The notes under the pieces are model-generated. The model made no database searches. It was given only the letters and a program-made list of their open reading frames with translations, and was not told the DNA's origin. Shown one piece after another: positions 1 to 64,000 of a DNA stretch of 64,000 bases; the first letter of the stretch is position 1, and every line of letters starts with the position of its first letter. This DNA comes from Tessaracoccus sp. MC1679 (GTDB lineage: Bacteria > Actinomycetota > Actinomycetes > Propionibacteriales > Propionibacteriaceae): NCBI RefSeq assembly GCF_014164775.1, contig NZ_JACJGB010000003.1, positions 310,001 through 374,000 of the forward strand, written 5' to 3'. A program made the translations under genes and the position numbers.

Positions 1-2787
<2,787 letters not shown>

Positions 2788-2882
2788 AAGATGCTACGCG
2801 TCCACTGTGAGGTTCCCGAGATACGGTCGGGAACCGTCGACAACTGAAACTGTCGCGGATTACCGACACTATTTCAATAGTG

Positions 2883-3000
2883 TTTCGGTGGCCATAGCGA
2901 GAGGGAAACACCCGGTCCCATCCCGAACCCGGAAGTTAAGCCTCTCAGCGCCGATGGTACTGCAAGGGGGACCTTGTGGGAGACTAGGACGCCGCCGGAC
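2883..3000 (+). rRNA. rrf: 5S ribosomal RNA
   Basis: About 118 nt with the typical 5S core (CCATCCCGAACCCGGAAGTTAAG at 2920-2942 in part). The terminal helix can be paired between 2884-2892 and 2991-2999. It follows the 23S gene by about 95 nt; that spacer contains a strong hairpin (GGTTCCCGA and TCGGGAACC arms, about 2811-2838), probably a processing signal. Ends are set by helix pairing and may be off by a few bases. Confidence 0.95.
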
Positions 3001-3002
3001 TT

Positions 3003-3036
3003 AAAAAACCCCCTGACTTCGGTCAGGGGGTTTTTT
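3003..3036 (+). terminator. Intrinsic terminator of the rRNA operon
   Basis: A-tract, then CCCCCTGAC, a TTCG tetraloop, GTCAGGGGG and six T. Perfect 9-bp GC-rich stem extended by A:T pairs, placed right after 5S. It ends rRNA transcription before the next gene. Confidence 0.95.
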
Positions 3037-3138
3037 GTTTTTCCACACCCAGAGTTCGCCTGGGACTCACGGCCGACTTCTGGCGTCTCATGCTGTGAGC
3101 GATTGGGCGGAACTGGCCTTGCCTGAGAAGATGGATGT

Positions 3139-5400
3139 ATGTCTACTGATAACTCCACACCGAGTGACGATCGCCGAGGCGCCGGCGACGGCCGACCACA
3201 GCGCGACCACGGAGGTCGCCAGGGCGGGGAGAACCGTGGGGCTCCGCGCCGGGACGACGATCGTGGTGGGTCGCGTCCGGATGGTGAGCGTCGTCAGTGG
3301 GACAACCGCGGCGGATCACGCCCCGAGGGTGAACGTCGCCAGTGGGACAACCGCAGCGACAACCGCGGCGGACCCCGTCGCGATGACAACCGTGGCGGAT
3401 CACGCCCCGAGGGTGAACGTCGCCAGTGGGACAACCGCAGCGACAACCGCGGCGGACCCCGTCGCGATGACAACCGTGGCGGATCACGCCCCGAGGGTGA
3501 GCGTCGCCAGTGGGACAACCGCAGCGACAACCGTGGCGGACCCCGTCGCGATGACAACCGTGGCGGATCACGCCCCGAGGGCGAACGCCGTCAGTGGGAC
3601 AACCGCAGCGACAACCGCGGCGGATCACGCCCCGAAGGTGGGCGTGAGTGGGACAACCGTGGCGGATCACGCCCCGAGGGTGAGCGGCGCCAGTGGGACA
3701 ACCGCGGCGACAACCGTGGTGGGTCCCGTCCGGATGGTGAGCGGCGCCAGTGGGACAACCGCAGCGACAACCGCGGCGGACCCCGTCGCGATGACAACCG
3801 TGGCGGATCACGCCCCGAGGGCGAACGCCGTCACTGGGACAACCGCAGCGACAACCGCGGCGGATCACGCCCGGATGGTGAGCGTCGCCAGTGGGACAAC
3901 CGCAGCGATAACCGTGGCGGGCCTCGTCGCGATGACAACCGTGGTGGGTTGCGTCCGGATGGTGAGCGTCGTCAGTGGGACAACCGTGGCGACAGCCGTG
4001 GTGGGTCCCGTCCGGATGGTGAGCGTCGTCAGTGGGACAACCGCAGCGACAACCGCGGCGGATCACGCCCGGATGGTGAGCGTCGCCAGTGGGACAACCG
4101 CAGCGACAACCGTGGCGGGCCTCGTCGGGATGACAACCGTGGTGGGTTGCGTCCGGATGGTGAGCGTCGTCAGTGGGACAACCGTGGCGACAGCCGTGGT
4201 GGGTCCCGTCGGGATGACAACCGTGGTGGATCACGCCCCGAGGGTGGTGACCGCCCGCAGCGGACTCAGCGTGACGGCGAAGAACGCACCTATCGCCCCG
4301 GGACAGCACCGAAGATCGACGAACCGGCGACGCCGTCGGGCTTCGTGGAGTCCGAGTTGCCCGTGGGCGTGCGCGCCGAACTGAAGGGTCTGCCCAAGGA
4401 CCTGGCTGATATCGTCGGAGCCCACATCTGGGCAGCCGGTCAGCTGGTGGACGAGGATCCCGAACTCGCGTTCCGGCACGCTGAGGCCGCGAGGCGCAGA
4501 GCGGGCCGGCTCCCGATCGTCCGCGAGGCGGCCGCGGAGACCGCCTACGCTGCCGGTGAATACGCGATCGCGTTGCGTGAATTCAGGGCGATTCGTCGGA
4601 TGTCCGGGGGCGATCAGCTGATCCCCGTCATCGCCGACTGTGAACGCGCCCTCGGCCGGCCGCGCGATGCCCTCGAGGTCCTGACCGAGCTCGATCCGAA
4701 GACCAAGGACATGTGGCTGAGGATGGAGTGCCTCCTGGTTGAGGCGGGCATCCGCGCCGATCTCGGCCAGCGGGCTGAGGCAATGCGACTTCTGCAGGCC
4801 GCGATCAGCCGCAAGGTCGGGCCCCCGTTCGGCCAGGCACGTCTCCGCTACGCCTACGCCAACCTTCTCGAGGAGGAGGGCGATGTGGAGGGAGCCCGGG
4901 AGTGGTTCAGCTCTGCGGCGGCCCTCGATCAGGGCGCGGAGCTGGACACCTCGGATCGAATCGCTCAGCTCGACGGTGTGGTCCTGCCAGACTTCACGCC
5001 TGACGAGGAGGATGACGACGAGTCCGAGGGTGATGTGGGCGATGAGTCTCGCGACACCGAGGTCGAGCCAGAGGATTCGGAACTCGAGGGCGACGAACCC
5101 GAGGCTGACGAGGACGACGAACCCGAGGGTGATGTGGGCGATGAGTCTCGCGACACCGAGGTCGAGCCAGAGGATTCGGAACTCGAGGGCGACGAACCCG
5201 AACTCCAGGTGGTTGAGCCGGAGCTCGACTTCGAGCCGGAGCCGCAGCTCGACCTGGAGGTCGAGCCGGAGCCCGAGCGTGACGTCGAGGCTGAGGGCGT
5301 CGATGATGAGCAGCTCAGCGAGGATGAGCCTTCGGGCGCTGATGAGGACGAGGAGCGGGCCGCCGAAGACGGCGGTGTCGCGGAGGAGGAGCAGGACTGA
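3139..5400 (+). CDS. Arg-Gly-rich repeat protein with TPR-like domain and acidic tail
   Basis: 753 residues in three parts. Residues about 36-366 are a low-complexity array with some 14 copies of a unit like RPEGERRQWDNR, separated by RGG and PRRDDN motifs; this is strongly charged and predicted disordered, resembling RGG-type RNA-binding regions. Residues about 400-600 are helical with TPR-like spacing (Ala-rich helices, AEAARRRAGRLP, YAIALREFRAIRR). Residues about 615-753 are extremely acidic and contain a duplicated 33-residue block. Start: ATG at 3139 with GAGAAG upstream; the frame is open and codon use is typical. The stop overlaps the next ATG by one base (TGATG), so it is probably translated together with the HAD phosphatase. 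Proteins of this layout precede the HAD-tlyA cluster in some actinobacteria, but I cannot assign a function. The opposite-frame ORFs over the repeats are shadows. Confidence 0.88.
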   Translation: MSTDNSTPSDDRRGAGDGRPQRDHGGRQGGENRGAPRRDDDRGGSRPDGERRQWDNRGGSRPEGERRQWDNRSDNRGGPRRDDNRGGSRPEGERRQWDNRSDNRGGPRRDDNRGGSRPEGERRQWDNRSDNRGGPRRDDNRGGSRPEGERRQWDNRSDNRGGSRPEGGREWDNRGGSRPEGERRQWDNRGDNRGGSRPDGERRQWDNRSDNRGGPRRDDNRGGSRPEGERRHWDNRSDNRGGSRPDGERRQWDNRSDNRGGPRRDDNRGGLRPDGERRQWDNRGDSRGGSRPDGERRQWDNRSDNRGGSRPDGERRQWDNRSDNRGGPRRDDNRGGLRPDGERRQWDNRGDSRGGSRRDDNRGGSRPEGGDRPQRTQRDGEERTYRPGTAPKIDEPATPSGFVESELPVGVRAELKGLPKDLADIVGAHIWAAGQLVDEDPELAFRHAEAARRRAGRLPIVREAAAETAYAAGEYAIALREFRAIRRMSGGDQLIPVIADCERALGRPRDALEVLTELDPKTKDMWLRMECLLVEAGIRADLGQRAEAMRLLQAAISRKVGPPFGQARLRYAYANLLEEEGDVEGAREWFSSAAALDQGAELDTSDRIAQLDGVVLPDFTPDEEDDDESEGDVGDESRDTEVEPEDSELEGDEPEADEDDEPEGDVGDESRDTEVEPEDSELEGDEPELQVVEPELDFEPEPQLDLEVEPEPERDVEAEGVDDEQLSEDEPSGADEDEERAAEDGGVAEEEQD
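3244..4236 (+). repeat. In-frame repeat array of the Arg-Gly-rich protein
   Basis: Imperfect tandem DNA repeat inside the coding region. Recurrent blocks such as CGTCAGTGGGACAACCG and GGCGGATCACGCCCCGAGGG alternate with short linkers. Units vary in length in multiples of three, so the frame is kept. Near-identical long stretches (for example around 3361-3480) suggest recent expansion or contraction. It is not a CRISPR array: there are no unique spacers. Confidence 0.93.
5026..5201 (+). repeat. 99-nt-spaced direct repeat in the acidic tail
   Basis: The block starting GAGGGTGATGTGGGCGATGA at 5026 recurs at 5125, almost identical for about 77 nt. The offset of 99 nt is 33 codons, so the acidic domain was lengthened by an in-frame duplication. 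Confidence 0.9.
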
Positions 5401-6389
5401 TGCTGGCCTTGGCAGCCGCCTATGACGCGGCGCTGTTCGATCTCGACGGGGTGATCTACCTGGGCCCCTACGCCGTCGAGGGGGTTGCCGAGGCGCTCGA
5501 CGAGCTCCGCTCACGTGGCACCCGCCTGGGCTTCGTCACCAACAACGCCGCACGCACCCCCGCGACGGTGGCAGAGCACCTGACGGAGCTCGGGATCCAC
5601 GCGGAGGAGGCCGACGTGGTCAACTCGACGCAGGCGACGCTGCGCATGCTGGAGGCGGACCTCCCCGCCGGATCTCGCGTCCTCGCCGTCGGGACCAACG
5701 CGCTCGAGGAACAGTTGAGCGGGGCCGGGTTCACCGTCGTCGGCTCACTCGACGATGACCCGGTCGCCGTCGTGCAGGGGTACAGCCCCACGATCGCCTG
5801 GCATCGGCTCGAGGAGGCCGCCCTGGCGGTTCAGCGAGGGGCCGCCTGGTACGCCACCAATCCGGATCTCACCCGCCCGTCGGACCGCGGAATCGTTCCC
5901 GGCCTCGGGTCGCAGCTCGCCGTGGTGCGGGTCTGCGTGGACGTGGATCCCAAGATCGCCGGCAAGCCATTTCGTCCACTCCTTGACGAAACCGTCCGGC
6001 GCATCGGCGCGGACCGCCCGATCTTCGTCGGGGATCGCACCGACACGGACATTCTCGGCGCCAACACGGTGGCCATGGATTCCCTGTTCGTCTTCACCGG
6101 TGCCCACGGCAAGGCAGACCTCGCCGATGCTCGACCCGAGTACCGGCCCACCTACATCGGCTACGACGCCTCCGCCCTCCTGGAGCCTCCGCGCGAGGTG
6201 GAGATCATCGGGCAGCGGTTTGTCTGCGGCTACCAGGAGGTCGACCTCATGGACGACCACGGCTACCTCTCGACGAAGCCGGTGACCCGGGACGAGCAGC
6301 TCGATGCCCTCTGGGCCGGTCTGCAGGCCAGATGGCGCTACGGCGTCGACATCTCGGCCGTGCTGAACTCCCTCGACACACTCAGGTGA
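5400..6389 (+). CDS. HAD-superfamily phosphatase (NagD/glycerol-3-phosphate phosphatase type)
   Basis: 329 residues. HAD motif I is LFDLDGVIY near the N-terminus (nucleophile Asp), motif II FVTNNAARTP, the lysine motif GKPF and motif IV FVGDRTDTDILGAN. The cap arrangement fits the NagD/PGP group, cytosolic phosphatases of small phosphate esters. Its M. tuberculosis counterpart at the same place before tlyA (Rv1692) is a glycerol-3-phosphate phosphatase; substrate here is inferred from that. An extra C-terminal segment (about 60 residues) follows motif IV. The ATG overlaps the upstream stop by one base and its own stop overlaps the next GTG by four, indicating translational coupling. Confidence 0.93.
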   Translation: MLALAAAYDAALFDLDGVIYLGPYAVEGVAEALDELRSRGTRLGFVTNNAARTPATVAEHLTELGIHAEEADVVNSTQATLRMLEADLPAGSRVLAVGTNALEEQLSGAGFTVVGSLDDDPVAVVQGYSPTIAWHRLEEAALAVQRGAAWYATNPDLTRPSDRGIVPGLGSQLAVVRVCVDVDPKIAGKPFRPLLDETVRRIGADRPIFVGDRTDTDILGANTVAMDSLFVFTGAHGKADLADARPEYRPTYIGYDASALLEPPREVEIIGQRFVCGYQEVDLMDDHGYLSTKPVTRDEQLDALWAGLQARWRYGVDISAVLNSLDTLR

Positions 6390-6601
6390 GCGTCCCCACG
6401 CCGCGCGCTGCCGCGCCGTCGGACGTGCGCCGCAGCGAGGTGGTCGTCAGCGTCATGGCCGGCCTCGAGGGCGTCGAGGAGCTGCCTGTGGAGGAGCAGA
6501 CCGCGAGATTGACTGAGGCACAGGCAGTCCTCGCGGGCGTGCTCAACAACGACCCCGGCGTTGGCCAGCCGGGTATCCCCGGCGTGGGCCGTGAGGCTTG
6601 A
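6386..6601 (+). CDS. Small conserved protein between HAD phosphatase and TlyA
   Basis: 71 residues from GTG 6386, chosen because it makes a GTGA four-base overlap with the previous stop. No membrane segment or recognised domain; central part is Glu/Val-rich and the C-terminus is Gly/Pro-rich. A small unnamed gene sits at the same place in mycobacteria (Rv1693), so position is conserved even though function is unknown. It overlaps the start of tlyA by 11 nt. It may be a coupling ORF or a partner of TlyA; nothing in the sequence decides this. Confidence 0.72.
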   Translation: MSVPTPRAAAPSDVRRSEVVVSVMAGLEGVEELPVEEQTARLTEAQAVLAGVLNNDPGVGQPGIPGVGREA

Positions 6602-7307
6602 TCTAGCGCTCGTCGACCGCCGCCTCGCCCGGTCGCGGACACACGCCTCCCTCCTGATCGCCGATGGGCGTGCCACCGTCAACGGGCGCGTGGTGAGGAA
6701 ACCGTCCACACCCGTCGGCCCAGCCGATGTCCTCACCGCCGACGCCGAGCCGTGGGTCTCCCGCGCGGCCCACAAGCTCATCGGAGCGCTGGACGGAGCG
6801 GGGATCTCCGTGCAGGGGCGCGTGCTCGACGCCGGCGCCTCCACGGGCGGCTTCACCCAGGTCTGCCTCGAGCGAGGTGCGTCGCTGGTCTACGCCGTCG
6901 ACGTGGGTCACGGGCAGCTGGCCCCCGCGCTGCGGGCCGATCCGCGGGTGCGGGTCCACGAAGGACTCAACCTCCGCTCATTGACCCTGGACCACATCGA
7001 CGGTGTGCCGGTGGACCTCGTCGTCGGCGACGTGTCGTTCATCTCCCTGCGCCTGCTGTTGCCGCAGCTCCTCTCCGTTCTGGCGCCCGATGGGGAGGCG
7101 TTACTGCTGGTGAAGCCGCAGTTCGAGGTGGGCCGGGAACTCCTGGGCAGCGGCGGACTGGTCCGCGACGACGACGCGAGGCGCCGCTGCGTCGACGATG
7201 TGGTGCTGGCAGCTAACGAGCTGGGGTGGAGCGAGCGCTGGCGTGCCCGCAGCGCCCTCCCGGGGGCGTCCGGAAACGTGGAGTACTTCGTGCATCTCAC
7301 TCGGTAG
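6591..7307 (+). CDS. tlyA: rRNA 2'-O-methyltransferase TlyA
   Basis: 238 residues from GTG 6591 (VRLDLALVDRRLARSRTHA). The first ~60 residues are an S4 RNA-binding domain; the rest is an FtsJ-like methyltransferase with the SAM-binding loop VLDAGASTGGFTQ and the motif GDVSFISLRLLLP. The actinobacterial enzyme methylates C1409 of 16S and C1920 of 23S rRNA and is the determinant of capreomycin/viomycin sensitivity. The start overlaps the previous gene by 11 nt, consistent with coupled translation. An earlier TTG is possible but would add residues before the S4 fold. Confidence 0.95.
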   Translation: MRLDLALVDRRLARSRTHASLLIADGRATVNGRVVRKPSTPVGPADVLTADAEPWVSRAAHKLIGALDGAGISVQGRVLDAGASTGGFTQVCLERGASLVYAVDVGHGQLAPALRADPRVRVHEGLNLRSLTLDHIDGVPVDLVVGDVSFISLRLLLPQLLSVLAPDGEALLLVKPQFEVGRELLGSGGLVRDDDARRRCVDDVVLAANELGWSERWRARSALPGASGNVEYFVHLTR

Positions 7308-7316
7308 GGTGGAGGG

Positions 7317-8213
7317 GTGATGCAACGAACTGTGGCGGTGCTCGTCCACCCGGAGCGCGATGAGGCCATCGACAAGGCGGCGCAGTTCATCTCAGACCTT
7401 CACGCCATGGGCTTCGGGTTCATCGTCTTCCCCAACGACCTCGACCGGCTCCGGGGCAGGGTGCCGAGCGCACGGATCCACCCGCTGGACGGAACCCCAG
7501 CAGAGCTGGCCGTCGTGTTCGGAGGCGACGGCACCATCCTGCGAGCGGCCGAGTGGGCGCTGCCGCTCGGCGTGCCGCTGCTCGGCGTGAATCTGGGGCA
7601 CGTGGGATTCCTGGCCGAGCTGGAGCCCTCAGACATCCACGCACTCCCAGGGGTGGTTGCCCACCGGCTGTACCTGGTGGAGGAGCGGCTTGCCCTGCAG
7701 GTGGAGGTGCGCGACGCCGGGGGGGACCTCACATGGTCCTCGATGGCCGTCAACGAGGTGTCGCTGGAGAAGCTGGCCCGGGAGCGCATGCTCAACGTGC
7801 TCGTCAGCATCGACGAGCGACCACTGTCGCGGTGGGGGTGCGACGGCGTGCTTGTGGCAACGCCCACCGGATCGACCGCCTACGCGTTCTCGGCCGGCGG
7901 TCCGGTGGTGTGGCCGGACGTCCGGGCCATGCTGGTGGTACCGCTGGCCGCGCACGCACTCTTCAACCGGCCGATGGTGCTCAGCCCCTCGTCGGTGGTG
8001 AAACTCGAACTCCCTGATGACTCCCACACCCTCGGCATGCTGTGGTGCGACGGGCGACGCAGCCATGATCTGGCTCCAGGGGAGTGGGTGAGCGTGCGTT
8101 CACACCGTCACCAGGTGCGCATCGCGAGGATCGGAGAGCAGCCGTTCACCACGCGGCTCGTGAAGAAGTTCGCCCTCCCCATCGACGGATGGCGGAAGCG
8201 GAGCGATCGCTGA
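7317..8213 (+). CDS. nadK: NAD kinase
   Basis: 298 residues. ATP-dependent phosphorylation of NAD to NADP in the cytosol. Diagnostic GGDGT motif (VVFGGDGTILRAAEW), the NE/D motif (SMAVNEVSLEK) and the glycine-rich TPTGSTAYAFSAGGP. Start is GTG 7317, immediately followed by ATG 7320; either works, with GGAGG just upstream. It sits 9 nt after tlyA and its stop overlaps the recN start, as in other actinobacteria. Confidence 0.96.
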   Translation: MMQRTVAVLVHPERDEAIDKAAQFISDLHAMGFGFIVFPNDLDRLRGRVPSARIHPLDGTPAELAVVFGGDGTILRAAEWALPLGVPLLGVNLGHVGFLAELEPSDIHALPGVVAHRLYLVEERLALQVEVRDAGGDLTWSSMAVNEVSLEKLARERMLNVLVSIDERPLSRWGCDGVLVATPTGSTAYAFSAGGPVVWPDVRAMLVVPLAAHALFNRPMVLSPSSVVKLELPDDSHTLGMLWCDGRRSHDLAPGEWVSVRSHRHQVRIARIGEQPFTTRLVKKFALPIDGWRKRSDR

Positions 8214-9886
8214 TGCTTGCCGCGCTGCGGTTGACGGCATTCGGGGTGGTTGACGAGGCCCAGCTGGAGCTCGGCCCCGGGCTGACCGCACTCACCGGCG
8301 AAACCGGTGCAGGCAAAACCATGGTCGTGGCCGGGCTCGGGCACCTGTTGGGGGCGCGTGCCGATGCGGGCATCGTGCGCCGCGGCCGCGACCGTGCCGT
8401 CGTGGAGGGCCGGTGGGTCCTTCCCCCCTGGATGGTGGAGCGCGTCCGTGAGCTGGGCGGAGACGCGGACGACGGTGAGGTGATCACCCTCCGGCAGGTG
8501 TCGGCCACCGGGCGGTCACGGGCCGTGGTGGGGGGCGCCGGCGTCCCGGTCGCCGCGCTCGCGGACCTGATCAGCGACGCCGCCACCATCCACGGCCAGT
8601 CAGGGCAGCTACGCCTGTCCTCCCCTGACCGCCAGCGCGACCTGCTCGACGCCCATGCACGTCCCCCTCAGCTGGCGCACTACCGTCTCGCCTACGCCGA
8701 GCGCCGCGACGCCGCCTCCGAGCTGCACCTGCTCGAGAACGAGGCGATGGCCCGGGCACGCGAAGCCGACATGCTGCGCTTCGGGCTCGGGGAGATCAGG
8801 TCCGTCGACCCGCAGCCGGGCGAGGACCGTGCGCTGGCAGCGGAGCAATCGCTCCTCATGGACCTCGACGATCTGCGACGCCTCGGCAGCCTCGCCCAGC
8901 AGGACCTCAGCGGCTCCGAGACGGACTTCGACGCGCCCAGCGCCGTCGCGCTCCTCGGTGAGGCGCGCAAGGCGCTCGCGCAGCTGGCTGACCGCGACGA
9001 CCGGGCCGGCGCCCTCGCGGCGCGCGCGGTGGAGCTGGGCATGCTGGCCAACGACCTGGCGGCCGAGGTGGCGGGCTACCTGGACGACCTGGTGGCCGAC
9101 CCGCTGCGACTGGAGGCGGTGGGGGCGCGCCGCGCGCAGCTGGCCGGTCTGACCCGCAAGTACGGCGCCACCGTCGAGGAGGTGCTGGAGTGGGCCGACG
9201 CGGCGGAGGATCGGCTTGGACAGCTCGTCGGGAGCGACGAGCGGATCACAGAGCTGCGCACCCGCCTGACCCAGCTGGACGCGCAGCTGGCCGCCGATGC
9301 CGCCGCCATCTCCGAGGCCCGGCGACGGGCTGCGACCGAGCTGTCCACCCGGGTCCGGGACGAGCTCGCGGCGCTGGCCATGCCGCACGCCGAGCTGCGC
9401 TTCGAAGTGGGGGAGGCGCCGCTGGGACCGCACGGGGCGGACCGGATCGAGCTCCTGTTCTCAGCCAATCCGGGCTCCTCGCCCGCGCCGCTGGGCAAGG
9501 TGGCCTCTGGCGGTGAGTTGTCGCGGGTCCGCCTGGCGCTGGAGGTGGTGCTCGCCTCGGGCGCGGAGGGCCACACCTTCGTCTTCGACGAGGTGGACGC
9601 AGGGGTGGGCGGTGCCGTGGGTCTGGAGATCGGTCGGCGGCTGCAGCGGCTCGCCTTGCGGTCCCAGGTGATCGTCGTCACCCACCTGGCGCAGGTGGCG
9701 GCCTTCGCCGACGCACACTTCGTGGTCCACAAGTCCTCGGACGGTCAGGTCACCACCTCAGGGGTCAGGCGGCTCGACGAGGACGAGCGGGCCGCGGAGC
9801 TGGCCCGGATGATGGGCGGCCAGGCCTCCTCGGAGAAGGGCGTGGAGCACGCCGCGGAGCTGCTGGAGAGGGCCCGCCACCGGTAA
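8213..9886 (+). CDS. recN: DNA repair protein RecN
   Basis: 557 residues, SMC-like ABC ATPase acting in double-strand break repair. Walker A is GETGAGKT near residue 30; the C-terminal half has the signature region KVASGGELSRVRLALE and Walker B FVFDEVDAGVGG. A helical coiled-coil-forming middle (about residues 150-380) separates the two ATPase halves. ATG 8213 overlaps the nadK stop (TGATG). Longer upstream extensions of the frame are only overlap with nadK. Usually LexA-controlled in bacteria, but no promoter is visible as the gene is embedded in the operon. Confidence 0.96.
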   Translation: MLAALRLTAFGVVDEAQLELGPGLTALTGETGAGKTMVVAGLGHLLGARADAGIVRRGRDRAVVEGRWVLPPWMVERVRELGGDADDGEVITLRQVSATGRSRAVVGGAGVPVAALADLISDAATIHGQSGQLRLSSPDRQRDLLDAHARPPQLAHYRLAYAERRDAASELHLLENEAMARAREADMLRFGLGEIRSVDPQPGEDRALAAEQSLLMDLDDLRRLGSLAQQDLSGSETDFDAPSAVALLGEARKALAQLADRDDRAGALAARAVELGMLANDLAAEVAGYLDDLVADPLRLEAVGARRAQLAGLTRKYGATVEEVLEWADAAEDRLGQLVGSDERITELRTRLTQLDAQLAADAAAISEARRRAATELSTRVRDELAALAMPHAELRFEVGEAPLGPHGADRIELLFSANPGSSPAPLGKVASGGELSRVRLALEVVLASGAEGHTFVFDEVDAGVGGAVGLEIGRRLQRLALRSQVIVVTHLAQVAAFADAHFVVHKSSDGQVTTSGVRRLDEDERAAELARMMGGQASSEKGVEHAAELLERARHR

Positions 9887-9951
9887 CGCCCAAGGTGTTA
9901 CGTTCTCGTTTCGACCCCCGGCGCGGCTGTACTTCGGCGCCCTCAACCCCA

Positions 9952-9957
9952 TAGGCT
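9952..9957 (+). promoter_or_regulatory. -10 box (TAGGCT) for pyrG
   Basis: TAGGCT lies 8 nt before the GTG start of pyrG; no Shine-Dalgarno fits between them. Predicted transcription start is at or next to the start codon, giving a leaderless or nearly leaderless mRNA. Confidence 0.5.
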
Positions 9958-9959
9958 GA

Positions 9960-12224
<2,265 letters not shown>

Positions 12225-12228
<4 letters not shown>

Positions 12229-13139
12229 GTAGCATCACCGACGCGGTGGCCGATTACCTCAACCACGCGCGGGTGGAGCGGGGGCTGGCGGCCAACACGA
12301 TCGCCGCCTATCGCCGCGACCTGACCGGCTACGCCGCCTTCCTGGCGGGGCGTGGCATCGAGGCCATCGGCGAGGTCACCCCCGTCGAGGTGAGCGCCTA
12401 TGTCCGGGAGCTCAGCGCCGTGCAGGCCAGGTCGTCCGTGGCGAGGCACGTGGCCAGCATCCGCACCCTGCACCAGTTCGCGGCCGACGAGGGGATGGCG
12501 GAGACGAACCCCGCCGCCGATATCTCCCCGCCCAAGCTCGAGCAGCGCCTCCCCAAGGCACTCAGCGTCGACGAGGTGACGCGGATCCTCGACGCACCGG
12601 ACCGGTCGGAGGTGGTCGGACTCCGGGACGCGGCGCTTCTGGAGCTCCTCTACGGCACGGGCGCCCGCGTCTCCGAAGTATGCGGAATGGACGTCGACGA
12701 GGCGACGGCCGCCCTCGCTGCCCCGGACGCCGGGCTGCGGCTGCGCGGCAAGGGCAGCAAGGAGCGGGCCGTCCCCCTCGGGTCCTACGCGGCTCAGGCA
12801 CTTGACGCGTACCTGGTGAGGTCACGGCCGGTCCTCGCGGGTGCGGCGTCACGACACGACCCTGCGCTGCTGCTGAACCAGCAGGGGAAGCGGCTCAGCC
12901 GCCAATCGGCCTGGGCCGTCCTTCAGCGCGCGGCCGCGGCGGCCGGGATCGCAGTGGATGTCTCGCCGCACTCCCTCAGGCACTCCTTCGCCACCCACCT
13001 GCTCGACGGCGGGGCGGACCTGCGCGTGGTGCAGGAGTTGTTGGGCCACGCCTCGGTGGCGACGACCCAGATCTATACCCTGGTCACCATCGAGCACCTC
13101 CGCGAGGTACATGCCGCAGCGCATCCGCGGGCCCGCTGA
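12225..13139 (+). CDS. xerD: Site-specific tyrosine recombinase XerD
   Basis: 304 residues. N-terminal SAM-like core-binding domain (residues 1-90), then the catalytic domain with Arg in [12 protein letters not shown], Lys in [13 protein letters not shown], His-X-X-Arg in [12 protein letters not shown], second His in [13 protein letters not shown] and the nucleophile Tyr in the same segment. All catalytic residues are present. Resolves chromosome dimers at dif with XerC. GTG start at 12225 gives a GTGA overlap with the NUDIX gene. Chromosomal context next to parA and scpAB supports XerD rather than a phage integrase. Confidence 0.94.
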
Positions 13140-13177
13140 CGGTGCGACCCACGTCAGGGATGCAGGGCACGGCATAC

Positions 13178-13183
13178 TAGGCT
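13178..13183 (+). promoter_or_regulatory. -10 box (TAGGCT) for the parA-scpAB operon
   Basis: TAGGCT inside TACTAGGCTGAA, 31 nt before the parA GTG; a GAGGAGG Shine-Dalgarno at 13201-13207 lies between. Identical hexamer to the pyrG box. No clear -35. Confidence 0.45.
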
Positions 13184-13214
13184 GAATCGGACACTGAGAC
13201 GAGGAGGCCGACAG

Positions 13215-14138
13215 GTGGCTGAAGACGGGCTGTTCGAGGCGCCCACATTCAACGTCCCGGACGCGCCCGGGCCTTCAACGCTGGTGGATTCGGGGACCAT
13301 GGGACCCACCGGGCGCCCCCTTCCCGTGTTTCCTGAGCCACTGCCGGTGGCGCCGGGACGCAAGCACGCCACCATCGTGTCGATGTGCAACCAGAAGGGC
13401 GGCGTGGGGAAGACCACCACCACCATCAACCTGGGCGCGGCGCTGGCGGAGCTCGGCCGTTCGGTGCTCCTGGTGGACTTCGATCCGCAGGGGTCGCTGT
13501 CGGTCGGGCTCGGCGTGAACCCCCACACCCTCAATCTGTCGATCTACAACCTGCTGCTCACCCGGGGCATCGACGCGATGGACGTGATCACCCAGACCAG
13601 CGTCGAGGGCCTCGATGTGCTCCCCAGCAACATCGACCTGTCTGCGGCCGAGGTGCAGCTCGTCAGCGAGGTGGCCCGCGAGCAGACCCTGCTGCGCGTG
13701 CTGTCCAAATTGCGCCCCCACTACGACTTCATCCTGATCGACTGCGCGCCCAGCCTGGGGCTGCTCACCATCAACGCGCTCACGGCCAGCGACTACGTGA
13801 TCATGCCGCTGGAGTGTGAGTTCTTCGCGCTGCGCGGCATCGCCCTGCTCACCGACACCATCTCCAAGGTGCAGGATCGGCTGAACCCAGACCTCCAGCT
13901 GCTCGGCATCCTCGGCACGATGTACGACGCCCGCACGCTGCATGGTCGCGAGGTGCTGGAGCGCGTGGTGCAGGCGTTCGGCGACGAGGTGTTCCACACG
14001 GTCATCCGCCGCACCATCAAGTTCCCCGAGACCACCGTCGCGGGAGAGCCCATCACCACCTATGCGACGGCCTCGCCGGGAGCGGAAGCCTACCGCCAAC
14101 TCGCCCGGGAGGTGCTGCTGCGATGCCAGGACCAGTGA
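13215..14138 (+). CDS. ParA/Soj-family ATPase next to scpAB
   Basis: 307 residues. Deviant Walker A NQKGGVGKTTTTINLG, Walker A' LLVDFDPQGSLS and Walker B ILIDCAPSLGLL are all intact. A disordered ~50-residue N-terminal extension (Pro-rich) precedes the ATPase core. GTG start with GAGGAGG 8 nt upstream. This is the orphan ParA-like protein found before scpA in actinobacteria (Rv1708 in M. tuberculosis), distinct from the oriC-linked parA. Likely a dynamic ATPase working on DNA with the next gene's DNA-binding protein; that pairing is inference. Confidence 0.92.
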   Translation: MAEDGLFEAPTFNVPDAPGPSTLVDSGTMGPTGRPLPVFPEPLPVAPGRKHATIVSMCNQKGGVGKTTTTINLGAALAELGRSVLLVDFDPQGSLSVGLGVNPHTLNLSIYNLLLTRGIDAMDVITQTSVEGLDVLPSNIDLSAAEVQLVSEVAREQTLLRVLSKLRPHYDFILIDCAPSLGLLTINALTASDYVIMPLECEFFALRGIALLTDTISKVQDRLNPDLQLLGILGTMYDARTLHGREVLERVVQAFGDEVFHTVIRRTIKFPETTVAGEPITTYATASPGAEAYRQLAREVLLRCQDQ

Positions 14139-14482
14139 AGCGACGCGCCTCACTGCCCGGAGCATCCGAGCTGTTCCGACCCACCCGCGAGCCAGTGCAG
14201 GCGGAGACGCAGCAGAACGCCGCTGCCGAGCCTGAGGCCCGGGACGACGGCGAGGCCACGCCCCGTGCCACTGGACGGGTCCGGCACTCGCAGAAGATCA
14301 CGGTCTACTTCAGCGATGATGAACTCATCGCCCTGGAGGACGCCAACGGGCAGCTGCGCCGCGAGCACGGCATCCGGGTGGACCGGGGGCGGATCGTCAG
14401 GCTGGCGGTCTCGCGGGCCATCGCGGACCTGACTGCCAACGGCGGCGACAGCTTCCTGGTGAGCGAGCTCACACAGCAGTGA
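14123..14482 (+). CDS. Putative ribbon-helix-helix DNA-binding partner of ParA
   Basis: 119 residues. N-terminal 50 residues are disordered and Glu/Ala-rich. The C-terminal part (KITVYFSDDELIALEDANGQ, then a helix and IVRLAVSRAIADL) has the beta-strand plus two-helix pattern of ribbon-helix-helix proteins. It overlaps parA by 16 nt and scpA by 4 nt, so it is made with both. No ParB domain is present anywhere nearby. I infer it gives the ParA ATPase its DNA or partner contact. ATG 14123 is the only sensible start. Confidence 0.75.
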   Translation: MPGPVKRRASLPGASELFRPTREPVQAETQQNAAAEPEARDDGEATPRATGRVRHSQKITVYFSDDELIALEDANGQLRREHGIRVDRGRIVRLAVSRAIADLTANGGDSFLVSELTQQ

Positions 14483-15306
14483 GCCGCGCCACTGCGATGG
14501 AGCGCCACGATGGGGTGGACGGCTTCGAGGTGCACCTGAGGAACTTCGAAGGGCCCTTCGACCTGCTCCTGCACCTGATCTCGCGCCGTGAGCTGGACGT
14601 CACCGAGGTGGCGCTGTCACAGGTGACCGACGAGTTCATCTCCCACGTGAAGCTGGGGGGCGCAGTGTGGGACCTGGAGAAGACCAGCGCATTCCTCGTC
14701 GTGGCCTCGACGCTGTTGGACCTCAAGGCGGCTCGGCTCCTGCCCGGCGGCGAGGTGACGGACCCGGAGGACTACGCGGCGCTCGAGGCCCGGGACCTCC
14801 TGTTCGCCCGGCTCCTGCAGTATCGGGCGTTCAAACAGATCGCGACGTGGCTGGCCGAAACCATGACGGCCGCCGACTCCATCCACTGGCGCCCGGGAGG
14901 CCTCGACGACAAGTTCCGCGGCGTGATGCCCGAGGTTGAGCTGGGCCTCAGCCCCGCCGACGTGGCACGGCTGGCCGCGGCGGCCATGGCGCCCAGGCCA
15001 GAGCCCGTGGTGGAGCTGGCCCACCTCCACGGCTCCACGGTGAGCCTGGCCGAGCAGGCCAACCTCCTCGCCGACCGGCTCCGCCGCGACGGTTCCGCCT
15101 CGTTCCGGGTGCTCGTCGGCGGCTGCGACCGACTCACCGTCGTGGTCCGCTTCCTGGCGATCCTCGAGCTGTTCCGGGCCCAGCAGGTGTCCCTGGACCA
15201 GATGTCACCGCTGGGCGAACTGACCGTCCGGTGGACAGCCGGCGATCAGGCCGCCGTCGAGGTCACCGACGACTACGGCCCACAACCCGAACTGGAGGAC
15301 GCATGA
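14479..15306 (+). CDS. scpA: Segregation and condensation protein ScpA
   Basis: 275 residues. Kleisin subunit of the SMC condensin complex. N-terminal signature FEGPFDLLLHLISRRELDVT, followed by AAFLVVAS-like TSAFLVVASTLLDLKAARLL; C-terminal winged-helix region follows residue 190. GTG 14479 creates a GTGA overlap with the upstream stop; ATG 14497 is an alternative. Stop and scpB start overlap by four (ATGA). Confidence 0.95.
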   Translation: MSRATAMERHDGVDGFEVHLRNFEGPFDLLLHLISRRELDVTEVALSQVTDEFISHVKLGGAVWDLEKTSAFLVVASTLLDLKAARLLPGGEVTDPEDYAALEARDLLFARLLQYRAFKQIATWLAETMTAADSIHWRPGGLDDKFRGVMPEVELGLSPADVARLAAAAMAPRPEPVVELAHLHGSTVSLAEQANLLADRLRRDGSASFRVLVGGCDRLTVVVRFLAILELFRAQQVSLDQMSPLGELTVRWTAGDQAAVEVTDDYGPQPELEDA

Positions 15307-15896
15307 GTATCGCAGCCGCGCTGGAGGCCATGTTGCTGATGGCCACCGAACCCGTGCCGGCCGACGAGCTGGCAGCCGCGCTGGAGGCGCCGTCGGCGGA
15401 GGTGCAGGGCGAGTTGGAGGCCATCGCGCGGTTCTACGAGCTGCACGGTCGCGGGATCCAGCTGCGTGCCGTCGCCGGGGGCTGGCGGTTCGCCACCAGG
15501 GAGGACCTCTCCGATGTGCTGGAGGCATGGCTGGTCTCGGATCAGCGGGCGCGCCTCACGCAGGCCGCGCTGGAGACGCTGTCGGTCATCGCCTATCTGC
15601 AGCCCGTCTCCAGGGGTCGGATCTCGGCCGTGCGGGGCGTCAACGTCGACGGCGTCGTGAAGACGCTGCTCGTGCGCGGCCTCATCCGCGAGTCGGGCGA
15701 GGACCACCTGACCGGAGCCATGACCTTCGCTACCACGCCGCTGTTCCTGCAGAAGTTGGGGCTCAACTCGCTGAAAGAACTGCCCGACTTGGCGCCGCTG
15801 CTGCCGGACGCCGTAGCCTTGGAGGCTGAGCTTGGTCAGCTGGCCGCCGTTGAGGCCGCCGGGGCCGGGCCTGAGAGCGAGGGCAGCGATGGCTGA
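15303..15896 (+). CDS. scpB: Segregation and condensation protein ScpB
   Basis: 197 residues. Two winged-helix domains; typical segments are GIQLRAVAGGWRFATR and LETLSVIAYLQPVSRGRISAVRGVN, ending with the TTPLFLQKLGLNSLKELP motif. Binds the ScpA kleisin in the SMC complex. ATG 15303 gives the ATGA overlap with scpA. Confidence 0.95.
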   Translation: MSIAAALEAMLLMATEPVPADELAAALEAPSAEVQGELEAIARFYELHGRGIQLRAVAGGWRFATREDLSDVLEAWLVSDQRARLTQAALETLSVIAYLQPVSRGRISAVRGVNVDGVVKTLLVRGLIRESGEDHLTGAMTFATTPLFLQKLGLNSLKELPDLAPLLPDAVALEAELGQLAAVEAAGAGPESEGSDG

Positions 15897-16626
15897 GGAG
15901 ACCGAGGGCACGCGGTTGCAGAAGGTGCTGGCGGCGGCGGGAATCGCGTCGCGCCGCGCCAGTGAGATTCTCATCGACGAGGGCCGCGTCGAAGTCAACG
16001 GCAAGGTGGTCACCGAACAGGGCCGTCGGGTCAACCCGGAAACAGACCAGATCCGCGTCGACGGCTCCCGGATCCCCCCGCCCCGCAGGCACCTCTACCT
16101 CGTCCTGAACAAGCCCAGAGGCGTGGTCTCCACGCTGGAGGACCCCGAAGGTCGCCCCACGCTGAGCGACTACCTGCCGGCCACCAAGGAACGGCTGTTC
16201 CATGTGGGCCGCCTCGACACCGACACCGAAGGGCTGATCGTCCTCACCAACGACGGCGACTTCGCGCACCGCCTGGCCCACCCGAGCTACCAGGTCCCCA
16301 AGACCTACACGGTGCAGGCCGCGGGCGTGATGGACAACAGGATCATCCGGCGCCTCGAGAAGGGCGTCATCCTCGAGGACGGCCCGGTCCGCCCGGACAA
16401 GGTCAAACTCATCTCCCGTGGCCAGGACCGCACCCTCCTGGCCATCACGTTGCACGAGGGCCGCAACCGCATCGTCCGCCGCATGATGGACACCGTCGGC
16501 CACCCGGTCGACAGGCTCTCACGCACCGAGATCGGCCCGATTAGGCTCGGCAACCTGCGCCCGGGGGAGACCCGCGACGTCACCCGCGAGGAGCTGGGGG
16601 CGCTGCTCGACCTGGTGGGGATGTGA
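15889..16626 (+). CDS. rluB: rRNA pseudouridine synthase, RluB/RsuA family
   Basis: 245 residues. N-terminal S4 domain (TRLQKVLAAAGIASRRASEI), then the catalytic domain with the active Asp in GRLDTDTEGLIVLTNDG. C-terminal EGRNRIVRRMMDTVGHPVDR is typical. RluB isomerises U2605 (E. coli numbering) in 23S rRNA; RsuA/RluE specificity cannot be excluded by eye. ATG 15889 overlaps scpB by 8 nt. Last gene of the scp operon. Confidence 0.93.
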   Translation: MAEETEGTRLQKVLAAAGIASRRASEILIDEGRVEVNGKVVTEQGRRVNPETDQIRVDGSRIPPPRRHLYLVLNKPRGVVSTLEDPEGRPTLSDYLPATKERLFHVGRLDTDTEGLIVLTNDGDFAHRLAHPSYQVPKTYTVQAAGVMDNRIIRRLEKGVILEDGPVRPDKVKLISRGQDRTLLAITLHEGRNRIVRRMMDTVGHPVDRLSRTEIGPIRLGNLRPGETRDVTREELGALLDLVGM

Positions 16627-16646
16627 ACAGGTTTGGGGCGCTGGGT

Positions 16647-16652
16647 TAACAT
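16647..16652 (+). promoter_or_regulatory. -10 box (TAACAT) for the FKBP lipoprotein gene
   Basis: TAACAT ends 6 nt before the GTG start at 16659; no room for a Shine-Dalgarno site. Predicts a leaderless mRNA. Confidence 0.5.
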
Positions 16653-16658
16653 TCCGGC

Positions 16659-17660
16659 GTGACATTCTCCGCCCGCACGCTGCGCCGCGCCGTCCTGGCC
16701 ACGGCCACGGCGTCCCTGATCGCCCTCACCGCCTGCACCAGCCCGGAGGGCACAGACTCGCCCTCGGCTTCGCCGTCGGTGGCTTCCGCAAGCGCTTCTC
16801 CGAGCGCAAGCGCCAGCCCGGCCGTGTCGGTGAGCCCGTCGGCTGATCTCAGCCTGATCGAGGTCAGCGACGGGGACGTCCCGGAGATCACCGTGCCGGC
16901 CCCGTGGGGCATCTCCTCCACCCAGTCGCAGGTACTGCGGGAGGGCGGCGCGCAGAAGCTGTCCGCCAGCTCGGTGGTCACGCTGAACTATGTGGGCGTC
17001 AACGGCACCACGGGTGAGGTCTTCGACAGCTCCTACGAGCGCGGCGAGGCCGCCACCTTCTCCCTCGAGGGGGTCGTGGCGGGCTTCCAGAAGGGACTCG
17101 AGGGACAGGCGGTGGGTTCGCGAGTGCTCATCGCGATGCCCAGCGAGGACGGCTACCCCGACGGCACCCAGGACGGCAGCATCTCCGCCGGTGATTCGAT
17201 CGTCTTCGTCGTGGACATCCTCTCGGCCAACTTCGACGACGCCACCGGCGAGGCTGTCACCCCGGCCGCTGGTCTGCCCACCGTCACCATGACCGACGGC
17301 AAGCCGGAGCTGACAGTGGTGGACGGGGTCGCGGCCCCGGCTGAGCTGACCGTCGCGCCCCTGATCAAGGGTCCCGGGGCGGCCATCACCGAGGCCTCCA
17401 CCATCCAGGTGCGCTACCGCGCCTGGACCTACGCGGACGGACAGCTCTGGCAGGATGCCTGGCAGCCACAGGAGGGCCCCCTGGCCAATCTGATCCCCGG
17501 CTGGACCGAGGGCCTGCTGGGTCAGACCGGCGGCTCCCGCGTCATGCTGGTGGTGCCCCCGGCCATGGCCTACCCGGACGGACTGCCGCAGGCGACGCCC
17601 ACACTCGCACCCGCTCAGACGCTGGTCTACGTGATCGACATCCTCAACGTGCAGGGCTGA
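16659..17660 (+). CDS. Secreted FKBP-type peptidyl-prolyl isomerase lipoprotein
   Basis: 333 residues. Signal peptide with positively charged start, hydrophobic stretch and lipobox LTAC (Cys about residue 26), followed by a Ser/Ala/Pro linker (residues 28-60). Two FKBP-like domains: residues about 90-200 (VTLNYVGVNGTTGEVFDSSY, SRVLIAMPSEDGYP) and about 220-333 (IQVRYRAWTYADGQLWQD, SRVMLVVPPAMAYPDG). The second keeps the fold but is more divergent. Acts on extracytoplasmic folding. Ends convergently, overlapping the gluQ 3' end by 17 nt. Confidence 0.92.
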   Translation: MTFSARTLRRAVLATATASLIALTACTSPEGTDSPSASPSVASASASPSASASPAVSVSPSADLSLIEVSDGDVPEITVPAPWGISSTQSQVLREGGAQKLSASSVVTLNYVGVNGTTGEVFDSSYERGEAATFSLEGVVAGFQKGLEGQAVGSRVLIAMPSEDGYPDGTQDGSISAGDSIVFVVDILSANFDDATGEAVTPAAGLPTVTMTDGKPELTVVDGVAAPAELTVAPLIKGPGAAITEASTIQVRYRAWTYADGQLWQDAWQPQEGPLANLIPGWTEGLLGQTGGSRVMLVVPPAMAYPDGLPQATPTLAPAQTLVYVIDILNVQG

Positions 17661-18558
17661 GCGGGCGGAGCATCCCGCCTCCCCACACAGCGGACGAGAA
17701 GAAGCGCTGGTCGCCTGGCATGGCGGCCAGCGCTTCCTGCGCCGTGCGGCAGCCGTCCAGCCCCAGCGATGTGCACAGAAGGGCCATCACGTCGGCCGGG
17801 GTGTGGTCTCCCAGGTCTGCCAACGACACCGCACCGTCGCGTTTGGCGAGACGGCGGCCCTGCTCGTTGGTCACCAACCCCACGTGCGCGTACCGTGCGG
17901 GGCGCGCACCCAGGCGTTCGGTGAGCCAGGCCTGACGTGGCGCGGACGCCAGCAGGTCCTCGCCGCGGGTGATGTGCGTGACGGCAGAGCCGATGTCGTC
18001 GACCACCGAGGCGAGGTTGTACGCGAACTGCCCGTCGTTGCGGACCAGGACGAAGTCGTCGACCAGGCCGGTGACAGATCCGGCCGTGGCGTCCTCGACG
18101 GTGTAGCTCTCCCCGCGCGAGTCCACCCGGATGGCAGGCGGGCGGGCTCTCCTGCGCTCGGCCCGCTCAGCGGCGGTGAGCCCCCTGCAGGTGCCGGGAT
18201 ATGGTCGATGGGCCCCGTGCGGCGCCGAGGACGCCTCCGCGATCTCGCGGCGAGTGCAGTAGCACTCGTAGGTGGGCAGCGACGCCACCGCGTCCCGGTA
18301 CAGGTCCAGGCGCTCCGACTGGCGGAGCACCTCTCCGTCCCAGGTGAGCCCCAGGACACGGAGGTCGGCAAGCTGCCGGGCCTCCACGCCGTCGGCGGCC
18401 CGCACCCGCTGTGCGTCGAGGTCCTCGATCCGCATCAGCCATGACCCGCCCGCGTGACGGGCCAGCAGCCATCCAGCCAGAGCTGTGCGCAGGTTGCCGA
18501 CGTGCAGGTCCGAGGTGGGGCTGGGCGCGTAGCGGTCGACGTGGGGCACGTCGTCCAT
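17644..18558 (-). CDS. gluQ: Glutamyl-Q tRNA(Asp) synthetase
   Basis: 304 residues. A truncated glutamyl-tRNA synthetase catalytic core: class I HIGH-like DLHVGNLRTAL, KMSKS-like RLAKRDGAV, and zinc ligands CYC near residue 100 and YPGTC about 20 residues on. No anticodon-binding domain, as expected. GluQ-RS attaches glutamate to the queuosine at the wobble position of tRNA-Asp without reading the anticodon. Divergent from pafB, convergent with the FKBP gene. Confidence 0.92.
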   Translation of the reverse strand: MDDVPHVDRYAPSPTSDLHVGNLRTALAGWLLARHAGGSWLMRIEDLDAQRVRAADGVEARQLADLRVLGLTWDGEVLRQSERLDLYRDAVASLPTYECYCTRREIAEASSAPHGAHRPYPGTCRGLTAAERAERRRARPPAIRVDSRGESYTVEDATAGSVTGLVDDFVLVRNDGQFAYNLASVVDDIGSAVTHITRGEDLLASAPRQAWLTERLGARPARYAHVGLVTNEQGRRLAKRDGAVSLADLGDHTPADVMALLCTSLGLDGCRTAQEALAAMPGDQRFFSSAVWGGGMLRPLSPAR

Positions 18559-18604
18559 GCTGCCACCCCTAGGCGGGTTGACGCCTCCGAGACCCCGGTG
18601 CAGA

Positions 18605-18610
18605 TAGCCT
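18605..18610 (+). promoter_or_regulatory. -10 box (TAGCCT) for pafBC
   Basis: TAGCCT lies 16 nt before the pafB ATG; GGAGG at 18618-18622 is the ribosome site, so unlike several neighbours this mRNA has a leader. No clear -35 is visible. Confidence 0.4.
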
Positions 18611-18626
18611 GGGTGGCGGAGGTGTC

Positions 18627-19559
18627 ATGTCGGCGAGGAAATCCGAGCGGTTGCTGAACCTGCTCATCGCGCTGCTCAGCACCCGCCGTTACCTGACCAA
18701 ACGCGAGTTGCGTCACATGGTGGAGGGCTACCGCGGCGGGACGGTGGTGGGCTTCGAGCGCCAGTTCGAACGCGACAAGGAGGACCTGCGCGGATTGGGC
18801 GTGCCCATCGAGACGGGCTCGAACAACCCCGACTCCGACGAGGAGAGCGGCTACCGGATCATCCGCAGCGAGTTCGAGCTCCCCCCGCTGACGTTCACCC
18901 CGGAGGAACTGGCGTCCCTGGGGGTGGCGGGGCAGGTCTGGCAGGACTCCGTCGCCGCGGAGCACACCGCGCAGGCGTTCGAGACCCTCCAGGCCGGCGG
19001 GGCGGCCCCGGACCCGGCTCTGGTCCCCACTGTGGCGCCGCGCGTGGCGGTCCGCGACCCCAACTTCGACGAGGTCTACGAGGCGGTCCTCACCCGTACC
19101 GAGGTGAGCTTCGGGTACGGCGGGGCGCCGCGGCGGCTCCAACCCTGGAAGCTGATCCAGCGGCGCGGACAGTGGTACGTCTTCGGCTTGGACCCGGATC
19201 GGCAGGCTGACCGCTTCTTCAAGCTGGGCCGGATGACGGCCCCGGCCGGCCGCACGGGGAAACCCGGCTCCTTCGTCGTGCCCGACGACGTCGACGACAG
19301 GGCGGCCCGCCTCGAACCCACCTTTGAGGTGACCGCGGTGATCGGCCTCCGGAATGACGCCGCGCACGCCTGGCAGGCGATCGAGCCGGTCGAGTGGCCT
19401 GCCGAACTGCCGCCGGGTTTCAGCGCCCACCGGATTCGACTGAGCAGTGAGAGCGCCATCGTCGACGAGGTGGCGGCCTCCGGGACAGATGCGATCGTGC
19501 TCGCGCCCCCGGACCTGCGCCGCCAGGTCATCGAGCGGCTGAGGAGGATGGCGTCGTGA
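18627..19559 (+). CDS. pafB: WYL-domain transcription regulator PafB
   Basis: 310 residues. N-terminal winged HTH (SERLLNLLIALLSTRRYLTK, then REL..MVEGY), middle WYL domain (VLTRTEVSFGYGGAPRRLQPWKLIQRRGQWYVFGLD) and a C-terminal WCX-like region. With PafC it forms the single-stranded-DNA-responsive activator of the LexA-independent DNA damage response in mycobacteria. ATG with GGAGG. Stop overlaps pafC start by 4 nt. Confidence 0.93.
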   Translation: MSARKSERLLNLLIALLSTRRYLTKRELRHMVEGYRGGTVVGFERQFERDKEDLRGLGVPIETGSNNPDSDEESGYRIIRSEFELPPLTFTPEELASLGVAGQVWQDSVAAEHTAQAFETLQAGGAAPDPALVPTVAPRVAVRDPNFDEVYEAVLTRTEVSFGYGGAPRRLQPWKLIQRRGQWYVFGLDPDRQADRFFKLGRMTAPAGRTGKPGSFVVPDDVDDRAARLEPTFEVTAVIGLRNDAAHAWQAIEPVEWPAELPPGFSAHRIRLSSESAIVDEVAASGTDAIVLAPPDLRRQVIERLRRMAS

Positions 19560-20488
19560 GGGCCGAGGAGCAGGTTGCGCGGATGCTGCGGATGGTGCCC
19601 TACCTGTCCGCCCACCAGGGCGTGGCCGTGGCGGAGGTGGCACGGGTCTTCGGCACGACACCCGCCCAGGTGGTCAGGGACCTGGAGGTGTTGCAGTTCT
19701 GCGGGCTGCCGGGGGGCTACTACGACGACCTGTTCGACGTCGACATCGAGGCCGCTCGGGAGGAGGGGCACGTCTACTTCCGCAACGCCGAGGTCCTCCG
19801 TCGACCACTGCGCCTCCGGCCCGTCGAGGCAGCGGGCCTGCTTGCCGCGCTGCGCCTCGTGGTGGAGGTGGCGGGGGAATCGGACGCCGCCCGTTCCGCC
19901 CTGGCCAAGCTCGAGGCCGCAGTCGGAAGGGAGGGGCAGCGGGTCCAGGTGGCCGTGGCCGCGACCGACCCGGGCCGGCGCTCCGAGTTGGCCGCCGCCA
20001 TCGCGGCGCGCCGCGCGGTGCGCCTGACCTACCGCACCCCGGGGCGCACCGGGCCATCGGAGGCCGTCGTCGAACCGGCCCGGCTCCACTTCGTCGCAGG
20101 CTTCACCTACCTCGACGCGTGGAGCAGGCCCCGCGAAGCCTGGAGGTCCTTCCGGCTGGACCGCATCGAGGGTGTGGACGTGCTCGACGACAAGGCGGAC
20201 GATCGAGGCGAGCCCCCGTCGGCCTGGTTCGACGACGTGGCGAGGCGGCTGACGATCACGGTGGCCCCGAGCGCCCGCTGGATCACCGAGTACTTTCCGA
20301 CCACGTCGGTCCAGGAATCGGAGGACGGGATCGAGGTCACCTTCCCCGTGGCATCGACCCAATGGGCGGTCTCGCTGCTCCTGCGCCTCGGCGACCAGGT
20401 CCGATCCGTCTCGGACGACGCGATGAGCGCGGCGGCGAGGGCCACGGCCGTTGAGGCCCTTGCCCTCTACCCCGACGCGGTCGGGTAG
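19556..20488 (+). CDS. pafC: WYL-domain transcription regulator PafC
   Basis: 310 residues, same layout as pafB: wHTH (EEQVARMLRMVPYLSAHQGV, VFGTTPAQVVRDLEVL), WYL core (AAIAARRAVRLTYRTPGRTG, FVAGFTYLDAWSRPREAWRS) and WCX tail. GTG start, GTGA overlap with pafB. The proteasome accessory gene pafA, which precedes pafBC in mycobacteria, is absent; gluQ sits there instead. Confidence 0.93.
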   Translation: MRAEEQVARMLRMVPYLSAHQGVAVAEVARVFGTTPAQVVRDLEVLQFCGLPGGYYDDLFDVDIEAAREEGHVYFRNAEVLRRPLRLRPVEAAGLLAALRLVVEVAGESDAARSALAKLEAAVGREGQRVQVAVAATDPGRRSELAAAIAARRAVRLTYRTPGRTGPSEAVVEPARLHFVAGFTYLDAWSRPREAWRSFRLDRIEGVDVLDDKADDRGEPPSAWFDDVARRLTITVAPSARWITEYFPTTSVQESEDGIEVTFPVASTQWAVSLLLRLGDQVRSVSDDAMSAAARATAVEALALYPDAVG

Positions 20489-20491
20489 CAT
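20486..20491 (+). promoter_or_regulatory. -10 box (TAGCAT) for the small membrane protein/tat genes
   Basis: TAGCAT overlaps the pafC stop codon and ends 7 nt before the GTG start at 20499. Predicts a leaderless internal promoter. Confidence 0.4.
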
Positions 20492-20498
20492 CGGCCCG

Positions 20499-20684
20499 GT
20501 GATCTGGGTAGCGGTAGTGGGCGGAATCGCCGTGCTGGGGTTCGTCGCCGTCGCGGTGTACGCCGTGATGCTGAGGCACAAGATGGACGACGTGATGGCC
20601 GAGGTCGCAGTCGTCAGGAAGCGCGCCGAGGAGATCGGCGTCCTCATCGGGCAGCTCGATCTGCCCTCGAGATCACTGAAGTAG
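20499..20684 (+). CDS. Small single-span membrane protein
   Basis: 61 residues from GTG 20499. One hydrophobic segment (VAVVGGIAVLGFVAVAVYAV) near the N-terminus, then a charged helical tail rich in Val, Arg and Glu. Not homologous by eye to TatB (no TatA/B Phe-Gly hinge). Lies between pafC and tatA. Function unknown; conserved position would support a link to Tat. Start chosen because upstream residues would come from the pafC 3' end. Confidence 0.65.
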   Translation: MIWVAVVGGIAVLGFVAVAVYAVMLRHKMDDVMAEVAVVRKRAEEIGVLIGQLDLPSRSLK

Positions 20685-20736
20685 ACTGAACACCATCACT
20701 CGCAGTGGCGCGCCGCTGCAGACAGGAGAATCATTC

Positions 20737-20955
20737 ATGCCCGGAGGGATGGAATGGCTCATCATTCTGGCCGTTGCCCTGCTGCTGTTCGGAGGCTCGC
20801 GTCTGGCGGGCCTGGGCAAGGGAGTCGGCCGTTCGATCCGCGAGTTCAAGGAAGAGGTGAAGAGCGTCGAGGAGCCCAAGACCACCACGGATGAGGTCGT
20901 CGACGCCGAGATCGTTCAGCCCGAGATCGATCGCAAGCCCCCCGCCGAAAGCTGA
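20737..20955 (+). CDS. tatA: Sec-independent translocase protein TatA
   Basis: 72 residues. N-terminal membrane helix (WLIILAVALLLFGGSRLAGL), Phe-Gly hinge FGG, amphipathic helix GKGVGRSIREFKEE and an acidic tail. Forms the Tat pore with TatC for export of folded proteins. ATG with ACAGGAG upstream. Confidence 0.96.
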   Translation: MPGGMEWLIILAVALLLFGGSRLAGLGKGVGRSIREFKEEVKSVEEPKTTTDEVVDAEIVQPEIDRKPPAES

Positions 20956-20957
20956 TC

Positions 20958-21830
20958 GTGTCCGCCGCACCCACTGAGCCGGCGACGAAGCCGCGTCGGC
21001 TCGCCTGGCTGCGGCCCCCGGACGGCGGCCCCGGCGGCACGATGTCGCTGACGGACCATCTGCGGGAGCTGCGCTACCGCGTGACCGTCTCCGCGCTGGC
21101 CATCACCATTGCCGCCCTCTCCTGCATCCTGTTCTACACCGAACTGATCGCCATCATCATGGCCCCGTACTACTCGGCGGTCGACGAGCTCAAGAACCTG
21201 CGGCCGGACGCGCAGACCATGATCGTCAACGACGGCGTGGTGTCACCGTTCACGCTCGCGGTCATCGCCTGTGTCGCCGGTGGCATCGTGCTGTCCAGCC
21301 CCGTGTGGCTCTACCAGGTGTGGAGCTTCGTCGCACCTGGACTGGTGTCCAAGGAGAAGAAGTACGCTCTCGGCTTCGTCGGCGCGGCCCTGCCGCTGTT
21401 CCTCAGCGGCGCGGCTCTGGGCTACTTCGTGTGGCCCAAGGGCATCACGGTGCTCCTCAGCTTCACGCCCCAGGACATGGACATCGTCAACCTGCTCGAG
21501 ATGAGCAGCTTCCTTGCCATGGAGCTCAAGGTCATCCTGGTCTTCGGCCTGTCCTTCCTGCTCCCCGTCATCCTGGTGGGGCTCAACATGGCCGGCGTCG
21601 TGCGCGGCTACCAGCTGCGGCAGGCCAGGAAGTTCGTGATGTTCGGCAGCGTGGTCTTCGCCGCCATCGCGACCCCGTCAACAGACCCGTTCTCCATGCT
21701 TGCGCTGGCGGTGCCGCTGTCGGTGATGTTCCTGATCGCCGAGATGATCTGCCGTGTCTGGGACCGCAGGCGGGGCATCTCCGAGGAGACGGCCGGCGAG
21801 TTCGCAGTGGACCTGGACGACGGGAAGTGA
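20958..21830 (+). CDS. tatC: Sec-independent translocase protein TatC
   Basis: 290 residues. Signature SLTDHLRELRYRVTVSALAI near residue 30, first-loop acidic segment, and VWLYQVWSFVAPGL; six hydrophobic segments in total. Binds twin-Arg signal peptides. GTG 20958 begins two bases after the tatA stop; a ~28-residue extension precedes the conserved start. The stop overlaps the kinase GTG by 4 nt. Confidence 0.96.
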   Translation: MSAAPTEPATKPRRLAWLRPPDGGPGGTMSLTDHLRELRYRVTVSALAITIAALSCILFYTELIAIIMAPYYSAVDELKNLRPDAQTMIVNDGVVSPFTLAVIACVAGGIVLSSPVWLYQVWSFVAPGLVSKEKKYALGFVGAALPLFLSGAALGYFVWPKGITVLLSFTPQDMDIVNLLEMSSFLAMELKVILVFGLSFLLPVILVGLNMAGVVRGYQLRQARKFVMFGSVVFAAIATPSTDPFSMLALAVPLSVMFLIAEMICRVWDRRRGISEETAGEFAVDLDDGK

Positions 21831-22741
21831 GCCGCGAGCTCGCCAAGCGACGGCTGGTCACCGTCGTCTGCAACCAACAATCCGGCGGCGGACGCGCCGG
21901 ACGGGCCCTCCCCAAGGTGGTCCGTCGCCTCCAGGAGGGCGTCACCGACGCAGAGCTGCACGTCGTCACGTCGACGTCCTACGAGCAGGCCCGGGACCTC
22001 ACCAGGTCTGCCGCGCTGATCGCGCGCGAGGGTGACGTGGTGGCCGTCATGGGCGGAGACGGCATGGCCCATCTCGGCCTCAACGCCTGCGCAGACACCG
22101 ACGCCACCCTGGCCGTCATCCCGGCCGGGACGGGCAACGACTTCGCGCGGGGCGCCGGTGTGCCCGGCTCGATCAAGGAATCAGTGGAGGCACTGGTGCG
22201 GGGAAAGGTGCGCGTGATGGACCTGTCCCTGCTCACCAACTCCAGCGGCTCCCGCTACGTGGGCGCCGTGGTCTCCAGCGGCTACGACGCGCGCGTCAAC
22301 CGGGCCACCAACGACATCCGTCTCCGCCTGGGCCCCCTCAGCTACGGCTACATCGCGCTGCGTGAGCTGGTGCACTTCTCCCCGCTCACCTACCGGCTCG
22401 TCATCGACGGCGAGCCCCGCGAGGTCGAGGCCATGCTGGTGGCCGTGTGCAACACCGGCGTTTTCGGCGGCGGGATGCAGATCTCCCCGGACGCGGACGC
22501 GGCCGATGGGCTGCTGGATGTGACCATCATCCACAAGGCCTCACGCGGGAAGCTGCTGCGCCTGCTCCCGCTCACCTACAACGGCAGCTTCGTGAACTCA
22601 CCTGTGGTGGAGCGGCTCAGGGCGCGCACCGTCGAGGTTGACGGGAACGACCTGTTCCTCATGGGCGACGGCGAGGAGATGGGCGACGTGCCCGCCAAGG
22701 TGGAATCGCATCCAGGGGTGCTGCGCCTCATCGTCGCCTGA
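21827..22741 (+). CDS. Diacylglycerol/lipid kinase family protein
   Basis: 304 residues. DAGK catalytic domain with MGGDGMAHLGLN and the IPAGTGNDFARG motif, then a second beta-rich domain ending GDGEEMGDVP. Likely phosphorylates a membrane lipid (diacylglycerol or similar) using ATP. GTG start by four-base overlap with tatC. Placed between tatC and helY as in several actinobacteria. Confidence 0.92.
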   Translation: MSRELAKRRLVTVVCNQQSGGGRAGRALPKVVRRLQEGVTDAELHVVTSTSYEQARDLTRSAALIAREGDVVAVMGGDGMAHLGLNACADTDATLAVIPAGTGNDFARGAGVPGSIKESVEALVRGKVRVMDLSLLTNSSGSRYVGAVVSSGYDARVNRATNDIRLRLGPLSYGYIALRELVHFSPLTYRLVIDGEPREVEAMLVAVCNTGVFGGGMQISPDADAADGLLDVTIIHKASRGKLLRLLPLTYNGSFVNSPVVERLRARTVEVDGNDLFLMGDGEEMGDVPAKVESHPGVLRLIVA

Positions 22742-22763
22742 ACCGGGCCGGGAGGAAGCGCTG

Positions 22764-22928
22764 CTAGTGTCCTGCGTCAGGGGTTCGTTGATGAGTGCCG
22801 GTGTCCCAGCGGATGGGTCGCAAGGCCGACGAGCGAAGTAGCACTTGGTCGTTCGTCGAGCGAGGAGAACGCCGCGAGGCGCCGCTGGGGCGCCGGAAAT
22901 CGCACGAACTCTTGACGCAGGACACTAG
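22764..22928. mobile_element. MITE-like element, 165 bp
   Basis: Flanked by 25-bp inverted repeats (22764-22788 and 22904-22928) matching at 23 of 25 positions; each begins CTAGTGTCCTGCGTCA on its own strand. The outermost CTAG may be a 4-bp target duplication or part of the repeat. No protein is encoded, so it would need a transposase elsewhere. It fills nearly the whole gap between the lipid kinase stop and the helY start, ending 9 nt before the helY GTG. The right repeat holds TTGACG (22912-22917), which could act as an outward -35. Confidence 0.82.
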
Positions 22929-22937
22929 GTTTGATGG

Positions 22938-25700
22938 GTGAGCACTGACGCCCTGCCAGACGAGGTGCGCGAGTTCGCCGCCCTCTATCCGTTCGGCCTG
23001 GACGAGTACCAGATCGACGGCTGCCGCGAGCTTGGGCTAGGCCGCGGGGTGCTGGTCGCCGCTCCCACTGGCGCAGGTAAGACCGTGGTGGGGGAGTTCG
23101 CCGTCCACCTCGCGCTCACCAGGTCCCGCAAGTGCTTCTACACCACCCCCATCAAGGCGCTTTCCAACCAGAAGTACCACGACCTGGTTGACCGCTACGG
23201 CCCAGAACGGGTCGGGCTGCTCACTGGAGACATCTCGGTCAACTCCGAGGCGCAGATCGTGGTGATGACCACCGAGGTGCTGCGGAACATGATCTACGCG
23301 GGCTCGCCCACGCTCGGGAACCTCGGCTTCGTGGTGATGGACGAGGTCCACTACCTGGCGGACCGGTTCCGTGGGCCGGTGTGGGAGGAGGTGATCCTCG
23401 GTCTGGCGGACTCGGTGCAGATCGTGGCCCTCTCGGCCACCGTCAGCAACGTCGAAGACTTCGGCGAGTGGCTGCGCACCGTGCGGGGTGAGTTCTCCGT
23501 GGTGGTCTCCGAACGCCGCCCCGTGCCGCTCTTCCAGCACGTCCTGGTGGGACGTCGCCTCCTGGACCTGTTCGACGGGGTGGCCCCCACCGCCACGGAA
23601 CTGCCCGCCGAGCGGATGGCCAGGGTCAACCGCGAGCTGCTGCAGGTGAGCAGGAACGAGGCATCCCGGGTGCGCGACGACTCGCGGCGCCCCCGCGGCC
23701 GGAGCGGGCGCGGCAAGACCGGACAGGGCCAGGGCTCCGGACAGTACGGCGGCGCCACCCATCCGCGTTTCGCGGGGCGTCCCACGAGCCGCGGCGAGGT
23801 GGCGATCGCCCTGGAGGGCGGCTCCCTGCTGCCCGCCATCTACTTCATCTTCTCCCGGGTGGGCTGCGACGCCGCGGTGCGGCAGGTCCACGACGCCGGG
23901 ATCAGGCTCACCAGCCGCGGGGAGGCCGCCCTTCTCGGGAGCATCGCGGACCGTCACGTGGCGGGGCTCAGCGCCCAGGACCTGGAGGCCTTGGAGTTCG
24001 AGGCCTTCAGGGACGCGCTGCAGGCGGGTGTCGCGGCGCACCACGCGGGGCAGCTGCCCGCCTTCAAGGCGATCGTCGAGGAGGCCTTTGCGACGGGGGC
24101 ACTCAAGATCGTCTTCGCGACGGAGACGCTTGCGCTGGGCATCAACATGCCCGCCCGCACCGTCGTGCTGGAGAAGCTGGTCAAGTACAACGGCGAGAGC
24201 CACGCGGATATCACCCCGGGGGAGTACACGCAGCTGACCGGCCGCGCGGGGCGTCGTGGCATCGACGTCGAGGGGCATGCGGTGGTCCTGTGGCAGGCGG
24301 GCATGGACCCCCGCGCCGTGGCCGGCCTCGCCTCGCGGCGCACCTATCCGCTGCGCTCCAGCTTCGCCCCCACCTACAACATGGCCGTCAACCTGATGGC
24401 CACGCTAGGGCGCGAGCGTGCCCGGGACCTGCTCAACCAGTCGTTCGCGCAGTTCCAGACCGACAAGTCCGTGGTGACCGCGGCACGCGTCGGGAGGCGG
24501 CGCCAGGCCGAGCTGCGAGACGCGCAGGACGCAGCCCAGTGTCACCTGGGCGACTTCATGACCTACGCGCGGCTGCGCGACCAGATCTCCAGGCTGGAGG
24601 CGGCCTCGTCGAAGGCTCGGAGCGCCGAGCACGACGAGGCGGTGGCCGACAGCATCACCACCCTGTTCGCAGGCGATCTGGTCCACGTGCCGCGGCAAGG
24701 ATGGTCCGTGGTGCTGAAGGTGGGGCAGAGGGCGCATCGGGGCGCGGACCCGTGGGTGCAGGTGATCAGCGCCGATCACACCGTCCTCAAGCTGGAGCCA
24801 CACGATCTCCCCGGCCCGCTGCTCCCCGTGGGCCGCGTCCGGGTGCCGCGCGACTTCTCCCTGCGGGAGCGCAAGGACAGGCGTTCGTTGCTGACCGCGA
24901 TGGAAACCAAGCTGGAGCAGCTCGACCCGAGCATCCCGGACACCGCCCTCCCGAGCGACGAGGCGGTGGCCCGGGAGATCAGGCAGCTGAGGGGCGAGCT
25001 GAAGGCGCATCCGTGCCATCAATGCCCGGAGCGGGAGGAGCACGCGGTGGAGGCGGCCCGGGTGCTGCGCCTTGAGCGCGAGGCCGAGCGCACGGATGCC
25101 GAGGTGACCGGCCGCGCGAACTCGCTGGGCACCCAGTTCGACAGGGTCACGGCGGTGCTCGAGGCGCTGGGTTACCTCGACGGCGATGAGCTGACCGACG
25201 CCGGCAGGATGCTGCGACGGATCTACAACGAGCTGGACCTGGTGGCCGCCGAGTGTGTCCGCCGCGACACCTTCGCCGGCCTCACCCCACCGCAGCTCGC
25301 GGCCGTGCTCTCGACGCTGCTGTACGAATCGCGCCCCACGCGCGACGCGGCGCCGCCCCGGATGCCCGACGCGGCGTCCGAAAGGGCCCAGTCCGAGCTG
25401 CGCGCCGTGTGGCTCGAGGTGGGACGGCTGGAGCGGGTCCACCACCGGGACCGCGGGCGGGAGCCGGACATCGGGTTCGCAGAGGCGGCCTGGAGGTGGG
25501 CCAGCGGGCAGGACCTGTCCAAGGTGCTCCGGCACACCGGCCTCTCGGCGGGAGACTTCGTCCGCTGGGTGCGCCAGGTGATCGACCTGGCCGGGCAGTT
25601 GGCCACCGCCACCGGGCCCGGCGATCTCCGGCGCACCTGCCGTGAGGCGGCCGACGCCATGCGTCGCGGCGTGGTGGCGGCGGACCTGACGGAGGATTAG
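22938..25700 (+). CDS. helY: Ski2-like DEVH helicase HelY
   Basis: 920 residues. Helicase core with Walker [17 protein letters not shown], motif Ia [13 protein letters not shown], motif [11 protein letters not shown], motif III LSATVSN, and motif [18 protein letters not shown]-terminal DSHCT domain (about residues 740-920). RNA helicase family of Ski2/Mtr4 type, likely in RNA processing. An Arg/Gly-rich insert is at about residues 245-275. GTG 22938 is the only start: the ATG at 22934 runs into a stop. No good Shine-Dalgarno is seen because the MITE-like element abuts the start. Confidence 0.95.
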
Positions 25701-25710
25701 GTTTGCCCCC

Positions 25711-26472
25711 ATGGCCGTAGCTCTGCGCGTGATCCCCTGCCTCGACGTCCACGACGGTCGCGTGGTCAAGGGTGTGAACTTCCGTCAGTTGCGCGACGCG
25801 GGGGACCCCGTCGAGCTGGCCGCGCGCTACTCGGCCGAGGGAGCCGACGAGCTGACCTTCCTCGACATCTCGGCCTCCTCCGATGGCCGGGCCACCACCC
25901 GCGACATGGTGGCGCGCTGCGCGGAGACCGTGTTCATCCCCCTGACGGTCGGAGGCGGGGTGCGGGAGGTGGCGGATGTGGATCTCCTGCTGCGCAGCGG
26001 GGCGGACAAGGTGGGCATCAACACCGGCGCGCTGGCGCGGCCGGGGGTCATCGACGAGATCTCGCGCACCTTCGGCAACCAGGTCCTGGTCCTGTCCGTG
26101 GACGCCCGGCGCGAGGAAGGGATGCCCTCGGGATTCGGCGTCACCACCCACGGCGGGCGTCGCTCGGCGGGCGTCGACGCCCTGGCTTGGGCGAAAGAGG
26201 CCTGCGCGCGCGGCGTGGGGGAGGTGCTCCTCAACTCGATGGACGCCGACGGCACCACCGACGGCTTCGACCTCGAGATGATCCGGGCCGTGCGGGCCGT
26301 GGTGGACGTGCCGCTGATCGCCTCAGGCGGCGCCGGGACGATCGAGCACTTCGTGCGGGCGGCCGAGGCCGGCGCCGACGCCGTGCTGGCCGCCAGCGTG
26401 TTCCACTACCAACGACTCACCGTCGATCAGGTCAAGGCCGGCCTGCGCGAGGCAGGCTTCGAGGTCCGATAG
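25711..26472 (+). CDS. hisF: Imidazole glycerol phosphate synthase cyclase subunit
   Basis: 253 residues. TIM barrel with catalytic Asp in [18 protein letters not shown] and in [14 protein letters not shown]; phosphate-binding GGGVR and ASGGAGT. Makes IGP and AICAR from PRFAR with ammonia from HisH. hisH and other his genes are not in the window. Starts 10 nt after helY. Confidence 0.97.
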
Positions 26473-26487
26473 AGAAGGAGGAGAGCC

Positions 26488-26886
26488 ATGGAGTGTCTGT
26501 TCTGCGCCATCGTCGCCGGTGACATCCCGGCCCGGATGATCTACGAGGACGACGTCGCTGTCGCGTTCCTGGACATCCAGCCCTGGCAGGAGGGCCATAC
26601 CCTGGTGGTGCCCCGCCGCCACACCGCCGATGCCCTAGCCGATGACATGGTGCTCGCCGAGATCGGCCCCGCGGTGGCCCGCGTCGGCAGACTCCTCAAG
26701 GAGCGGCTCGGCGCCGACGCGTGCAACATCCTGTCCAACGCTGGGCCGGTCTCCGGTCAGGAGGTCCTCCACACGCACGTCCACGTGCTGCCTCGCTACG
26801 CGCACAATCCTGGCATCGCGGGCCTCCGGGGGCCGGTGACCTCAGACCTGGACGGGGTATGGGCCAGGGTGGGTGGGGCGCCCTAA
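26488..26886 (+). CDS. HIT-family nucleotide-binding protein
   Basis: 132 residues. N-terminal CLFCAIVAGDIPA and the histidine triad HTHVHVLPR (HxHxH). These proteins hydrolyse purine phosphoramidates or dinucleotides. Strong ribosome site AGAAGGAGGAG upstream. Probably co-transcribed with hisF (15-nt gap). Confidence 0.94.
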   Translation: MECLFCAIVAGDIPARMIYEDDVAVAFLDIQPWQEGHTLVVPRRHTADALADDMVLAEIGPAVARVGRLLKERLGADACNILSNAGPVSGQEVLHTHVHVLPRYAHNPGIAGLRGPVTSDLDGVWARVGGAP

Positions 26887-27002
26887 CGGATCAACGTCCC
26901 CTGGCAATACCACCCCCCGGTTAGGGTCTAGACAGGCTGGTCTACATTGATGTGTATCAAGGGACGTGGACGCGTCCCGTAAAGAAAGAGAAAGGGACCT
27001 TC

Positions 27003-27494
27003 ATGAAGGCCACCAAGATCGCCGGGATCCTCTCCATTGTCGCCGGAATCGTCATGATCGTCGCTGGCGCCCTCACCTGGGGCACCGTCAGCTCGCAGCT
27101 GGCCGCGGAGAACATCACCGTTCCGGGTGACTCCACATTCATGGGCGGCGCCTACGCAGGCAAGCCCGTCGCCGGCCCCCTCAGCGCCTTCGCGCAGGCC
27201 GACATCATCAACCACCACGCCCTCGACGGCGCCGGCGGCAAGACCTACGCCGAGCTCGGCGCGCTGGCCCGCGAGGCCAACGAAGCCGGCGACACCGCCG
27301 CCGCTGAGGAATACACCGCGCAGCGCACCACCGCCATGAACGCCTCGTTCCTGCGCGCGTCGCTGTTCACCTCTGTGGTGTCCTACGGCATCGCGGCGCT
27401 CGTCATCGGCCTCGGCCTCCTGTTCGCCATCATCGGCTGGGCCCTGACCACCATCAAGTACCCCTCCGCGAAGTCGGCCACCGTCACCGAGTGA
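27003..27494 (+). CDS. Two-span membrane protein of unknown function
   Basis: 163 residues. Hydrophobic segments at about residues 5-25 (IAGILSIVAGIVMIVAGALT) and 118-145, with an Ala/Glu-rich extracytoplasmic loop between. ATG 27003 with AAAGGGA upstream is favoured; upstream in-frame residues lack a signal and would be leader. A possible promoter (TAGACA near 26930, then GTGTAT) and a small inverted repeat GGGACG/CGTCCC lie in the 116-nt leader. Similar proteins are often mislabelled as ring-opening dioxygenases; nothing supports that. Ends at a strong terminator. Confidence 0.8.
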   Translation: MKATKIAGILSIVAGIVMIVAGALTWGTVSSQLAAENITVPGDSTFMGGAYAGKPVAGPLSAFAQADIINHHALDGAGGKTYAELGALAREANEAGDTAAAEEYTAQRTTAMNASFLRASLFTSVVSYGIAALVIGLGLLFAIIGWALTTIKYPSAKSATVTE

Positions 27495-27511
27495 CACCGC
27501 CCACTGGGCTC

Positions 27512-27547
27512 AGACGGCGGGCAGGACTCAGGTCCTGCCCGCCGTCT
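27512..27547 (+). terminator. Intrinsic-type terminator hairpin
   Basis: Perfect 16-bp stem (AGACGGCGGGCAGGAC with its complement) and a TCAG loop, 17 nt after the membrane protein stop. It separates that gene from the ilv leader. Only a weak T-tract follows. Confidence 0.88.
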
Positions 27548-27575
27548 TACATTTCGGACCACGCGGCACCAATGC

Positions 27576-27605
27576 TTGACAGCCGGCCACGTCACCGGCA
27601 AGCAT
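27576..27605 (+). promoter_or_regulatory. Promoter of the ilvBNC operon
   Basis: TTGACA at 27576-27581 is a consensus -35; 18 nt later AAGCAT (27600-27605) is a fair -10. The predicted start is close to 27612, which is the A of the leader-peptide ATG, so the leader may be leaderless. Confidence 0.6.
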
Positions 27606-27611
27606 GTACCC

Positions 27612-27641
27612 ATGCCCACTAGCTGGCTCGTAATTCCCTAA
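27612..27641 (+). CDS. ilvBNC attenuator leader peptide MPTSWLVIP
   Basis: A nine-codon ORF (ATG 27612, TAA 27639-27641) encoding Met-Pro-Thr-Ser-Trp-Leu-Val-Ile-Pro. Three branched-chain codons stand in a row (CTC GTA ATT). It lies between a consensus promoter and an intrinsic terminator in front of acetolactate synthase, the arrangement of ribosome-mediated attenuation known for ilv operons, including those of actinobacteria. Ribosome stalling when charged Leu/Val/Ile tRNA is scarce should favour read-through. An overlapping ORF from ATG 27604 lacks such codons. No clear Shine-Dalgarno, consistent with a leaderless start. Confidence 0.8.
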   Translation: MPTSWLVIP

Positions 27642-27708
27642 GCGTTTCGGCTCATCAACGAACCGAAGCGCTCCCTCGTGTGCCCGATACGGGCAGCGGG
27701 GGTTTTTT
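27641..27708 (+). terminator. Attenuator: hairpin plus intrinsic terminator before ilvB
   Basis: First hairpin: 27641-27650 with 27663-27672 (AGCGTTTCGG and CCGAAGCGCT, 9 pairs plus one G:U). Second: a 13-bp stem with one bulged G, arms 27673-27686 and 27690-27702 and loop ATA, followed by TTTTTT at 27703-27708. The leader stop codon touches the first hairpin, so ribosome position can control its formation. The exact antiterminator pairing is not certain from sequence alone. Confidence 0.82.
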
Positions 27709-27752
27709 CTTGGGATGACAACAGTGCGAGCGATCAACGAAGGGAGAGGCGC

Positions 27753-29491
27753 ATGACACAGACGGACGGTCAGGTCATGACGGGGGCGCAGGCCCTCGTC
27801 GAGTCACTGGAACGAATGGGTGTCGATGTAGCCTTCGGGATTCCCGGCGGCGCCATTCTCCCCGCCTACGATCCGCTGTTCGACTCGAAGATCCGCCACA
27901 TCCTGGTGCGTCACGAGCAGGGCGCGGGCCACGCCGCTGAGGGCTACGCGATGAGCTCAGGCCGGGTCGGTGTCTGCATCGCCACCTCGGGCCCGGGCGC
28001 CACCAACCTCGTCACGCCGATCGCCAACGCCTACATGGACTCGACCCCGCTCGTTGCCATCACCGGCCAGGTCAACAGCCACTCCATTGGCACGGACGCC
28101 TTCCAGGAGGCCGACATCCGAGGCATCACGATGCCTATCACGAAGCACAGCTTCCTGATCAAGCGCGTCGAGGACATCCCGCTGGCCATCAAGGAGGCGT
28201 TCCACATCGCCGCGACGGGCCGGCCGGGTCCGGTGTTGGTGGACATCGCCAAGGACGCGATGGTGCACACCGCTCCCTTCGTGTGGCCGCTGGAGCTGGA
28301 CCTCCCCGGCTACCGACCCACGGTGAAGCCGCACGCGCGGCAGGTGCGGGCGGCCGCCAAGCTGATCTCGGAGTCGAAGCGCCCCGTGCTGTACGTCGGC
28401 GGTGGCGTCGGCCTGGCCAAGGCCGCGCCGGAGTTGGCCGAGTTCGTGGCCAAGACCAGGATCCCCGTCGTCACCACGCTCATGGCACGGGGCCAGTTCC
28501 CGGACAGCCACGAGCTGAACATGGGCATGCCGGGCATGCACGGCACCGTCGCCGCCGTCGGTGCGCTGCAGAAGTCCGATCTGCTCATCGCGCTGGGCAC
28601 CCGCTTCGACGACCGCGTCACGGGCAAGCTGGACAGCTTCGCCCCCCACGCCAAGGTCATCCACGCCGATGTGGACCCGGCCGAGATCGGCAAGAACAAG
28701 GCGGTGGACATCCCCATCGTGGGCGATGTCAGGGAGACGCTCAAGGAACTCAACGAGGCGATCGAGGCCTACCCGGCTCCGGAGGCCGACGCCTGGCGCC
28801 GTCAGCTGGGCCTCATGAAGGCCCGCTACCAGCCCCGCTGGGAGGAGGCGCCCGACGGGCGGCTGTCGCCCCAGGAGGTCATCAAACGCATCGGCGAGCT
28901 GAGCCCGGCGGACACCATCTACGCCTCCGGCGTGGGGCAGCACCAGATGTGGTGCGCCCACTTCCTGCCCCACGAGAAACCAGGCACCTGGATCAACTCC
29001 GGGGGAGCGGGCACTATGGGCTTCTGCGTGCCGGCCGCGATGGGCGCGAAGGTGGCCAACCCGGACACCACGGTGTGGGGCATCGACGGGGACGGCTGCT
29101 TCCAGATGACCAACCAGGAGCTGGTCACCTGCGCGCTGAACAACATCCCCATCAAGATCGCCATCATCAACAACCACGCGCTGGGCATGGTCCGCCAATG
29201 GCAGTCGCTGTTCTACGAGGGCCGGTACTCGAACACGGACCTGATGACCGAGTCGCTGCCCAACTTCCCCATGCTCGCCGAGGCGATGGGGTGCGTGGGG
29301 CTACGCGCCACCAATGAGGTGGAGATGGATGCGGTTATCCAGCAGGCGCTCGAGATCAACGACAAGCCGGTGGTTGTGGAGTTCGTCGTGCACAAGGACG
29401 CCATGGTGTGGCCGATGGTGCCCGCCGGTGTCAGCAACGACGAGATCCGCGTGGCCCGCGACATGGCCCCCGAATGGGAAGAGGAAGTGCT

Positions 29492-29495
<4 letters not shown>
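27753..29495 (+). CDS. ilvB: Acetolactate synthase large subunit
   Basis: 580 residues, ThDP-dependent. Forms acetolactate (Val, Leu) and acetohydroxybutyrate (Ile). Catalytic Glu in [14 protein letters not shown], cofactor motif [17 protein letters not shown] region in the middle, and [12 protein letters not shown] at the start. ATG 27753 has GGGAGAGG upstream; an upstream extension of the frame would begin inside the attenuator. GTGA-type overlap with ilvN (4 nt). Confidence 0.97.
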
Positions 29496-31047
<1,552 letters not shown>

Positions 31048-31064
31048 CCTGTTCCACGACCTGA

Positions 31065-31094
31065 GGGCCCGCGACGCGCGTCGCGGGCCCTTTT
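31065..31094 (+). terminator. Intrinsic terminator after ilvC
   Basis: GGGCCCGCGAC, loop GCGC, GTCGCGGGCCC, then TTTT. Perfect 11-bp stem ending the ilvBNC operon. Confidence 0.92.
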
Positions 31095-31140
31095 GGTTGC
31101 CCAGGCTCCAAAAACAACACGATCCAACATTAAAGTTCTC

Positions 31141-31177
31141 CGGTTTACTTGACTTCTGTTGGTTTTGCCTTCAAGAT
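31141..31177 (+). promoter_or_regulatory. mtlA promoter with candidate DeoR/FruR operator
   Basis: TTGACT at 31149-31154, 17-nt spacer, CAAGAT at 31172-31177. The octamer CGGTTTAC (31141-31148) touches the -35 and recurs before fruK (36912-36919). TGTTGGTTTTG within the spacer resembles the TGTTTG half-sites upstream of ptsI and fruK. Operator role is inferred. Confidence 0.5.
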
Positions 31178-31241
31178 TGCGGTGTGGGCAACCCCCACCC
31201 GGCTGCGCATCGAGGCGCTGCCCGGCCGAGTACGGGAGTAG

Positions 31242-33218
31242 ATGATGACCGCTCTTCCTGACGCACGCGTCAACAAGAACCTTGAAGGACCCGGCCTCCG
31301 CGCCCGGATTCAGAAATTTGGCGGCTACCTGGCCGGCATGATCATGCCGAACATCGGCGCCTTCATCGCCTGGGGCCTGATCACGGCGATGTTCATCGAG
31401 ACAGGCTGGCTGCCGAACGCCACGCTGGCCGGCCTGGTCGGCCCCATGCTGTACTTTCTCCTGCCCATCCTGATCGGCCACACCGGCGGCAAGATGGTGC
31501 ACGGGAACCGCGGCGCGGTCGTCGGTGCCATCGCCACCGCCGGCGTGATCATCGGCGGCATCACGGAGTTCGCCACCCTGAGCGGGACGCCGATGTTCCT
31601 CGGCGCGATGATCATGGGTCCCCTCGCCGGCTGGGCGCTGAAGCAGTTCGACCGGGCTGTCGAGGGCAAGGTCCGCGCCGGCTTCGAGATGGTGGTGGAC
31701 AACTTCTCGCTCGGCATCATCGGCATGCTGCTGGCGATCGTCGGCACCCTGGGCGTCGGCCCCGTGGTGGCGGCCATCGTCGGCGTGCTGTCGGCCGGCG
31801 TGAACTGGCTGGTGGCCGCGAACCTGCTGCCGCTGGCGTCACTGTTCGTCGAGCCCGGCAAGGTGCTGTTCCTCAACAACGCCATCAACCACGGCATCTT
31901 CACGCCGCTGGCCGCGCTCGACGTGGCGGAGACGGGCAAGTCGATCCTCTACATGGTGGAGTCCAACCCGGGCGCGGGCCTCGGCCTGCTGACCGCCTTC
32001 ATGCTGTTCGGACCCCGGTCTCTGCGCGCCTCCACCTCCGGCGCCATCGTCATCCACTTCCTGGGCGGGATCCACGAGATCTACTTCCCTTACATCCTCA
32101 TGCGCCCGGTGATGCTCCTGGGCATGATCGCCGGCTCCATGTCCGGCCTGTTCGTCGCCACCGCCACCGGTGCCGGGCTGGCCGGCCCGCCGTCGCCCGG
32201 ATCGATCCTGGCCTACTTCGCGGTGACGCCTCCCGGTGGTCATCTCCCGATGATCCTCACCGTGCTGACCGCCGCCGTCGTCTCATTCCTGGTGACCTCC
32301 GCCCTCCTGAAGTTCGGACGGGGCTCCGACGACTCGGTCGAGGCCGAAGCGGCGGCCCTGGCATCCTCCGGCTCGCTCGGCGACGGCGTGAGCATCCTCG
32401 GTTCTGACGTCCGCAAGGTGGTCATCGCGTGCGACGCAGGCATGGGCTCCTCGGTCATGGTGGCCAGCCAGATGCGCAAGCGCCTTGCCCCCTACGGCGT
32501 CGAGGTTGTCCACACGCCGGTCGATCAGATCCCCACCGACGCGCAGGTCGTGCTGACCCACGAGGGCCTCGCGGACCGGGCCGGCAAGCGTGTCCCCGGC
32601 ACCGTCGTCGTCCCCTTCGCCTCGTACCTCGGGGACCCGGCCTTCGACCGCGTCGAGCTCGCGATCCGTGAGGGACGCACCCTCACCGCGACCGGTGTCG
32701 GCGACGCCGAGGGGGAGCCGATCTCGTCGGCAGCGGCACCCGCCGCGACCACCGCGACTCTCGCCCGCCCCAAGAAGCGGCTCGCCCCCGGCATCCTGCC
32801 GCGACAGAACATCCGGCTAGGGCTGACCGCGACCGGCAAGGACGACGCCATCCGCCAGGCGGGTCAGGTCCTCGTGACCTCCGGCGCCGCGGAACCCGCC
32901 TACATCGACGGGATGCTCGCCCGTGAGCTGCAGACCACGACCTTCCTGGGCCAGGGCGTCGCGATTCCCCACGGCACCAACGAGGCCCGAGCCCACATCA
33001 ACTCGGCCGCCCTGGGCTTCCTCCAGTACCCCGAGGGCATCGACTGGGACGGGAACACCGTCAATGTCGTGATCCCGATCGCCTCGAACAGCGACGAGCA
33101 CGTCAAGCTCCTGGCGGCGCTTGCCACCACGCTGTCCGACAAGGAGCGGGCCGCGCGACTGCGCTCGGCCACCTCCGTTGACGAGGTCATCGACCTCCTG
33201 ACCCCCACCGAGGAGTGA
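31242..33218 (+). CDS. mtlA: PTS mannitol transporter EIICBA
   Basis: 658 residues. EIIC membrane domain (residues 1 to ~350) with MtlA-typical MPNIGAFIAWGLITAMF, GFEMVVDNFSLGIIGM and IIHFLGGIHEIYFPY. EIIB (about 385-480) with phospho-Cys in VVIACDAGMGSS. EIIA (about 515-655) with phospho-His in VAIPHGTNEARAH. An Ala/Gly linker precedes EIIA. Imports mannitol as mannitol-1-phosphate using phosphate from EI and HPr, both encoded nearby. ATG 31242 or 31245. About 9 nt separate it from the dehydrogenase gene. Confidence 0.93.
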   Translation: MMTALPDARVNKNLEGPGLRARIQKFGGYLAGMIMPNIGAFIAWGLITAMFIETGWLPNATLAGLVGPMLYFLLPILIGHTGGKMVHGNRGAVVGAIATAGVIIGGITEFATLSGTPMFLGAMIMGPLAGWALKQFDRAVEGKVRAGFEMVVDNFSLGIIGMLLAIVGTLGVGPVVAAIVGVLSAGVNWLVAANLLPLASLFVEPGKVLFLNNAINHGIFTPLAALDVAETGKSILYMVESNPGAGLGLLTAFMLFGPRSLRASTSGAIVIHFLGGIHEIYFPYILMRPVMLLGMIAGSMSGLFVATATGAGLAGPPSPGSILAYFAVTPPGGHLPMILTVLTAAVVSFLVTSALLKFGRGSDDSVEAEAAALASSGSLGDGVSILGSDVRKVVIACDAGMGSSVMVASQMRKRLAPYGVEVVHTPVDQIPTDAQVVLTHEGLADRAGKRVPGTVVVPFASYLGDPAFDRVELAIREGRTLTATGVGDAEGEPISSAAAPAATTATLARPKKRLAPGILPRQNIRLGLTATGKDDAIRQAGQVLVTSGAAEPAYIDGMLARELQTTTFLGQGVAIPHGTNEARAHINSAALGFLQYPEGIDWDGNTVNVVIPIASNSDEHVKLLAALATTLSDKERAARLRSATSVDEVIDLLTPTEE

Positions 33219-33226
33219 ACGAAGTT

Positions 33227-34273
33227 ATGAAGGCACTGAGATTCCATGCCCCCGGCGATGTGCGGCTCGAGGACGTCCCTGAGCCGCAGTGCGGCCCGGA
33301 GGAGGTCAAGATCCGGGTCCGCAACTGCTCGACCTGCGGCACCGACGTGAAGATCCGCAACAACGGTCACGTCAACATCACCCGCGTCACGACGATGGGC
33401 CACGAGATCGCCGGCGAGGTGGTGGAGGTTGGCCCCGAGGCGCTCGGCGGCTTCGCCGTCGGCGACCGTGTGCAGGTGATCGCGGCCGTGCCGTGCGGCG
33501 ACTGCCACGAGTGCCGCAAGGGCTGGATGGCTGTCTGTCAGAACCAGACCTCCGTCGGCTACCAGTACGACGGCGGGTTCGCCGAGTACATGATCGTGCC
33601 CAAGGAGGTGCTGAAGGTCGACGGCCTGAACCGCATCCCGGACGAGGTGGGCTTCGACGAGGCCTCCGCCGTCGAGCCGTTCGCCTGCGCGATCAACGCC
33701 CAGGAGCAGCTCGGCATCGAGGAGGGCGACTTCGTGGTGGTCTTCGGTGCCGGTCCGATCGGCTGCATGCACATCCGGATCGCGCGGGGCGTGCACAAGG
33801 TGGGCACCATCGTCCTGGTCGACATCAACGCCGAGAGGTTGGCGATGTCAGCCGAGGCGGTCCATCCGGACGCGACGATCGACGCCTCCAGCACCGACGT
33901 CGTGGCCGAGATCATGCGCATGACAGACGGGCGCGGCGCGGACGTGGTGATCACCGCCACCCCGGCCAACATCAACCAGGAGCAGGCCATCTCGATGGCC
34001 GCGCGCAACGGCCGGATCTCGTTCTTCGGCGGCCTGCCGAAGACCAACCCGACCATCACCTGCGACAGCAACCTGGTGCACTACCGCCAGCTGCACATCC
34101 ACGGCGCCAACGGGTCTGCGCCGAAGCACCACAAGGATGCGCTGTCCTACATCGCGTCGGGCCAGATCCCGGTGAAGGATCTGATCACCCGGCGGGTGCC
34201 GCTCGTCGACGCGCTCACAGCGTTCGACATCGTCGCCCGCGGCGAGGCCATCAAGGTCACCGTCGAGCCGTAG
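33227..34273 (+). CDS. Zinc-dependent MDR polyol(-phosphate) dehydrogenase
   Basis: 348 residues from ATG 33227 (AGGAG 11 nt upstream; GTG 33215 is also possible). Catalytic zinc residues in STCGTD and MGHEIAGEV; structural zinc Cys in PCGDCHECRKGWMAVC; Rossmann motif FGAGPIGCMHIRIA. Related to sorbitol, threonine and galactitol-1-phosphate dehydrogenases. The position after mtlA suggests it oxidises the incoming mannitol-1-phosphate to fructose-6-phosphate, a job normally done by the unrelated MtlD; that is inference. Confidence 0.85.
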   Translation: MKALRFHAPGDVRLEDVPEPQCGPEEVKIRVRNCSTCGTDVKIRNNGHVNITRVTTMGHEIAGEVVEVGPEALGGFAVGDRVQVIAAVPCGDCHECRKGWMAVCQNQTSVGYQYDGGFAEYMIVPKEVLKVDGLNRIPDEVGFDEASAVEPFACAINAQEQLGIEEGDFVVVFGAGPIGCMHIRIARGVHKVGTIVLVDINAERLAMSAEAVHPDATIDASSTDVVAEIMRMTDGRGADVVITATPANINQEQAISMAARNGRISFFGGLPKTNPTITCDSNLVHYRQLHIHGANGSAPKHHKDALSYIASGQIPVKDLITRRVPLVDALTAFDIVARGEAIKVTVEP

Positions 34274-34291
34274 CACCATGATCTGAACGCC

Positions 34292-34326
34292 GAAAGGGCC
34301 GGGAACCTCAGGTTCCCGGCCCTTTC
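34292..34326. terminator. Bidirectional terminator between dehydrogenase gene and ptsI
   Basis: Perfect 16-bp stem (GAAAGGGCCGGGAACC and complement) with TCA loop between two convergent genes. A-rich on one side and T-rich on the other, so it can serve both strands. Confidence 0.9.
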
Positions 34327-34335
34327 TGTGCGCCC

Positions 34336-36000
34336 TCAGCCCAGCAGCGCGAGCGCCAGCTCCTTAGCGTCGCGCGCGTTGCGGGTGCCGACGATGCGCT
34401 CGGCCGCCTCGCGGCACTGGTCCAGCGTGACGCTGCCGAGGCGCACCCCCACCGACGGGATCGCCGTGGCGGCCATCGACAGTGACGTGACTCCCAGCCC
34501 CACCAGAACGCAGGCGAGCAGCGGATCCGCGGCCGCCTCCCCGCACACCCCCACCGGCTTGCCGACGGCCAGCCCGGCCTCGGCGGCGAACTGGACGAGC
34601 CGCAGCACGGCGGGCTGCCAGGGGTCGGTGAGCTGGGCCAGGGCGCTGGCCATCCGGTCCGCGGCCATCGCGTACTGGGTCAGGTCGTTGGTGCCGATGG
34701 AGAAGAAGTCCACCTCGGCGAGGAAGCGGTCCGCCAGGAGCGCTACCGAGGGGACCTCCACCATGATGCCCGGCTTCAGGCCGCGGGCCCGGCAGAGGGC
34801 TGAGAACTCGAAGGCCTCGTCGACGGTGGCCACCATGGGGGCCATCACCCACGCCTCCGCCACGCCGGCCCCGGCGGCGGCGAGCGCGATCGCGTCCAGT
34901 TGGCGTTCCACCAGCCCCGGGTTGGTCCAGCCGAGGCGGATGCCCCGCACGCCGAGCGAGGGATTGGCTTCATCCTCGTGGTTGGCGAACGGCACCGGCT
35001 TGTCGGAACCGGCGTCGAGCGTGCGCACCACTACCTTGCGGCCTGCGAACGCGGCGAAGACCTCTCCGTAGATGCGGGCCTGCTCCTCGACGCTGGGCTC
35101 GGTCTGGGCGGTGAGGAAGCACAGCTCGGTCCTGAACAGGCCCACGCCCTCCGCCTCCGAGCCGGCGGCCGTGCGCGCGGCGGCGCCGTCCTGCACGTTG
35201 GCGAGCAGTTGCACGCTGACGCCGTCGGAGGTCCGGGCAGGGCCCTGCCAGGTGGCCGTGAGGGCGCGGAGCTCCCGGTCCCGGTTCATCAGCTCGGTGG
35301 CCTCGTCCGGGTCGGGGTGCACGGTGATGAACCCTGAGGTGCCGTCCACCAGCAGCGGGGCCCCCTCGGGGACCGAGTCGAGCTCCGCCGCGGCGACGAT
35401 GCAGGGGATGCCGAGCTGCCTGGCGATGATCGCGGTGTGGCTGGTGGGGCCACCGAGCCGGGTGACGAGCGCGGTGATGAGCACTGGGTCGAGGCCGGCG
35501 GTGTCCGCGGGGGCGAGATCCTCCGCGCACAGGATGACGGGCGACGAGGGGGTGGGGATGCCCGGCTCGGGGAGTCCCAACAGCTCGGCGAGCACGCGGT
35601 TGCGGATGTCGCGGAGATCCGTCGCCCGTTCGGCCATCAGGCCGCCCAGCTGGACGAGTTGGGTCACGAACCCCTCGATGGCGGTTCCGACGGCCTCCTC
35701 GGCCGGGGTCCCGGCGGTGATCAGCTTGCGCGCCGCGCGCACCCATCCGCGGTCCCTGACCAGCGCGGCCGTGGCGGTGAGGACCTCGGACGAGACACCG
35801 GTGACCGCGCTGGCGCGCTCGTCGAACCGCTGGGCGACGGCGGCCACCGCCGCGGCGAAGCGTTCGGCGTCCTGCTCCCGAGCCTCCTCGGGGAGGGTGC
35901 CGCGGGGTGGGGGCGCTGGGATGGCGGGGCGGGGCCAGAGGGCGGGCGCGTAGGCGATGCCGCCGACGACACCGGTGCCGCGAAGGGACTTCGATTCCAT
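34336..36000 (-). CDS. ptsI: PTS enzyme I (phosphoenolpyruvate-protein phosphotransferase)
   Basis: 554 residues. Transfers phosphate from PEP to HPr. Active His in GGPTSHTAIIARQLGIP (about residue 189); PEP-binding domain features GLFRTELCFL, the arginine segment LGVRGIRLG and the Cys in VGVCGEAAADP. N-terminal HPr-binding helices. ATG at 36000 with a GGAGGAACC site. Divergent from the DeoR gene. Confidence 0.96.
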   Translation of the reverse strand: MESKSLRGTGVVGGIAYAPALWPRPAIPAPPPRGTLPEEAREQDAERFAAAVAAVAQRFDERASAVTGVSSEVLTATAALVRDRGWVRAARKLITAGTPAEEAVGTAIEGFVTQLVQLGGLMAERATDLRDIRNRVLAELLGLPEPGIPTPSSPVILCAEDLAPADTAGLDPVLITALVTRLGGPTSHTAIIARQLGIPCIVAAAELDSVPEGAPLLVDGTSGFITVHPDPDEATELMNRDRELRALTATWQGPARTSDGVSVQLLANVQDGAAARTAAGSEAEGVGLFRTELCFLTAQTEPSVEEQARIYGEVFAAFAGRKVVVRTLDAGSDKPVPFANHEDEANPSLGVRGIRLGWTNPGLVERQLDAIALAAAGAGVAEAWVMAPMVATVDEAFEFSALCRARGLKPGIMVEVPSVALLADRFLAEVDFFSIGTNDLTQYAMAADRMASALAQLTDPWQPAVLRLVQFAAEAGLAVGKPVGVCGEAAADPLLACVLVGLGVTSLSMAATAIPSVGVRLGSVTLDQCREAAERIVGTRNARDAKELALALLG

Positions 36001-36032
36001 GGTTCCTCCACAATGAGGGGGTAGTTGTGACT

Positions 36033-36076
36033 ATCGTCGCCTGCAGGGACCATGAAGTCAACACAAACACAGGTTC
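36033..36076 (-). promoter_or_regulatory. ptsI promoter and TGTTTG-type operator candidate
   Basis: On the minus strand: CTGTGTTTGTGTTGACTT overlaps TTGACT (-35, 36056-36061), 17-nt spacer, GACGAT (36033-36038). The TGTTTGTGTT run resembles TGTTTGTTTATG before fruK, suggesting shared DeoR-family control. It faces away from the deoR gene. Confidence 0.5.
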
Positions 36077-36127
36077 GGCCCCGTTTGATCATGTTGGAAA
36101 CGGGGCGAGCCCCGAGGAAGGGGTCGA

Positions 36128-36898
36128 ATGTACGCCGAAGAGCGCCAGCACGACATCGTGACGCTTGCGAGGGGCCTGGGCCGGGTGGCCGTGGCCGACC
36201 TCGCCGTGCGCTTCAGTGTGACGCCCGAGACGATCAGGCGCGACCTCGACGCCCTGGCTGCGCGTGGGCTGCTGAGCCGCGTCCATGGTGGGGCCGTGCC
36301 CTCGGACAAGCTGTGGCTGGCCGAGGCCCCGGTGGGCCAACGGGAGGCGACGTCGCAGGACGAGAAGCTCGCCATCGCCGCCCACGCCGTCTCGCTGCTC
36401 CCGCAGCGCGACGAGCTGACCGTCCTCCTGGATGCCGGCACCACCACGGCCAAGCTGAGCGCGCTCCTGCCGGCGTGGGTCTCCACCGTGGTCACCAATT
36501 CCGTGCCCACTGCCGGGGCGCTGGCGGACCGCGGTGACGTGGAGGTTCTGCTGCTCGGGGGGCAGGTGCGTGGACTCACCCAGGCCACCGTCGGGGCGGA
36601 GGCCCACGCCGCGCTGGCCCGGCTGCGGGTGGACGTCGCCTTTCTAGGGGCCAACGGGTTCTCCGCCGAGCACGGGTTCTCGACGCCCGATCCGGCCGAG
36701 GCCGCCGTCAAGCAGGCCATGGTGCGGGCTGCCCGCGAGGTGTACGTGCTGGCCGACGCCACCAAGTTCGGGGCTGACTATCTGGTCCGGTTCGCGGAGC
36801 TCGGGGACGTCGACGCGCTGGTGACGGATACCCGTCTGGCCCCGGCATCGCGGACTGCTCTGGAGGCGCTCGAACTCCGGGTCGACGTGGCGGGTTAA
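36128..36898 (+). CDS. DeoR-family transcriptional regulator (FruR-like)
   Basis: 256 residues. N-terminal wHTH with DeoR signature (VAVADLAVRFSVTPETIRRD, LAARGLLSRVHGGAVP), C-terminal sugar-phosphate sensor domain (DAGTTTAKL, TNSVPTAGAL, FLGANGFSAEHGFSTPD). Sits between ptsI and fruK; likely represses the PTS genes until fructose-1-phosphate or another sugar phosphate binds. Confidence 0.92.
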   Translation: MYAEERQHDIVTLARGLGRVAVADLAVRFSVTPETIRRDLDALAARGLLSRVHGGAVPSDKLWLAEAPVGQREATSQDEKLAIAAHAVSLLPQRDELTVLLDAGTTTAKLSALLPAWVSTVVTNSVPTAGALADRGDVEVLLLGGQVRGLTQATVGAEAHAALARLRVDVAFLGANGFSAEHGFSTPDPAEAAVKQAMVRAAREVYVLADATKFGADYLVRFAELGDVDALVTDTRLAPASRTALEALELRVDVAG

Positions 36899-36899
36899 T

Positions 36900-36949
36900 G
36901 TTTGTTTATGTCGGTTTACCTTGCTTTGTGAGTCAAATTGGGATATAAA
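36900..36949 (+). promoter_or_regulatory. fruK-ptsH promoter with operator-like repeats
   Basis: TTGCTT at 36921-36926, 17-nt spacer, TATAAA at 36944-36949: a near-consensus promoter. Just upstream TGTTTGTTTATG (36900-36911) and CGGTTTAC (36912-36919) match motifs near the ptsI and mtlA promoters. Confidence 0.6.
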
Positions 36950-36983
36950 CGGAGGTAAGCAGAGCCTCGAGGGAGCGGACAGC

Positions 36984-37970
36984 ATGGTCGACGACGTCGC
37001 ACGCAGAGTGGTCACATTCACGGCCAACCCCAGTATCGACCGCACGCTGACCCTCGACGGCCCCCTGCTGCGGGGCCAGCTGCTCCGGGCCAGCGGCGTG
37101 ACGGAGCAGGCGGCGGGCAAGGGCGTCAACGTTGCGCGGGTGTTGAGTGCAGCAGGGCTGCCGGTGACCGTCGTGGCCGCGGCACTGGATCGCGGATTCC
37201 GCACGCTGGCAGAACACGCCGAGCCGCCGCTGACCGTGCTCGGGCAGTCGCTCGACGACGGACGTCGGGTGCGGATGAACACCACAGTCACCGAGCCTGA
37301 CGGCACCACCACGAAACTCAACGAGCCCGGGCCACTGCTGACCGCGGCACACCTGGAGGTGGCGGCGGACTCGCTGGTCGACGTCGCACGGGGCGCGGCC
37401 TGGGTGGCGCTGGCCGGGTCGCTCCCGCCCGGAGCCCCGGACCACTGGTACGCGAGCCTGGTGGGGAGGCTCTCCGGGCTCGGCTGCCGAATCGCCGTCG
37501 ACACCTCAGGCCCAGCGCTCGACGCGCTGGTGGCGTCGCTCGACGCACCGATCGATCTCATCAAGCCCAACGCCGAAGAGCTGGCCCAGCTGACCGGTGG
37601 CAGCCCGCAGGAGTTCGAGGCGGCCGCGGAGCGTGGAGAGCTGGACGGGATTGTCGCGGCGGCCCGCAGTCTGCAGGAGCGCGGGATCCGCGCCGTCCTG
37701 GTCACCCTCGGCGGGTCGGGTGCCGTGCTGGTCACCGGCGGCGGCGCCTGGTTCGCGCGTGCGCCGCGGATCAGTGTGCGGAGCACGGTGGGGGCCGGCG
37801 ACTCGTCAGTGGCCGGCTTCATTCTGGCCGACATCCGCGGGGCCGACCCCGCCCAGTGCCTCGCCACCTCCGTCGCCTACGGCTCGGCAGCCGCTGCGCT
37901 CCCGGGAACCACCCTGCCCACCCCTGCAGATCTGACGACCGGTCAGGTCGACGTCATCGCCCTCGGCTGA
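36984..37970 (+). CDS. fruK: 1-phosphofructokinase
   Basis: 328 residues, PfkB fold. TFTANPSIDRTL at the start, QAAGKGVNVARVLSAAG sugar-binding motif, catalytic Asp in STVGAGDSSVAGF. Converts fructose-1-phosphate to fructose-1,6-bisphosphate. ATG 36984 with GGGAGCGG upstream. The fructose EII that would supply substrate is not in the window. Probably co-transcribed with ptsH (37-nt gap). Confidence 0.93.
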   Translation: MVDDVARRVVTFTANPSIDRTLTLDGPLLRGQLLRASGVTEQAAGKGVNVARVLSAAGLPVTVVAAALDRGFRTLAEHAEPPLTVLGQSLDDGRRVRMNTTVTEPDGTTTKLNEPGPLLTAAHLEVAADSLVDVARGAAWVALAGSLPPGAPDHWYASLVGRLSGLGCRIAVDTSGPALDALVASLDAPIDLIKPNAEELAQLTGGSPQEFEAAAERGELDGIVAAARSLQERGIRAVLVTLGGSGAVLVTGGGAWFARAPRISVRSTVGAGDSSVAGFILADIRGADPAQCLATSVAYGSAAAALPGTTLPTPADLTTGQVDVIALG

Positions 37971-38007
37971 CCGGCCGCGGGCTCACCCACACCAGAAGGA
38001 CACCATC

Positions 38008-38274
38008 ATGGCAAGCAAGACCGTCACCGTCGGCTCCTCCGTCGGCCTCCATGCCCGCCCCGCAGCCCTCGTCGCCCAGGCGGCCGGGGCCTACGACGAC
38101 GACATCCTCATCAGGCTCGCCGGAACACCCGCCGACGATGGGGTGGACGCCGCCTCCAGCCTCATGATCATGACCCTGGGTGCCGGCGCAGGCGCGGAGG
38201 TCACCGTCGAGTCCGACAACGCTGAGGCGGTCGAGAAGATCGCAGCGCTGATCGAGCAGGACCTCGACGCCTGA
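38008..38274 (+). CDS. ptsH: Phosphocarrier protein HPr
   Basis: 88 residues. Phospho-His in VGLHARPAALV (His about residue 15) and the Ser region AASSLMIMTLG. Accepts phosphate from EI and passes it to EIIA domains such as that of MtlA. AGAAGGAC ribosome site. No HPr kinase gene in view. Confidence 0.96.
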   Translation: MASKTVTVGSSVGLHARPAALVAQAAGAYDDDILIRLAGTPADDGVDAASSLMIMTLGAGAGAEVTVESDNAEAVEKIAALIEQDLDA

Positions 38275-38292
38275 GACCCCGTCGGGTGAGCC

Positions 38293-39348
38293 TCAGGAGA
38301 GGCGTGCCGCGATCCGGTCGCCGATCTCGGTGGTGCGCAGCCTCGCGGAGCCCCGCTCGGTGATGTCGGCGCTGACCGCCTCGTCGATCCGTGCCGACAG
38401 CTCCGGCCTGCCCAGGTGGTCCAGAAGGAGCGCCATCGACGAGATGGCTGCGGTGGGATCCGCGATGCCCTGACCGGCGATGTCGGGGGCCGATCCGTGC
38501 ACTGGCTCGAACATCGACGGGAACTCGCCGCTGGGGTTGATGTTGGCCGACGCAGCCAGCCCGATGCCCCCGGTGACCGCGGCAGCCAGGTCCGTGACGA
38601 TGTCGCCGAACAGGTTGTCGGTGACGATGACGTCGAACTGACTGGGGTCCACCACCATGGCGATCATCGCCGCATCGATGTGCAGGTACCTGCGCTCCAC
38701 GTCCGGGAACTCCTCGCCGACCTCGGTGAAGATGCGGTTCCACAGGGTGCCGGCGTTGACAAGCACGTTGTGCTTGTGCAGCAGCGTGAGCTGGCCCCGA
38801 CGCGCCTGGGCGCGGCGGTAGGCGTCGCGGACGACCCGCTCCACGCCGTAGGCCGTGTTGACGGAGACCTCCGTGGCCAGTTCGTGCGGGGTGCCGACGC
38901 GCACCGCCCCGCCGTTGCCGCAGTACAGACCCTCGGTTCCCTCGCGTACGACGACGAAGTCAACGGTTTTGCCCTCGACGATGCGGGGGGCCAGGGGAGT
39001 GGGCACTCCCGGGTAGAGCTTGGAGGGGCGGAGGTTGATCGCGTGATCGAACGCGAACCGCAGCTTGAGCAGCAGGCCGCGCTCGAGAAGCCCGCTCGGG
39101 ATCGCCTTCGACCCCGGTGCCGCCCCGACCGCACCCAGCACGATCGCGTCCACACCCTTGAGCTCCTCCAACACGGAGTCCGGTAGCACCTCGCCGGTGC
39201 GCTGCCAGCGCTCGGCGCCCAGGTCGTAGTGGACGAAGTCGAAGGCGTCTGCGCCGGCGACGGCGGTGAGGGCCTTGAGCGCCTCGGCGGTCACCTCGGG
39301 GCCGATGCCGTCGCCGCCGATGACGGCGATGGTGCTGGTCTGAGTCAT
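38293..39348 (-). CDS. leuB: 3-isopropylmalate dehydrogenase
   Basis: 351 residues. NAD-dependent oxidative decarboxylation in leucine synthesis, also able to act on methylmalate from the citramalate route. N-terminus [20 protein letters not shown]; substrate loop [17 protein letters not shown]; metal/NAD region [16 protein letters not shown] and [18 protein letters not shown] at 39348 preferred; upstream in-frame residues do not fit the family. Divergent from cimA across 130 bp. Confidence 0.95.
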
Positions 39349-39478
39349 GGGCAGGACCCTACGGCTTGGCGCTTTCGGGCGGGAAGGGGTGGGGCGTGCC
39401 CGTCCACTGGCTGAGACGGGGCGGGTCCGCCCGCTCGGGGTATCCTTCGCTCTGACTGACCACCCCTGGGAGAGATCA

Positions 39479-41062
39479 ATGCCGATGCTGCCGACCCGAC
39501 CGGCCGAGTTCCACGTCTTCGACACCTCACTGCGCGACGGCGCGCAGCAGGAGGGCCTGCACCTGTCGGTGCAGGACAAGCTGAAGATCGCGGGCTACCT
39601 CGACGAGCTGGGCGTCACCTTCATCGAGGGGGGTTGGCCGGGCGCCAACCCCAACGACACCGAGTTCTTCGTCCGCGCCAAGGAGCTCAACCTGAAGCGC
39701 TCCCAGCTGGTGGCGTTCGGCGCCACCCGCAAGGCCGGGGCGAAGGCGGCCGAGGACGCGCTGACCCGGGCGCTGGTCGACGCGGACACGGACTTCATCT
39801 GCATCGTCGCCAAGTCGCACGACGAACATGTGTACCGGGCCTTGCGCACCACGCTCGAGGAGAACCTCGAGATGGTCACCGACACCGTGCAGTACCTCCG
39901 CTCGCAGGGCAAGCGGGTGTTCGTGGACTGCGAACACTTCTTCGACGGCTACCGCGCCAATCCCGAGTACGCCATCCAGGTGGTCCAGACGGCCCACGAC
40001 GCCGGCGCCGAGGTGGTGGTGCTCTGCGACACCAACGGAGGCATGTTGCCCAGCTGGATGGGGGAGATCATCGAGGCCGCCGCCGCCACCGGTGCCAACC
40101 TGGGTGTCCACTGCCACAACGACACCGCCTGCGCCGTCGCCAACACCCTGGCCGCCGTCGAGGCCGGTGTCATGCACGTGCAGGGCACGTTCAACGGATA
40201 CGGGGAGCGCACCGGCAACGCGGACCTGTCCGCGCTCATCCCCAACCTGCAGCTGAAGTACGGCTGGGACGTGCTGCCCCCCGAGCAGCTCGCGGAGCTG
40301 ACCCGGGTGGCCCACGCGATCGCGCTGGTGGCGCATCAGCCGCTGGTGGGTCGCCAGCCCTACGTGGGGCATTCGAGCTTCGCCCATAAGGCGGGGCTGC
40401 ACGCCTCCGCCATCCGGGTGGACGAGAACCTGTACCAGCACATCGACCCGTCGCTGGTGGGCAACGACATGCGGATGCTGATCTCCGACATGGCCGGCCG
40501 CGCCAACATCCAGATCAAGGGCGAGCAGCTGGGCTTCGACCTGGAGGATCGCGCATTGGCTGCCTCCATCACCGAGCGCGTCAAGGCCAGGGAGAACGAG
40601 GGCTATTCCTACGAATCTGCCGACGCGTCGTTCGAGATGCTGCTGCGCGACGAGCTCGGCATCCTCGCGCTGCCGTTCCAGGTCCAGTCGTGGCGCGTGT
40701 TCACCGAGGAGCGCGACGGGGTCAACATCTCCGAGGCCACCGTCAAGCTCACCGCCAAGGGCGAGCGGCACATGGTGGTGGGCGAGGGCAACGGCCCCGT
40801 CAACGCGCTCGACGGCGCGCTGCGTCAGGCGCTCGCGATGCCCTTCCCGGCAGTGGCCGAGTTCGAGCTGACCGACTACCGGGTGCGGATCCTCGACGAG
40901 GGGCACGGCACCGACGCTTCGGTGCGCACCCTGATCGACACCTCCTACAACGGCTTCACCTGGACGACGGTGGGGGTGGGCACCAACGTCATCGAGGCCT
41001 CCTGGGAGGCGCTGATGGACTCCCTGGCCTACGGCATCCTCACGCATCTGCCACCGGCCTAG
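39479..41062 (+). CDS. cimA: Citramalate synthase
   Basis: 527 residues. HMGL-like TIM barrel with [35 protein letters not shown] and the metal motif [18 protein letters not shown]-terminal LeuA-dimer regulatory domain from about residue 400. The GGWPG variant and length fit the CimA group rather than isopropylmalate synthase. Condenses pyruvate and acetyl-CoA to citramalate, a threonine-independent route to 2-oxobutyrate and isoleucine. ATG 39479 with GGGAGAG upstream. Specificity for pyruvate is inferred from the family. Confidence 0.92.
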
Positions 41063-41088
41063 GGAATCAGTGGTTCCCTCGCCTCCAC

Positions 41089-41094
41089 TACGCT
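41089..41094 (+). promoter_or_regulatory. -10 box (TACGCT) for the FAA-hydrolase gene
   Basis: TACGCT ends 7 nt before ATG 41102; no Shine-Dalgarno between. A small inverted repeat AGGGAA/TTCCCT (41061-41079) just upstream may end cimA transcription. Confidence 0.45.
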
Positions 41095-41101
41095 GGGAAC
41101 C

Positions 41102-41905
41102 ATGCGCATCGCACGTTTCGTCAAGGATGGCCAGGACCCCACCTACGGGATCATCGAACTCGCTGTTGACGGGGGAGATCACCCCGACACCATCGCCGCG
41201 TTGACCAACGATCCCCTCGCGGGGCTCGCGGTCAACTACACAGGGGAGCGCCACGACCTCGTCGACGTGCGCCTGCTCGCGCCGGTCATCCCGCGCAGCA
41301 AGATCGTCGGGGTGGGCAAGAACTACGCGGACCACGCCAAGGAGATGGGCGGCGAGGTGCCCGAATCGCCGCTGCTGTTCTTCAAGCCCAACACCTCCGT
41401 GATCGGGCCCGACGACACCATCATCCGCCCCGCGGGCTGCGAGAACCTCCACTTCGAGGGCGAGCTGGCGATCGTGATCGGGCGGATCTGCAAAGAGGTG
41501 CCCGCCGAGCGCGTGCCGGAGGTCATCTTCGGCTACACCATCGCCAACGACGTCACCGCGCGGGACTGGCAGGCCACCGATGGTCAGTGGGCCCGGGCGA
41601 AGGGTTCGGACACGTTCCTCCCGCTCGGCCCCTGGGTCAACACGCACCTCACCGTCGAGGAGGCCGAACACCTCACCATCGAGACCCGCCTCGGCGACGA
41701 GGTGCGCCAGCAGGGCTCCACAGCGCAGATGGTGCGTGGCATCGTCGAGCTCGTCAGCTACATCACGTCGTTCACCACGCTCCTTCCGGGCGACCTGATC
41801 CTCACCGGCACGCCGGCCGGCGTGGGTTCGATGGAGCCGGGAGACCGGGTCAGCGTGGAGATCGACGGCCTGGGCGTGCTGAGCAACCCCGTCGCGGACG
41901 CGTGA
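41102..41905 (+). CDS. Fumarylacetoacetate hydrolase-family protein
   Basis: 267 residues. FAH fold: VGVGKNYADHAKEMG, metal ligands in FEGELAIVIG and YTIANDVTARDWQ, and ILTGTPAGVGSMEPGD. Family members hydrolyse or isomerise 2-oxo acids; this clade is often linked to oxaloacetate or acylpyruvate metabolism. Exact substrate unknown. GTGA overlap with the next gene. Confidence 0.9.
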   Translation: MRIARFVKDGQDPTYGIIELAVDGGDHPDTIAALTNDPLAGLAVNYTGERHDLVDVRLLAPVIPRSKIVGVGKNYADHAKEMGGEVPESPLLFFKPNTSVIGPDDTIIRPAGCENLHFEGELAIVIGRICKEVPAERVPEVIFGYTIANDVTARDWQATDGQWARAKGSDTFLPLGPWVNTHLTVEEAEHLTIETRLGDEVRQQGSTAQMVRGIVELVSYITSFTTLLPGDLILTGTPAGVGSMEPGDRVSVEIDGLGVLSNPVADA

Positions 41906-42828
41906 CCCAGCCCCCGCTGCTGTTGCTGGCCGGCGAGCCGCAGGACCCGCCGTCGGGATTGAGCTACCCGCTGGCGCTGCGGCGCCGGGGATTCACGGTC
42001 CCGATCACAGTGTTTGGTGCGCTGCTCGCGTTCAGCGCGTTCGCGCTGGTGGTGCCTGCTGTGTCCGCCGTCGTGCTTCGCCTGGGCTTCCTGCTGCGGG
42101 GCGGTGGGGACTACGCGGCCTACGAGCGGGCGGCCACGGCGTATGAGCTGCCGGAGGGACCGGCTGCCGGTCACCTGGCGTTGGCTGCGCTCATCCCCTT
42201 GTCGATCCTGCTGGTGCGCTACGTCCACGGCGTGCGGCCCCGCTGGCTGGCCTCGGTCCAGCCAGGACTCAGATGGCGGTATCTCGCGATGTCGCTGGTG
42301 GTGGCGGCGGTGATCCTCAACGCGTTCACGTGGGCCTCGTTCCTCGTGGGAGACATGCCGGTCTTTCACGACGGCCAGGACGGCTGGGTGTGGTTCCTGC
42401 TGGTGGTGGCGATCACCTCGCCGCTGCAGGCGGCGGCGGAAGAGGTGTTCTTCCGGGGCTACCTGCTGCAGGTGATCGGGTCGGCCACCGGCCGGACCTG
42501 GGCGGGCGTCGTCGGATCCGCACTGATCTTCGCGCTGCTGCACGGGGTGCAGAGCCCGGCGCTGTTCGCGCACCGGCTGGCGTTCGGTCTGGTGGCGGGG
42601 GCGTTGGTGGTGGTCACCGGGGGTCTGGAGGCGGGGATCGCGGCCCACGTGGTCAACAATGTCGCGGCGTACGGGTACGCGATGTTCACCATGTCGGTGG
42701 CGGAGTTGCGCGGCGTGACCACCATCACGTGGGCTGAGGCGGGCTGGAATGTCGCGGCGTTCGCGGCGTTCGGTGTCGCGGCGTGGTGGTTGGGGCGTCG
42801 GCTGCGAGTCGCCACCGTCACCCCTTGA
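41902..42828 (+). CDS. CPBP-family intramembrane metalloprotease
   Basis: 308 residues, about eight hydrophobic segments. CPBP/Abi motifs: AAEEVFFRGYLL (Glu-Glu), FALLHGVQSP and HVVNNVAAYG. GTG 41902 overlaps the previous stop. Its own stop lies in the first unit of a 19-bp tandem repeat. Substrate unknown. Confidence 0.88.
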   Translation: MTQPPLLLLAGEPQDPPSGLSYPLALRRRGFTVPITVFGALLAFSAFALVVPAVSAVVLRLGFLLRGGGDYAAYERAATAYELPEGPAAGHLALAALIPLSILLVRYVHGVRPRWLASVQPGLRWRYLAMSLVVAAVILNAFTWASFLVGDMPVFHDGQDGWVWFLLVVAITSPLQAAAEEVFFRGYLLQVIGSATGRTWAGVVGSALIFALLHGVQSPALFAHRLAFGLVAGALVVVTGGLEAGIAAHVVNNVAAYGYAMFTMSVAELRGVTTITWAEAGWNVAAFAAFGVAAWWLGRRLRVATVTP

Positions 42829-42910
42829 CGCCACTGTCACCCCTTGGCGCCACGGTCGCCCCCTGACGCAACGGTCGCCCCTTGACGCCGCCGTCGCCCC
42901 TGACGCCGCC
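42817..42910 (+). repeat. Five-unit 18-19 bp tandem repeat
   Basis: Units like GTCACCCCTTGACGCCACT, each degenerated slightly. The first provides the TGA stop of the CPBP protease. No other function seen. Confidence 0.8.
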
Positions 42911-42965
42911 GTCGCGGTGGCCGGCGCCTCCTTGCAGATGTGGCTTGTGGCTGGGCTGGTGGCGA

Positions 42966-43048
42966 GTTGAGCAAATGGCACGGGTCACGGCGCCGCCCGC
43001 GCTCAGCCTGAGCGTGCGGGGTTCCGTGACCCCTGCCATTTGCTCAAC
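42966..43048. repeat. Palindromic element A flanking the DUF559 gene
   Basis: Arms 42966-42990 and 43024-43048 match at 24 of 25 positions and begin GTTGAGCAAATGGCA. The interior (42991-43023) folds further (GCTCAGC/CTGAGC), so the whole 83 bp can form one long hairpin. It lies 43 nt beyond the DUF559 stop codon. The same 15-bp tip and GCTGAGCGTG-like core occur in element B on the other side of the gene. Confidence 0.9.
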
Positions 43049-43091
43049 GCAAGAGCCGGGGAGCGCGTCGCCCCGAGACGGACGCGCGCTA

Positions 43092-43928
43092 TCAGGTGGA
43101 CCGCAGAGCGATCAGACTCAGGGTGGTCTCAACGAGCGTCGGGAGGCTCTTCTCCGTGAAGTGGACCACGAGCCAGCCCGCCTTGATCAGGGCGATGTCG
43201 CGAAGACGGTCGGCGTGGAAGGCGTCCTGAGAGCTGTGGAAGGCGTAGCCGTCGAACTCCAACGCGATCTTCTTCTCGCGGAACCCGGCATCGACGTAGT
43301 ACTTCCGCCCGCCAACGAAGACGGGCAGATTTGACCGCCATCCCGTGATGCCGGCGCCGCGTAGCGCGGCGTGCGCTGACAACTCAAGTGGGGACCAGGG
43401 CGAGTCTGCAGATTGTGCGAGGAGATCGCGTCTGAGCTTGTTGCCGCGACGGTGGGGGGTCAGTGACAGCGCGTGCTTCATCTGTTTCAGGGTGCACGCC
43501 CGACGTCGGAGTGCCTCCTGGATTGGCTCCGCTTCCAGATCGGGTATGAGATCCAGAACCGTCAGCGCCGGCACGGTGCACAGAACGCCGTCACGTCGCG
43601 TCAGGAGATCAACGGGGATGAGCCGTTGTTCCATGCGAAGACCGTAGCCCGGGGTGATGGCCCGAGCACAGGCGACCTCCAATGAACCCTCCTGCTCGAT
43701 CTCCGGCCAGAACGTGAGTGCGGCGGCGCTTCGCCCGACGACGACCATGTCGTCGCCATATGCCTTGATTGCCCGCAGCCGACCCTCCGTCGTCTCGCCG
43801 GCCCCGGGACGGCCGTAGACGCCCGGAAGCAGACGCTCGAGCTGACCGCGGAAGGCGTAGGAGTTCAGCGCGCGAGCCTTGCGCGGGGCGAGGCGTGCGG
43901 TCACGACGCCGTCGCTCAGAGACCTCAT
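43092..43928 (-). CDS. DUF559 nuclease-like protein with AbiEi-type N-terminal domain
   Basis: 278 residues from ATG 43928 (GTG 43943 is an alternative). Residues 1-60 (LSDGVVTARLAPRKARALNS, LLPGVYGRPGA) look like the wHTH found in AbiEi-type antitoxins. The middle resembles an AbiEi C-terminal-like body. The last ~110 residues are DUF559, a PD-(D/E)XK/Vsr-type fold: YVDAGFREKKIALEFDGYAF gives the Asp...Glu-X-Asp arrangement and DRLRDIALIKAGWLVVHFTE the end. Homologues are common and variable in actinobacteria; role unknown. The gene is bracketed by palindromes A and B with the same tip sequence. Confidence 0.82.
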   Translation of the reverse strand: MRSLSDGVVTARLAPRKARALNSYAFRGQLERLLPGVYGRPGAGETTEGRLRAIKAYGDDMVVVGRSAAALTFWPEIEQEGSLEVACARAITPGYGLRMEQRLIPVDLLTRRDGVLCTVPALTVLDLIPDLEAEPIQEALRRRACTLKQMKHALSLTPHRRGNKLRRDLLAQSADSPWSPLELSAHAALRGAGITGWRSNLPVFVGGRKYYVDAGFREKKIALEFDGYAFHSSQDAFHADRLRDIALIKAGWLVVHFTEKSLPTLVETTLSLIALRST

Positions 43929-44040
43929 CACATCGGGATCCACGCCCCAAGTCTGTGCACTGCGACCCTCGCAGCCAAGGGGCGAGCGCCGGCCTGTGGA
44001 TAACTCGTCGAGCCGTGGAGGGGGTCCTCGGGAGAGGTAG

Positions 44041-44141
44041 GGGGAGGGAGTTGAGCAAATGGCAGGGTTCGCGGTGCGGGCCACGCGTGGGCTGAGCGTG
44101 GAGGTCCTCGCGATCCTTGCCATTTGCTCAACTCCCTCCCC
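44041..44141. repeat. Palindromic element B flanking the DUF559 gene
   Basis: Arms 44041-44067 and 44115-44141 (GGGGAGGGAGTTGAGCAAAT continuing to GGCA) match at nearly every position over 27 bp. The interior contains CCACGC/GCGTGG pairs. It shares GTTGAGCAAATGGCA and its complement with element A, 1 kb away, and lies about 110 bp upstream of the DUF559 start. Confidence 0.9.
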
Positions 44142-44194
44142 GGTGGGGGACATGAGCCTCCCCAGAGTCACAGGTGACTGGGCACAGCGGCGAG

Positions 44195-44392
44195 GGGCCG
44201 CCGGGGCGGCCACGGGAGCCGGGGGTGGGGCGGCCGGGTCGGCCACGGAGCCGGTAACCCAGCGGCCGGGGGGTGGAACGGCCGGGGGTGGGGCGACCGG
44301 GGGTGGGGCGACCGGGGGGGCGACCGGGGGTGGAGCGGCCGGGGGTGGGGCGACCGGAGGCGGAGCGACGGGGGGGGGGGGAGTCGGTTTGC
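44195..44392 (+). repeat. G-rich low-complexity tract
   Basis: Short degenerate repeats of GGGGTGGGGCGACC type, ending in a long G run near 44368-44380. Multiple G-tracts of three or more on the + strand could form quadruplexes. No gene seen. It separates the DUF559 locus from the tRNA genes. Confidence 0.8.
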
Positions 44393-44448
44393 GGGGCGCC
44401 GAAGCCCTGGTGTAGGGTTCATCTTCGTGCCCGGGTGACCGGGCGCAC

Positions 44449-44520
44449 AGGGGTATGGGGTAATTGGCAGCCCGCCGGATTCTGGTTCCGTCAGTCTAGG
44501 TTCGAGTCCTAGTACCCCTG
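44449..44520 (+). tRNA. tRNA-Gln (anticodon CUG)
   Basis: 72 nt. Acceptor AGGGGTA pairs with TACCCCT; anticodon loop TTCTGGT reads CUG; T-arm CTAGGTTCGAGTCCTAG is intact. CCA is not encoded. Confidence 0.93.
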
Positions 44521-44548
44521 CGGAAGGTGTTAAACTCCTTCTCGCTAG

Positions 44549-44621
44549 GGCCCCGTTGTGTAGCGGCCTAGCACGCCGCCCTCTCAAGGCGGTAGCGCGG
44601 GTTCGAATCCCGTCGGGGCTA
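44549..44621 (+). tRNA. tRNA-Glu (anticodon CUC)
   Basis: 73 nt. Anticodon stem CCGCC/GGCGG with loop CTCTCAA (CUC); T-arm GCGGGTTCGAATCCCGT; acceptor GGCCCCG pairs with CGGGGCT, first pair G:U. 28 nt after tRNA-Gln, so probably co-transcribed. Confidence 0.93.
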
Positions 44622-44630
44622 CGAGTTGAA

Positions 44631-44663
44631 TCCCTTGCCGGAGAGATCCGGCAAGGGATTTTT
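44631..44663 (+). terminator. Intrinsic terminator after tRNA-Glu
   Basis: TCCCTTGCCGGA, loop GAGA, TCCGGCAAGGGA, then TTTTT. Perfect 12-bp stem. Confidence 0.93.
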
Positions 44664-44748
44664 CCGTGTCCGGCCCATCGCGGGACCCGCCCAGCTCCTT
44701 CCGGGTATGCCTGGCGACTGCCGCTGTGGCGCTGTCCGACTCCTGCCC

Positions 44749-45636
44749 TCAGTCGCGGCCTCGGGTCGCTGCCGTCGTCGGCTCACGGGGCGCAAGAGCA
44801 GGGCTCTGGATGCACAGGGAAGCCTGGCGCGCCGCGGCCAGGAGGCAGATGTCGACGGGGGATCCCGCCAGGTGGGCGGCAAGGAACCCTGCGAAGAAGG
44901 CATCTCCGGCGCCGTTGGTGTCCACCACCTCCTCGACGGGGAGGGCCTGGACGTGCCTGAGCACCCCGTCGGTCGCCATCGCGATCGCTCCGGCCGCGCC
45001 GCGGGTCACCACTGCCAGCTGGGCGCCGCCGCTGATGCGGTCGGCGACGAAACCAGCAGGATCCGGCAGGGCGTCGTCGTTGCAGAAGACGAAGGAGGCC
45101 TCGTGGACGAACTGCTGGTGCCACGGTGAGGTGCCGTCGTAGTCGTGCAGGTCGCACCAGACTGGGCGGCCCAGCTCGCGCGCCTGGCTCAGGAGCGCTC
45201 GGCCGGGGTCCGACAGGTCGATCACTACGGCGTCGGCGGACTGCATCGACCGGCGCGCTTCATCTGCCAAGCGGACGTCGGCCACCTCCAGCGTGGGCGC
45301 GCGCAGGTACAGCGACACCCGCCCACCAATGGGGTTCATCAGGTTGAGGTGCTGTTCGGTGATCCGGTTCGAGGCCTCCTCGGCGAGCACGTCGATGCCG
45401 GACTCGCGGAGCGCCATCAACACCTGTCGCCCCTCGGGGTCATCACCCACCACCGTCCGCAGAGTCACGTCGACCCCGAGAGAGCGCAGATTGAGCGCCT
45501 TCCCGGCGGACGTCCCGCCCAGGGCCCATCGGTGCGAGCGCGCGAACGCCATGTGCGAAACGGGCTGCGGCAGCGCGTCCAGCATGACGATCTGGTTCCA
45601 CGACGCCGGTCCCGCGACGAACACGTGACCGGACAT
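44749..45636 (-). CDS. PfkB-family carbohydrate kinase
   Basis: 295 residues. Sugar site WALGGTSAGKALNLRSLGVD, catalytic region VVDTNGAGDAFFAGFLAA. Ribokinase-like sugar kinase of unknown substrate. ATG 45636 lies five nt after the IclR stop; a GTG at 45642 would overlap it. Likely co-transcribed with the IclR gene. Confidence 0.88.
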   Translation of the reverse strand: MSGHVFVAGPASWNQIVMLDALPQPVSHMAFARSHRWALGGTSAGKALNLRSLGVDVTLRTVVGDDPEGRQVLMALRESGIDVLAEEASNRITEQHLNLMNPIGGRVSLYLRAPTLEVADVRLADEARRSMQSADAVVIDLSDPGRALLSQARELGRPVWCDLHDYDGTSPWHQQFVHEASFVFCNDDALPDPAGFVADRISGGAQLAVVTRGAAGAIAMATDGVLRHVQALPVEEVVDTNGAGDAFFAGFLAAHLAGSPVDICLLAAARQASLCIQSPALAPREPTTAATRGRD

Positions 45637-45641
45637 GGCCA

Positions 45642-46367
45642 CTACTCCGGGGCGCCGCTACGCCGCAGCACCTCGCTCAGCCGCTCGGCCGCCGCAAGGA
45701 CCGCCGGGGCGTGGAGACGGCCGGGCGAGCGGGTCAGCCGCTCGATGGGCCCGGAGACGGAGACGGCCGCGATCAACTTGCCCGACGGGGCCAGCACCGG
45801 GGCCGACACCGACGCGACGCCCGCCTCGCGTTCCGCCACCGACTGCGCCCAGCCGCGCCGTCGCACGCTCTGCAGCGTGGTCAGCGTGAACGATGCGCCC
45901 TCCAGCAGCTTCTCCAGCTTCTCGGGCTCTTCCCAGGCCAGCAGCACCTGGGCCGCGGACCCCGCCGTCATGGACAGCTGGGCGCCGACGGCGACGGTGT
46001 CGCGGAGGCCGGTGGGGCGCTCGACGGAGGCCACGCAGATGCGCATGTCACCCTGGCGGCGGAACATCTGCACCGACTCGCCTGTGATGTCGCGCAGCCT
46101 GGTCAGGATGGGGCCGGCGGTGGCCAGCAGGGGATCCTCGCCGGCGGACTCGGCCAGCTCGATCAACCGCGGCCCGAGGACGAAGCGCCCCTGAAGGTCT
46201 CGGCCGACGAGGCGGTGATGTTCGAGTGCCACCGCGAGCCGGTGCGCCGTCGGGCGCGCCAACCCTGTGGCGGTCACGAGGCCCGCCAGGGTGAGGGGAT
46301 TGCGCTCCAGGGCTGCGAGAACCGAGGCCGCCTTGTCGAGTACGCCAACGCCACTTGTGTCGTCCAT
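45642..46367 (-). CDS. IclR-family regulator, probable leuCD regulator (LtbR/NdgR-like)
   Basis: 241 residues. N-terminal wHTH ([36 protein letters not shown]) and C-terminal IclR effector domain ([39 protein letters not shown]). Divergent from leuC. In Corynebacterium (LtbR) and Streptomyces (NdgR) the IclR gene divergent to leuCD represses leucine genes; synteny supports the same role. The assignment is inferred. Confidence 0.88.
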
Positions 46368-46395
46368 ATGGTGAGATTATCAATCCACTATGTGG
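46364..46395. promoter_or_regulatory. Candidate IclR operators in the iclR-leuC gap
   Basis: Two small palindromes: CCATATGGTG (46364-46373), overlapping the IclR start, and CCACTATGTGG (46385-46395). They lie 20 bp apart in the 107-bp divergent region, suited to control both genes. Confidence 0.45.
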
Positions 46396-46474
46396 ACATG
46401 CAAACCGGTGGTGGGCGTGTTGCGGGTCATACTTGGCGACAGATTTCCACGTCGAATGTTTGAGAAGAGGAGCC

Positions 46475-47881
46475 ATGGGCAAGACCCTGAGCGAGAAGGT
46501 ATGGGACGCGCACGTCGTCCGCGCGGTGGAGGGAGAGCCTGACCTGCTCTACATCGACCTGCACCTCGTCCATGAGGTGACCAGCCCCCAGGCCTTCGAC
46601 GGCCTGCGCCTGGCCGGCCGCCCCGTCCGCCGCCCGGACCTCACTCTGGCCACCGAGGACCACAACACGCCCACGCTCAACATCAACCTGCCGATCGCGG
46701 ACCCCGTCTCGCGCACACAGGTGGACACGCTGCGCAAGAACGCCGCCGAGTTCGGCATCCGGATCCACTCGTTGGGCGACCGCGACCAGGGTGTCGTGCA
46801 CATCATCGGTCCCCAGCTGGGCGTCACCCAGCCCGGCATGACCATCGTCTGTGGCGACTCGCACACCTCCACCCACGGCGCCTTCGGCGCGCTCGCGTTC
46901 GGCATCGGCACCTCCGAGGTGGAGCACGTGCTGGCCACGCAGACGCTGCCGCAGAAGCGGCCGCAGACCATGGCGGTCAACATCAACGGTGAACTGCCCG
47001 ACGGCGTTACCGCCAAGGACGTCGTCCTGGCGCTGATCGCCAAGGTCGGCACCGGCGGCGGCCAGGGCTACATCGTCGAGTACCGCGGCTCCACCGTCGA
47101 GGCGCTCTCGATGGAGGGACGGATGACCATCTGCAACATGTCCATCGAGTGGGGCGCGAAGGCGGGCATGATGGCCCCCGACGAGACCACCTTCGCCTAC
47201 CTGAAGGGCCGCCCGCACGCGCCCGAGGGCGAGGACTGGGACGCCGCCGTCGAGTACTGGAAGACGCTGCGCACCGACGACGACGCCACGTTCGACGTGG
47301 AGGTGGACATCGACGCCACCCAGCTCACCCCCTTCGTCACCTGGGGCACCAACCCCGGCCACGGCGTCCCGCTGGGCGGAGTGGTCCCGGCACCTGAGGA
47401 CTTCGACTCCGAGGTGGAGCAGTCCACGGCCAAGCGCGCCCTGGAGTACATGGCGCTGACCCCCGGTACACCGATGCGCGACATCACCGTCGACACCGTC
47501 TTCCTGGGCTCCTGCACCAACGGACGCATCGAGGACCTGCGCCTGGCTGCCTCCATCCTGGAGGGCCAGCACATCGCCGACGGCGTGCGCATGCTCGTGG
47601 TGCCCGGCTCGGCCCGGGTGCGCCTGCAGGCCGAGGCCGAGGGCCTGGACAAGATCTTCCTGGACTTCGGTGCCGAGTGGCGCGCCGCCGGCTGCTCGAT
47701 GTGCCTGGGCATGAACCCGGACCAGTTGGCGCCGGGGGAGCGCGCGGCGTCGACGTCGAACCGCAACTTCGAGGGCCGCCAGGGCAAGGGTGGCCGCACG
47801 CACCTCGTCTCGCCGCCCGTCGCCGCGGCCACCGCCATCGTCGGCCACCTGGCCGCTCCCGCCGACCTGATTGGACGCTGA
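46475..47881 (+). CDS. leuC: Isopropylmalate isomerase large subunit
   Basis: 468 residues. Aconitase-type 4Fe-4S enzyme; cluster Cys in [14 protein letters not shown] and [12 protein letters not shown]; active-site segment [20 protein letters not shown]. Acts with LeuD in leucine synthesis and, via citramalate, isoleucine. ATG 46475 with AAGAGGAG; the two-base gap to leuD suggests coupling. Confidence 0.97.
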
Positions 47882-47883
47882 TC

Positions 47884-48498
47884 ATGGAACCCTTCGTCAA
47901 CCACACCGGCGTGGCCGTCCCGCTGCGCCGCTCCAACGTCGACACCGACCAGATCATCCCGGCGGTGTACCTCAAGCGGATCACCCGCACCGGCTTCGAG
48001 GACGGGCTGTTCGCCGCCTGGCGCAACGACCCCGAGTTCGTGCTCAACCAGGAGCCGTTCACGACCGGCACCATCCTGATCCCCGGCCCCGACTTCGGCA
48101 CCGGCTCCTCGCGCGAGCATGCGGTGTGGGCGCTGCAGAACTACGGCTTCACGGTGATCGTGGGCACCCGCTTCGGCGACATCTTCCGCTCCAACTCCGG
48201 TAAGGCCGGCCTGCTGGTGGCAGTGGTCTCCGAGGAGGACCGTGACCTGCTGTGGGACGCCATCGACGCGGACCCGAACGTGCCCACCACGGTGGACCTG
48301 CCCAGCCAGACGATCACCCGCGGCGACGTGGTGGTGAGCTTCGAGATCGACGAGTACACCAAGCATCGCCTGCTCAACGGCCTCGACGACATCTCGCTGA
48401 CCCTGATGCAGTCGGACTCCATCTCCGCCTACGAGGCGACGCGCCCGTCGTTCAAGCCGAAGACGCTTCCTGTGCGGACGGCAGACTCGGTGGCCTGA
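47884..48498 (+). CDS. leuD: Isopropylmalate isomerase small subunit
   Basis: 204 residues. Swivelling domain with [18 protein letters not shown] and [17 protein letters not shown]. Starts two nt after leuC. Ends before a strong hairpin. Confidence 0.96.
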
Positions 48499-48518
48499 GC
48501 CAGCCGAACACCGGACCC

Positions 48519-48558
48519 GCAGCCCGGGCATCAGAGAACCCTCTGGTGCCCGGGCTGC
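48519..48558 (+). terminator. Hairpin after leuD
   Basis: Arms GCAGCCCGGGCA...CAGAG and CTCTG...TGCCCGGGCTGC, with a single mismatch and AACC loop. No T-run, so termination efficiency is uncertain. Confidence 0.7.
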
Positions 48559-48594
48559 ACGCTGTCGGAACCGGGTGCGGCGGGCCGAGTGGGC

Positions 48595-48600
48595 TAGCCT
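48595..48600 (+). promoter_or_regulatory. -10 box (TAGCCT) upstream of the carboxyethylornithine synthase-like gene
   Basis: TAGCCT 33 nt before the ATG at 48634. No convincing -35 or Shine-Dalgarno. Confidence 0.35.
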
Positions 48601-48633
48601 GACAGAACTGATCCTCTACAGACGCGGGGCCGC

Positions 48634-49773
48634 ATGAACCAACCCACTCTCGGGGTGATGGCGCGCTCCCTGAAGGAGAACGAGCGCCGGCTCCCACTCC
48701 ACCCGGACCACCTCTCCCGGATACCCGAGGAGCTGCGCGCGAGCATCTTCCTCGAGCACGGCTATGGACGTCCCTTCGGCAGGTCCGATGACGACCTGAT
48801 GGGCTGGGTGGCGGGTTTCAGGACGCACGAACAGCTCATCGACGAGTGCGACATCATCCTTCAACCCAAACCGGTCTTCAGCGACATCGTCGAGCTGCGC
48901 GACGGACAGATCCTGTGGGGGTGGCCGCACTGTGTGCAGGACGACAAGCTCACCCAGGTCGCGATCGACCACAAGCTCACGCTGATCGCGTTCGAGGCGA
49001 TGAACCACTGGCACCGGGACGGAACGTTCAATCTCCACGTGTTCCACATGAACAACGAGCTCGCCGGCTACTGCTCGGTGCTCCAGGCCATGCAGATCGC
49101 CGGCTCCAGCGGGGATTACGGCCGCCGGCTGCGTGCCGTGGTCATCGGTTTCGGTGCCACAGCTCGAGGGGCGGTCACGGCACTCAACGCGATGGGGGTC
49201 AACGACGTCGACGTCCTGACCCACCGTGAGATCGCCGCTGTGGCCTCCCCGATCCACTCCGCCCGCATCGTCCATTTCGACTCCGACGGCACCGCGCCCA
49301 ATGTCAGCCACGCGATCACGCCGGAGGGTCGGGTGCCGATTGCCCCATTCCTCGCCGAGCACGACATCATCGTCAACTGCGTGCTCCAGGACACTGACGC
49401 GCCGCTCACGTTCATGACCGAAGCGGACCTTCCGGGCGTGATGCCCGGAACGCTGATCGTCGACGTGTCCTGCGACGAGGCCATGGGGTTCAGCTGGGCC
49501 CGCCCAACCACGTTCACCACCCCCACCTTCGTGGTCGGCGACAACGTCCTCTACTACGCCGTCGACCACAGCCCGTCGTATCTCTGGAATTCGGCGACAT
49601 GGGAGATCAGCGAGGCGCTCCTGCCGTTCCTCCCAACGGTCCTGGGCGGAGAAGCGATGTGGGACGCGAACCCCACGATCAGTCGCGCCATCGAGGTCCG
49701 GGACGGTGTCATACAGAATCCGGCCATCTGGTCATTCCAGGCGCGCGACCCGGACTACCCGCACGAGTCCTGA
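48634..49773 (+). CDS. N5-(carboxyethyl)ornithine synthase-like / AlaDH-family protein
   Basis: 379 residues. Alanine dehydrogenase/transhydrogenase fold: N-terminal MARSLKENERRLPLHPDHL, LEHGYGRPFG, and a Rossmann motif VVIGFGATARGAVTALNAMG. The family relative known in Lactococcus reductively condenses pyruvate with ornithine. Key Lys and His residues appear present, but substrate is not evident from sequence. Stand-alone gene after leuCD with its own putative promoter. Could instead be an opine-type or saccharopine-type dehydrogenase. Confidence 0.8.
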   Translation: MNQPTLGVMARSLKENERRLPLHPDHLSRIPEELRASIFLEHGYGRPFGRSDDDLMGWVAGFRTHEQLIDECDIILQPKPVFSDIVELRDGQILWGWPHCVQDDKLTQVAIDHKLTLIAFEAMNHWHRDGTFNLHVFHMNNELAGYCSVLQAMQIAGSSGDYGRRLRAVVIGFGATARGAVTALNAMGVNDVDVLTHREIAAVASPIHSARIVHFDSDGTAPNVSHAITPEGRVPIAPFLAEHDIIVNCVLQDTDAPLTFMTEADLPGVMPGTLIVDVSCDEAMGFSWARPTTFTTPTFVVGDNVLYYAVDHSPSYLWNSATWEISEALLPFLPTVLGGEAMWDANPTISRAIEVRDGVIQNPAIWSFQARDPDYPHES

Positions 49774-49876
49774 CAGAGCTCATCCCTCCTGAGGTCCGGG
49801 CTTCAGGGCCCGATCGTTGCCACACAACCATCGTCACCACGGCAGGTGTGCCCCGCTGCCTGGCTTGGCGAGTTGG

Positions 49877-51106
49877 TCAGGTTCGCGGGATCCCCGTCAG
49901 CGGAAGCGGCTTGGCCGAGGGCACGACGAGCAGTGCCAGGAGCGACACGGCGCCGACGACGATCAGCGCCCGCAGGATTCCGTAGTGGTCGCCGAGGAAG
50001 CCGAGCAGGGGCGGTCCGGCCAGGAAGGCGGTATAGCCGATGGTGGAGACGACGCTGAGCCGGGCGTGGGCGCGGGCCGGCTCGTCGGCCGCCGCGGACA
50101 TGCCGACGGGGAAGCCGAGGCTCGCGCCCACCCCCCAGATCGCTGCGCCCACAAAGGCCAACCAGGGCGTGCCGAAGACCACCAGGAGGCAGCCGATGAT
50201 CGCCGAGACGAACAGGACGCGGAGCACCGGCACCCGTCCGTAGCGGTCCAGCAGCCTGGTGCCGAGGATCCGTCCCGCCGTCATGAAGCTGAGAAACACG
50301 GCGAGGGCCAAGACACCGAAGGTCTTGTCCAGGCCGTGGCCGTCGACGAAGGCAACCGCCATCCAGTCGTTGGCCGTGCCCTCGGTGAACGCGGCGGCCA
50401 GCACCATGACCCCGATCAGGAGCGTGCGTGGCTCCGTCCAGGCCGAACGGGAACGGGGCGCGAGGGTGGGGGCGGCGGTGTCGTGTCCGCCGTCCTCGAA
50501 GGCCGGAAGGAACTTCGACGTGCCCCACAGGACCAGCGCTGCCGACACCGCGCCGACAGCACCGATGTGCCAGAGCATGGGCACCTCAAGCCAGACCATC
50601 AGCGCGCCAACGAGCGCGCCCAGCACGGTCCCGCCGCTGAAGGCGGCGTGGAACCACGGCATGATCGACCGGCCCAGGCCGCGCTCGATGATGGTTCCTT
50701 CGAGGTTCTGAGCGACATCCCACACCCCGGTTCCCAGCCCGAGGAGGAACAGGCTGGCCGCCACCGCCACCATGGGAAGGCCCACCTGCACGCTTGCCGC
50801 GGCCAGCACCAGACCAGGGAGGGCCACCGCCATCGCCCATCGCACCGCGCGGGTCGCCCCGAGGCGGCGGGTGACGAGCCCGGCCAGGGGCAGGCCGCAG
50901 AGCGCGCCTACGGAGACTGCCAGCAGCAGCAGCCCGAGCTGCCCGGGGCTGAGCAGCAGTAACTCCTTGACGTCCGGGACGCGTGACATCCAGGACGCGA
51001 ACGCGAACCCGTTCACGGCGAACACCACGAAGTCGCCGTTGCGGGCGCTCATAGAAGCGGCGTGCCCATGGGTCGGAGCCGTTGGGGCGTCATCCTTGGT
51101 TGTCAT
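49877..51106 (-). CDS. MFS transporter
   Basis: 409 residues, about 12 hydrophobic segments. MFS features: GNDFVVFAVNGFAFASWMSR at the start, RRLGATRAVRW loop, and WMAVAFVDGHG in the second half. Resembles YbjJ-type transporters (sugar or peptide fragments). ATG 51106. Substrate unknown. A 103-bp gap follows the upstream gene. Confidence 0.88.
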   Translation of the reverse strand: MTTKDDAPTAPTHGHAASMSARNGDFVVFAVNGFAFASWMSRVPDVKELLLLSPGQLGLLLLAVSVGALCGLPLAGLVTRRLGATRAVRWAMAVALPGLVLAAASVQVGLPMVAVAASLFLLGLGTGVWDVAQNLEGTIIERGLGRSIMPWFHAAFSGGTVLGALVGALMVWLEVPMLWHIGAVGAVSAALVLWGTSKFLPAFEDGGHDTAAPTLAPRSRSAWTEPRTLLIGVMVLAAAFTEGTANDWMAVAFVDGHGLDKTFGVLALAVFLSFMTAGRILGTRLLDRYGRVPVLRVLFVSAIIGCLLVVFGTPWLAFVGAAIWGVGASLGFPVGMSAAADEPARAHARLSVVSTIGYTAFLAGPPLLGFLGDHYGILRALIVVGAVSLLALLVVPSAKPLPLTGIPRT

Positions 51107-51251
51107 GGTGATGAGCCTACAAACGCCGCGTCACCTCGACGGCATGGGCCGCCGCATCAGTCTTCCGCCCGCGCAGGTATCGCGACTGACCCTGCGCGGG
51201 AGCGACCGGGGCGGTCTCCTACGCTGGGACGAGTCCATGTCAGGAGCCCCC

Positions 51252-51617
51252 GTGAATCCGCTTGCCAGCACCTTCATCACTGCGGCGTTGGTCTTCTACT
51301 CGGTGGGCGTGTGGGGTGAGCGTGTTGCCGGGCGCCTCAGGTGGTGGAACTTCGTGTTCTTCGTCCTGGGCCTCGCCTGTGACACGGTGGGGACCGGCAT
51401 GATGTTCGACTTCGTGGGCGGCATGACCTTCGACGTCCACGGCATCTCCGGGCTCATCGCGATCCTGCTGATGTTGGTCCATGCCGTCTGGGCAGGAGTC
51501 GTCCTGATCCGGAAGGACGAGGCGGCCATCAAGAACTTCCACCGGTTCAGTGTGTTCGTGTGGGCCGTCTGGCTGATTCCCTACTTCAGCCCGATGTTCT
51601 TCGCCCTGGCGGGGTGA
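51252..51617 (+). CDS. Four-span membrane protein (TIGR03987-like)
   Basis: 121 residues from GTG 51252 with AGGAG 5 nt upstream; ATG 51237 would add five residues. Hydrophobic segments at about 5-22, 30-52, 62-85 and 100-120; conserved-looking DTVGTGMMFDFVGGMTFDVH and HAVWAGVVL. A -10-like TACGCT lies at 51220-51225. Function unknown. Confidence 0.75.
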   Translation: MNPLASTFITAALVFYSVGVWGERVAGRLRWWNFVFFVLGLACDTVGTGMMFDFVGGMTFDVHGISGLIAILLMLVHAVWAGVVLIRKDEAAIKNFHRFSVFVWAVWLIPYFSPMFFALAG

Positions 51618-51635
51618 CCCGGCGGTGGGTCCGCG

Positions 51636-52463
51636 CTAGGACCAGGGGGTGCGCGGCCGAGGCTGGCTCTCGCCGTCGAGTGTGAGGTCGAGCCGCTCGG
51701 TGAAGAAGGCGATGAGGTTCCGAACAGGCCCCCCGTCGTGAAGCGGGTCCTCGTAGGACCACGCAATGTCACGCAACACGGTGTCCCCGACCCGGGCGGA
51801 CCAGTACGAAGCGCGACCCTTGTAGGCGCAGATTGTACGCGTCTCGGAAGGCTCGAGGAGACCCATCGTGACGTCCTCTCGCGGAATGTAGAACCGCGGC
51901 GGAAGGGGTGTCTCGAAGAGCAGGGTCGGCCGGTTCGTGGAGGCGAGGCTGACGCCGGCGTGGGCGATCTGCACGCGGCGGCTCGAACGGAGGCAGTCGA
52001 TCCGGTCGAAGGGATCGTGCGGATGACCCATGACAGGCTCGTCCTCTTCGTACCACTGGGTGAAGGCGTTCCAGTCCAGGACCACGTACCCGGCCAGGTC
52101 CGGATCGTCAGGCCTGAACGCCGCAGCTGTCAGGTTGGCGTGGGGCGCCTGGATCGTCAGCGGAGTGCCAGGCGCCGTGTGCGCGGTGAACGGGGTGTTC
52201 GGATCGAGGACGGGTGGGCCGTCCTCCATCGACACCGGCCGCTCGAGCGCTCCCATGGCCTCCGTCGCGACGAGGTGCCCGGCGACGTCATCCTCAGGAA
52301 CGGCGTACGACCCCACCGCACGCCGCGGCTCCCAGACCAGTAGGGCTCGCCGAGTGTCGACGACGATCTGGGTTCCGACGGTGGCTCGGATCCACTTCCG
52401 GACCGGATGGATGCGAAGGTCTCCGATCGCACTCCACCACAACTGACTCATCCGCGTCGCCAT
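51636..52463 (-). CDS. DUF427 domain protein, two tandem domains
   Basis: 275 residues. Each half shows DUF427 hallmarks: VDTRRALLVWEPRRAVGSYA and, later, LFETPLPPRFYIPREDV with AYKGRASYWSARV and DIAWSYEDP. A small beta-barrel of unknown activity. Start at the first ATG 52463; 52451 is possible. Confidence 0.85.
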   Translation of the reverse strand: MATRMSQLWWSAIGDLRIHPVRKWIRATVGTQIVVDTRRALLVWEPRRAVGSYAVPEDDVAGHLVATEAMGALERPVSMEDGPPVLDPNTPFTAHTAPGTPLTIQAPHANLTAAAFRPDDPDLAGYVVLDWNAFTQWYEEDEPVMGHPHDPFDRIDCLRSSRRVQIAHAGVSLASTNRPTLLFETPLPPRFYIPREDVTMGLLEPSETRTICAYKGRASYWSARVGDTVLRDIAWSYEDPLHDGGPVRNLIAFFTERLDLTLDGESQPRPRTPWS

Positions 52464-52510
52464 CACACCAGTGTCTACCCCGGCCGCCGCGGCTGGCCAG
52501 AGGCTTGACG

Positions 52511-52586
52511 GGCACGACACGCCGATCGAGTCCACCCCCGTACCCCTATGCGTCCACGTGAGTGGGCTTCGACGGCGTGTCGTGCC
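52511..52586. repeat. Inverted repeat with 48-bp loop
   Basis: Arms GGCACGACACGCCG (52511-52524) and CGGCGTGTCGTGCC (52573-52586), 14 bp perfect. Between DUF427 and the yeiH remnant. Could be a terminator-like hairpin or a recombination trace; no T-run. Confidence 0.75.
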
Positions 52587-52621
52587 GGGCGGCGGGGTCC
52601 AGATCGGGCATCGCGCCCGCC

Positions 52622-52745
52622 CTAGCAGATGACGACCGCTCCCGTGAGGCCGATGGCGCCGATGAGGAGGGTCGTGGCGGCGCCCCACCGTCGCCAGGGC
52701 CCAGGACCACACCGAGCCCGAGGGCGAACATCGCCGCGCAAGCAT
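52622..52745 (-). pseudogene. Remnant of a YeiH-type gene 3' end
   Basis: The minus strand ends ...TLLIGAIGLTGAVVIC and contains MFALGLGV, matching the last ~43 residues of the intact YeiH gene 600 bp away (TLLIGSIGLAGAVAIG, MFALGLGV) with a central deletion and frameshift. Nucleotide similarity is obvious over both ends. A decayed partial duplicate of the yeiH 3' end. Confidence 0.8.
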
Positions 52746-52767
52746 GAGCCTCTAGTGAGCGGTGAGC

Positions 52768-52872
52768 TCAGAACATGCCGTTGGCGTACGCCGAGCCGTC
52801 GGGCACCACCTGCAGCACGACCCCGTGCGTGACCTCGTCGAGGACGTCCCAAAAGAAGCTGGCGCTAAGCCA
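52768..52872 (-). pseudogene. C-terminal remnant of an unidentified gene
   Basis: One minus-strand frame reads FWDVLDEVTHGVVLQVVPDG followed by SAYANGMF and a stop at 52768-52770. It reads like real protein but no start or upstream body exists. Origin not recognised. Confidence 0.45.
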
Positions 52873-52903
52873 CGTGGCGTTCAACCTCGGCGATGCTCGT
52901 GCC

Positions 52904-53194
52904 CTAGGCGGTCCATCCCAGGAGAGCTCCGCCGAGCGAGACGCCCCCGATCAGGAGACCGAGCGCCAGAACGGGCACCAGCAGGACCCACAGCGGGTGC
53001 CGTCGGAAGAGATAGATGCCGACGACCAGGAGCACCACCCAGAGAAGGAGGAAGCCGACGAGCCAAGGCGCGGGTGTGACGAGCCCCGCCGTCAGGTAGA
53101 GGTAGCCGACAACGACGTGAAGCGCGAGCCCAAGGATGCCGAGGGCGCGCTTCCACACCGGTTGGGCTGGCAGCGCGGGGGACGCTTGGCTCAT
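52904..53194 (-). CDS. Small three-span membrane protein
   Basis: 96 residues. Hydrophobic segments at about 17-37, 43-62 and 69-92; Arg-rich loop YLFRRHP. ATG 53194. Unknown function. Lies between remnants and yeiH. Confidence 0.7.
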   Translation of the reverse strand: MSQASPALPAQPVWKRALGILGLALHVVVGYLYLTAGLVTPAPWLVGFLLLWVVLLVVGIYLFRRHPLWVLLVPVLALGLLIGGVSLGGALLGWTA

Positions 53195-53286
53195 CCTTCC
53201 AATTTACTCTCAGTCAGCGCGCGAGGACAGGGCGGCCGCGGTGCGGAGACCCGCGAGGGAGGGGTGCCTGATCGTTGACGACGTCA

Positions 53287-54285
53287 TTAGCCGATCGCGA
53301 CCGCTCCCGCGAGGCCGATGGAGCCGATGAGGAGGGTCGCGGCGGCGCCCAGCAGGAGCGCCTTGCGGCCGACGGTGGCCAGGGCGCGCAGGTCGACGCC
53401 CAAACCGAGCGCGAACATCGCCGCAGCGAGCAACAGTTGCTGCACGTGGCCCAGCGTCATGAGCAGCGGCTCGGGGACCAGACCTGTGGTGCGGACGGCC
53501 ATCGCGACGAGGAAGCCGACGACGAACAGCGGGACAGCCGGGGGCAGCTGCACATCCGGCCCTTCGCCGCCCGGCAGCCGCCGGATCCGCCGTCGCTCCC
53601 GCACGGCGAGCACCCCCATCACCGGCGCCAGCAGCGCCACCCGGGCGAGCTTGACCGTGACCGCCACCGCCAGCGCCTCGGCCCCCACCAGGCCGGCTGC
53701 GGCGACCACCTGCGCCACCTCGTGGGTGGAGGCGCCGATCCACACCCCGGCGACGGTGGGCGTCAGGCCGAGGAGCGCGGCCAGCAGCGGCAGCGCCACG
53801 ATCATCCCGGTGCCGAACACCACCACCAGCGCCACGGCGGTGGCCACCTCCTCGTCGTCGGAGTCGGTGACGCCCTCCGCCGCGGCGACCGCGGCCGCCC
53901 CGCAGATCGAGAACCCTGCGGCCACTAACAGCGACTGCTCGTCGCCCAGCCCGAGGCGTCTACCCAGCCAGGCGGTGGCGGCGAAGGTGACGCCCACCGC
54001 CGTCGCGACGAGCACCAGTGTCGCCGGGCCGAGCCCGGCCACGGTCAGCAGCGACACCTGCAGCCCCAGCAGCACGATCCCTATCCGCAGGAGCTGCCGG
54101 CCGGCCAGCCCCACCCCCGGAGCCCAGGAAGCGGTCGTGCCGCGCGCCGTCCGCCACGCGACGCCGGCGAGGATCGCCACCAGCAGAGGGCTCGCGATCG
54201 GCACCACCGTGTTCACCGCGACCGATGCGACGGCGGCCGCCAGGCAGGCGGCCAGCCCGGGGGCGATGGCGCGGAGGAAGTTCAC
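53287..54285 (-). CDS. YeiH/UPF0324-family putative sulfate exporter
   Basis: 332 residues, about ten hydrophobic segments. Typical segments: LLRIGIVLLGLQVSL, SLLVAAGFSICGAAAVAA and GASTHEVAQVVAAAG. GTG start at 54285 (VNFLRAIAPG); upstream in-frame residues belong to the divergent LysR leader. The family is predicted to export sulfite/sulfate and is often paired with a LysR regulator, as here. Confidence 0.88.
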   Translation of the reverse strand: MNFLRAIAPGLAACLAAAVASVAVNTVVPIASPLLVAILAGVAWRTARGTTASWAPGVGLAGRQLLRIGIVLLGLQVSLLTVAGLGPATLVLVATAVGVTFAATAWLGRRLGLGDEQSLLVAAGFSICGAAAVAAAEGVTDSDDEEVATAVALVVVFGTGMIVALPLLAALLGLTPTVAGVWIGASTHEVAQVVAAAGLVGAEALAVAVTVKLARVALLAPVMGVLAVRERRRIRRLPGGEGPDVQLPPAVPLFVVGFLVAMAVRTTGLVPEPLLMTLGHVQQLLLAAAMFALGLGVDLRALATVGRKALLLGAAATLLIGSIGLAGAVAIG

Positions 54286-54355
54286 TCCACTACCGTGCGC
54301 CGGATCAGTCGCGCGGCGGTAACCCGTTCGGGACAGCAACCCATATGATCGCGAT

Positions 54356-55282
54356 ATGACCACCCATTCTCCCGACGAGCCGGGCCTGCCGGCCCTGCGG
54401 CTGCTCGTCGCCGTCGCCGAGCAGGGGTCGCTGGGCGCCGCGGCCAGGGAGATCGGCATGGCACAGTCCAACGCGAGCCGCGCCCTGGCGGGGCTTGAGC
54501 GACGGCTCGGGTTCGCCGTCGTGCACCGCAGCCCAGCAGGCTCCGACGTCACCCCGGAGGGCGCGCTGGTGGTGGGCTGGGCGCGGGAGGTGGTCGAGGC
54601 CATGGACCGGCTCATGGCGGGCGCCGGCGCGGTGACGGCCAGCGCCGGGGGAGCGGTGACGGTGGCGGCGAGCATGACGATCGCCGAGTACCTGGCGCCC
54701 GTGTGGCTTGCGGCGCTGAGGCGCGTGCACCCCGACGCCGCCGTCTCGCTGGAGATCCTCAACTCCGACGCGGTGATCGAGGCTGTGCGTCACGCGCGGG
54801 TGGCGGTCGGGTTCGTCGAGTCGCCGGATGTGCCCGACGACGTGTCGAGCCGGCTGGTGGGCCGCGACCGGCTGATGGTGATCATCCCGCCGGAGCACCC
54901 GTGGGCCGAGCGTCGCGGGGCCGTGACGGTCTCGGAGTTGGCCGCCACTGCGCTGGTCGAGCGGGAGCCCGGCTCGGGGACCCGTCGCTTCCTGGACCGG
55001 GCGGCCGCGTCCGCGGGGGTGTCGACGCGGGCCACGCCGGTGGCGCAGTTGTCGAGCAACGCCGCCATCGTGGCCGCGGTTGCCGCTGGGCTCGGCCCCG
55101 CCGTGTTGAGCAACCACGCCGTCCGCGGCGCGCTCATGGACGGCAGGGTGCTCGCGGTCCCCGTCGAGGGTGGGCAGATCGAGAGGGAGCTGCGCGCGGT
55201 GTGGATGGGCGCACCGCCGCGCGGCGTCGCCGGGCGCCTGGTCGACGTGGCCGCGTCAACGCAGACCTCCCCCGGTCCCTGA
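54356..55282 (+). CDS. LysR-family transcriptional regulator
   Basis: 308 residues. N-terminal wHTH (LLVAVAEQGSLGAAAREIGM, AQSNASRALAGLE), C-terminal substrate-binding domain. Divergent from the YeiH exporter gene across 70 bp, so probably its regulator. The stop codon TGA (55280-55282) sits inside the first partial copy of the 187-bp repeat, so the last residues (SPGP) come from that repeat. Confidence 0.92.
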   Translation: MTTHSPDEPGLPALRLLVAVAEQGSLGAAAREIGMAQSNASRALAGLERRLGFAVVHRSPAGSDVTPEGALVVGWAREVVEAMDRLMAGAGAVTASAGGAVTVAASMTIAEYLAPVWLAALRRVHPDAAVSLEILNSDAVIEAVRHARVAVGFVESPDVPDDVSSRLVGRDRLMVIIPPEHPWAERRGAVTVSELAATALVEREPGSGTRRFLDRAAASAGVSTRATPVAQLSSNAAIVAAVAAGLGPAVLSNHAVRGALMDGRVLAVPVEGGQIERELRAVWMGAPPRGVAGRLVDVAASTQTSPGP

Positions 55283-55687
55283 GGAGGGTCGCCCGCGGAG
55301 CGGCGTGGCCCGTCCCCCGGTCCCTGAGGAGGGTCGCCCGCGGAGCGGCGTGGCCCGTCTCGAAGGGTCGTGGCTCGCGCCCTGGAGTGAGACTGCTTGT
55401 CAGGTTGGGTTACGACCCTTCGAGACGCCACGCGCCTTCGGCGGTGGGGCCCTCAGGGAGCGATAAGCGACGCCCACGCGCCTCCGGCGGTGGGGCCCGT
55501 CCCCCGGTCCCTGAGGAGGGTCGCCCGCGGAGCGGCGTGGCCCGTCTCGAAGGGTCGTGGCTCGCGCCCTGGAGCGAGACTGCTTGTCAGGTTGGGTTAC
55601 GACCCTTCGAGACGCCACGCGCCTTCGGCGGTGGGGCCCTCAGGGAGCGATAAGCGACGCCCACGTGCCTTCGGCGGTGGGGCCCTC
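55269..55687. repeat. Tandem palindromic repeat, about 2.2 units of 187 bp
   Basis: A partial copy (55269-55313) then full units 55314-55500 and 55501-55687, near identical. Within each, GTCTCGAAGGGTCGT and ACGACCCTTCGAGAC (55357-55371/55412-55426; 55544-55558/55599-55613) form a perfect 15-bp inverted repeat that extends outward. Fills the 403 bp between two convergent genes and supplies both stop codons. Confidence 0.93.
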
Positions 55688-56273
55688 AGGGAGCGGTGGT
55701 GGTGCGGAATCCGGTGGGGCGGATGGGTCTCGCCGGGACGCCCGCGACGATCATGTCCGGCTCCACGTCCTTCGTGACGACGGAGCCGGCACCGATCACC
55801 GCGCCGTCGCCGATGATCACCCCTGGGACGACTGTCACGCTCGCGCCGAACCACACCTTGCGGCCGACGACGATGGGCGCGGGGACCATGTCACCGCGCC
55901 GGTCTGGGTCCATGGCGTGGTTGATGGTGGTGAAGGTGCAGCCGTGCCCGATGAGGGTGTCGTCGCCGATGGTGATGCCGCCGGTGTCCTGGAATCGGCA
56001 CCCCATGTTGATGAAGACGCGCTTGCCCAGGGTGATGTTCCTGCCGAACTCGCTGTAGAACGGCGGGAACACCGTCACCGACTCGTCCACGGTGCGGCCG
56101 GTCAGCCGCGACAGGAGCGCGCGCACCTCGTCGGCGGACCGGTACGCGTTGTTGAGCTCGGCGGTGATCCGCAGCGCCTCCTCCGAGGCTCCGATCATGA
56201 ACCGGTGGAGCTCCGAGCCGCTCTCGATGAGCTCCCGACGGCGGACGTGGGCGAGGAAGTCCTGCATTTCCAT
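55686..56273 (-). CDS. Maltose/galactoside O-acetyltransferase-type protein
   Basis: 195 residues. Left-handed beta-helix hexapeptide repeats (GCRFQDTGGITIGDDTLIG, GASVTVVPGVIIGDGAVIG) and the catalytic-type His in FTTINHAMDP. N-terminal Mac domain. Acetyl-CoA-dependent sugar acetylation is likely; acceptor unknown. Its stop (55686-55688) is at the edge of the palindromic repeat. Confidence 0.88.
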   Translation of the reverse strand: MEMQDFLAHVRRRELIESGSELHRFMIGASEEALRITAELNNAYRSADEVRALLSRLTGRTVDESVTVFPPFYSEFGRNITLGKRVFINMGCRFQDTGGITIGDDTLIGHGCTFTTINHAMDPDRRGDMVPAPIVVGRKVWFGASVTVVPGVIIGDGAVIGAGSVVTKDVEPDMIVAGVPARPIRPTGFRTTTAP

Positions 56274-56288
56274 GGGCTCACCGTCCTG

Positions 56289-56684
56289 TCAGGCGCTGTA
56301 CTCGTCGTCGGTGACGTGCTCAAGCCAAGTCACGGTCTCGCCCTGGTCGTCGGCCTCGTGGATGGCGACGTGCGCCATGAACCGGTCCGACGTGGCGCCG
56401 TGCCAATGCTCCTCGTTCGGCTCGATGTAGACCACGTCGCCGGGGCGGATCTCCTGCACCTCGCCGCCGCGCCGCGCGACGTACCCGATCCCGTCGGTGA
56501 CGTACAGCGTCTGCCCCTTGGGGTGGCGGTGCCAGGCGGTCCTCGCGCCCGGGGCGAACCGGACGTGGGCGGAGCCGACGGCCGACTGCTCGTCCGGGGT
56601 GCGGATGGCATCGAGGAACACGGTGCCGGTGAACCAGTCCGTGGATCCTGGGGTTGTCTGGCCGCCGCTGTGGGTGATTCTCAT
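56289..56684 (-). CDS. Cupin-domain protein
   Basis: 131 residues. Cupin metal motif 1 in AWHRHPKGQTLYVTDG and motif 2 PGDVVYIEPNEEHWHGA. Similar to carboxymuconolactone-linked cupins. ATG 56684 with AAGGACG upstream. Function unknown. Confidence 0.85.
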   Translation of the reverse strand: MRITHSGGQTTPGSTDWFTGTVFLDAIRTPDEQSAVGSAHVRFAPGARTAWHRHPKGQTLYVTDGIGYVARRGGEVQEIRPGDVVYIEPNEEHWHGATSDRFMAHVAIHEADDQGETVTWLEHVTDDEYSA

Positions 56685-56697
56685 GGGGGACGTCCTT

Positions 56698-57066
56698 TCA
56701 AGTGTGGGGGTTCTGGACCAGCCGGAGCAGTGAACCGTCGGGGTCCAGCAAGGCGCCGATCCGCATTCCGGATGCTTCAAGTCGGGGCCGGTGGAGGCGT
56801 GGCCACCCCACCATCGTCTCGGGAATGCCGGCGCCTTGGCAGTGTGTGTAGAAGGCGTCCACGTCGTCCAGGCGAAGGCACGCGCCGAAGGACGACGTGG
56901 CCGGATCGAGATCCGCGTGGGGGAAGAACTCGAGAACGACGCCGCCCCGCTCGAGGATGAGCCAGCCGGAGTCATGGAAGACAACCGAGAACCCGAGCCG
57001 CTCGTAGAACGTGACCGTCGCGGTGAAGCTGCGCGACGGGAGGTTCGGCGTGGCGTGGTCGACCAT
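56698..57066 (-). CDS. VOC/glyoxalase-fold protein (bleomycin-resistance-like)
   Basis: 122 residues. Begins NLPSRSFTATVTFYERLGF, then VVFHDSGWLILERGGVVLEF and LLDPDGSLLRLVQNP, the usual VOC pattern. BlmA-type antibiotic sequestering is possible but not proven. Confidence 0.85.
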   Translation of the reverse strand: MVDHATPNLPSRSFTATVTFYERLGFSVVFHDSGWLILERGGVVLEFFPHADLDPATSSFGACLRLDDVDAFYTHCQGAGIPETMVGWPRLHRPRLEASGMRIGALLDPDGSLLRLVQNPHT

Positions 57067-57123
57067 CCTCGGACCCTAACATCCGGCGTCCGAGGTTCGA
57101 GCCGTTGCGTAGTGCCGGAAGGG

Positions 57124-57447
57124 TCACGCGCCCTTGTCCAGATAGTGGTCGATAGCTTCGCGGGCGAGTTCGGACTCGCTCACTCCTGCGGCGTCCGCGG
57201 CCGACTTGAGCCGGTCGTGCAGCTCGCGGGGAAGGCGGACTCCGATCCGGCTCGTCTCGGTGGACAGTCGGGGGCGCCCGCCCTTGCGGCCGTGGCGGGC
57301 AGCGATGTCGCGGGCAATAGCGGCGGCGCGGGCCTCCGTGAGCCGCTCGCCTTCGAAGTAGACGACCTCGTCGTCCAGGTTGATGTTCTCGATGCTGGTG
57401 ATCTCGGCGCTGGCGCCGTCACCTACCTGGATACCCATGGCGCTCAT
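57124..57447 (-). CDS. Ribbon-helix-helix antitoxin-like protein
   Basis: 107 residues. C-terminal RHH segment (RIGVRLPRELHDRLKSAADA, SESELAREAIDHYL). N-terminal part is acidic. Overlaps the upstream gene by 4 nt (57444-57447). Together they look like a toxin-antitoxin pair with the toxin first. Confidence 0.78.
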   Translation of the reverse strand: MSAMGIQVGDGASAEITSIENINLDDEVVYFEGERLTEARAAAIARDIAARHGRKGGRPRLSTETSRIGVRLPRELHDRLKSAADAAGVSESELAREAIDHYLDKGA

Positions 57448-57686
57448 TTCCTCCTCAGTGCTGTCGGCATGGCGTGGATGATCAGCATCGTCGGCTCGCC
57501 GTCCGTCTGGACGAGGACCCCGACGATCTCCAGTTCCAGTCCACGGTCGTCCCCGCCGATCCAGTAATACTCAGGTTCCCCGCTGGGTCTGACCCCTACT
57601 GTGGGCTGACTTGTGCTGACCACATGGGCGATCCGGGCTGCACCGATGCGATGCTTGCGAGCTGCTTGAGTCAGCTTCAACTTCAC
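57444..57686 (-). CDS. Small toxin-like partner protein
   Basis: 80 residues. Basic N-terminus (KLTQAARKHRIG), then WIGGDDRGLELEIVGVLVQT and IIHAMPTALRRK, the pattern of small BrnT/DUF4258-like proteins paired with RHH antitoxins. ATG 57686. Exact family is inferred. Confidence 0.7.
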   Translation of the reverse strand: MKLKLTQAARKHRIGAARIAHVVSTSQPTVGVRPSGEPEYYWIGGDDRGLELEIVGVLVQTDGEPTMLIIHAMPTALRRK

Positions 57687-57764
57687 TCTTCAAGTGTGCA
57701 ACGAAACCAGGATATGTTCAACAAAATCTCCTTGGATTCATCCTGCGCCCGGGCTCTTGGTGAA

Positions 57765-57770
57765 TACTCT
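57765..57770 (+). promoter_or_regulatory. -10 box (TACTCT) for the membrane protein gene
   Basis: TACTCT ends 6 nt before ATG 57777, with no ribosome site. Predicts leaderless transcription. Confidence 0.45.
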
Positions 57771-57776
57771 CGTCCC

Positions 57777-58307
57777 ATGACCGACATGAACCGATCCGGC
57801 GAGGGGCCTCGCCGCCGGCGACCCATCGTGGTTGCGGTGATCGGCACCGTCGTGGTGGTCGCGTACGCGCTGCTCGCCGCCGTCCAGATCCTGGTGCTGA
57901 ACCCGCTGGCGGCGGTGCCTGGTGCCGAGCTCTCCCAGATCTACGCAGACGTCGCTGCGGCGGGGGAGTCCATGGGCGCACCTCTGGTCCTGGCCGGCCT
58001 GGCGGTTGGTCCCGTCGTCGCGATTGGCCTGCTGGTCCGCACATGGAGGCGGCCCGACGGCGAGGGTCGGATTGTCGCGGTGCAGTACCTGGCGCTTGTG
58101 GCGCTGGGGGCGTTCGGCTACTTCTGGGCCAGCTTCGGACCCGGCATGGCGCTAGCCGACACGTATGGGATCAGTGGGGGAGACCATTCGCCGTGGGCCA
58201 CGCCCCTGCAGGCGGTCAGCGGCGTCGCGTTCGTGGTCTTCCTCATGCAGGTGCCCGGGGCCGTGTCGATGGCGCGAGCTCTGCGTGGCGGCGCGCAGCG
58301 GCGCTGA
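57777..58307 (+). CDS. Four-span membrane protein of unknown function
   Basis: 176 residues. Hydrophobic segments at about 18-40, 63-85, 98-118 and 145-165; N-terminal basic stretch GPRRRRP. ATG 57777 preferred; upstream residues would cross the divergent toxin gene promoter. Not recognised. Confidence 0.75.
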   Translation: MTDMNRSGEGPRRRRPIVVAVIGTVVVVAYALLAAVQILVLNPLAAVPGAELSQIYADVAAAGESMGAPLVLAGLAVGPVVAIGLLVRTWRRPDGEGRIVAVQYLALVALGAFGYFWASFGPGMALADTYGISGGDHSPWATPLQAVSGVAFVVFLMQVPGAVSMARALRGGAQRR

Positions 58308-58407
58308 CACAGCCCGCTCTTGTCAATACCCGCGGGCGGGATCGTCTGCGGCCAGGCCGGCGCGCGCTTCAGGGCCCGCCGCCGGCTGCGCGAGCAATCC
58401 GGCCCCG

Positions 58408-58455
58408 CTAAATGTCAGACTCAGAGTCGTACTCGACACTCAGCCTGACATTTAG
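58408..58455. repeat. Palindromic element with CTAAATGTCAG arms
   Basis: Arms CTAAATGTCAG (58408-58418) and CTGACATTTAG (58445-58455), 11 bp perfect, with further pairing inside (GTCG...CGAC). The stop codon of the SDR remnant (58452-58454) is inside the right arm. Only copy in this window. Confidence 0.85.
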
Positions 58456-58846
58456 AGGGTGATGCCGGTGAAGCGGGCCAGCTCGTCGAGGAGCCGGCGT
58501 TGGAAGTCTTCGTCGTGGACCGCGGGGTGCGCCGTGGCAAGGCGTTGGTGGTGCCAGTAGCCGCCGGTGCTGCTGGCTCGGGGGTCGTCGCTGGTGGCGA
58601 GCCACTCCTGGGTGAGGTGTCCCAGGCGCAGGTCATCGGGGGCCGAGGGCCCGCCCATCCTGGTGGGCACCCATCCGGGGTCGACGGCGTTGGTGGTGGT
58701 GTGGGGCCACAGGCGGGCCACGGCCATCGCGAGTGTGGTGACCAGCAGCTTGCTGTCGGAGTAGTTACCGGCGCGGGTGCCCGCCCAGTCGATGTGCGCG
58801 AGGTCCGGCCGGCCGATCCGGTGACAAAGATGCGCACGTCAATCAA
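58452..58846 (-). pseudogene. Short-chain dehydrogenase pseudogene with internal deletion
   Basis: The minus strand starts RIFVTGSAG, the SDR cofactor-binding start, then jumps in another frame to NYSDSKLLVTTLAMAVARLW and AVDPGWVPTRMGG, the SDR C-terminal third (YxxxK-like YSDSK). About 100-150 residues are missing between and the frame shifts. A shorter ORF over the C-terminal part (from 58727) is not a complete protein. Confidence 0.82.
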
Positions 58847-58862
58847 CCCACCCGCATCTTGT

Positions 58863-59930
58863 TCAATCGTTTCCGCTGGGCCTGGCCTGGGTACTCCGGG
58901 GCTGACGGGCTGGCCTGCTTGTGGTGAGACGGGCTCCCTGGCGGCGTGACTCTTTGTAGGTGTCGACGGCTCGTCGGGAGCTGAGCCATTGCCCGTCGCT
59001 GCGTTGGTGGGCTTCGAGGCGTCCGCGTTGGGCGGCGGCGCGAATGGCGACGAGGCTGAGGTCGGCGTCGACGAGGGCCGCGATGGGGACGAGTTTCGCG
59101 GGCCCGGCCACGTTGGGGATGATGAAGCGGTTCAGGTTGTCGATCATCCCGCGGGCGAGGATTTCGCCGAGGGGTCCGACGTCGCCCTTGTCTGCTTGTT
59201 GCATGGCCCGCAGGTAGGCGGTTCGCTGTTCCTTGAGGATCACCACCGGCGGGTGGCCGAGTCTGACGAGCACGAGGTTCAGCGCGAGCCGGCCGGTGCG
59301 GCCGTTGCCGTCGATGAACGGGTGGACGCGTTCGAAGTGGTTATGTGCCTCGGCTAGCAGTTCGGGCAGGTTGCCGCCGCCGTGCAGCCGGGCCGGGATC
59401 GTGTTGGTGGTGGCGACCCATTCGTCCAGGCCGGCGGGTACCAGCGGCCACGACGGCGGGGTCATTCCTGCGGTGAACGGATGGATGTCGTGGCGCCGGA
59501 AGTTGCCGGGTGATTCGGCCTCGGTGGCGTCCGGATGGGGGGAGACCTGCCACACCGGGGACATGGCCAGGTGGTGGATATGGCGAACTTCCTGGACGGT
59601 GATCAGTGTGTCGGTGGTGCGGTCGCCTGCGCCCATCGCTTCGCGGTAGACCCAGGAGGCCGCGTCGCCGTAGCCCTTGACCTCCATGTACTCCTTGAGT
59701 GGCTTTGCGCCGACGGCTCGACCTTGGTCGAGGAGTGTCGTTACCTCGCGCAGGACCAGGGTGTTGCCTTCCAAGGCTGTGGAGTGGTGGGCTTCCAAGT
59801 GCCAGATGTCGGTCCACACGTACGCAGACTCCTCGGGAGAGGGGAGCCCTCCGAGTCTGGTGCGTAGTTCGGCAAGTTGGCTGTCGAGCCGGGCATAGAC
59901 AGTGGCCCGCGACGGGCGACCTCGGGCCAT
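58863..59930 (-). CDS. Fic-family AMPylase-like protein with intramolecular inhibitory motif
   Basis: 355 residues. Fic core HPFIDGNGRTGR (residues about 195-206) is complete. N-terminal STALEGN fits the inhibitory (S/T)xxxE(G/N) motif, so the enzyme is self-inhibited (class II). A C-terminal wHTH-like region (about 270-330: AIRAAAQRGRLEAHQRSDGQ, YKESRR) may bind DNA. Likely transfers AMP or another nucleotide monophosphate to a target. ATG 59930. Stop codon lies in TTGTTCAA. Confidence 0.9.
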   Translation of the reverse strand: MARGRPSRATVYARLDSQLAELRTRLGGLPSPEESAYVWTDIWHLEAHHSTALEGNTLVLREVTTLLDQGRAVGAKPLKEYMEVKGYGDAASWVYREAMGAGDRTTDTLITVQEVRHIHHLAMSPVWQVSPHPDATEAESPGNFRRHDIHPFTAGMTPPSWPLVPAGLDEWVATTNTIPARLHGGGNLPELLAEAHNHFERVHPFIDGNGRTGRLALNLVLVRLGHPPVVILKEQRTAYLRAMQQADKGDVGPLGEILARGMIDNLNRFIIPNVAGPAKLVPIAALVDADLSLVAIRAAAQRGRLEAHQRSDGQWLSSRRAVDTYKESRRQGARLTTSRPARQPRSTQARPSGND

Positions 59931-59940
59931 CGTCTCTCCT

Positions 59941-60038
59941 GACTTTGTTCACTCAGACGAACAGGAAAATGAACTAAACAAAGTCTAGCCCTCCAGTCAC
60001 CTTGTTCATCGGTTGGCGCCCCGAATAGAACTGAACAA
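59941..60038 (-). promoter_or_regulatory. Fic promoter region with TTGTTCA repeats
   Basis: Inverted repeat GACTTTGTT/AACAAAGTC (59941-59949, 59977-59985) and TTGTTCA at 59945-59951 and 60002-60008 with TGAACAA at 60032-60038. Such spaced palindromes suggest autoregulation by Fic's C-terminal domain or another regulator. Confidence 0.5.
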
Positions 60039-60164
60039 ACTTCGAGTGAGACGAGGCGATCCACGTGCCTGTCTGGGGGTCATGGACGGGTTCAACGCGT
60101 CTCTGCAGGCGCATTCTGTCGTCGCATGACACCGGTCGTCCGAGAGAGTCCGTGGCGTGCTGCG

Positions 60165-60422
60165 CTACCCGTAGTGGTAGCGGCAGGTGGCGATCCGCAC
60201 CTCGTCGCCGGTGATCTTGTAGACGAGGCGGTGCTCGTCGGTGATTCGTCTGGACCAGTAGCCGGCGAAATCGTGCTTGAGCGCCTCCGGTTTACCGATG
60301 CCTTCGTTGCCGTTGCGTTGGATGTCAGCATGGAGCGCATTGATCCGCTTGAGGACCTTCCTGTCCTGCGCCTGCCACCAGAGGTAGTCGTCCCAGGCGT
60401 TCTCATCCCAGACGAGCAGCAC
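60165..60422 (-). CDS. YoeB/Txe-family mRNA interferase toxin
   Basis: 85 residues from GTG 60422. YoeB pattern: VWDENAWDDYLWWQAQDRKV, GKPEALKHDFAGYWSRRI and C-terminal RLVYKITGDEVRIATCRYHY with the catalytic Glu/Arg/His set. Ribosome-dependent mRNA cleavage. Starts one base after the yefM stop. Confidence 0.92.
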   Translation of the reverse strand: MLLVWDENAWDDYLWWQAQDRKVLKRINALHADIQRNGNEGIGKPEALKHDFAGYWSRRITDEHRLVYKITGDEVRIATCRYHYG

Positions 60423-60423
60423 G

Positions 60424-60681
60424 TCAGTCGGTGTCGATCAGATCGTGGGCCTGACCGCGCCCAGCCTCAAGTCGCTCCATGGCGTCCAGCAGCCGGCGGG
60501 CGTTCGCGGGGGAACGCATGAGGTAGGCGGTCTCGCGCAACGACTCGTAGTCATCGAGCGACACGATCACCACGGGGTCGTGCCCGGCGCGGGTGATGAC
60601 CACCTCTTCGCGGTCGTTGACGACCGAGTCGAGTACCTCTGCGTATCGTGCTCGGGATTCCGTGTAGCTCATTGTCTTCAT
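60424..60681 (-). CDS. YefM/Phd-family antitoxin
   Basis: 85 residues. MSYTESRARYAEVLDSVV and EVVITRAGHDPVVIVSLDDY are typical Phd/YefM. Neutralises YoeB and represses the operon. ATG 60681 with AGGAGG upstream on the minus strand. Confidence 0.93.
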   Translation of the reverse strand: MKTMSYTESRARYAEVLDSVVNDREEVVITRAGHDPVVIVSLDDYESLRETAYLMRSPANARRLLDAMERLEAGRGQAHDLIDTD

Positions 60682-60691
60682 GGCAGCCTCC

Positions 60692-60709
60692 TGTACAGAA
60701 AAGTGTACG
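60692..60709 (-). promoter_or_regulatory. yefM operator (TGTACA-type)
   Basis: TGTACA (60692-60697) and its imperfect partner TGTACG (60704-60709) 11 nt upstream of the yefM ATG. YefM proteins recognise TGTACA cores, so this is the probable autoregulatory site. Confidence 0.6.
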
Positions 60710-60741
60710 TCCCTCCCGGAGGTCAGGCAACCAGTGCCAGG

Positions 60742-61665
60742 TCAGTGGCTCGTCGACGAGTGGCGAAGGTCGTACGTGGACAGCGGCTCGGGTCCCGCCA
60801 CCACCCGGCGGGTCACCTGCAGGATCGCGTCCTCGTTGGGGTCTACACGCCACCTGACCAGAGAGATGGCGCTGTTCTCGATCTCCAGGGCGGTGATGTG
60901 CGACGGATAGATGCAGCTGCCGGAGTTGAAGTAGGGCATCTGGTTGCCCCGCGGGAACTTCTCGCGGTGGGTGTGGCCGCAGATGAGTGCCATCCGGTTC
61001 TGGCGGATCCACTTCACGTAGTTGCGTTCCACCTTGTGCCGCTTGTAGGAGTTGGCCACGGGGCTGGTGGGGCTGTGGAACCCGAACGCATGCGCATACC
61101 TCCAGAACGCGCGCATCATGAACCGGCTGAACCGCCAGGCCTGGTCGTTGGGGAAGTCGCCTTGGTGCCCGTGCACCAGCAGGACGTCCTGCCCGGTCTC
61201 CCGGTGCCGGAACACCACCGACTCCACCGCCTCCAGGCCGTGGAAGAACGGCTCGATCTCGCCGGACACCGCGTCCTTCGCGGTCCACAGGTGTTGTCGT
61301 ACGAACCTGGGGTCCCTCAGGTCGAGGTCATGGTTGCCCCACATCCGGATCAGCCTGCCCGCCTGGTGGAACTGCAGCAGCTGCTCCCACACGGCGCGGT
61401 TGGCCCTGATGATGTGCTTGAAATCGTGCTCCCAGAGCTCGTCGCCGTCGCCCGCCTCCACGTAAGTGAAGCCGTTCTTCCAGTAGTAGTCCATCGCGGC
61501 CGTGAACGAGTTCTTGTTCTTGAGGAACTCGTCGGACTTGGATCCGTCCCCCCGATGGCAGTCGCTCATGATGACGTAGCGGGAGGTGTCGTTGATGAGC
61601 TCGACGCGGGCGTCCCTGTAGGCCTCCGTCAGACGTGTCATCGTCTTCACAGTCATCACCGCCAT
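60742..61665 (-). CDS. Calcineurin-like metallophosphoesterase
   Basis: 307 residues. Metal ligands in VIMSDCHRGD, EAGDGDELWE, MWGNHDLDL, VLLVHGHQGD and ICGHTHREKF, the complete phosphoesterase set (with GDE in place of GDN-like). ATG 61665. A stray copy of its C-terminal 45 residues lies at 63586-63718. Confidence 0.9.
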   Translation of the reverse strand: MAVMTVKTMTRLTEAYRDARVELINDTSRYVIMSDCHRGDGSKSDEFLKNKNSFTAAMDYYWKNGFTYVEAGDGDELWEHDFKHIIRANRAVWEQLLQFHQAGRLIRMWGNHDLDLRDPRFVRQHLWTAKDAVSGEIEPFFHGLEAVESVVFRHRETGQDVLLVHGHQGDFPNDQAWRFSRFMMRAFWRYAHAFGFHSPTSPVANSYKRHKVERNYVKWIRQNRMALICGHTHREKFPRGNQMPYFNSGSCIYPSHITALEIENSAISLVRWRVDPNEDAILQVTRRVVAGPEPLSTYDLRHSSTSH

Positions 61666-61730
61666 GCTCGGTCGTGTCGTTTCCGATCATAGGTCGGTGG
61701 CGCCGGAGGTGTCCGCCAATCGCCCAGGTG

Positions 61731-62615
61731 CTACCTGCTCGGCGCATTGAGTTCGCGTAAGAGCCAGCCGACTTCGTGGGCCAGCATCGCGGGGGGTAGC
61801 TCATGTCCGCCGTCGAAGATCTCGTGGTCCGCGATGCCTGGTGCGAAGGCGGCGACGACCTCGTAGACGCCCGAGATGGGGAACAGAGGGTCGTCGCGGC
61901 CGGCGACGAGCCGGACTCGTTGCTGGTGGAAGGCGCGTGCGACGGCGGGCGAGTCTCCGAGTGTCACGATGCCGGGCGGATACCAGGCCGGGTTGTGGAG
62001 AACACCGGCGGCCTCGAAGGATGCCACCGTGCCGACGCCGCAGTTGAGCACGCCGGCGATGATGCGCTCATCGCAGGCCATCGAGAAGAAGCTGACCTGG
62101 CCGCCGAGCGAATGCCCGATCACGCCGCACGATCCGGCGCCGGTGTGGTGGAGGATCCAGTCGATGGCCACGGAGACGTCGGTGACGTGTGTGCCTTGCA
62201 GGGTAGTGCCGTGTGCGATGAGGTTCCATGCGTGGAACCGTTCGTCATGGGCGCCGTCGCCAGAGGGGCCGCGCCGCTCCTCGAACCCGTGGAGGTCAGG
62301 GATCAGCGTCGTGACCCCGGCCTTCGCCAGTGCGAGCCCGTAGGCCATGCCCGGGTCGCCCGCCATCCCGGCAGGTTCGCTCTTGCCGAGGTGGAACTCG
62401 CCGTTGTGTTGGTGAACGGCCACGACGGGCAGGGGCGTCGAGAGATGCTCCGGTTCCAGGAGGAGACACGGGATCGTGTGCCCGTCGGAGGCGCGCAGCA
62501 CCACCCGTGATCGCGAGACTCCTTCCCACGGTTCCGGTGCCGAGACTTCGGCATCGACGATGCGAATCCGGGCAGGCTCGATACCCAGCAGACGTCTCAC
62601 GCCTGAACGATCCAT
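61731..62615 (-). CDS. Alpha/beta hydrolase (dienelactone-hydrolase-like)
   Basis: 294 residues from ATG 62615. Nucleophile Ser in VIGHSLGGQVSF, acid Asp in VAGRDDPLFP, His in FDGGHELPP. Opens with a beta-rich lid region. Substrate unknown. Confidence 0.87.
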   Translation of the reverse strand: MDRSGVRRLLGIEPARIRIVDAEVSAPEPWEGVSRSRVVLRASDGHTIPCLLLEPEHLSTPLPVVAVHQHNGEFHLGKSEPAGMAGDPGMAYGLALAKAGVTTLIPDLHGFEERRGPSGDGAHDERFHAWNLIAHGTTLQGTHVTDVSVAIDWILHHTGAGSCGVIGHSLGGQVSFFSMACDERIIAGVLNCGVGTVASFEAAGVLHNPAWYPPGIVTLGDSPAVARAFHQQRVRLVAGRDDPLFPISGVYEVVAAFAPGIADHEIFDGGHELPPAMLAHEVGWLLRELNAPSR

Positions 62616-62826
62616 GACCACTCCTCCTTGGGCCAGCAGGGGCGCGTGTCCAGTAGACCACTGCGGGTGGATCTGTCCACGGTCTATGTCGGGTCGGGTG
62701 TCCGACCCCTGGAGAGTCCTGTCACACCCTGGGTCAACGGTGGGCGCGCTTCAGGTGGCCCCCCTCCTCCTCATGGCAGGCCCTGTCGAGGAGCTTACGT
62801 TGCACCAGGTCCGGGCATGTGGACAC

Positions 62827-62855
62827 TTGACACAATACGTCGTTCTAGCGAATAT
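62827..62855 (+). promoter_or_regulatory. Leaderless promoter of the AbiE-type locus
   Basis: TTGACA (62827-62832), 17-nt spacer, GAATAT (62850-62855); start codon ATG 62863 is 7 nt on. No ribosome site. Confidence 0.65.
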
Positions 62856-62862
62856 ATGTGCC

Positions 62863-63492
62863 ATGGAGTTGACGGTCGCACAGATCGCGGAACAGCACGG
62901 ACGCTCGGACAGGTTCGTGCAGCAAGCAGTGCGCTCTGGGGATCTGGCCGCGCTGAGGACGGTGGGGCGCCTCGCGCTGGTCGACGACGTGGCAGTGATG
63001 GCATGGGTGCGCGCCTTGGCGCGGGGCCGGCGTTGGAGCTCCGACGTGCGCGAGGCCGCCATTGACCTTCTCTCGAACGGTCGCACGGAGAGGCTGTCGA
63101 GTTCCGAGAGGTCCAGGCTCCGCTCGCGACTCAGGGAAATGTCGGTTGTGGAGATCGCGCACGCAGCCGACGGACTCGGCGGAGGGTGGGCGCGCTACCG
63201 GGTGGCGCACGTTCCCGACCTCCTCAGGGTCGGTCCTTCGGCTGCGGACATGACGACGCTGGGCGTCGTCCCGGGAGAGGGTTGGATGACGTTCGTGGAA
63301 ACCGACGACTTGGACCGGCTGGAGCAGGGACACGACGTGATCCTCGATGCTGACGGGAACCTGGGCGTCGTGGAACGCCCAGTCACCACCCCGCGCCCCG
63401 CCAGGTTGCTTCTGGACAGTTATCTGTTGGGCGACGTCAGGGTGTCGGCTGCTGCGGCGAACGAGTTGGAGCAGCGGGCTCATGATCTCTGA
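62863..63492 (+). CDS. HTH protein, partner of a truncated AbiEii-like gene
   Basis: 209 residues. N-terminal HTH (MELTVAQIAEQHGRSDRFVQ, AVRSGDLAALRTVGRLALV), rest alpha/beta with a Leu/Arg-rich middle. Overlaps the next ATG by 11 nt, so it is coupled to an AbiEii-like gene. I infer an antitoxin-like role; family is not certain. Confidence 0.72.
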   Translation: MELTVAQIAEQHGRSDRFVQQAVRSGDLAALRTVGRLALVDDVAVMAWVRALARGRRWSSDVREAAIDLLSNGRTERLSSSERSRLRSRLREMSVVEIAHAADGLGGGWARYRVAHVPDLLRVGPSAADMTTLGVVPGEGWMTFVETDDLDRLEQGHDVILDADGNLGVVERPVTTPRPARLLLDSYLLGDVRVSAAAANELEQRAHDL

Positions 63493-63724
63493 CGTCTTTG
63501 AGCGCCTGGACGAGATCGCAAGCGCTCTGCCCCCGGAGCGGTGGATGCTCGTGGGTGGACTCATGGTTCACGCTCACGCGCTTTCCCGCCACCGCCCGGC
63601 GGGTCACTTGCAGGATTGCGTCCTCATTGGGGTCGACACGCCGCCGGACGAGAGTGATGGAGCCGTTCTCGATCTCCAGGGCGGTGATGTGCGACGGGTA
63701 GACGCAGCTGCCGGAGTACAATGA
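63482..63724 (+). pseudogene. Truncated AbiEii-like nucleotidyltransferase
   Basis: The first 35 residues (ISDVFERLDEIASALPPERW, then MLVGGLMVHAHAL) look like the N-terminus of a nucleotidyltransferase toxin (Gly-Gly of the Pol-beta fold). From 63586 the frame runs into an unrelated antisense fragment of the metallophosphoesterase gene and stops at 63722-63724. The catalytic Asp residues are lost, so no active toxin. Confidence 0.75.
63586..63718 (-). pseudogene. Displaced fragment of the metallophosphoesterase gene
   Basis: On the minus strand it encodes SGSCVYPSHITALEIENGSI then RRVDPNEDAILQVTRRAVAG, almost identical to the C-terminus of the intact gene at 60742. Nearly identical DNA to about 60797-60930. 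Beyond it, 63719-63752 (minus VVTVKM) vaguely matches that gene's N-terminus, so a deletion derivative of the whole gene is possible. Confidence 0.85.
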
Positions 63725-63868
63725 CCATCTTGACGGTCACCACCGACAGTGTGTCCCCGGGGCCAGAAGAGGCCTCAACGGGCGGCGCCAACGCCGTGCG
63801 CCTGACCGTCGCCGACATCCGATGGGGCATTGCGGCAGGAGCGCGCCCCGCGTGACCAGGCCGACCGA

Positions 63869-63874
63869 TAGGCT
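63869..63874 (+). promoter_or_regulatory. -10 box (TAGGCT) for the right-edge gene
   Basis: TAGGCT 10 nt before ATG 63885, the same hexamer as before pyrG and parA. Confidence 0.45.
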
Positions 63875-63884
63875 CCATCCCACG

Positions 63885-64000
63885 ATGAGTAGCACGAACA
63901 CCTTCGCACCCGGCAACGTCGTCGTGGTGCGCGACGAGGACTGGCTGATCACGTCAGTGGACGAGTCGTCCGACGGGCCCGTCCTCAACGCCCAGGGCCT
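63885..64000 (+). CDS. N-terminus of a possible helicase-type protein (cut by window end)
   Basis: 38 residues visible: FAPGNVVVVRDEDWLITSVD with flanks. A PGxxVxVRxxxWLV start is seen in large SNF2/DEAD-type helicases of defence systems such as DISARM. Too short to assign. The gene continues past the window. Confidence 0.4.
   Translation, partial: MSSTNTFAPGNVVVVRDEDWLITSVDESSDGPVLNAQG

Follow-up and report, generated by a model that had tools for sequence, protein, structure and literature searches.

Described systems and the present locus

The closest described parallel to the locus considered here is the REPIN–RAYT system, in which a gene is flanked by palindromes and further cognate palindromes are scattered through intergenic DNA in the form of inverted doublets; some genomes hold more than one set of gene and palindromes, inheritance at the species level is mostly vertical, and gene and palindromes co-evolve, in so far as the accessible parts of the source papers describe these points (PMC3116915, PMC2817692). 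Also relevant are the EDxHD homing endonuclease I-Bth0305I, the AbiE type IV toxin–antitoxin systems, and MITEs. No description of a link between DUF559/AbiEi nucleases and palindromes was found in the open-access literature, among the matches listed and at the level of titles and abstract openings.

We have analysed a stretch of 64,000 nucleotides (the window) from the 3.57-Mb genome of Tessaracoccus sp. MC1679 (G000). In the window and in relatives (47 of 127 homologous loci at a score of 20 or more in the test described below), two cognate palindromes flank a nuclease gene, as in REPIN–RAYT, and cognate palindromes are again dispersed between genes as inverted doublets. The presence of several sets in some genomes, the mostly vertical inheritance and the co-evolution of gene and palindromes are further likenesses, to the extent that the available portions of the REPIN–RAYT papers permit the comparison. 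There are also differences. The enzyme is AbiEi- plus EDxHD/Vsr-like and is not a Y1/HuH transposase; there is no constant GTAG/GTGG head among the copies of G000 and its relative G019, taken with 30-nt flanks; 14 copies are found here and 27 were seen in T. massiliensis, as against the usual >100 of REPIN–RAYT; the units here are mostly 66–90 bp; and a TTRTCCACA box lies inside the cassette in 49 of 95 Propionibacteriaceae loci. As no Y1/HuH enzyme, the component by which REPIN–RAYT is defined, was found, the nuclease–palindrome system does not belong to that class.

The likeness to I-Bth0305I lies in the catalytic-domain fold and a profile match (see below), but the window gene is not in an intron or intein; it stands alone between palindromes, is linked to dispersed palindromes, and its product has an N-terminal AbiEi-like domain. 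That domain resembles AbiEi of the AbiE systems, from which the locus differs in that no AbiEii toxin gene lies beside the nuclease gene (window neighbours only) and in that the protein carries a nuclease domain. The palindromes themselves are short, dispersed and non-coding, with inverted ends, as are MITEs. In contrast to MITEs, no parental element encoding a known transposase domain was seen for them (44 nuclease homologues scanned), no target duplication was seen at the one site where it could be sought by eye (L043), and their tips at fixed sites change largely together.

Two palindromes and the gene between them

The initial annotation of this DNA had placed two related palindromes around a nuclease-like gene with an AbiEi-like N-terminus and a DUF559 C-terminus. 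Both palindromes were found where it had put them (Table 1), and its domain assignment is supported by Pfam, PADLOC and structural comparison.

Table 1. Features of the nuclease locus (positions in the window)
Feature	Position	Strand	Remarks
Open frame with Rce1-like CAAX protease gene	41587..42828	+	One border of the cassette locus
83-bp palindrome, stop-codon side of nuclease gene	42966..43048		Tips GTTGAGCAAATGGCA / TGCCATTTGCTCAAC
Nuclease gene	43092..43928	-	278 aa; AbiEi-like N-terminal residues 1–174, nuclease domain about 176–278
TTATCCACA	43995..44003	-	Between start-side palindrome and nuclease gene
83-bp palindrome, start-codon side of nuclease gene	44050..44132		Repeat search, fold scores, CM match
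Start-side palindrome including outer G-rich/C-rich arms GGGGAGGGA / TCCCTCCCC	44041..44141
tRNA-Gln and tRNA-Glu	44449..44622	+	Opposite border of the cassette locus; landmark in the presence/absence comparison

The stop codon lies 43 nt from the stop-side palindrome, and the start codon 121 nt from the start-side palindrome (112 nt counting the outer arm). Exact copies of GTTGAGCAAATGGCA form the four arms and occur nowhere else in the window, with one three-mismatch match at 2576; the five matches with up to three mismatches compare with 0.79 expected, and none of 100 shuffles reached five. The fold z-scores of the two palindromes are -9.2 and -8.0 relative to dinucleotide shuffles, and the stop-side palindrome matches the covariance model (CM) at 6.9e-21, being itself among the sequences used to build it. 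The tip sits within a longer half-site, which in the 83-bp class is TTGAGCAAATGGCANGGNTCRCGG. Outer arms resembling those in Table 1 were recognized by eye at many G000 and G019 copies.

The gene neighbours in the window are the CAAX protease (Pfam match at residues 268–359 of an open frame whose start codon is not settled), an FAA hydrolase, a PfkB kinase and the tRNAs. Tandem repeats of ~19 bp (CGCCACNGTCRCCCCTTGA) occupy 42810–42915, between the protease stop codon and the stop-side palindrome, and G-rich tandem repeats of ~15 bp occupy 44254–44392, between the start-side palindrome and tRNA-Gln; the latter were not seen in the cassette-less spacers of G156, G134 and G001.

TTRTCCACA, which we take to be a DnaA-box sequence (in the window TTATCCACA), is found on either strand within 330 bp upstream of the gene at 27 of 45 loci in the genus and 22 of 50 in the family, mostly 55–135 bp from the start codon, and downstream at one genus locus and no family locus; the background is 12 in 619,479 bp. 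None of 29 phylum loci has it upstream. The upstream count owes something to shared ancestry of the upstream regions.

The nuclease protein

Pfam matches the window protein with MTES_1575 (9.3e-6), DUF559 (4.7e-4; 20.4 bits against a cut-off of 20.6) and AbiEi_3_N (0.075), and the PADLOC AbiEi models match it at 1.2e-6 at best. In a predicted model of the 278-residue protein (mean pLDDT 93.4), residues 1–174 align with AbiEi 6y8q with a VIA Z of 11.3 and an rmsd of 5.1 over 158 residues. The AbiEi assignment rests more firmly on this modelled structure and on PADLOC than on Pfam. The C-terminal domain aligns with the catalytic domain of I-Bth0305I (Z 12.3, rmsd 2.5 over 94 residues), with Vsr (Z 10.3) and with the Tn7 nuclease TnsA (Z 8.0, near the background level named by the tool), and an EDxHD homing endonuclease profile matches the protein at 4e-4. 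As judged from the predicted model, the C-terminal domain is an EDxHD/Vsr-like PD-(D/E)XK (DUF559/MTES_1575) fold; the list of folds obtained cannot rule out folds absent from it.

When 44 homologues were aligned, E182, D213 and E224 were among ten invariant positions. A Pfam scan found MTES_1575 in 43 of these proteins and DUF559 in 41; at 0.01 the scan returned MTES_1575, DUF559 and AbiEi_4 only, with no Y1/HuH, DDE or serine transposase. Homologues occur in 26 of 39 genus genomes at 1e-20, in 60 of 80 other family genomes at 1e-25 and in 50 of 296 phylum genomes at 1e-20. With the window protein as the sole query at 1e-5, matches were found in only two of 72,556 plasmids and none of 50,697 phages.

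Palindromes around homologous genes

For each homologous locus, the two 330-bp flanks of the gene, one before and one after it and including 45 bp of gene sequence, were compared with each other, with a threshold score of 20 or more. The 127 loci comprise the best-scoring ones from the searches together with hand-picked ones and are not a random sample; the locus of the window itself (L168 and L216) was excluded, as was L170, a G023 locus duplicating L143. The partial genes L190, L214 and L215 were kept in this test and left out of the TTRTCCACA count and the 54-locus test below.

Matching elements lie on both sides of the gene at 47 of the 127 loci, all in Actinobacteriota: 23 of 48 in the genus, 11 of 50 in other genera of the family and 13 of 29 elsewhere in the phylum. 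Pairs of mismatched flanks reached the threshold in two of 1550 cases, both of which paired loci of one palindrome type, and other genes (600–1200 bp, from the fetched genus loci only) in two of 250. One of the two passing genes, found blind, is itself a DUF559 plus AbiEi_4 gene (G019 C4, L103:6948-7754); the other is a biotin-synthase-like gene that lies between T. massiliensis palindromes and adjoins a cassette. A chance coincidence of a general repeat with the nuclease gene was rejected, since the gene control, for the genus loci, and the mismatched-flank control argue against it. The association of gene and palindrome across the gene family is strong, within what can be judged from sequence alone. 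The initial annotation had suggested a link of the kind that joins RAYT transposases to REP palindromes, and the comparison bears this link out: many homologues in other species are bracketed by their own palindromes and have cognate copies dispersed, and ordinary genes at the same genus loci lack the bracket (apart from the two in 250 above). It had held that the idea would fail if DUF559 homologues consistently lacked palindromes; they do not, yet 80 of the 127 loci fall under the threshold.

The bracketing elements match across one gene and differ between lineages (TTGAGCAAATGGCA, CGTGAGCAATTGGAT, TTGAGCAGATGGCACCA, AAACTTCACAATCCGTACG, CGGTTGCGCAGCACTCAACCCG and others), and many stop-side elements begin no more than about 25 nt from the stop codon. 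Over the 54 loci with a bracket score of 18 or more, similarity of the elements tracks identity of the proteins (Mantel rho 0.21, matched by 0 of 999 permutations). A crude test, in which each of the 54 start-side elements was set against 20 shuffles of itself, ranked only 30 of them above every shuffle as palindromes; some of the brackets beyond the genus are therefore weak palindromes.

Dispersed copies

A CM search found 14 copies of the palindrome in G000 (28 matches counting both strands). Together with 15 copies in G019 they make 29 distinct copies of 83 or 82 bp, in which the tips are almost invariant and the interiors variable. To judge from the aligned copies, conservation is mainly of the half-site sequence and the added covariation is modest: out of 500 shuffles of the 83-bp family, 20 attain the observed value for the covariation score, 54 for the share of paired cells, six for the number of pairs with changes on both sides, 104 for cells with such changes and 465 for the number of pair types. 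By simple gene calls, three of the 29 overlap a called gene; the copies are found between gene pairs of every orientation, at least six of the 29 between divergent genes.

A scan of genome contigs with degenerate tip pairs gave 62 stretches: 25 (27 copies) in T. massiliensis, 15 in MAG24 (G019), 16 in MAG 3_bin.31 (G023), two in a Propionibacterium MAG and four in Hymenobacter and Planctomycetota, which look like unrelated repeats. A model match in G046 was also set aside, being a GC-rich stretch without tips. When 28 bracketing elements were compared by BLAST with 24 genomes, copies away from the cognate gene were found in at least 13 of 22 genomes with a bracket; these are, among the matches listed, G001, G003, G004, G010, G022, G043, G076, G094, G183, G185, G186, G261 and G375, with at least 11 such copies in each of G003, G076 and G010 and at least six in G094. 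G002, G005 and G123 carry copies and have no nuclease homologue at 1e-20. The initial annotation had counted palindromes without a DUF559 neighbour against its own proposal. Taken literally this holds for 12 of the 14 own-genome copies, but it is as expected of a RAYT-like system.

The palindromes do not correspond to a known RNA family: an Rfam search of 42000–45000 returned tRNAs alone above the cut-off, and weak miRNA matches, far below theirs, are hairpin look-alikes. Integron attC sites were also considered and rejected; the 7-bp ends of the palindromes are like the core sites of what we presume to be the attC motif, but their order is reversed and the first base is G or T.

Changes at copies and tips between species

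An orthologous G019 copy is present at 13 of the 14 G000 sites; L017, which lacks one, was left out of the pairwise comparison. Over the 13 pairs, the tips are identical at 325 of 338 positions and the interiors at 550 of 680. Site L020, at which the G019 tip is of a different type, contributes six of the 13 tip differences. The interiors fall into two groups, seven being 89–96% identical, like their flanks, and six only 60–75% despite flanks that are 81–94% identical.

All 14 G000 copies have GCAAAT on both arms. The exceptions in G019 are GCACAT on both arms of L103, GCAAAG on one arm of L104, and GCAATT in two C76 copies and one C92 copy, while in G023 all 16 arms of the eight copies examined have GCAATT. 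Five of the G023 copies (L139, L160, L166 and both bracket copies of L143) were matched to G000/G019 sites by both flanks, and L133, L163 and L165 mainly through one. Between species, tips at orthologous sites change largely in concert. At site L020, three different tips are found in G000, G019 and G023; that of G019 is the tip of its second nuclease bracket and that of G023 the tip of the bracket at its C70 gene, and the site is empty in G022, G003 and G123.

The interior of the stop-side bracket copy of G019 is 0.91 identical to that of the G019 start-side copy and 0.92 to that of the G000 start-side copy, as against 33 of 53 positions shared with its own ortholog. This copy was, most simply, replaced in place, although it is a single case and the direction is inferred. 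Site L043, with a copy in G019 and none in G000, G023 or G022, is the sole clean lineage-specific gain seen; losses elsewhere could account for it, and by eye this one clean filled/empty site has no target duplication. Where empty sites were compared for L037 and L039, and for the L181, L189, L204, L205, L206 and L049 cassettes, the flanks had diverged or other DNA was present.

The cassette locus

The order FAA hydrolase, CAAX protease, cassette, tRNA-Gln, tRNA-Glu is common to G000, G019, G023, G022 and G003, the nuclease gene being flipped in G003, and the cassettes of these five species have four different tips. In G156, G134 and G001 the cassette is absent, and about 64–97 bp separate the protease match from tRNA-Gln. 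Because the same locus is occupied in five species with four tips, the cassette is mainly inherited in place. The nuclease gene itself is mostly inherited vertically. The suggestion that the palindromes are the borders of a small mobile cassette has only partial support: at one orthologous locus some species have the cassette and others lack it, but five species retain it there.

A proposed two-part system and its alternatives

We think it probable that gene and palindromes form a two-part system that works like REPIN–RAYT with an unrelated enzyme, although there are no data on binding, cleavage or movement. One part would be the gene for an AbiEi-like DNA-binding domain joined to an EDxHD/Vsr-fold nuclease, held between two copies of the 80-bp palindrome; the other would consist of palindromes scattered over the genome that share these tips (14 in G000, 27 seen in T. 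massiliensis). We infer with rather good confidence, again in the absence of binding or cleavage data, that the nuclease works on the palindromes in trans. It would bind the palindrome tips and cut the palindrome, possibly while this is extruded as a hairpin; with another copy as template, repair would rewrite old copies and may occasionally seed a new one. The homing-endonuclease fold, the concerted change of tips and the replacement in place make palindrome cutting and repair from other copies the most likely inference as to how the system works, yet break-repair copying can be put forward as the mechanism only tentatively. What sequence comparison by itself establishes is the bracket, the dispersal, a lineage-specific match of gene and tip, a largely joint change of tips and some replacement in place, together with one lineage-specific filled site and the presence or absence of the whole cassette at one locus.

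The palindrome–gene–palindrome unit might instead be compact and insertion-sequence-like, moving whole by cut and paste, with the dispersed palindromes as its miniature derivatives. Stop-side palindromes often start some 25 nt or less from the stop codon, as the ends of compact insertion sequences do, and the presence or absence of the cassette at the tRNA-Gln locus, its flipped state in G003 and the related fold of TnsA (Z 8.0, though near background) would also fit. Recombination between the two palindromes could, however, flip the gene without transposition; the occupation of one locus in five species with four tips points to inheritance mainly in place, 13 of the 14 own-genome sites are common to G019, and no target duplication was seen. 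We consider such a unit unlikely.

AbiEi proteins bind inverted repeats at their own promoters, and the palindromes could accordingly be operators through which the AbiEi-like domain represses its own gene and a small regulon, the nuclease part having another role. The AbiEi-like N-terminus, the palindrome upstream of the gene and a half-site nearly invariant, as for a DNA-binding protein, are compatible with this; we nevertheless regard it as very unlikely, given the second palindrome at the 3' end of the gene and dispersed copies between divergent, convergent and codirectional genes alike, and since operators have no need for differing tips at one old site, copy swaps in place or empty sites. 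A third alternative, that the palindromes simply serve as bidirectional transcription terminators or RNA hairpins and adjoin the gene by chance, seems to us highly unlikely. They are strong hairpins, mostly intergenic and often right after a stop codon, but at least six of 29 (by simple gene calls) lie between divergent genes, a tip that hardly varies is not required of a terminator, and the bracket is associated with the nuclease family far above other genes.

Returning to the two-part system, a wider reading, speculative at present and perhaps wrong, is that Actinobacteriota hold an undescribed, phylum-wide class of palindrome–nuclease systems convergent with REPIN–RAYT, in which AbiEi–EDxHD nucleases rewrite cognate copies in place through homing-like break repair. 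The nucleases would recognize species-specific tips and rewrite the copies, so that tip and enzyme change together, and several nuclease/palindrome sets in one genome would compete for the same intergenic sites. If a two-part system is confirmed, a chromosomal nuclease would have come to live with a small palindrome population for a second time, independently in evolution, and the questions asked of REPIN–RAYT (persistence of sets, co-evolution of enzyme and repeat, benefit to the host) would become testable by comparison. DUF559 has no assigned function in Pfam, and for a large group of such proteins a likely partner would be at hand, together with a role that can be put to the test. As the tips change jointly between species, they would provide a natural record of specificity switching that helps to decode how the protein reads DNA.

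Further palindromes

The DUF559 plus AbiEi_4 gene at L103:6948-7754 is bracketed by unrelated palindromes (CTGCAGGAATCTACC...). A second own-genome DUF559/AbiEi_4 gene (G000 C16, about 222 kb) has related TCTGCAACRTGCTA palindromes on both sides (L028:778-851 and 1737-1788), with a flank score of 17. In T. massiliensis C15 (about 129.6–133.7 kb; L081:1062-5190), four palindromes lie within 4.2 kb, two of them bracketing the nuclease gene and two further on, with the biotin-synthase-like gene between these and the cassette.

Elsewhere in the window, two near-identical 72-bp palindromes (CGTCTCGAAGGGTCGTGG...) lie 187 bp apart at 55356–55427 and 55543–55614, and another palindrome lies at 58404–58459; these possibly represent other palindrome families. 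The arms of a palindrome at 52511–52586 contain CGACACGCCG. The motif CGACACGCC also occurs within the bracketing elements of 10 of the 54 nuclease loci, whose tips otherwise mostly differ, the background over these loci being 42 in 506 kb, and is perhaps a second conserved core.
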